A stretch of 23,885 bases of DNA from a virus, in the IMG/VR virus record IMGVR_UViG_3300030382_001211, positions 1 to 23,885 of that record; one strand, 5' to 3'. Below are positions 1 through 23,885 of this stretch, piece after piece; position 1 is the stretch's first letter; each line of letters begins with the position of its first letter. The position numbers and the translations under genes are program-made. The notes below the pieces were generated by a model. That model saw only the letters and a list, made by a program, of their open reading frames with translations. It was not told the DNA's origin and searched no databases.

Positions 1-846
1 CATGTGAACTAGGTCGATACTTCCATCAACGTATTGATCACTGTCAACTGAGTTTGCTGACATGTGCTCTAAATCTACGGCACTCTGTTGGATATGCTCA
101 GAATCTATAACGTTATCTGCTATAAAGTCGCCACTATTTATCGCATTATTAGTAATATGAGTTGAATTAACTGCATCAGTTCCTAGCTCACTAGCGGTTA
201 CAGCATTAGCTGCAATCTGTGTAGCTGTTACTGTGTCGTTAACCAGCTTAGCACCTGTAATAGTAGCATTAGCAATATCACCAGCGACGATAGTAGCATC
301 AGTAATCATCGTAGATGTAACTGTTGCTGTATCACCAGTTGTTACTACCGTACCTGTAACGTTAGGTAGGGTAATAGTACGATCAGCTGTAGGATCAACA
401 ACAGTAACAGTAGTCTCATATGCGTCTTCTGTAGAACCTTCGAAAATAACATTAGAACCTTTACCTAATGCAAGGTTATTGGCCATAGTACCACCAAGGG
501 TACTAAGAGCTTGGTTCTCTGTTTCCTGAGTAATATATAAGAGTTGTTTAAAGTTATCGTTTAATTCGTTAGACCTGATTGTAGATCCTGATACAAAAGT
601 AGCATTAATAGGATCTTCATCGGTACTACGATATACAATAACTTTCGCACCTGTAGTAGGTTCTTCGCCACTAACAAATGTTACTCTAGTGTTTGCTGTA
701 TCTACGGTGTAATGTGTGGTAACAGTTTTTACTTGTCCGTCTACTGACACTGCTATGTCAGTAGCGGCTATGATTGGAAATCCGTAGGAATAAGGACCAG
801 CTTGACCCGAACCGCCTACGGTGTATGTATTTGATGTGACTGCCAT
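1..846 (-). CDS. Tail fibre protein, N-terminal part (T7 gp17-like), truncated by the window edge
   Basis: The first 282 residues of a long reading frame are open to the window edge, so the C-terminal receptor-binding part is missing. The start (ATG at 846) follows the stop of the gp16-like gene by 13 bases. The N-terminus (AVTSNTYTVGGSGQAGPYSY) and the following beta-rich segment resemble the T7 tail fibre N-terminal domain, which anchors the fibre to the tail in that family. From about residue 165 the protein becomes a series of degenerate ten-residue units with the pattern A-V-x-S-x-x-I-x-x-N, continuing to the edge. Such repeats are common in marine phage fibres and probably form an elongated trimeric shaft. 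Position directly after the ejection proteins is the same as T7 gene 17. I am confident of the class; host specificity cannot be read because the tip is absent. Confidence 0.85.
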   Translation of the reverse strand, partial: MAVTSNTYTVGGSGQAGPYSYGFPIIAATDIAVSVDGQVKTVTTHYTVDTANTRVTFVSGEEPTTGAKVIVYRSTDEDPINATFVSGSTIRSNELNDNFKQLLYITQETENQALSTLGGTMANNLALGKGSNVIFEGSTEDAYETTVTVVDPTADRTITLPNVTGTVVTTGDTATVTSTMITDATIVAGDIANATITGAKLVNDTVTATQIAANAVTASELGTDAVNSTHITNNAINSGDFIADNVIDSEHIQQSAVDLEHMSANSVDSDQYVDGSIDLVHM

Positions 847-859
847 AATTTAATAGGGG

Positions 860-3800
860 TTAGAATCCATGTCTTCTTAAAGGTTGTATGTTATAACCTG
901 ATCCTGCTTTACTACGTACTTCTTTTGCTTGAGATACACTTATTGCCTTCCGTAAGTCAGGATTGTTTAAGAGTACTTGCTGCCAAGCTATATCCTTATT
1001 TCTAGTAAAAGCTCTAGCTACTTGACGATAAAATCTTTGATGCGTTAATTTATAACCTTGGCTTTCTAAAAGATTTCTATCTTTATAACTCTGAAGTTCT
1101 TTTTGCCAAGTTGGGTTTTTCATGATAGCTAGCAACTCTTTCCTTAGTGGACCCATAGACATATATTTCTGTAGTTGTGACCTTTGTTTAGAGTTTAAAA
1201 CTACACCTTTATATGAACCCATGACTTCAGGTAAGTTAAAATTAATATCAACTAAGGATTGTTTAACAAAATCACCGTCAATAGGTACAACAGGCATGAA
1301 ACTGAATGCGTTCTTGAATTTTAGTAAAGGATTAGTAGCACCAAAATTTAATGGCTTACCAGATCTATCTTTACTTAAAATATCATACTTAGGTTGAAGA
1401 GTTGATTTTACAAGAGCATCTCTTTTCCACATTTGCTCTAAGAAAGTATTTGCTTCCTTCTCGTTACCATCAATTATTTTACCTAATTGACCCATTAAGC
1501 CTTGATAAGGTAGATGAGCACGGGAATATTTAGAGAATACTCTTTGAAGAGCACCTTCTGATCTCTGTGGATTAAAGATATCAGTTAAATCTTTAACACC
1601 AGATAGCATAGATTTATCAATCAGTACAGCTGATGCCATATAAGCTACCTTTTCTGTCCATTCATCAAGATAAGCTTCGCCTAAAGTATCACCATTCTGT
1701 ACCATATTAGCTGATACACTAAATATAGTATTCCAGGGTTCTAATTCTTTATAAGATACATATGCATTCCCAATTTTAAATGAGTATGGTTGTATACCTG
1801 CCATTTTCCAAAGATCTCGGCCCTCTTTATCCCTAGGATAATCACCTGTCATGTTACCTGACATGGTTGCAATAAAAGCCATTCCTGTAATAGAACCACC
1901 AACAGCCATTCTACCTTGCATCATAGCTAGTTCACCAGCTACTTCATGAGGTTGTAAGCCATAATCTTTGATATGGATGCCTTGACTTAGATCTTTATAC
2001 TTTTTATGCATAAAAGCTAAAGGGCTACTCTGAAATGTAAGGTCTAAAGCGTTTACACCAGTCCTAACAAAGGGGAAAAACGCCCTTGCAATAGGCCATT
2101 CTTGTATCGCTTCAAAGGCTTTTGGCCATCCTTCTAGAGCTTTTGTCATGGTAGCTTCATCACCCGCTAAGGCAACAGCTTTATCATGTACTACCCATTT
2201 ACCTTCTGCATTTTTCTTAAAAATTTTCTCTCTAAAATTTTGCTCAGTTTTTCTAGCTATAGCATTAACATCGTTTAAATCTACACCTGAATCTACAGCT
2301 TCTCTAGCAGCTTTCATTCGCATGTTAACTCTACCAATCATGGTTCGAGTAAACGCGTCTCCAGCTCCCATAGCATTAGCACTATACTTCATCCAAGGAC
2401 TTGTATTCATATTTACAAGTTTATCTAAAGTACCATATGCTCGTTTCTGAGTTTCAGTACCATATCTTGTGAAGTGTTCTCTTAATGCTTGCCATTCAGC
2501 TATATCTCCAGCAACATCATACCTACCTTGATAGGACATACTTTTACGATGTAAGCCTAAATCCCAGTTATGCATAGCCATGTCAATAGACTCTCTATAG
2601 GCTGAGCCGATAGCGTCTAATCCAGCTGCAGCAACTGCCATCTCTTTCGGATTCCGAGTTATAGCAGCTCCTATATATTGCATCATAGGACGGGATGCCC
2701 CAATCATTACAGTACTTGTAACTGCATCTATTGGAGTTTTTAAAGAGCTTAGAATTGAATTATAGAAGACACCTTGTATTTCTTGGCGCATTTTACCACG
2801 GATCTTACCGCCGCCTATATCACCACCAAAGAGTTTAGCCTGTAACCAGTCATGAACCATCTCTAGAGTTCTAACATCACCTTTAGATAAGGCATGTATC
2901 TCCATAAGATCTTTCATCTCTTCGACTCTACCAGCTTTATTCAGCTTATGTAAAGCTTCAAAATACTCATCTTGTTCCTGAGTAATCTCTTCTAGTCTCT
3001 TACCTATTTGTCTTGATCTTGCAGGGGATAGTTGCAACCCTTTCATATTAGCAAGCTCAGAGCCTGTCATATATCCTATCTTTTTATGCTCTGTTAAAGC
3101 GACTTTCATCGCATCGAAAACTTGTTCGACTTGACGTGTGACAGGTATATCATCAGCAGCATGTATAGCTCCTGTAGCAATTCCTTCAGCTTGTTTGGCT
3201 AGTGTATTAATAACGAGTTGTAAAGCAGCTTTCTCCGAAGCTGTACCAGTAACAACTTCATTACCAGCATGTGTCCATACAATATTATCATCACTATTCT
3301 TAAACCAATTCCTTAGTTCTTGTGCAATATCACCGCCTCTTTCTAAGGCTGAATGCATTTCACTAGCTTGTCGGATAATAAGTTCTTGAACTTCTTTATA
3401 GTTTAATTGGTTATCTAAAGATTTAAAAGCTTCTCTAGATATATCTTCAGCGACTTCAACTATATATTCACGTAGATCACGGCTACCTCTGCTCATCTGT
3501 TTTAAAGCAGTTTCAGTGAATAGGGGTGAATAACTACGTCCTTTACCAGAACCAGTTTTCATGTCCTCTACACCTTCCTTAAGGTTTCGTGTGACTGGAT
3601 TACCTTCTTCAGGACGGAACATAGCTCGTTCTGAATCATCAAATCGTCTTGGATTTACCCAAGGATCTGGTTGTCTACCAGCATCTGTTTCTAACTGACT
3701 TTTACTTGCCTTAGCATCGTAATCCCAAGCATCACCAGCAGCATTACCACGAGAATCTGCTAGTTCATCTAGCTCTAGTTTCTGAGGTCTGTCTGGTGAA

Positions 3801-5008
3801 GGAGGTTGATTATAACCTGCATATTCTTCTTCAGTTAGATTTTTACGTAAATACTCATCTCTAGGATTAGCGTTACTTATTCCTTCACCACGAGTATACT
3901 GATCAACAGCTTTCTCTGTTGCAGCTCTTTCATCAAGATCAAGCTGTAGTTGAATCTCTTCGTCTAGTTTTGCATTACCAATCTCATTAGCTTCATCTAT
4001 AGACTTACCTTGTTTACGTGCGTCTAGTGCAGCCCATCTTCCTTTAGCATATGCTGAGATTCCCCAGCCTACTAAGTTTACACCACTTCCAACAGCAACA
4101 GTTTTAATACGTGCTAGCCAGGGGTTATCATCTGGGTGTACTTTAAGAGCATTTACACCTACGACGTTCTTTACCCATGGAGACATCCAAGGTGTAGTAT
4201 CGTCAACTAGGTTAAGTAAATTAGCATCTTCAGATTGACTTGATATTAATTCAGCAGCGCCACCTTCTGCAGCGACTTGTGCTCCTTTAGTAAGGAATTT
4301 AATATATCTAGTACCTCTAGCACCTATACCTGCAGCTCTAGCTGTAGCAGCTACACGTAAACCTACGCGAGCACCACCTGCTGTAGCTCCTCCAACACCG
4401 CCTGTAGCAGCTGTTAGAAGACCGAATTCAACAAGTCCTCTTGCTAGTTTACCTAGTGCAGTTTTATTTTCAGGTACTATATGATCAGGAATATCTAACC
4501 ATCCAGCATCATTATGTTGATATAATTCACTGAAAGGATTCTGTGTTTGATCAACAGGCTGTCCAAATAATGTATTGATACCAGTTTTTAAAGTATCTCC
4601 AGTTAACTCAGCAAAGCCACCTACGCTTTCAACAGCATCAGCAGCTCCACCAGCTATAGCAGCACCAGTTTCACTAAGTACATTTGGTTGTTGTGGTTGC
4701 GGAGGAGTAATCCCATATTGTTCAGCTACTGCTTGTACTTGAGGATTATTTGTAAGAGCGTCCTGTACATTGTCTTGTACATTTTGAGAAGCCTCATTGA
4801 TTTGATCTCCAACATTCTGTGCAGCTTCATTAATCTGCCCACCTACATCAGGCATTGCTGCCTGTATGTTTGCTGACTGTACTTGTGGATCTATAGAATC
4901 CATCATCTGGGTGGCAAGATCAAGCTGTTGTTGACGAGCACTAGGTACAGCTGTCGCGCTCGGTGAAGTCTCCTCTTCTCTGAGTTCTTCGTTTAAATCT
5001 GTTTCCAT
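860..5008 (-). CDS. Internal virion protein D, gp16-like ejection protein
   Basis: This 1382-residue protein occupies the place of T7 gene 16 (about 1318 residues), between the gp15-like gene and the tail fibre. In T7 the gp16 core protein is ejected and helps build the channel across the cell envelope. The start codon overlaps the stop of the upstream gene (TAATG), which suggests coupled translation. The N-terminal 110 residues are acidic and rich in Gln and Asn, with repeated NEAxQNVxD units. A Gly/Ala-rich hydrophobic segment follows at about residues 190-260, and the long remainder is helical, with hydrophobic stretches such as MQGRMAVGGSITGMAFIATM. I see no lytic transglycosylase signature (a catalytic Glu in an ES motif followed by GLMQ), unlike the N-terminus of T7 gp16. 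The assignment rests mainly on size, order and the general character of the family. Confidence 0.82.
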   Translation of the reverse strand: METDLNEELREEETSPSATAVPSARQQQLDLATQMMDSIDPQVQSANIQAAMPDVGGQINEAAQNVGDQINEASQNVQDNVQDALTNNPQVQAVAEQYGITPPQPQQPNVLSETGAAIAGGAADAVESVGGFAELTGDTLKTGINTLFGQPVDQTQNPFSELYQHNDAGWLDIPDHIVPENKTALGKLARGLVEFGLLTAATGGVGGATAGGARVGLRVAATARAAGIGARGTRYIKFLTKGAQVAAEGGAAELISSQSEDANLLNLVDDTTPWMSPWVKNVVGVNALKVHPDDNPWLARIKTVAVGSGVNLVGWGISAYAKGRWAALDARKQGKSIDEANEIGNAKLDEEIQLQLDLDERAATEKAVDQYTRGEGISNANPRDEYLRKNLTEEEYAGYNQPPSPDRPQKLELDELADSRGNAAGDAWDYDAKASKSQLETDAGRQPDPWVNPRRFDDSERAMFRPEEGNPVTRNLKEGVEDMKTGSGKGRSYSPLFTETALKQMSRGSRDLREYIVEVAEDISREAFKSLDNQLNYKEVQELIIRQASEMHSALERGGDIAQELRNWFKNSDDNIVWTHAGNEVVTGTASEKAALQLVINTLAKQAEGIATGAIHAADDIPVTRQVEQVFDAMKVALTEHKKIGYMTGSELANMKGLQLSPARSRQIGKRLEEITQEQDEYFEALHKLNKAGRVEEMKDLMEIHALSKGDVRTLEMVHDWLQAKLFGGDIGGGKIRGKMRQEIQGVFYNSILSSLKTPIDAVTSTVMIGASRPMMQYIGAAITRNPKEMAVAAAGLDAIGSAYRESIDMAMHNWDLGLHRKSMSYQGRYDVAGDIAEWQALREHFTRYGTETQKRAYGTLDKLVNMNTSPWMKYSANAMGAGDAFTRTMIGRVNMRMKAAREAVDSGVDLNDVNAIARKTEQNFREKIFKKNAEGKWVVHDKAVALAGDEATMTKALEGWPKAFEAIQEWPIARAFFPFVRTGVNALDLTFQSSPLAFMHKKYKDLSQGIHIKDYGLQPHEVAGELAMMQGRMAVGGSITGMAFIATMSGNMTGDYPRDKEGRDLWKMAGIQPYSFKIGNAYVSYKELEPWNTIFSVSANMVQNGDTLGEAYLDEWTEKVAYMASAVLIDKSMLSGVKDLTDIFNPQRSEGALQRVFSKYSRAHLPYQGLMGQLGKIIDGNEKEANTFLEQMWKRDALVKSTLQPKYDILSKDRSGKPLNFGATNPLLKFKNAFSFMPVVPIDGDFVKQSLVDINFNLPEVMGSYKGVVLNSKQRSQLQKYMSMGPLRKELLAIMKNPTWQKELQSYKDRNLLESQGYKLTHQRFYRQVARAFTRNKDIAWQQVLLNNPDLRKAISVSQAKEVRSKAGSGYNIQPLRRHGF

Positions 5009-8000
5009 TAGTTACCTACGCGACATAGTTTATGATAGTTTGAGTTAGTAGCACCTCTAAAGTACACATACTCTGTTTCTATCAATTTTTTATTAAAGGA
5101 GAAAGGGTTATATGTTTTATGTACTATGATACCATACTTATCTCCATTAGGATCATTCTGTTCTAACCATCTTACTGTTTCTGGAGGTAGTGTATATCTA
5201 ATACCTTTCTGGTATTTAGAACCTTCTGTCCCTTGAGCTACTGTAGCTTCACTGATATTTTCCAGACCTGCGAATAGATCCTTGCCTGTCTCAGCTTTAT
5301 AAGCATCCTTAGCATTATAGAATCCTAATGCAGACTCTTGATTAGGGAAGTTATAATCACCTTTTCGACCATAGCCATCGTTGTGATCTTTTATATTCCT
5401 GTTCTCAGCTATTACAGTTAAGCAAGTTCTATTAGTACCTCCTTCGATACCTGACTCGCCCATCATAACAGGATGTATTTCTTGTATTCGTCTGGAACTT
5501 TTCAAGGCATTAAGTTTGGTTTGAGCTAAGTTACGAGTCTGTATTATATCCTGCCGAGAAGGTACACCCAGTAGAGCATCAAGAGGGAACGTTACAATAC
5601 CAAGTAAACCTTTTGAGCTAGGTATAGGAATTTCAGCTATTCTTTCTAATCGTCTCGTAAGAGCTTTAGTACCTGGATTAGGTAGTATACCTATTGGTGG
5701 TTCACCTTCTTTAAGAGCTTTAGCTAACTCTTCACCTTGCTGGAATTCACCTTCATCTATTTCTAAGGGGATATCATGTTTTAATGCATTAGCTTGTGCA
5801 ATCTGTAATGCAGTGTAAGGGCTATCTTTAGCAAGATCATACCAAGTTTGATTTAGTTTTCCAAAATCATTTAACTTGAACATGTGTGGAGATACGTTCT
5901 TTATATTTAAAACAGCTTCTGCATCTACTCTTTTTAAAGCGTTTACTTTTGTTATGATTTTATTTTCTAGATCTAGATCACCAAATAGTCTAATTGCATC
6001 TACATTCTCTCCAGTATGGAAAGGGAACTCACCATCTACAGCAACACCAGGTAGTAAAGCAGCATCAGATCCTGGATTTTCAAGATAAGCATCCTGAGCC
6101 CCTGCTATTTGACCAGCGATAATAGTACTAGCTTGTGTTAATGCATCTTGTTCAGTAGTGACTTGATTAGCTTCTCCATCTGCAGTTACTGCTTCACCTT
6201 TTAATAGGATTTCAGCAGCTAATGCATTACGTTTTCTAGTCCAATAGACAATAGCTTCATTGTAAGAACCATTTTCATTATTGATTCCCCCAAACATGTC
6301 ACCATTCTTTTTAAGAGCATCAGTTATCTTGGTATCTTCGTCTCCCAGTAACTTCTCATCTCTAGGATGATATCCAATTTTAAACTCTCTTATCTCTTTG
6401 ATGTTCCTATCGTCTATAAACTGTTTAAGGACATCTCCATCTACTCTCAATGCAGCTGACTGAAGTAGTACACCGTCATTCTCTTTCATACTTCTAGTAA
6501 GGAATGCTCTTTGTGCATCTTTGTTTCCAGGAGCTACTTGGTTATCATCCCAGCCTGACCATTTAGCTTTTTCAGTAGGGAATTCATCAGAAAATTGAGA
6601 GTCGAAAATCTTTCTTAATCTAATGACCTCTTGGGTATTTCCTTCAAGATGAGCTTCTCTAGCTTTTTCCCATAGTATACCAGCATCAGCTGCTCTCTGT
6701 TGCTTACGTTCTTTAAAAGCAAGTGTTCTAATATCCTCTACTTTACCTTCTAACGTATCTCTAGAAAAATCGTTATAAGCAACAGAATAAAGGGTTGTAC
6801 CGTCTTTATCTTTATCTCCTTTCTTTACATGACTGAACTTACCTCTTAGTTTTAAGTAAGCTTCAACAACATGTTTGGAATCCTTACCCTCATCTTCAAG
6901 TTTCTTTACAGTAGCAGTAAATGTATCCTCTAACCACTTCTTAGTATTAGCATTTGCTTCAGCTGGATTTAAATCCTTATTAGCTTGCTGTACAACAACT
7001 AATTGGTTTTGAAGAGTTACAGTAAGATCACCTACATTAGCTTCTGCTGATACAATAACTTGATTAGTAGCACCTGCAATACGATTGTTAGCATCGTTCT
7101 CTAACCAGTCAGCTCCCCATTCCTGGGTTAATTCTCCAACTTGAGCGTTAGCTTGTGGTAATAATTTTTCAGTTATAAACTCTGCAGACAATCCTGCATA
7201 CCCTTTTTCAACTGCTAGTTCAGATAAGATTTCTCTTTTAAGAAAGTTAACCGCTTGTGTCCAGACTTGCGGTTCATCATCCATGCTAATATCTTTAATA
7301 GCTTTCTGGATTAGTGTACCGTCTTTTAACTGGAGATTAAGTACCCTCTCATCAGTACGCATCTTTTCCATGACGGTACTTTTGATATTATTTACTTTTT
7401 CAACAGCTGCAGCTTGGTTGTAACCTTTTAAAATAAACTGATTATTTAATTTCTTAGCTAGTACAGCTGCCTCAATTCTATCTGGATTATCTTGCTGAAG
7501 AATAGTACCAGCGCCTTGGATATTACTCCCAGCATCTGTAGCACCATCTATAGCTGATTTAGGTCTGATATCTGGTGTAGCAGAGCCTGGTGATAAGTCA
7601 GATTTTTGAGTAGTTTGAGGAGGAGGTGGCTCAGTTATTTGAGGTGTTTGAGTGTTAGGTACTTTATCGTTATCATTATACTCAGAAGCTTTAAAACCCT
7701 TTCCACCTTGTGTAGCATGAAGTACCTCACCTTCATCAATTTTTCTGTCAATATAATTCTTATATTCTTTTAAACCAACATCAGCTAATCCTAAAAGAGA
7801 TTTTCTAAAAGCATGGTTATCATCAACAACTTTTTTATAAGCTGATTCATAGTCCTGAAGCGCGTGTTGAGTATTACGAGCTACATTCCTATCAGTCTGC
7901 CTCATAATATCCATCATCCCATTGAGCTGATTTATCTGCTCACTGGTTTCAACTTGGCCTCGTTGAAGCTTTGCTTGGCGTTCTTGTTCCAACCGACGTG

Positions 8001-8034
8001 TCGGATTCGGACCAACTCTTTGTCTAAATGCCAT
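5008..8034 (-). CDS. Internal virion protein C, gp15-like ejection protein
   Basis: A 1008-residue, mostly helical protein in the position of T7 gene 15 (747 residues), so clearly longer than the T7 version. In T7 gp15 is part of the internal core and, after ejection, of the periplasmic tube. The N-terminus is basic and Gln-rich (QRVGPNPTRRLEQERQ) and predicted helical to about residue 110. A Pro/Thr/Gln linker follows around residues 125-150, then long alternating helices. The C-terminal 200 residues contain a more globular segment with GESGIEGGTN and GRKGDYNFPNQESALGFY, which I do not recognise as a known enzyme. The gene lies six bases after the gp14-like stop, and its own stop overlaps the next start. 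Product class is inferred from order and composition; there is no diagnostic motif. Confidence 0.8.
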   Translation of the reverse strand: MAFRQRVGPNPTRRLEQERQAKLQRGQVETSEQINQLNGMMDIMRQTDRNVARNTQHALQDYESAYKKVVDDNHAFRKSLLGLADVGLKEYKNYIDRKIDEGEVLHATQGGKGFKASEYNDNDKVPNTQTPQITEPPPPQTTQKSDLSPGSATPDIRPKSAIDGATDAGSNIQGAGTILQQDNPDRIEAAVLAKKLNNQFILKGYNQAAAVEKVNNIKSTVMEKMRTDERVLNLQLKDGTLIQKAIKDISMDDEPQVWTQAVNFLKREILSELAVEKGYAGLSAEFITEKLLPQANAQVGELTQEWGADWLENDANNRIAGATNQVIVSAEANVGDLTVTLQNQLVVVQQANKDLNPAEANANTKKWLEDTFTATVKKLEDEGKDSKHVVEAYLKLRGKFSHVKKGDKDKDGTTLYSVAYNDFSRDTLEGKVEDIRTLAFKERKQQRAADAGILWEKAREAHLEGNTQEVIRLRKIFDSQFSDEFPTEKAKWSGWDDNQVAPGNKDAQRAFLTRSMKENDGVLLQSAALRVDGDVLKQFIDDRNIKEIREFKIGYHPRDEKLLGDEDTKITDALKKNGDMFGGINNENGSYNEAIVYWTRKRNALAAEILLKGEAVTADGEANQVTTEQDALTQASTIIAGQIAGAQDAYLENPGSDAALLPGVAVDGEFPFHTGENVDAIRLFGDLDLENKIITKVNALKRVDAEAVLNIKNVSPHMFKLNDFGKLNQTWYDLAKDSPYTALQIAQANALKHDIPLEIDEGEFQQGEELAKALKEGEPPIGILPNPGTKALTRRLERIAEIPIPSSKGLLGIVTFPLDALLGVPSRQDIIQTRNLAQTKLNALKSSRRIQEIHPVMMGESGIEGGTNRTCLTVIAENRNIKDHNDGYGRKGDYNFPNQESALGFYNAKDAYKAETGKDLFAGLENISEATVAQGTEGSKYQKGIRYTLPPETVRWLEQNDPNGDKYGIIVHKTYNPFSFNKKLIETEYVYFRGATNSNYHKLCRVGN

Positions 8035-8040
8035 AGTAAA

Positions 8041-8790
8041 TTATGCTAAGTAGTGTCCGGCTGCAACACCTGAACTGATACCACCTACAAAGGCAGTCAT
8101 CATTCCGGTAGTGGCAGATCGTTTAATTGGTTTGGCTGGGCCAGGGTCTTTAATAGGTTCATAAGGTAGCAAGCTTGCTCGCTGTGCCTGTGGTAAACCT
8201 GGGAGATTATTGTATGAAGCCCATTCTGCAGATTGATAATCAAGTGCAACTCCTTGGAGTTCTAGGCCATAACTTTTCTCTGTGTTATGCAGTTTTTCAT
8301 CTATCATTGCTGCTGTTCGACCTAACATTCTCATTGGGTCTTCTGTTTGTAATAAGAAGGATTGACCTACATTACCTGTAGAGAGCATTTGGCCTTGTGA
8401 TTTTATCATTTCAGCTATACTCTGTTCTAATTCAAATGCAGCTTCAATGTTAGTAGCATCATTTTTTAGTTTAGCTTCTGCAGCAGCTCTATTAGCTTCA
8501 ATAGTATTCAAAGTAGTCGTATCTCTACCTGCTTGTAAAGCAGCTTCATAAGCTTTTAACTGAGCTTCGAAGTCTTCCTTCTTAACTTTATCTTTTTGTT
8601 CAGCTATTCTTAGCTGGTTATTATATTGTTGTGTAGCTATCTGGTTATTACGTTCTGCCTGCTGTTTGGCTGCTTGGTAACGCGATTTAGCGACAGCATT
8701 TTGATAGGCTGTCTGTTCTTGAGCAGCCATCATACCAGCGCCGGCTTGGGCTACACCAATAGCTACGGCGGCGGTTACGGGATCGCACAT
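8041..8790 (-). CDS. Internal virion protein B, gp14-like ejection protein
   Basis: This 249-residue protein sits between the gp13-like and gp15-like genes, as T7 gene 14 does (196 residues). It starts MCDPVTAAVAIGVAQAGAGMM, a short Cys-containing hydrophobic N-terminus typical of gp14-like proteins of marine podoviruses. A long Gln/Ala-rich helix with heptad character follows (about residues 22-160), and then a hydrophobic Gly/Ala-rich C-terminus (about residues 225-249). In T7, gp14 is ejected and associates with the outer membrane; the two hydrophobic ends suit such a role. The start overlaps the upstream stop by 16 bases. I chose ATG at 8790 because the MCDP opening is characteristic. Function is inferred from family and order. 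Confidence 0.83.
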   Translation of the reverse strand: MCDPVTAAVAIGVAQAGAGMMAAQEQTAYQNAVAKSRYQAAKQQAERNNQIATQQYNNQLRIAEQKDKVKKEDFEAQLKAYEAALQAGRDTTTLNTIEANRAAAEAKLKNDATNIEAAFELEQSIAEMIKSQGQMLSTGNVGQSFLLQTEDPMRMLGRTAAMIDEKLHNTEKSYGLELQGVALDYQSAEWASYNNLPGLPQAQRASLLPYEPIKDPGPAKPIKRSATTGMMTAFVGGISSGVAAGHYLA

Positions 8791-9251
8791 GGTTTTATAA
8801 ATGATATGAGGGGGACACCATTGTAAACATAATACTGAATGAATTTAAATCCTAAAAACTTCAACAGTTTTATGTGAACTTCATTACGCATGTCTGCATG
8901 GTTATATACATAAGGATTTGGTAAACTATCTAGCCATCGTTTAGCTTCCCTTACAAAGGTATGAGGTCTGGTTTCTATCACGTCTGTGCATAACATCCAT
9001 ATAAGATTATCTTTTGTTACTCCCGCAACTCCGGCAGCCTTGCCGTGTGCATCATGGAAGTACACAGAGCCATAAGTAGCGTGATAATAAGACTGAAGGA
9101 CTGCCACCGGAGCGTACAGTCCCATAGTCTGTTCTATTTCTCTCGCATCATCTCTGCGAAGGTTTTCTCCTACCTCAAGAGCTAGTTGAGGGGTGCATGG
9201 TTTGATGAATTTACTATCTACGTACATGTCGTCTGGTGTTGTATCGACCAT
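8775..9251 (-). CDS. gp13-like virion assembly protein with acetyltransferase-like fold (DUF2833-type)
   Basis: A 158-residue protein in the position of T7 gene 13. It has the layout of a GNAT-like domain: an N-terminal helix pair (LALEVGENLRRDDAREIEQT), strands with YGSVYFHDAHGKAAGVAGV, WMLCTDVIETRPHTFVREAKRWLD, then a C-terminal strand set with LLKFLGFKFIQYYVYNGVPLI. The acceptor-type pattern of a helix followed by LGFKF is usual in such phage proteins. In T7, gp13 is needed for assembly of the internal core. The start overlaps the end of the tail tube B gene by 38 bases. I kept ATG at 9251 because AGGAAG lies at a good distance upstream; an internal ATG at 9227 is possible. Whether it acetylates anything is unknown. 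Confidence 0.78.
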   Translation of the reverse strand: MVDTTPDDMYVDSKFIKPCTPQLALEVGENLRRDDAREIEQTMGLYAPVAVLQSYYHATYGSVYFHDAHGKAAGVAGVTKDNLIWMLCTDVIETRPHTFVREAKRWLDSLPNPYVYNHADMRNEVHIKLLKFLGFKFIQYYVYNGVPLISFIKPCAIP

Positions 9252-12204
9252 CCCAACTTCCTGCGACTAGCGTAGCTGTAAATGGTGCTGGAATTTTTAC
9301 GGTCATATCATACTTACTATTTTTTCTATATACTGGTACACTCACTTGCTTATAAAGCTGTGAAGGTACCTTATTTAATGCACTGATATCATTGATGATA
9401 CCTGATTCATAGTGTATGTAATCTGATGTCTGTGGACCTGTAAGATGGAACTCCATCGGTCCTGATATACCTAATTCAAAATTAATTCTATGGATTCTTA
9501 AGTCAGCGTTTTGATCATAACTTCCACTACCTTCTTGTCTGATACCAAAGTAGTAAGTAGGTAGTCCTACTTCCATAGTGTACTTATAGCCAGTAGCAAA
9601 ATCAATAGAAGTTAAATCTACTTTATCATATACAGCTGTAGTACCATTGACACTTTCAGGTGTCCTTACATTACCATCTGCTAATTCTACTAGTTTTAGA
9701 TTAGTAGTACTATTCTGAATAGTATATGGATATGTAATGGTAGTTTTATTTGTAGTTGAGTTATAGCTTTCTGTAGTCTGGCTTCTATCAACCATATTAT
9801 CCAGACAAGCTTCAAACCTTCTAGATATAGTAGTAGGTGATCCTACTGTACCAGTGCCCACAGTATAACTACGAGTATCAGTAGAGGATACGACAAGCTC
9901 ATAACGCTGTATAATCCACTCCGAACCTTGTTTAGTAACTGTAAAATAATCACCTCCTGTATAAAGTTGATGAACTAATGCACCTTCTATTTCCCAGGAA
10001 TACCAGGAAGATTGTTCTCTTCTTTCTCCTCCATCAAAGTATTTATAAGTATATAATGTACTGTCTCCTAATTTACCATAAGTAACTAAACCATTTGTAG
10101 AAGAGTTAGCAACATCATCAATATCATTCGGGACATACTCAGGTACTACTCTAGTTTGTTCAACAACTTTTGGCGGAGCACTCTCATTCTGAACTATTAG
10201 TTCAAAGACTTTAGTATAAGATGATTTATTACTTGCAAATACAATAGATGTACCAGTATCAACAGGAGTTAGTTCTCTACCTACTTCATACGCTGACATC
10301 TTTTTGATCTGTGCTGTCTTAGGACTAAACTGCTCTGACTCAGTGAATAACATGAACTGCGCAGCTTCGGTGAAAAGCATGACACCTTTCTGAATTGGCA
10401 GAACATGCCGAATAATAGCTGGCTTAACATCACTTGCAGCCATATCAATTGGATTAGCATCACTTGATGAAATAGCAGATCCTACAAAATAGTTAAAGTA
10501 ATCAGCAGGTTGACTAATAACAGTCTGTTCTCCTGCTATTAATCCTAATCTATTACGTACAAAGAATAAGTTTGTAATACTTTGCCCAACAAAAGTAGGC
10601 ATAGGGTTAGTAGAATCATCTCCAACAACTCTATCTACCCAATAGTTATCTATCTTATTTCCTTGCCAAGAAGTTGGAGCAACCCTACCATTAGTGGTTG
10701 GATCCATTGACCTTCCTGCTACACTACCACTACCGTCTTCAAGGTTCTGGTGTGTTGCGTCAGGGTCTAGTGTTGTCCAGGCAAAGTTACCGTTACGATA
10801 GTTAATAAGTGTATGAGGCATAGTAGAGTAATCAAACCCTGCTGTTATACCTGGAGCTACTGTCTCTTCCCAGACACCTGCACCGACACTTCCTGCTGTA
10901 CCTGATGATACAAATTTAACCCAGTAATCATCAGCTTCACTATCTTCTGTATTAGCTACTTTAACTATATACCCATCTTTACACTGCCCTGGTAGTTTAG
11001 CTATATTCTGTGCTGTGTCTGTGAACGCATGCATAGCATCATTAGTTATACCACCACGAGTTGCAACAGTATTAAATGCTGTAGTAGTTTCAAAGTATAT
11101 ACCAGTACCAGTAATAGTAGCTGTGAGTCCTAGGTTTTGAACTGTTGAAGAACCTCCATTACCGTAAGCAGCTACCATCTCAGTCTTTAATCCACCAAGA
11201 ACACTGTCAATATTTATCTCACCTTTCTTAATATTCTTTGGAGTTGTATGGATAGCACCGTTTGTATCAGCATATGATTGATATGTAGAAGCATTAATTA
11301 TAGTTACTCTCCAGGTAATACCATTAATAGTAACATCCTGATGTTCATTAGCCCAGTCACTACCTACATTTTTACCACTGTCTTGTAAAGTAACAGCGCC
11401 TGTGTACTGTGAATGGTAGTCAGGAACATATTGATGAGAGGCTGTATCACCAGATCCAATATCTTCTTTGGTATGACCGTCTACAAAGGTAGTACCGTTA
11501 ACTGTAACAGTAAACTCTACATCTTCCCATACACCACTAGTACCTACAAAATGTTGTGTACCTACCTTATCTCCATCTGCATTTGTTTCTTCAAATGTAG
11601 AACTAGTAGTACCTTGCTTAACTACTTTAAGAGCTTGGGCACGGTACTTAGTAGTGGCTGTGAGAGTAGGATTATCTAATGATACTACATATTCTGTATC
11701 ATATCCAATCTCACTAAGAGAAATAAATCCATAATTAGAAACTGTGGTAGCTGTATTCCTAGTTGATGCTCCACCTACTCCATCTGATTTCAGTACTGTC
11801 TTCTGAGGATTAGTGATAATAGTATAATCATTAATCGTTAGTTTACCAAGAGGATCTGTTGCTCCTAAAAGGTAGTTAAAATTTTGTGGGCCATTTGTAC
11901 AGAAGACTACACCTTGCTCTACACCTGTAGCTAAATTCCATACTCTAATGTCAGGTGTACCTGTAGTGGTAACCTGTACTAAATATTTCTCATCATCATC
12001 TCGAATGATATCAAACCACTGACCTCCATCTACAGCATTAGCAAGTTTACCAACGTACTCACCAGGTGGTCTCTTCTGTAATCCAAAGGTTACATCAGGG
12101 TGTGCGTTATGGCAGGTTCTAAGCTGACCTGGAAATTTAATAAAGTCTGGTTGTTGTGATACCCCACCTAAAAAGTTAGGGATACGTTGGTTAATACTTG
12201 CCAT
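9214..12204 (-). CDS. Tail tubular protein B (gp12-like nozzle protein)
   Basis: A 996-residue, beta-rich protein whose N-terminus (SINQRIPNFLGGVSQQPDF) carries the highly conserved opening of T7 gp12-type nozzle proteins, NxxGGVSQQP. In T7 six copies form the distal tail nozzle that docks on tube A and holds the fibres and closes the channel. T7 gp12 has 794 residues, so this version is about 200 residues longer. The extra length seems to lie in the Thr/Ser/Gly-rich region of roughly residues 140-420, and could be an inserted surface domain. Conserved-looking later segments include SQPADYFNYFVG and VMLFTEAAQFMLFT. The start overlaps the tail tube A stop (TAATG). Assignment is strong; the location of the insertion is by eye. 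Confidence 0.93.
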   Translation of the reverse strand: MASINQRIPNFLGGVSQQPDFIKFPGQLRTCHNAHPDVTFGLQKRPPGEYVGKLANAVDGGQWFDIIRDDDEKYLVQVTTTGTPDIRVWNLATGVEQGVVFCTNGPQNFNYLLGATDPLGKLTINDYTIITNPQKTVLKSDGVGGASTRNTATTVSNYGFISLSEIGYDTEYVVSLDNPTLTATTKYRAQALKVVKQGTTSSTFEETNADGDKVGTQHFVGTSGVWEDVEFTVTVNGTTFVDGHTKEDIGSGDTASHQYVPDYHSQYTGAVTLQDSGKNVGSDWANEHQDVTINGITWRVTIINASTYQSYADTNGAIHTTPKNIKKGEINIDSVLGGLKTEMVAAYGNGGSSTVQNLGLTATITGTGIYFETTTAFNTVATRGGITNDAMHAFTDTAQNIAKLPGQCKDGYIVKVANTEDSEADDYWVKFVSSGTAGSVGAGVWEETVAPGITAGFDYSTMPHTLINYRNGNFAWTTLDPDATHQNLEDGSGSVAGRSMDPTTNGRVAPTSWQGNKIDNYWVDRVVGDDSTNPMPTFVGQSITNLFFVRNRLGLIAGEQTVISQPADYFNYFVGSAISSSDANPIDMAASDVKPAIIRHVLPIQKGVMLFTEAAQFMLFTESEQFSPKTAQIKKMSAYEVGRELTPVDTGTSIVFASNKSSYTKVFELIVQNESAPPKVVEQTRVVPEYVPNDIDDVANSSTNGLVTYGKLGDSTLYTYKYFDGGERREQSSWYSWEIEGALVHQLYTGGDYFTVTKQGSEWIIQRYELVVSSTDTRSYTVGTGTVGSPTTISRRFEACLDNMVDRSQTTESYNSTTNKTTITYPYTIQNSTTNLKLVELADGNVRTPESVNGTTAVYDKVDLTSIDFATGYKYTMEVGLPTYYFGIRQEGSGSYDQNADLRIHRINFELGISGPMEFHLTGPQTSDYIHYESGIINDISALNKVPSQLYKQVSVPVYRKNSKYDMTVKIPAPFTATLVAGSWDGRYNTRRHVRR

Positions 12205-12824
12205 TATCGTCTAAGAGCTTGATGTGGTCTAAAGCTATTATATGATTGCTTGAATCTATTATCATTGAATACATTGTAGTCAGCTTGACGTGTGTCATAT
12301 TCAATAGCTGCAGATCTAGCTACTACTTCATCTTGTTCTAAGGCTTTGTTGACCTCAAGATCACTAACCATTCTAAGTGAAGCCTTACGTATAGCTTTGG
12401 CGGTGATATAATCTCTGAAAGATTGTGGGATATCTTCAAAAGCATACATCCAAACAACATCTAAGTACATAGTACCTTCATCTGGAAATGTATCCTTATG
12501 TTCATAACGGTCATAAAGTTTACCATCTTTACGAATAACATTATAGGTATCTAAATGAAAGAACCTATTAGTATCAACGTGTAAGATAGCATCTGATAAT
12601 GTTACTTGATCGTTCGTATCTACAGTAAACTTAACTTCATTCTCTGTATTAAATACCCAACCCTCAGCTAAGACTTCTCTGGTTACTTGCTGGAGAGTTT
12701 TCTGTGCAATAGCCACTTCGGGGCTTTGAGTATTCAAGGTGTTTACTGGAGACTCTCCAACGCTCATCAGAATAGAGTTAACTGAATCCAGTTCGCTGGA
12801 TCTAGCGTATGCGGGGGTTGCCAT
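12204..12824 (-). CDS. Tail tubular protein A (gp11-like adaptor)
   Basis: A 206-residue protein in the position of T7 gene 11 (196 residues). The N-terminal motif ELDSVNSILMSVGESPVNTL matches the family pattern of gp11 (helix with AVNxILxSIGExPVxTL). WVFNTE further on matches the usual GWTFN strand, and the segment YITAKAIRKAS matches the helical return. In T7 a ring of twelve gp11 subunits joins the portal to the nozzle. The start codon lies three bases after the T-run of an intrinsic terminator and has no Shine-Dalgarno sequence, so expression probably depends on read-through and either leaderless-like initiation or coupling. The stop overlaps the next start. The family call is firm. Confidence 0.92.
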   Translation of the reverse strand: MATPAYARSSELDSVNSILMSVGESPVNTLNTQSPEVAIAQKTLQQVTREVLAEGWVFNTENEVKFTVDTNDQVTLSDAILHVDTNRFFHLDTYNVIRKDGKLYDRYEHKDTFPDEGTMYLDVVWMYAFEDIPQSFRDYITAKAIRKASLRMVSDLEVNKALEQDEVVARSAAIEYDTRQADYNVFNDNRFKQSYNSFRPHQALRR

Positions 12825-12827
12825 AAT

Positions 12828-12852
12828 AAAAAAAAGGGGACCGAAGTCCCCC
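12828..12852 (-). terminator. Intrinsic terminator after the major capsid gene
   Basis: On the minus strand, GGGGAC-TTCG-GTCCCC forms a six-base-pair stem closed by the very stable cUUCGg tetraloop, followed at once by eight T residues. It lies 26 bases past the capsid stop codon and three bases before the start of tail tube A. T7 also has its terminator after capsid gene 10, so partial termination here would set the high ratio of capsid to tail transcripts. Confidence 0.93.
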
Positions 12853-12878
12853 TTGTATGTTGGTTAATGGTATTAAAT

Positions 12879-14003
12879 TTAGAATGCGGTTGGAGCTGTC
12901 GAAGTTGTATGAAGCTCAATACATGAGGCAGGGTTAAGATAGTCGGCGCCCATTGCTAAACGTCCGAGTATAATATCGCCTTGGTAAATCACTGATACAT
13001 CGCCACTCGTTACTTGAACCTGTGGTCCGATGGCTTCAACGACACCTGCGGCTTCCTTCTGGAAGATAAGTCCACAAGATGTTGCCCATGTGTTGGCAAG
13101 GCCGTAGTTATTGTTAACACCACCTTGTGCAACTGAAGCATCCTCCATTGTAGCACCGACGAATGAGCCAGCATTATCAATGGTTGTTGCAGTACCATAA
13201 TTTCCTTGGAAAGGAATGTTCATGGACTGAAGGATATCGATGCCTGCAATAGACAGGATTCCTTTACCTTTCTGCAATCCTTCACCTTGTACATCCCTGT
13301 TGATCAACGCATTTGAAGATACGTTCTCAATAAGAGTGTAGTATTGGCGAGGAGCAAGTACGGCGACACGGCCTTCCTGACTTACTCCCTTCTCATCTAG
13401 CTGTGTTGCGGCTTCAAAGAAAGCTGCTACAAGCTTAGCTGAATCAAGAGCATCAGCGGCTGCACCATTTCCGGTACCTACCTGGATTGTAGATCCACCT
13501 GGCTCAACCTTACCGGAAGCCGAGATGGGATGTGCCTTACGGGCACCACGTGAGATAGCTCTAAAGATGAGTCTATCATATTTTTCTGCGAGAGCAAAAC
13601 CAATCTTCTTAGAGATTTCACCACGTAATTCGTAGTGAGCTAGGGTCTCGTCAAGGTCGTAAACGAATGCAGAACTGATCAAGAGGTCATCCATTTGGAT
13701 GGTCTTCTCAGCTACTGGCAGCGCGTTCTCTGTACCCAAGATAGGTGTACCTGGGGTATGGTAGTCGGCGCTCATGCGTCCCGTGTAGATGAACTGTAAT
13801 GACTTACCGTTCTTTAGGGTACGACGAGTAACAAGATTCCTGGCGATTGTGTTATGCTGGAACCCTTTGAACAACTCTCCTGAGAAGAGTTTCAGATAGG
13901 TTCCGTACTTGGCATCATAGTTAGCATCTGAAGTAGTCAGAGCTAACGGAGTTGAGCCAGTACTATTAATTCTACCTAGGGCGGTAGTTAAAGCATTAGC
14001 CAT
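12879..14003 (-). CDS. Major capsid protein (gp10-like, HK97 fold)
   Basis: A 374-residue protein matching the size of cyanopodovirus capsid proteins (T7 gp10A is 345). The segment LFSGELFKGFQHNTIARNLVTRRT near residues 39-62 and GKSLQFIYTGRMSADYHTPG near 66-85 are the usual N-arm and E-loop region of the T7-like HK97 fold. LLISSAFVYDLDETLAHYELRGEISKKIG forms the spine helix region, and VAVLAPRQYY with the later RDVQGEG is typical of the A domain. It assembles the icosahedral head on the scaffold protein encoded upstream. It is preceded by a 117-base untranslated leader that contains a palindromic hairpin and followed by a strong terminator, so it is probably an independent high-level transcript or processing unit. 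No cleavage or decoration domain is visible. Confidence 0.96.
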   Translation of the reverse strand: MANALTTALGRINSTGSTPLALTTSDANYDAKYGTYLKLFSGELFKGFQHNTIARNLVTRRTLKNGKSLQFIYTGRMSADYHTPGTPILGTENALPVAEKTIQMDDLLISSAFVYDLDETLAHYELRGEISKKIGFALAEKYDRLIFRAISRGARKAHPISASGKVEPGGSTIQVGTGNGAAADALDSAKLVAAFFEAATQLDEKGVSQEGRVAVLAPRQYYTLIENVSSNALINRDVQGEGLQKGKGILSIAGIDILQSMNIPFQGNYGTATTIDNAGSFVGATMEDASVAQGGVNNNYGLANTWATSCGLIFQKEAAGVVEAIGPQVQVTSGDVSVIYQGDIILGRLAMGADYLNPASCIELHTTSTAPTAF

Positions 14004-14072
14004 TTATCTTAAATAAAAGTTTTATAATAACGTTCTCAGCTGAAATTTGTTGCGCGTTTTTTGTAGGTCTTT

Positions 14073-14096
14073 CCCTACCGTCTAGACGGCAAAGGG
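14073..14096 (-). repeat. Palindromic hairpin in the capsid gene leader
   Basis: A perfect 12-base palindrome (CCGTCTAGACGG, 14078-14089) is flanked by CCCT and AGGG arms, giving an extended hairpin about 70 bases upstream of the capsid start. There is no T-run, so it is not a standard terminator. It could be an RNA processing site between the tRNA and capsid messages, or a protein-binding operator; the sequence alone does not decide. The rest of 14004-14120 is AT-rich, with a possible weak TATTAT box near 14019-14030 that I do not call as a promoter. Confidence 0.5.
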
Positions 14097-14120
14097 TATC
14101 CTCGTAAGGGCCGATGCCAA

Positions 14121-14191
14121 AGCGGGTAATCGGATTCGAACCGATGACAACAGCTTGGAAGGCTGCAGTTTTACCACTAAACTATACCCGC
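14121..14191 (-). tRNA. tRNA-Gly (anticodon UCC)
   Basis: Read on the minus strand, a complete 71-base cloverleaf is visible: acceptor GCGGGTA paired with TACCCGC plus discriminator T; D-arm GTTT/AAAC around AGTGGTAA; anticodon arm GCAGC-CTTCCAA-GCTGT with anticodon TCC; a four-base variable loop; and T-arm ATCGG-TTCGAAT-CCGAT. No CCA is encoded. It would read GGA and GGG codons. It lies four bases after the stop of a small gene and about 120 bases before the capsid gene, so it is probably cut out of a late transcript. Confidence 0.96.
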
Positions 14192-14195
14192 GAAG

Positions 14196-14345
14196 TCACT
14201 CCCCTAGGAGTGCTTCTTCTAATGACTGAGGTTCCCACTCTGCAGGCTCCTCGTTATTCATGTAATCATCAATCCTTTTAGCTTCGGCTTTAGGATCTTC
14301 GGATTGGTTTTCCTTACCCATCCAAGTTACGTTAGCTTTCTCCAT
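14196..14345 (-). CDS. Small acidic protein of unknown function, 49 residues
   Basis: A short reading frame (MEKANVTWMGKENQSEDP to SLEEALLGE) starting at ATG 14345 inside the last codons of the upstream coiled-coil gene. A GGAG sequence lies about eight bases upstream of the ATG, a good ribosome binding site, and the frame ends just before the tRNA. The product is strongly acidic and hydrophilic, without membrane segments or a recognisable domain. The overlap with the neighbour and the ribosome binding site are the evidence that it is real. I do not recognise the family. Confidence 0.6.
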   Translation of the reverse strand: MEKANVTWMGKENQSEDPKAEAKRIDDYMNNEEPAEWEPQSLEEALLGE

Positions 14346-14568
14346 TAGCAGGCTCCAATTTCTTTACTTCAGATTCAAGATTGGCCAGAGTATCTTCGAA
14401 CTCTGATTTTCTTCGGTTGTAAGCATTATCAAGTTCTTGGAGTTGAACTTTAACTTCTCTAATTTCGTTTTTTCTTTGGGTGACTTTAAGTTTTTCAAGT
14501 TGCTCCTCTGATACTACGTATACTGTACGAGTTGGTGGAGTGAAGTAGTAGTCAAACATTGAGATCAT
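14332..14568 (-). CDS. Small coiled-coil protein of unknown function, 78 residues
   Basis: The N-terminus (MFDYYFTPPTRTVYVVSEEQ) is aromatic and Pro-rich; from about residue 22 to the end the sequence is a charged heptad-like helix (EEQLEKLKVTQRKNEIREVK, then LQELDNAYNRRKSEFED), so a coiled coil or helical hairpin is likely. Two starts are possible, at 14568 or at the second Met (14559); neither has a clear Shine-Dalgarno sequence. It follows the UUCG hairpin after the beta-barrel gene and its stop overlaps the next start. Lying between scaffold and capsid genes it could be a minor head component, but that is only a guess from position. Confidence 0.75.
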   Translation of the reverse strand: MISMFDYYFTPPTRTVYVVSEEQLEKLKVTQRKNEIREVKVQLQELDNAYNRRKSEFEDTLANLESEVKKLEPANGES

Positions 14569-14585
14569 AATTATTTAAAGGTAGA

Positions 14586-14601
14586 GGGAGCCGAAGCCCC
14601 C
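14586..14601 (-). terminator. UUCG-capped hairpin after the beta-barrel gene
   Basis: The minus strand carries GGGGGC-TTCG-GCTCCC, a six-base-pair stem (one G-T pair) with the same cUUCGg loop as the capsid terminator, eight bases beyond the stop of the beta-barrel gene. What follows (TCTACCTTTAAAT) lacks a real T-run, so it is more likely a weak terminator, an mRNA 3'-end stabiliser or a processing site. Confidence 0.55.
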
Positions 14602-14608
14602 TGTATTT

Positions 14609-14965
14609 TTAGAATTTATACTTGGCACCAATTTTAGTGCCGTATGCGTTATCCGTATCTTCATCAGTAATGAATGATACTTCTCCATACACATCTAGTT
14701 TTTCTGAGGCAGCTACGGATGCTCCGAGCTTACCTGAGAATTCAGTTGCTCCGTCTACAGCGTCACCTCCAACGAGAGCAGGTCCACCTTGGATGTAGTA
14801 TCCTAAGTCACCTACTTCGCCTTCGTAACCTACGTGTAGATCAGTAGTACGGGAAGTATAATCAGTTCCTGTATAAGATGCGTTAGACTCAACGTTTGTA
14901 TAAACGCCGGCCATTGCAGGAGCAGAAGCGAAAGTTGCCGCTAGAGCAAGTGCAAGTTTTTTCAT
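14609..14965 (-). CDS. Exported outer-membrane beta-barrel-like protein
   Basis: A 118-residue protein with a clear Sec signal peptide: MKK, a hydrophobic core (LALALAATFASAP) and the AMA cleavage site before Gly20. The mature part of about 99 residues has alternating polar/apolar strands with many Gly, Tyr, Thr and Asp (VGYEGEVGDLGYYIQGG, KLDVYGEVSF, GTKIGAKYKF) and ends in Phe, the usual C-terminal residue recognised by the outer-membrane assembly machinery. This suggests a small beta-barrel or beta-sheet protein in the host outer membrane. It is short for a complete eight-stranded barrel, so it may oligomerise or form an incomplete barrel. Its ATG is eight bases after the stop of the 17-residue peptide, so it is probably under the same leader RNA. 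Possible roles, all inference, are superinfection exclusion, envelope modification or permeability. It is unlikely to be a virion protein because of the signal peptide. Confidence 0.75.
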   Translation of the reverse strand: MKKLALALAATFASAPAMAGVYTNVESNASYTGTDYTSRTTDLHVGYEGEVGDLGYYIQGGPALVGGDAVDGATEFSGKLGASVAASEKLDVYGEVSFITDEDTDNAYGTKIGAKYKF

Positions 14966-14973
14966 GTTAAGTT

Positions 14974-15027
14974 TTACTTAGTAGTTTTTGTGTACTCAAC
15001 ACCACGATACTTAAGTTTAACAGTCAT
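14974..15027 (-). CDS. 17-residue DUF4278-like peptide downstream of a candidate riboswitch
   Basis: The frame MTVKLKYRGVEYTKTTK starts at 15027, with GGAG eight bases upstream, a strong ribosome binding site. The core L-x-Y-R-G-V-x-Y is the signature of DUF4278, a short domain frequent in cyanobacteria and cyanophages whose function I do not know. The peptide consists of little more than this core. It lies immediately behind the pseudoknot RNA at 15044-15097, the arrangement described for the Downstream-peptide RNA class, which precedes very short ORFs. It ends eight bases before the exported beta-barrel gene, so its translation may couple to that gene. Confidence 0.75.
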   Translation of the reverse strand: MTVKLKYRGVEYTKTTK

Positions 15028-15043
15028 TGTTAATACTCCAGTA

Positions 15044-15097
15044 CCACATCCCCGTTCCATGATGTGGTTTCATGCGTTCCCCAAAGGGAGTGAACGG
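15044..15097 (-). promoter_or_regulatory. Downstream-peptide-type leader RNA (candidate glutamine riboswitch)
   Basis: On the minus strand the elements come in the order: P1 5' strand CCGTTC (15097-15092); hairpin TCCC-TTT-GGGG (15089-15079); single-stranded ACGCATGAAA; CCACATC (15067-15061); ATG; P1 3' strand GAACGG (15057-15052); and GATGTGG (15050-15044). P1 and the CCACATC/GATGTGG helix interleave, so the RNA is an H-type pseudoknot. The ribosome binding site of the 17-residue peptide begins five bases beyond it. The CGTTCA and GGAACG boxes around a hairpin resemble the glnA/Downstream-peptide RNAs, which bind L-glutamine in cyanobacteria and their phages. The complementarity is seen directly; the family name is from memory of its layout. 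An alternative pairing of CGTTC with GAACG at 15080-15076 could form the second state. Confidence 0.7.
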
Positions 15098-15143
15098 ACG
15101 TAATGTGAGTTGGCTTCTACTGTATCGATCTACGAGCCGCCGT

Positions 15144-15239
15144 TTAATTGTAGTGAACTTTCTTAGGCTTATCAGCCTTCTTCACTTTCTTCTTTTTCTT
15201 TTTTTTGTTCCCGCTTAAAAATCTATAACGGGGTGCCAT
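15144..15239 (-). CDS. Lysine-rich 31-residue protein of unknown function
   Basis: The frame begins MAPRYRFLSGN, then has seven consecutive lysines, a further KK, and ends KPKKVHYN; 12 of 31 residues are Lys. Its ATG overlaps the TAA of the upstream 50-residue frame (ATTATGG-type junction), which argues for coupled translation. It includes a run of eight A residues on the coding strand, where polymerase or ribosome slippage is easy. Such a basic peptide could bind DNA or RNA inside the head, but no family is recognised. No good Shine-Dalgarno sequence is present. The tight overlap is the main evidence that it is real. Confidence 0.5.
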   Translation of the reverse strand: MAPRYRFLSGNKKKKKKKVKKADKPKKVHYN

Positions 15240-15391
15240 TATTTTTTCTTGGCTGTGCCAAGGGCTTCAGCTGGAGTCTTACCCCAACGGTCTTTGAACT
15301 GCTGTTCAGATAGTCCTTCTGCTCCCTTACTATCTACAATAAGCTGAGCTTCTTCTTTTATCCTACTGGATTTAACGCCTTGTGTTGTCAT
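15239..15391 (-). CDS. Small hydrophilic protein of unknown function, 50 residues
   Basis: A frame from ATG 15391 to TAA 15239, reading MTTQGVKSSRIKEEAQLIVD at its start and ending in LGTAKKK. It is helical and charged, with a GLSEQQFKDRWGKTPAEAL segment resembling a small helix-turn-helix-like or helical-hairpin unit, but no family is identified. The ATG overlaps the scaffold stop codon by four bases (ATGA), and its own stop overlaps the start of the lysine-rich frame, so the three look translationally coupled. Its place next to the scaffold gene suggests a head-assembly or structural accessory, which is inference only. Confidence 0.6.
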   Translation of the reverse strand: MTTQGVKSSRIKEEAQLIVDSKGAEGLSEQQFKDRWGKTPAEALGTAKKK

Positions 15392-16242
15392 GATACTTGT
15401 AAATTAGATCGTTCTAGTTTGTGCTGTACATCTGCACGGTAAGCAGGGTCAGCATCGTACTGTGGGCTTTCCATATCTCGTACAACCTCAGCCATACTAC
15501 GATACTTGTCACCTCTAGTAGCTGTTCTACCAGTCACTAGATCAGGTGTTCTACCTACAGCATCTTCATACTGTGCGTTCAAAGCTTTCACTGCAAATCT
15601 TACAGCAGCTTTGTTACCAGTATTCATAACCTCATCGAAAGCTTTGACATCATCTTCTCCAAGGTTAGTCTCTGCCCACTTAGTAAGGCTATCATATTGA
15701 TTAGGTCCACCTGCAAGGTCTTGTATCTCTCTCACATCAGAGTCACTTAGCTGTTGGCCTGATGCTGTAAACCCTTGCTGTTGAGCCTGGCCTTGAAGGT
15801 ACGCAGAGACTGTTTCAGCAGGAAACCCTGCGTCAACTAACTGTTGGGTCATCTCATCTGTAAGAGTACCATTATTCTCATTGAAATGAGTAGCCATCTT
15901 CCAAGGATCTATACCTGACTTCTCCATTACATCAGTGATCTGCTCACCGTATACTTCTTCTACAGTATCATAGTCAACAGAACCATCATCTGTGTAAGGA
16001 TTTAAATTATCATCTGGTGTTACATCTTCAGATACCTCGTCGGGGGTACCCTCACCCATCTTCTTTTGAAGTTCTAGGTAAGCCGCCTCCAAATCTTCTG
16101 CGTTTTTATATTTACCAGCAAGCAAGTCCGCCTGCTCGGCTGCCATCTTCTCGCCTTGTGCGAGGTTCTCACCATCTCTTACTTCCGCATCGGCTAGTGC
16201 CTGTGGATCATCAGATGGATCATATGTAATAGTTTCTGCCAT
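15388..16242 (-). CDS. Capsid assembly scaffolding protein (gp9-like)
   Basis: A 284-residue acidic, Gln- and Asp-rich protein between portal and capsid genes, as T7 gene 9 (307 residues). The N-terminal third is highly acidic and probably disordered (ETITYDPSDDPQALADAEVR). The segment KYKNAEDLEAAYLELQKKMG is typical of T7-like scaffolds, and the helical C-terminal half (from about residue 155) should contact capsid protein. In this family the scaffold co-assembles with capsid protein to form the prohead and is then released. The gene begins three bases after the portal stop. The assignment is well supported by order, size and composition. Confidence 0.92.
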   Translation of the reverse strand: MAETITYDPSDDPQALADAEVRDGENLAQGEKMAAEQADLLAGKYKNAEDLEAAYLELQKKMGEGTPDEVSEDVTPDDNLNPYTDDGSVDYDTVEEVYGEQITDVMEKSGIDPWKMATHFNENNGTLTDEMTQQLVDAGFPAETVSAYLQGQAQQQGFTASGQQLSDSDVREIQDLAGGPNQYDSLTKWAETNLGEDDVKAFDEVMNTGNKAAVRFAVKALNAQYEDAVGRTPDLVTGRTATRGDKYRSMAEVVRDMESPQYDADPAYRADVQHKLERSNLQVS

Positions 16243-16245
16243 TGG

Positions 16246-17865
16246 TTAAACTGGTGCTGGTTCTGGTTGCATTTGTTGTTGTAAGCCTGGTTGCATTCCT
16301 TGCATAGCAGTCTGGATTGATTCCATAGCTTCAGGATTCTTACTTGGGTCCATCAGTGGTGAGTTAGCAAACTGACCTGCTTGTTTAGTAAGCTCCATTT
16401 GCTGGGCACCCTGTAACTGTTGCTGTTGTTCAGCATTCCTGTCATCCACACTCTTAATAAGATGTAGATAATCAATACCTTGTGCTGCTGCTAATCGTTT
16501 GATAGCTTCATCAGGATTCATGTAGGTTTGTAAAGCTTCTGGCCCCATTGTCTGAGCAATGGTAGTGATAAACTGAACTAACGATTCTCTATCCTGTCCA
16601 CGTCCTAGGGCATTGATACCTGCTACTATAACAGGGTTTACCAAACCACGAGGGATAGGTGGAATTTTCTTAGAAGTCTGTAACACATGCATCTTCCTTT
16701 CTAGATATGGTATTAGAAACTCAGTAGTTAACAGTGAGAATAAACCTCCCAGCTGTTGTTCTAATTCCATCTGTGTCATACGTACTTCTTCTGCAGTAGT
16801 ACGTTCTGACTGTCTAGGATTCAGGATTAAAAATGCTTCTGATATTCTCTTCTCTAACACTCCAGCTAAATGGAATGCTGTTTGGAAGTCTGCCTGCTTC
16901 GCCACTTGCACAACGCCAATGTCATCAGGTCTTCCTTGTATTATAGCACCGTTAGCTGCGTTAGCTAATGAAGCTGGTTTAGTAGTTGAGGATGGGGAAA
17001 CTGTAAATACAACCTTTGCTGCAGCTGCTGACCCTTCAACAAGGGCTTGCATTAATGCCTCTAAAGATTTCAGGTCGCCGAGGAATTCCTCTACTCTGGA
17101 CCTACCATAATCCTCGCCGTCTACTGTTACAAAACGTAGAGGTAACCAAGGACTTTTTTCTTTAGGGGACTTACCTTCACTGTCAGGGATAAGCTTGTCG
17201 TCAGCTTCTTGATACCAGTACCATCCTTTTTTGTTTCGTTTAACACAGGTGTAGACATCTACATCCTTGTCGTGTCCTCCCTTGCTACTGTCAACAACTG
17301 ACTGTCTATCAATAGGAGGTACTTTAAATTGTTCGCCAAGTACTTTACGACTGACTTTCTCACGGGTTACTATTTCAGTGACATTTCCATTACCATCTCT
17401 TTCTACTACATACCTATTTAATGGGTACATTTTCATACCGTCTTTACCCATGTAGAGTAAGGCGTTTCCTGCGACAACTAGATGCTTAATCGCTGAGAAG
17501 ATTTGAACACGATCAGTAGAAGCTGCGATGCTTTCCATAATCATGCGTTCAATCTTAGCAAAACTAAGATCTAACTGACTCCTTTCTTCGGTAGGTATCT
17601 CAATACCTAACTTAGAATCATCTAATTGTAGTTTAAAAAAGGTTGTAGAAGGTGGTAGTAACCCTAGCATAAGCTTAGAGGCTAGAGTTACTACACCTTT
17701 AGCACCGACTGATTGCCAAGGTGTACTAAACCTACTGTACGGGGTTGCCGTTTCCTCAGTGATGAGGAGTGTAGGTATAGTAAGCTTAGCACAGTCGATA
17801 GCTACGTCCAGAAATGCAGAGCGATGGCCTGTCAATTGACTGTATCGAACTCTTGCACTTTCCAT
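16246..17865 (-). CDS. Portal (head-tail connector) protein, gp8-like
   Basis: A 539-residue protein, nearly the same length as T7 gp8 (536). The opening ARVRYSQLTGHRSAFLDVAI with ATPYSRFSTPWQSVGAKGVVTLASKLMLGLLPP is the family's characteristic N-terminal wing region. RQSERTTAEEVRMTQMELEQQLGG, around residues 350-375, matches the strongly conserved segment of the stem/clip region (usual form ERvTAtEI). The C-terminal 60 residues are Gln/Met/Pro-rich barrel and tail. The dodecamer would sit at one capsid vertex and serve terminase docking, DNA passage and gp11 attachment. The start lies three bases after the stop of the proline-rich gene. The assignment is firm. Confidence 0.96.
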   Translation of the reverse strand: MESARVRYSQLTGHRSAFLDVAIDCAKLTIPTLLITEETATPYSRFSTPWQSVGAKGVVTLASKLMLGLLPPSTTFFKLQLDDSKLGIEIPTEERSQLDLSFAKIERMIMESIAASTDRVQIFSAIKHLVVAGNALLYMGKDGMKMYPLNRYVVERDGNGNVTEIVTREKVSRKVLGEQFKVPPIDRQSVVDSSKGGHDKDVDVYTCVKRNKKGWYWYQEADDKLIPDSEGKSPKEKSPWLPLRFVTVDGEDYGRSRVEEFLGDLKSLEALMQALVEGSAAAAKVVFTVSPSSTTKPASLANAANGAIIQGRPDDIGVVQVAKQADFQTAFHLAGVLEKRISEAFLILNPRQSERTTAEEVRMTQMELEQQLGGLFSLLTTEFLIPYLERKMHVLQTSKKIPPIPRGLVNPVIVAGINALGRGQDRESLVQFITTIAQTMGPEALQTYMNPDEAIKRLAAAQGIDYLHLIKSVDDRNAEQQQQLQGAQQMELTKQAGQFANSPLMDPSKNPEAMESIQTAMQGMQPGLQQQMQPEPAPV

Positions 17866-17868
17866 TGT

Positions 17869-18225
17869 TTATTTCTTAATGTTTAAATTTGTTCCGCCAG
17901 ACTGGCCACCGCCAGCTGTTGTATCTCCTGTACCAGTGTTAACTGTTCCACTTTCCTTAGTCACCTTCTTCTCATCAGGCGCAGCTAACTGCCCAGATCC
18001 ACGACGCCGCTTCTCTTTACGAGCTGCCTTGCGATTCTCTGTTCCCTTGACCTTTCCTTTGCCTGCCTTACCTTGCTCAGCAACGTTAAGCGCACCTGGA
18101 TTTTGAGGTGGAGCTTCTACTGGAGCTGGTTGTGGAGGTGGTGGAGGAGGTGGTGGGGGTGGAGGTGGAGGTGGTGGTGGTAGAGGTGGGGGCGGCGGTA
18201 CTGAGGGTCTTCCTCCTCCGCACAT
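17869..18225 (-). CDS. Proline-rich gp7.3-like virion/tail assembly protein
   Basis: A 118-residue low-complexity protein: MCGGG opening, an almost uninterrupted polyproline run at about residues 10-31, a Pro/Ala linker, a strongly basic centre (GKGKVKGTENRKAARKEKRR) and a Gly/Thr-rich end finishing GGTNLNIKK. T7 gp7.3, coded just before the portal gene, is likewise a small basic protein ending in a Gly-rich tract with INI, and cyanopodoviruses often carry an MC-opening polyproline version here. In T7 the gp7.3 protein is a virion component needed for adsorption and ejected early. The call rests on position, the basic centre and the GG-x-x-LNI end rather than on clear sequence identity. The GC-rich proline tract differs in composition from its surroundings. 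Confidence 0.6.
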   Translation of the reverse strand: MCGGGRPSVPPPPPLPPPPPPPPPPPPPPPPQPAPVEAPPQNPGALNVAEQGKAGKGKVKGTENRKAARKEKRRRGSGQLAAPDEKKVTKESGTVNTGTGDTTAGGGQSGGTNLNIKK

Positions 18226-18229
18226 GATG

Positions 18230-18409
18230 TTAGTCCTCTTCTTCTAATAGTTTATTTTTAAGATATCTTACGACGCTAACCTGACCTACTCTATAAGCGA
18301 ATTCTTTCTCCGATAGATTAAGGTCAGGCATAACGTCTGGAAACTTTTCTTGTAGGTCATCTATTACTAGATTAACTTCAAGCGTATTTGGGTAGATTGG
18401 TGTTTGCAT
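18230..18409 (-). CDS. Small protein of unknown function, 59 residues
   Basis: The frame MQTPIYPNTLEVNLVIDDLQ continues to a very acidic end (KLLEEED). I chose ATG at 18409, inside the end of nrdB; the same frame is open to a TTG at 18448. No strong ribosome binding site is seen, and coupling to nrdB translation is likely given the 32-base overlap. It has a helical, hydrophilic make-up with LSEKEFAYRVGQVSVVRYL, without transmembrane segments or a recognised domain. It separates the nucleotide genes from the head genes. Confidence 0.65.
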   Translation of the reverse strand: MQTPIYPNTLEVNLVIDDLQEKFPDVMPDLNLSEKEFAYRVGQVSVVRYLKNKLLEEED

Positions 18410-19094
18410 GTTCAAAGAATGATGGCATCCGTGCTCTCTTAGTTTCAAGAAGCCCTTCGGCTCTACCTGAATACATTAAAGAATCACTCTGTTCTAGCCA
18501 AAAATTTTTGTCAAGATATTTGTGAGAGCTTGACTTCAATGGGGACATAACCCAATTGATAGTAGCTTTCCTCAGCTTGTCCAAGCTAGGTGAGATTGTT
18601 AAGCCAAGCTCTCTGCATACCAGGGAGTGACCTGCCACGTGAACTTGTTCGTCACGTGAGATGTCCGCACTTACTGTGCGCATTCCAGCGTCACCGTTAA
18701 AGCGGAAGAAGGGTAAGATGACAAAGAAGATCGCCCTTTCAGCGACCATGGCCTTAAGAACTGTGTGATCTGGATGTTCAATCCAGGCGTCTCGTATTCT
18801 TTTAGCTTCGGACTCAGCTTTTTCATCAACGCCATGAGCGTTGGCGATATAACTGAGAGCGAGATCGTGTCTCTCCTCGTCCCTGATATTGGACACAAGT
18901 AAGTCCCTCGCTGTTTCTGGAACTTCACGTTTGAGAGCCTCCTTTATAAAGTCTCCGACCGGCAATTCCATATGCCTCATAGCGAGGGCTCGGAGCAGAG
19001 TTTCCTCTGCCCCATCCTGTAGCTTTCCGGCTGTTGTTTGTACCGGAGACCATTTTCGTTTTCTGTTTAGTAGTTTATCATAGGGGGTTAGCAT
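18378..19094 (-). CDS. nrdB: Ribonucleotide reductase class I, beta (radical-generating) subunit
   Basis: A compact 238-residue ferritin-like beta subunit (E. coli NrdB has 376). Start at 19094, one base after the nrdA stop (TGAAATG), with GGTG upstream. Metal ligands visible: an acidic residue in the D27-E31 cluster, E73-x-x-H76 (DEERH), E119 (VAERAIFF, matching the third ligand helix LEAIRFYVSF of E. coli) and E149-x-x-H152 (SRDEQVH). In canonical class Ia enzymes the radical Tyr sits four residues after the first His; here that residue is Leu80, and the nearest Tyr is Tyr82. The enzyme therefore cannot use the standard tyrosyl radical geometry and may use a heterometal or other cofactor, as in other class I subgroups. 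It would pair with the NrdA coded immediately upstream to make dNDPs. Confidence 0.85.
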   Translation of the reverse strand: MLTPYDKLLNRKRKWSPVQTTAGKLQDGAEETLLRALAMRHMELPVGDFIKEALKREVPETARDLLVSNIRDEERHDLALSYIANAHGVDEKAESEAKRIRDAWIEHPDHTVLKAMVAERAIFFVILPFFRFNGDAGMRTVSADISRDEQVHVAGHSLVCRELGLTISPSLDKLRKATINWVMSPLKSSSHKYLDKNFWLEQSDSLMYSGRAEGLLETKRARMPSFFEHANTNLPKYA

Positions 19095-19095
19095 T

Positions 19096-20466
19096 TCATT
19101 CACCGCATTCGCATTGTGGGGCAAGTAATTCCTCCATGTAACCATCTGCTTCATCCCAGTTGACGGATGCATATACATCTGACTTGTCCTGAGTGTTGCC
19201 CATTACTTGTAAGGAATAGTAAAGGGAGGTTTGAGGTGATCTCAGCCACTCTTCCACGAACGCGTTGTCGTATTCTATAACATCACTCCAAGAGTTAAAG
19301 CTATAGCCGTGAAGAAGTCCCGTATTATCTAATAGTTTCACGAAGCCGTCTGCTACTTTTTTGTAAGCATCCCAGCCGACCTCGCTGGCAATTTCTACGT
19401 TGCCATAATCATAAGGTTGTACACCAAAGGTGCCAGAGTCACGGTCAACTTGGCGTCCGATAGGTGGTGCTATCTCCGGTGTACATGTGTAGCCATCTAA
19501 GTCTTCATACCTGTAAGAACAGGATGCGGTAGGGGCAATGGCAAATGCCCTTTCCATATTGTTAGCTCTAGCACACTGTGCTGCTAACTGTATACCTTTG
19601 TATAGTTCAACAGCTAGGTGACCTGAGTTACCAGCTGGAGCTAAACCATTATTGAATTGTTCAAGTGCTTCACCGAATTCCTCATAAGTTATTCGATATC
19701 TTCGGAGGAGATTCGCGAGTCCAAGGAATCCAAGTCCGACCTGCCTGTCCGTTTCCGGGGGTAAGTACTCTCCAGTCCCTCCAACACCTGTTCGGCCATG
19801 AAGATTGCACAGCTCGGACATACCCGTAAAGATAGCCTCTTGTATGTTGCCGATTGTAGCGGCACCGAGATTAATATGCTGAAGGAGGCAGGTTCCTCGT
19901 GATCGCAAATATACCTCAAGACAGACGTTTCCATAGATACGGTTCCCATTTTCGTCATGTTTTATTTTGTTGAGCCAGATGTCACCTGACTTGATACCAT
20001 GTATTATGGCATCCCGTGTACTTTGATCAGTGTCTTTCCACTTTTGGTCGTCAAGATCGACGCACCTTTTGATCCATGGGAGTTCATGTCTGGGAGTAGT
20101 AACAAACTCAACGATGTCAGGGTGATTGATATCAAGATGAACCACCACAGCACCGTTCTTGTAGACTCCTCCTCTTCGGAGAGTTTCATTTAGTACTGAG
20201 TAGATTTTTGCAAACGAGACTGGACCACTAGCTGTTAAGCCTTTACCATTCTCGTGTCCTTTTTGTCTGAGGTTTGAGAGGTGTACTGCTACACCTGCTC
20301 CATGACGCAATGCAAAGGATACGTAGCGCCATGATTGTTCAATTCCTTCAGCACCCTCCATTGTGTCATCGACGACAAAGACGGTGCATGAAACTGGCAA
20401 TCTAGAATCAGGGTTATCTATCCATGATTGTACTCGGCCAGTACGAGCGATCAATTCTGTTGTCAT
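19096..20466 (-). CDS. nrdA: Ribonucleotide reductase class I, alpha (catalytic) subunit
   Basis: A 456-residue catalytic subunit, much shorter than E. coli NrdA (761) and without an N-terminal ATP-cone. Catalytic residues are in place: Cys27 (LPVSC) and Cys193 (GTCLLQ) as the active-site redox pair; Asn180, Cys182 and Glu184 in GNVCLEV as the radical and proton-transfer triad; the phosphate-binding APTASCS segment; and a C-terminal C452-x-C454 (CECGE) that would recycle the disulphide. Adjacent Tyr416-Tyr417 (SLYYSLQ) match the Tyr pair that passes the radical in class I enzymes, which together with the following nrdB argues against class II. Similar short enzymes occur in cyanopodoviruses. 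The start overlaps the MazG-like stop (TAATG). Loss of the ATP-cone suggests no dATP shut-off at that site. Confidence 0.93.
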   Translation of the reverse strand: MTTELIARTGRVQSWIDNPDSRLPVSCTVFVVDDTMEGAEGIEQSWRYVSFALRHGAGVAVHLSNLRQKGHENGKGLTASGPVSFAKIYSVLNETLRRGGVYKNGAVVVHLDINHPDIVEFVTTPRHELPWIKRCVDLDDQKWKDTDQSTRDAIIHGIKSGDIWLNKIKHDENGNRIYGNVCLEVYLRSRGTCLLQHINLGAATIGNIQEAIFTGMSELCNLHGRTGVGGTGEYLPPETDRQVGLGFLGLANLLRRYRITYEEFGEALEQFNNGLAPAGNSGHLAVELYKGIQLAAQCARANNMERAFAIAPTASCSYRYEDLDGYTCTPEIAPPIGRQVDRDSGTFGVQPYDYGNVEIASEVGWDAYKKVADGFVKLLDNTGLLHGYSFNSWSDVIEYDNAFVEEWLRSPQTSLYYSLQVMGNTQDKSDVYASVNWDEADGYMEELLAPQCECGE

Positions 20467-20870
20467 TAAACTAGGTCTTCTAAATTTGGTGGTGCATAGT
20501 TTGGTCCCTTAAGAACCTTTCCATCTTTTCTAAAGATAGGTTGACCGTCTTCATCAAGCTTCGACATGTTGCTTTTATGAACACGATCTAAAGCTTCATC
20601 TAAATCCCATCCTTGGTTAGCAGCGTACTGATAACAAACATAGACTAGATCAGATAACTCTTTCAAGCAGTTAGCTTTAGGTTCACTGCCTGTTCTAAAC
20701 AGCCTGCCATCTGCCTCAAGGAATTCTTTAAATTCCTCTACGATTAGATCCTTCTGACGACTCCGACTCTCCCGACTGATCGAATTTCCAACCCGATACG
20801 TTGAGCGGAACTCCTTCGCTTGATTGCTCAGGAAGGTTACGTGTTGGTCCGGAGTAATTGTTAGAGTCAT
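20466..20870 (-). CDS. MazG-like nucleotide pyrophosphohydrolase
   Basis: A 134-residue protein of the all-alpha NTP pyrophosphatase superfamily. The metal-binding motif is visible as E45-E-x-x-E49 (EEFKE) and E71-x-x-D74 (ELSD), at the usual spacing, followed by the family helix LVYVCYQYAANQGWDLDEAL and the phage-type tail SNMSKLDEDGQPIFRKDGKV with KGPNYAPP. Such enzymes split NTPs or related nucleotides into monophosphate and pyrophosphate; the substrate cannot be told from sequence. The first 48 codons lie in another frame inside the DUF3310 gene, but the EExxE helix needs them, so ATG 20870 is likely correct. Its stop overlaps the nrdA start. It is grouped with genes that adjust the nucleotide pool. 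Confidence 0.9.
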   Translation of the reverse strand: MTLTITPDQHVTFLSNQAKEFRSTYRVGNSISRESRSRQKDLIVEEFKEFLEADGRLFRTGSEPKANCLKELSDLVYVCYQYAANQGWDLDEALDRVHKSNMSKLDEDGQPIFRKDGKVLKGPNYAPPNLEDLV

Positions 20871-21093
20871 GTCTTAGGTAATCTCTTTCGTTGATGAGGT
20901 AGTGGATTGCTTTATCAAGATCCTCTAAGGGATCTCCTGTAGGATTACCTACTGTTTTTTTGTGACCAGCTCGACAAACATACTTAACGACGTTGCCGAG
21001 ATGGTAGTTTAGTTCTTGGTCTCGGATGAAATCCCAGACTTGTATCTTACCACGGTTGTAGTATGGTGGGTTGTAGAAACTGGTCATTCCCAT
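20728..21093 (-). CDS. DUF3310 (SaV-like) nucleotide-metabolism-associated protein
   Basis: Residues 10-75 carry the DUF3310 pattern: YYNRGKIQVWDFIRDQ, then LNYHLGNVVKYVCRAGHK, and DPLEDLDKAIHYLINERD. This small domain is widespread in phages and often annotated as nucleotide-kinase-like; its biochemical role is not settled to my knowledge. The domain ends at about His75, exactly where the MazG-like gene starts in another frame. The remaining 46 residues (Ser/Gly/Asn/Glu-rich) are translated from bases that also encode the MazG-like N-terminus. The start (ATG 21093, or the second Met at 21087) overlaps the upstream stop. The family call is good, the function unknown. Confidence 0.85.
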   Translation of the reverse strand: MGMTSFYNPPYYNRGKIQVWDFIRDQELNYHLGNVVKYVCRAGHKKTVGNPTGDPLEDLDKAIHYLINERDYLRHDSNNYSGPTRNLPEQSSEGVPLNVSGWKFDQSGESESSEGSNRRGI

Positions 21094-21275
21094 TAAGCTT
21101 TACCGTACTTCCAGTCAGTTCTATTTGGCTGGTTTTGGTGCCTGATCTTACGATCATAAGCTTTCTCTTGTGCAGGTGATGCTTTAAATGTACCACCTAC
21201 AGTCTTAACATCTAGTGCTATGTTAACACCTTCAGCGAATTTCTTTTTAATTTGTTTGTTATTCTTAGCTACCAT
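21093..21275 (-). CDS. Small basic protein of unknown function, 60 residues
   Basis: The frame MVAKNNKQIKKKFAEGVNIA to RTDWKYGKA is basic and hydrophilic. I chose ATG at 21275 rather than upstream Met codons (the frame is open to 21350) because GGAG lies five bases before it, the best ribosome binding site in this block. It overlaps the exonuclease end by 11 bases, and its stop overlaps the DUF3310 start. The segment ALDVKTVGGTFKASPAQEKAYDRKIR contains no domain I recognise. A similar small gene next to the exonuclease is common in related phages, but no function is claimed. Confidence 0.75.
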   Translation of the reverse strand: MVAKNNKQIKKKFAEGVNIALDVKTVGGTFKASPAQEKAYDRKIRHQNQPNRTDWKYGKA

Positions 21276-21990
21276 TGGGACTCCATAAAATAGGTTGTTG
21301 TTTGTCATAGTCATAGTCTTCATGCTGAAGGATCTTTGCGAGCCTAGCATTCATTAAAGCATCATCGTCTGATAATCCTTTGTCTTCATATGCTTTACAC
21401 ACTGCACTCCAAGGTGACTTATGTTTGTTAAGTATATCTGAGGCTCGCTTAACACCTATCCCAGGACAACCTGAGTATCCATCTGTAGCATCTCCTGCTA
21501 GAGCTTGGATTAAGTGCCATCGATCTCCATCTTCTTTGGTGATCTCTTCTACGTCATTAGTCATGTCCCATAGGATACCAGGTATCTGACGCATGTCTTT
21601 GTCGGGTGAAACTAAAACGTTATCTTTACTAGCATAGTGTGTTGCATCTATGCCAAGAGAGTCATCAGCTTCTAGAGTGTCTCTAATAACCACGTTATAA
21701 TTATCGCGGCAGTGATTGACCAAACGTTTATACCCGAGGGGCTTACGGCGGTTTCGATGTCCCTTGTAATCCGGAAAAATTTCTTTCCTGAAATTCTGAG
21801 GACTCGAAAAGTATAAGATGATTTCATCATCCATCATAGCGGTTTTAATCTTTCGTAGCTCCCGCTCAAATACCTTAAGAGTTTCCTTGAAATCGGATTG
21901 TGCAATAGTTACATCATCTCCGAAATCAATACACTCTTCACAGGCTTGAGCAGCTTTATAAGCTACGAAATCTGAATCTATTAATAGCAT
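21265..21990 (-). CDS. 5'-3' exonuclease of the FEN/T7 gp6 family
   Basis: A 241-residue protein (T7 gp6 has 300). Start ATG 21990 overlaps the polymerase stop (TAATG). The acidic two-metal centre is visible: D5/D7 (LLIDSDF), E107 with D109/D110 (LEADDS), D130/D132 (SPDKDM), and D167/D170 (GDATDGYSGCPGIGVKRA), the last running into the helix-three-turn-helix that binds duplex DNA. Basic residues at DYKGHRNRRKPLGYKRL form the usual arch region. In T7 the gp6 exonuclease removes RNA primers, degrades host DNA and acts in concatemer processing. Context next to the DNA polymerase and nucleotide genes fits all three. The assignment is firm. Confidence 0.94.
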   Translation of the reverse strand: MLLIDSDFVAYKAAQACEECIDFGDDVTIAQSDFKETLKVFERELRKIKTAMMDDEIILYFSSPQNFRKEIFPDYKGHRNRRKPLGYKRLVNHCRDNYNVVIRDTLEADDSLGIDATHYASKDNVLVSPDKDMRQIPGILWDMTNDVEEITKEDGDRWHLIQALAGDATDGYSGCPGIGVKRASDILNKHKSPWSAVCKAYEDKGLSDDDALMNARLAKILQHEDYDYDKQQPILWSPNGS

Positions 21991-23255
21991 TAGTGTACTT
22001 CTGCCCAATTTTTACCGATGTTAGCATCAGCTTCTATAGGCAGCCTTAAATTATAATATGCACCTGCAAACTTAGCAGAATCCTTACAAGCCTTAGCAAC
22101 CAGCTCGCATGATGATGGTGGACAACCAATGACTTGCTCGTCATGTATAAAGGCGTACCTTTCATGTTTAAAGTCAAATGATTTCAAACATATATCGGTT
22201 AATACCAACCATCTTTTGGCAATCGTCGCCGCTGATCCTTGGAGTAGGAAATTGAGGGACTTATGCCCCGAGTCAACGAGGATATAACGACCGTCGATTC
22301 CACGGATCCGACCAGATTTAGAAACTTCTTTGGTAGCTTTAACAAGCTTATCAAGGCCCGGAATGGCATCAAGGTAAGCTTTCCTAATCTCCTTCCCCTT
22401 CGCTGTCGCCTTGTCCTCTGGGAGCTGACTGTCATACGACCGACCGATCTTCCGATCGCCTGCCCCGTATAAAAAGGCATAGGTGACCGTCTTAACAAGC
22501 TTCCGCGAAATACCGATTTTGTCTGCATTTTCTTGGTGAATATCTCCATTGAGCAGTACATCTGCATACCTACCACCGTCGTAACGGGCTAAGTAATGAG
22601 CAAACATTCTTAACTCAATGCCTGCAAGGTCACTATCTACTAGCTTCCATCCAGGTTTGGTAATGAATAACTCCCGACAATCAGTGTCGGAACTTACTTG
22701 CGCTAGATTTGGCCTAGCGTGTGCCATTCGATGCGTTGATGCACCGATAAAACAGGAGTGGTGAAGCCTGCCATTCTTGACCAACTTCAACCACGCATTA
22801 TTCCCTTGTGAGAGCATTCCTAGTTTCTTCTGTGTTTCCAGTATTCTTAGGAATAATAATGCTTCATGTGATCCGATTTCTTTTAAGACAACCTCATCTA
22901 TAACAGCTTTGCCTGTAGCAGTGAGCTTAGATGGTGTCCATCCTTTCTGTTGTAGTAACCATGATACATGATCTCTACTACTAGGATTGAAATCTTTTAA
23001 CCGTTGCATCTCAGCTCCGGCTATATACCCTTGTGTCTTATTATCACGTTTAGGTGTAAATAGGTTACCAGGTACAAATGTGCATAGCCTCTGAGCCTCC
23101 ATTCTAAGGCTCTCTAGCATGCTTAATAGTGTGTTCTCTAGCTCTTGGGCCTTACGAACATCAAAGGGCCATCCTACGCGCTTCTGATCTTGCATCATCT
23201 CAGCGATCTGATGTTCTAGGATGACGGGTTCAGGTATTTTTGGAAATGTTTCCAT
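21990..23255 (-). CDS. DNA polymerase, family A polymerase domain (separate ORF)
   Basis: A 421-residue polymerase domain of the T7 gp5 type, from ATG 23255 (the frame is open to 23312, but those residues are out of register with the family). Motif A is D209 in DLAGIELRMFAHYL; motif B is R251-K-L-V-K255-T-V-T-Y259-A-F-L-Y263-G; motif C is H371-D372-E373 (IHDEQV). All catalytic residues are therefore present. Tyr259 corresponds to T7 Tyr526 (position 762 of E. coli Pol I), a state associated with fast, virulent phages. The 3'-5' exonuclease domain is in a different, overlapping frame just upstream. Either the two are separate subunits, joined by a -1 frameshift near 23240, or a one-base error split one gene. 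No Shine-Dalgarno sequence precedes ATG 23255. Confidence 0.93.
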   Translation of the reverse strand: METFPKIPEPVILEHQIAEMMQDQKRVGWPFDVRKAQELENTLLSMLESLRMEAQRLCTFVPGNLFTPKRDNKTQGYIAGAEMQRLKDFNPSSRDHVSWLLQQKGWTPSKLTATGKAVIDEVVLKEIGSHEALLFLRILETQKKLGMLSQGNNAWLKLVKNGRLHHSCFIGASTHRMAHARPNLAQVSSDTDCRELFITKPGWKLVDSDLAGIELRMFAHYLARYDGGRYADVLLNGDIHQENADKIGISRKLVKTVTYAFLYGAGDRKIGRSYDSQLPEDKATAKGKEIRKAYLDAIPGLDKLVKATKEVSKSGRIRGIDGRYILVDSGHKSLNFLLQGSAATIAKRWLVLTDICLKSFDFKHERYAFIHDEQVIGCPPSSCELVAKACKDSAKFAGAYYNLRLPIEADANIGKNWAEVH

Positions 23256-23794
23256 AGTTTTGTAAGGACAGCGACGTCTTGTTTGCAGTATTCCTGCATG
23301 TCTGGGCTCCATTCAGCCCAGTCAGTGGTCTTTGCGAACTCACCCTTAAAACATTTAAGACGATAGCCGTATGCTTCTAGACTATGTGATCCGTATAAGC
23401 TAACTGGCATCATAGGCCACTTACGCTTCTTGTCAATGTCTAGTAAGTTCGGGTGGTAGTAGCGGCTTAGGATAAGCGTATCCCAATGAGGTGTCATTAA
23501 CTCCCTAAAGAAAGGGTAATGTTTCTGTAGTTGTGGTACATCGTAACCAATACCATTATGTGAAATGATATTAGTAGCACACATTAAAGTACTCATCCCA
23601 TTACAAATGGAATGACTGCCCTGCATAGGCGCTTCTTCTTTAATACAGAATTCCCCATCACCATACTTCTCATCATTAAACTCTTCTACAAGTCCAGTGT
23701 CAATGTCTTGAAGGACAATACAATGAACTCGTTTGGATTCAAACCCATCTGTCTCAATGTCAAAGGCGAGATTTAGCGGGCTTTTGGTGTCCAT
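23216..23794 (-). CDS. DNA polymerase 3'-5' exonuclease (proofreading) domain (separate ORF)
   Basis: A 192-residue DnaQ-type exonuclease equal to the N-terminal domain of T7 gp5. Exo I is D12-x-E14 (FDIETDG), Exo II ends in D85 (SHNGIGYD), and Exo III is Y169-x-x-x-D173 (YCKQD), so all metal ligands and the catalytic Tyr are intact. The frame stops 19 residues after Exo III, just where the linker to the polymerase domain would begin, and overlaps the polymerase frame by 40 bases. The start, ATG 23794, overlaps the preceding gene by 22 bases and has no clear ribosome binding site. It would proofread in association with the polymerase domain coded next. Confidence 0.92.
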   Translation of the reverse strand: MDTKSPLNLAFDIETDGFESKRVHCIVLQDIDTGLVEEFNDEKYGDGEFCIKEEAPMQGSHSICNGMSTLMCATNIISHNGIGYDVPQLQKHYPFFRELMTPHWDTLILSRYYHPNLLDIDKKRKWPMMPVSLYGSHSLEAYGYRLKCFKGEFAKTTDWAEWSPDMQEYCKQDVAVLTKLWKHFQKYLNPSS

Positions 23795-23885
23795 TGGTAT
23801 GTTTTGTCTACAAATTGAGCCTTCTTAATAGCCTCCTTTGTGGGTGGTTTGGGTCTGTTGATGAACTCATACCAAGGATGAACGT
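23773..23885 (-). CDS. 3' end of an unidentified gene, truncated by the window edge
   Basis: The last 37 codons of a frame entering from the right edge, reading VHPWYEFINRPKPPTKEAIK and ending KTYQWTPKAR. Its stop at 23773 lies inside the exonuclease-domain gene (22-base overlap), the same coupled style as the rest of the operon, which supports a real gene. The fragment is basic and Pro-rich and contains no motif I can assign. In related phages the primase-helicase gene lies upstream of DNA polymerase, so it could be that protein's tail or a small gene in between. Confidence 0.55.
   Translation of the reverse strand, partial: VHPWYEFINRPKPPTKEAIKKAQFVDKTYQWTPKAR

Follow-up and report, generated by a model that had tools for sequence, protein, structure and literature searches.

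Cyanophages are well known for the photosynthesis genes that they carry, and nitrogen can limit the production of virions in the open ocean; to our knowledge, the manner in which these phages handle the nitrogen of their hosts is poorly understood. The locus described here, a short leader with interleaved helices that precedes a 17-residue open reading frame (ORF) in a T7-like cyanophage, raises the question of whether such a phage carries a genuine glutamine riboswitch and, if it does, which product that riboswitch controls and by what means.

The window that was analysed (the whole stretch of 23,885 nucleotides from IMG/VR record IMGVR_UViG_3300030382_001211) corresponds to the structural half of the genome in a T7-like cyanophage; on the minus strand, Pfam identifies genes for the head-tail connector, scaffold, capsid, nozzle and DNA polymerase. 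The interval between the scaffold and capsid genes contains two small ORFs, the leader and its 17-residue ORF, a gene for an outer-membrane-type beta-barrel protein (OMP), a 78-residue ORF and a tRNA-Gly; psbA and hli are absent from it.

Identification of the aptamer

A search of the window against all Rfam families using cmscan produced a full-model match to RF01704 at positions 15099-15043 of the minus strand (56.7 bits, E 1.7e-11). Because that score lies well over the gathering cut-off of the family (33 bits), the leader is real and not a chance fold; a search of the record with RF01704 alone returned an E value of 4.1e-15, and the glnA (Glutamine-I) model gave no match in the window at E values of up to 1 in the Rfam scan. 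RF01704 corresponds to the Glutamine-II family, earlier named Downstream-peptide, whose peptide-coding context and marine occurrence have been known since 2010 (PMC2864571). Like other members, the leader displays P1, P2, a pseudoknot and the CGUUCA, CGCA and GGAACGG boxes, and is placed before an ORF within the 17-100 residue range (PMC2864571). The locus is a member of the glutamine-II class, and thus a variant of a known riboswitch class rather than a new one.

The original prediction, made from the letters of the window, had described two interleaved helices and a small hairpin as a pseudoknot leader in the head operon, had assigned that leader to the Downstream-peptide riboswitches (proposing the Infernal scan reported above as a check), and had placed behind it a 17-residue ORF and, eight bases further on, the gene of an exported protein. 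All of these elements are present on the minus strand between the scaffold and capsid genes, with the next ATG at position 14965, and the assignment is borne out by the scan; the spacing between pseudoknot and ribosome binding site (RBS), given there as five bases, is in fact three, from the end of P2 (15043) to the GGAG sequence at 15039-15036. The positions of these features, and of the neighbouring genes, are collected in Table 1.

Table 1. Features of the leader and its surroundings, in window coordinates
Feature	Position	Strand	Basis
Scaffold (capsid assembly) gene, upstream neighbour	15388..16242	-	PF05396, E 4.3e-9
Glutamine-II riboswitch aptamer (RF01704)	15043..15099	-	cmscan
Pseudoknot 5' strand CGTTC	15092..15096	-	sequence; invariant in 34 phage aptamers
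P1 hairpin TCCC/GGGA	15078..15089 (strands 15089-15086, 15081-15078)	-	sequence; 2/3 aligned pairs with two-sided changes
P2 5' strand ACCACATC	15061..15068	-	8/8 pairs with two-sided changes
Pseudoknot 3' strand GAACG	15053..15057	-	sequence; invariant in 34 phage aptamers
P2 3' strand GATGTGGT	15043..15050	-	final GGT common to P2 and RBS hairpin
RBS hairpin, proposed expression platform (linker and peptide codons 3-9)	15006..15045	-	MFE -13.0; z -2.39 (synonymous recoding) and -3.96 (linker shuffles); not in host leaders
Shine-Dalgarno GGAG	15036..15039	-	sequence
17-residue ORF MTVKLKYRGVEYTKTTK, single YRGxxY repeat, DUF4278-like	14974..15027	-	sequence, relatives, profile matches of longer relatives
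Outer-membrane-type beta-barrel protein, signal-like N-terminus	14609..14965	-	PF24653 Phage_OMP, Pfam E 1.1e-42; phrog_417, E 3.2e-40; junction statistics
Major capsid gene, downstream neighbour	12879..14003	-	PF21703, E 6.3e-70

Conservation and distribution

Thirty-four phage aptamers, including that of the window, were aligned using MAFFT, with 500 shuffles serving as a control. Across this set 98.3% of the cells pair, and the compensatory changes among relatives that had been suggested as a further check on the leader are seen in both helices: two-sided changes occur at all eight pairs of P2 (0/500 shuffles as high) and at two of the three aligned pairs of P1 (0/500 shuffles matching the observed values), and sliding the helix partners against each other destroys these covariation values. 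The pseudoknot helix CGUUC/GAACG is found in every sequence and never varies, such that covariation is silent there; the segments CGUUCA, ACGCA and AUGGAACGGG are likewise invariant in all 34 sequences, and the nucleotides of the ligand pocket, at the positions established by a crystal structure (PMC6698751), fall within segments that are invariant among the phage aptamers. Such invariance of pseudoknot and pocket is as expected of a binding site.

Of 20 cyanopodovirus head regions from GenBank, 15 contain a match to RF01704 after the scaffold gene or psbA and ahead of the capsid gene, in phages of ten named genera (Tangaroavirus, Cheungvirus, Pedosvirus, Tiamatvirus, Lingvirus, Pagavirus, Sednavirus, Igirivirus, Tritonvirus and Ashivirus) as well as in phage S-CBP1, and the module is present in the model phage P-SSP7; the family did not exceed its cut-off in the head regions of the remaining five (S-B28, S-SBP1, S-SRP01, DSL-LC07 and S-CBP3). 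The gene order of related isolates is scaffold, hli, psbA, capsid, and the closest upstream marker is psbA, hli or the scaffold gene in 73 of 80 phage loci (five of the remainder being too short), with the capsid gene downstream in 51 of the 53 loci of sufficient length. The module is therefore common, and is located at one site across many genera of T7-like marine cyanophages. The aptamer is also found in 77 of 121 host genomes (the family of a Prochlorococcus reference), at one to seven copies per genome; a pattern scan of a genome collection was swamped by chance matches, and just six picocyanobacterial loci were taken from it.

The site occupied by the aptamer is where cyanophages carry captured host genes, and the element might for that reason be regarded as a relic, captured together with psbA and hli and non-functional in the phage. 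That reading is highly improbable, given that the pocket nucleotides are invariant, that compensatory changes have preserved P2 in ten or more genera of phages, and that a phage-specific hairpin (described below) has evolved behind the aptamer.

Two head regions contain altered forms of the element. In S-SBP1 (locus L360, about 2433-2640) the P1 loop harbors an insertion of approximately 160 nucleotides bearing the annotated ORF gp32, which places the halves of the aptamer far apart; the YRG peptide downstream of this split aptamer is intact. In S-CBP3 (locus L364, about 3120-3240) a degenerate aptamer lacks the CGCA box, and CGTTC, GGAACG and the YRG peptide MSIQVTYTYRGVKYTKTVNR are kept, a divergence that may reflect an altered ligand or decay.

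A second conserved and apparently structured RNA element, of the form TTGGC..GCC-hairpin-GGATACC..GCCGTCTAGACGGTGGGATAGACCACAA, is located at positions 14061-14120 of the minus strand of the window, and other T7-like cyanophages also have it 5' of their capsid genes (loci L122, L126 and L350-L362, and IMG/VR loci). Its 62 distinct copies lie mostly 55-85 nucleotides 5' of the likely capsid ATG, and what precedes them is a tRNA-Gly (as in the window), a hairpin resembling a T-arm, GGGAGGTTCGATTCCTCCC, or one whose loop is CACCTCAGAGTCGGA. This element has no match in Rfam, and is possibly a processing or translation element.

The peptide and its relationship to DUF4278

The association of aptamer and peptide was measured solely on a peptide-blind set of 28 IMG/VR loci, collected by a search for the aptamer boxes and filtered for the P2 helix; loci obtained using a pattern that fixes the peptide are biased, and were left out of the count. 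All 28 of these aptamers, one of which (L002) is really a glutamine-I-type tandem, are followed by an ORF with the motif YRGxx[YF] that starts no more than 70 nucleotides away, as compared to 1.67% of random positions on the same contigs. The encoded peptides range from 13 to 47 residues, with 17 the commonest length; forms from Prochlorococcus phages include MTVKLKYRGV.YTKT and MKVTFVYRGVAYTRVIG, and those from Synechococcus phages carry an extra charged N-terminal stretch. In the records that were inspected the forms of 13-18 residues are unannotated, and some of the longer ones from Synechococcus phages are listed as hypothetical proteins. Peptides that differ in length and flanks have the YRGxxY motif in common, and in the peptide core nonsynonymous differences are less frequent than synonymous differences (pN/pS 0.42, an indicative value, as some loci were fetched by a peptide-based pattern).

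The phage ORF resembles a single repeat from a family of host proteins. Its YRGxxY core and its predicted control by a glutamine riboswitch are features of the DUF4278 proteins of marine picocyanobacteria (PF14105, for example PMM1846) and of the N-terminus of IF17; host versions behind RF01704 mostly contain two repeats in 33 residues or three in 55-57 residues, whereas the phage peptide consists of one repeat in 17 residues. The 55-residue host form matches PF14105 with an E value of 2.2e-10. The 17-residue peptide of the window is too short for a profile scan, and its predicted resemblance to DUF4278 holds through its relatives: for the 34-residue peptide of S-CBP1 the one family detected is PF14105, which it matches at the last repeat with an E value of 2.9e-4 (short of the curated cut-off), and for longer phage relatives with a single repeat DUF4278 is again the sole family matched, at 14-22 bits where the cut-off is 25.3. 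A search of solved structures yielded nothing, and an AlphaFold model of a host three-repeat protein is of low confidence (pLDDT 61, pTM 0.27), its first repeat alone forming a beta-hairpin.

Glutamine-I switches in other viral contigs also lie 5' of YRG proteins, in that case of two repeats and of the uncharacterised families phrog_5049 and phrog_545. Since one protein motif is thus found behind aptamers of two classes, it can be argued that the protein is what glutamine controls. Viral glutamine-I switches form a large set, often in tandem, 5' of YRG proteins with two or three repeats (loci L001-L120, for example L034, L044 and L055), and some of these proteins bear an N-terminal extension such as MNTLNLIRKQINKAAALHDAQI.

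Glutamine aptamers are borne by other phages as well, including the glnA-type glutamine-I switches of marine viruses, which are of another architecture than that of the window, and the glutamine riboswitch described in phage Melnitz, which (unlike the window aptamer) adjoins a tmRNA gene (PMC9004378); T4-like cyanophages have also been mentioned as carriers of glutamine riboswitches (PMC9602691). The open-access literature that was searched contained no description of the module in T7-like phages, of the mini-peptide or of the hairpin, an absence that is not proof of novelty.

A hairpin formed by linker and peptide codons

In the phage leaders a linker sequence, GGUACU or GGUAUAU, pairs with AGUAUC or GUAUAUC from the Lys/Val-Tyr-Arg codons of the peptide, and encloses the Shine-Dalgarno region and the AUG; in the window, this hairpin and P2 have the GGU at 15045-15043 in common. 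The aptamers of the phage and its hosts belong to the same family, and the phage copy differs from host copies in its location in a T7-like head operon and in this hairpin, which is built from the codons of the peptide itself and has no counterpart in host leaders. It is this phage-specific pairing of linker and codons around the Shine-Dalgarno sequence, with three bases common to P2, that is new here.

Among 45 distinct short-peptide leaders the hairpin is more stable than in controls (mean z of -1.7 relative to synonymous recodings and -3.2 relative to linker shuffles); p is 0.05 or less in 84% of them when the linker is shuffled, and reaches 0.05 in only 38% when synonymous recoding alone is used, these values being descriptive as the sequences are related. 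In a matched test, 44 phage leaders gave z values of -1.66 (synonymous recoding) and -2.07 (linker shuffles), as against +0.14 and +0.33 for 35 host leaders, in which the hairpin is no more stable than in the controls. The lower stem is paired in 98.7% of the cells, with one C-G pair exchanged for U-A in 11 sequences, and of the two tyrosine codons of the peptide core the first is TAT in 50/53 and the second TAC in 49/53 (TAT:TAC is 154:79 in the genes of the window, and 40:27 and 26:41 in host repeats). These observations indicate that the RNA hairpin is under selection in phages.

The hairpin appears to be an expression platform for an ON switch. When the aptamer fold is enforced, opening of the RBS is predicted to become cheaper by 0.94 kcal/mol on average (0.32 in shuffles), in a model that contains neither pseudoknot nor ligand energies; the predicted release is reversed by more than 0.5 kcal/mol in 14% of leaders, and in the window the Shine-Dalgarno sequence is paired in both modelled states, with the loss confined to the base of the hairpin. 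The predicted release is modest, and constitutes support for an ON switch rather than proof of one. Such a reading would agree with the published behavior of type 2 switches in Prochlorococcus, which are located 5' of DUF4278 genes and activate on glutamine, raising DUF4278 proteins under plentiful nitrogen (PMC6316151); ligand binding has also been proposed to release a ribosome site that is otherwise occluded (PMC6698751). An attenuation mechanism based on glutamine codons in the leader was ruled out, the peptide containing none.

The downstream gene and the role of the peptide

The participation of peptide codons in the hairpin, together with the position of the OMP gene 0-10 nucleotides after the peptide and lacking its own Shine-Dalgarno sequence in 24/24 distinct junctions, would also fit a reading in which the riboswitch is real and the peptide merely a cis-acting leader, the true target being the next gene (here, that of the OMP), which translation of the peptide would open or be coupled to. 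We consider this unlikely: many phages keep the peptide even though no gene is recognised after it until that of the capsid, 150-460 nucleotides further on; two classes of aptamer precede the same motif; and YRGxxY is conserved despite varying length and flanks, and matches the multi-repeat proteins of the hosts. The missing Shine-Dalgarno sequence of the OMP gene, tried as proof of coupling, was dropped as such because most genes of the window phage are without one (a clear GGAG precedes the peptide, and none precedes the scaffold, portal, capsid, tail and OMP genes). Translational coupling from the peptide to the OMP gene is plausible; the constant partner of the riboswitch is the peptide rather than the barrel protein, because riboswitch and peptide remain in genera that have no OMP gene at this site.

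The preferred reading is that the head operon of this T7-like cyanophage contains a genuine riboswitch of the glutamine-II class, which governs the translation of a minimal single-repeat peptide of DUF4278 type; taken together with the switching and trans role proposed here, we consider it probable. We infer the direction of switching and glutamine binding as follows. In the absence of glutamine, the Lys-Tyr-Arg codons of the peptide would pair with the linker and the last bases of P2, and the RBS would be buried in the resulting hairpin (OFF); with glutamine bound, pseudoknot and P2 would be locked and the shared GGU reclaimed by P2, such that the hairpin would be shortened and the RBS freed (ON). 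Ribosomes finishing the peptide may also start the OMP gene eight bases on.

The peptide itself would most likely act in trans on host nitrogen control, a target that we put forward tentatively and that is a guess because the peptide is made up solely of the DUF4278-like motif, and is too short to accommodate the part of IF17 that binds GS, or an IF7-like part, and because marine picocyanobacteria have no recognised inactivating factors and no PirA. The likeliest function of that kind is competition, in which a one-repeat mimic would compete with the riboswitch-controlled multi-repeat DUF4278 proteins of the host, and could thereby keep nitrogen flowing into capsid synthesis. The riboswitch class and the motif are the same as those of host proteins suspected of GS-type regulation, and the peptide could instead be an agonist, made at high glutamine, that damps nitrogen assimilation in the manner of host DUF4278 and GS inactivating proteins (for example, sparing energy or 2-oxoglutarate late in infection); this is doubtful, as a single repeat offers no space for a part that binds GS and as damping nitrogen uptake during the production of capsids is not obviously useful.

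Implications

If competition with host proteins is the function of the peptide, T7-like marine cyanophages might possess a near-core, glutamine-gated antagonist of host nitrogen control, in which the conserved codons serve as the partner of the OFF state and in which protein motif and RNA switch evolved as one piece; this is a possibility that we raise with reserve. In the hairpin, a coding sequence apparently serves at the same time as the expression platform of a riboswitch, and the peptide represents a minimal form of the DUF4278 motif found in marine picocyanobacteria. A glutamine-type switch located at one site in many genera, P-SSP7 included, would offer a small handle on the way in which cyanophages deal with nitrogen.
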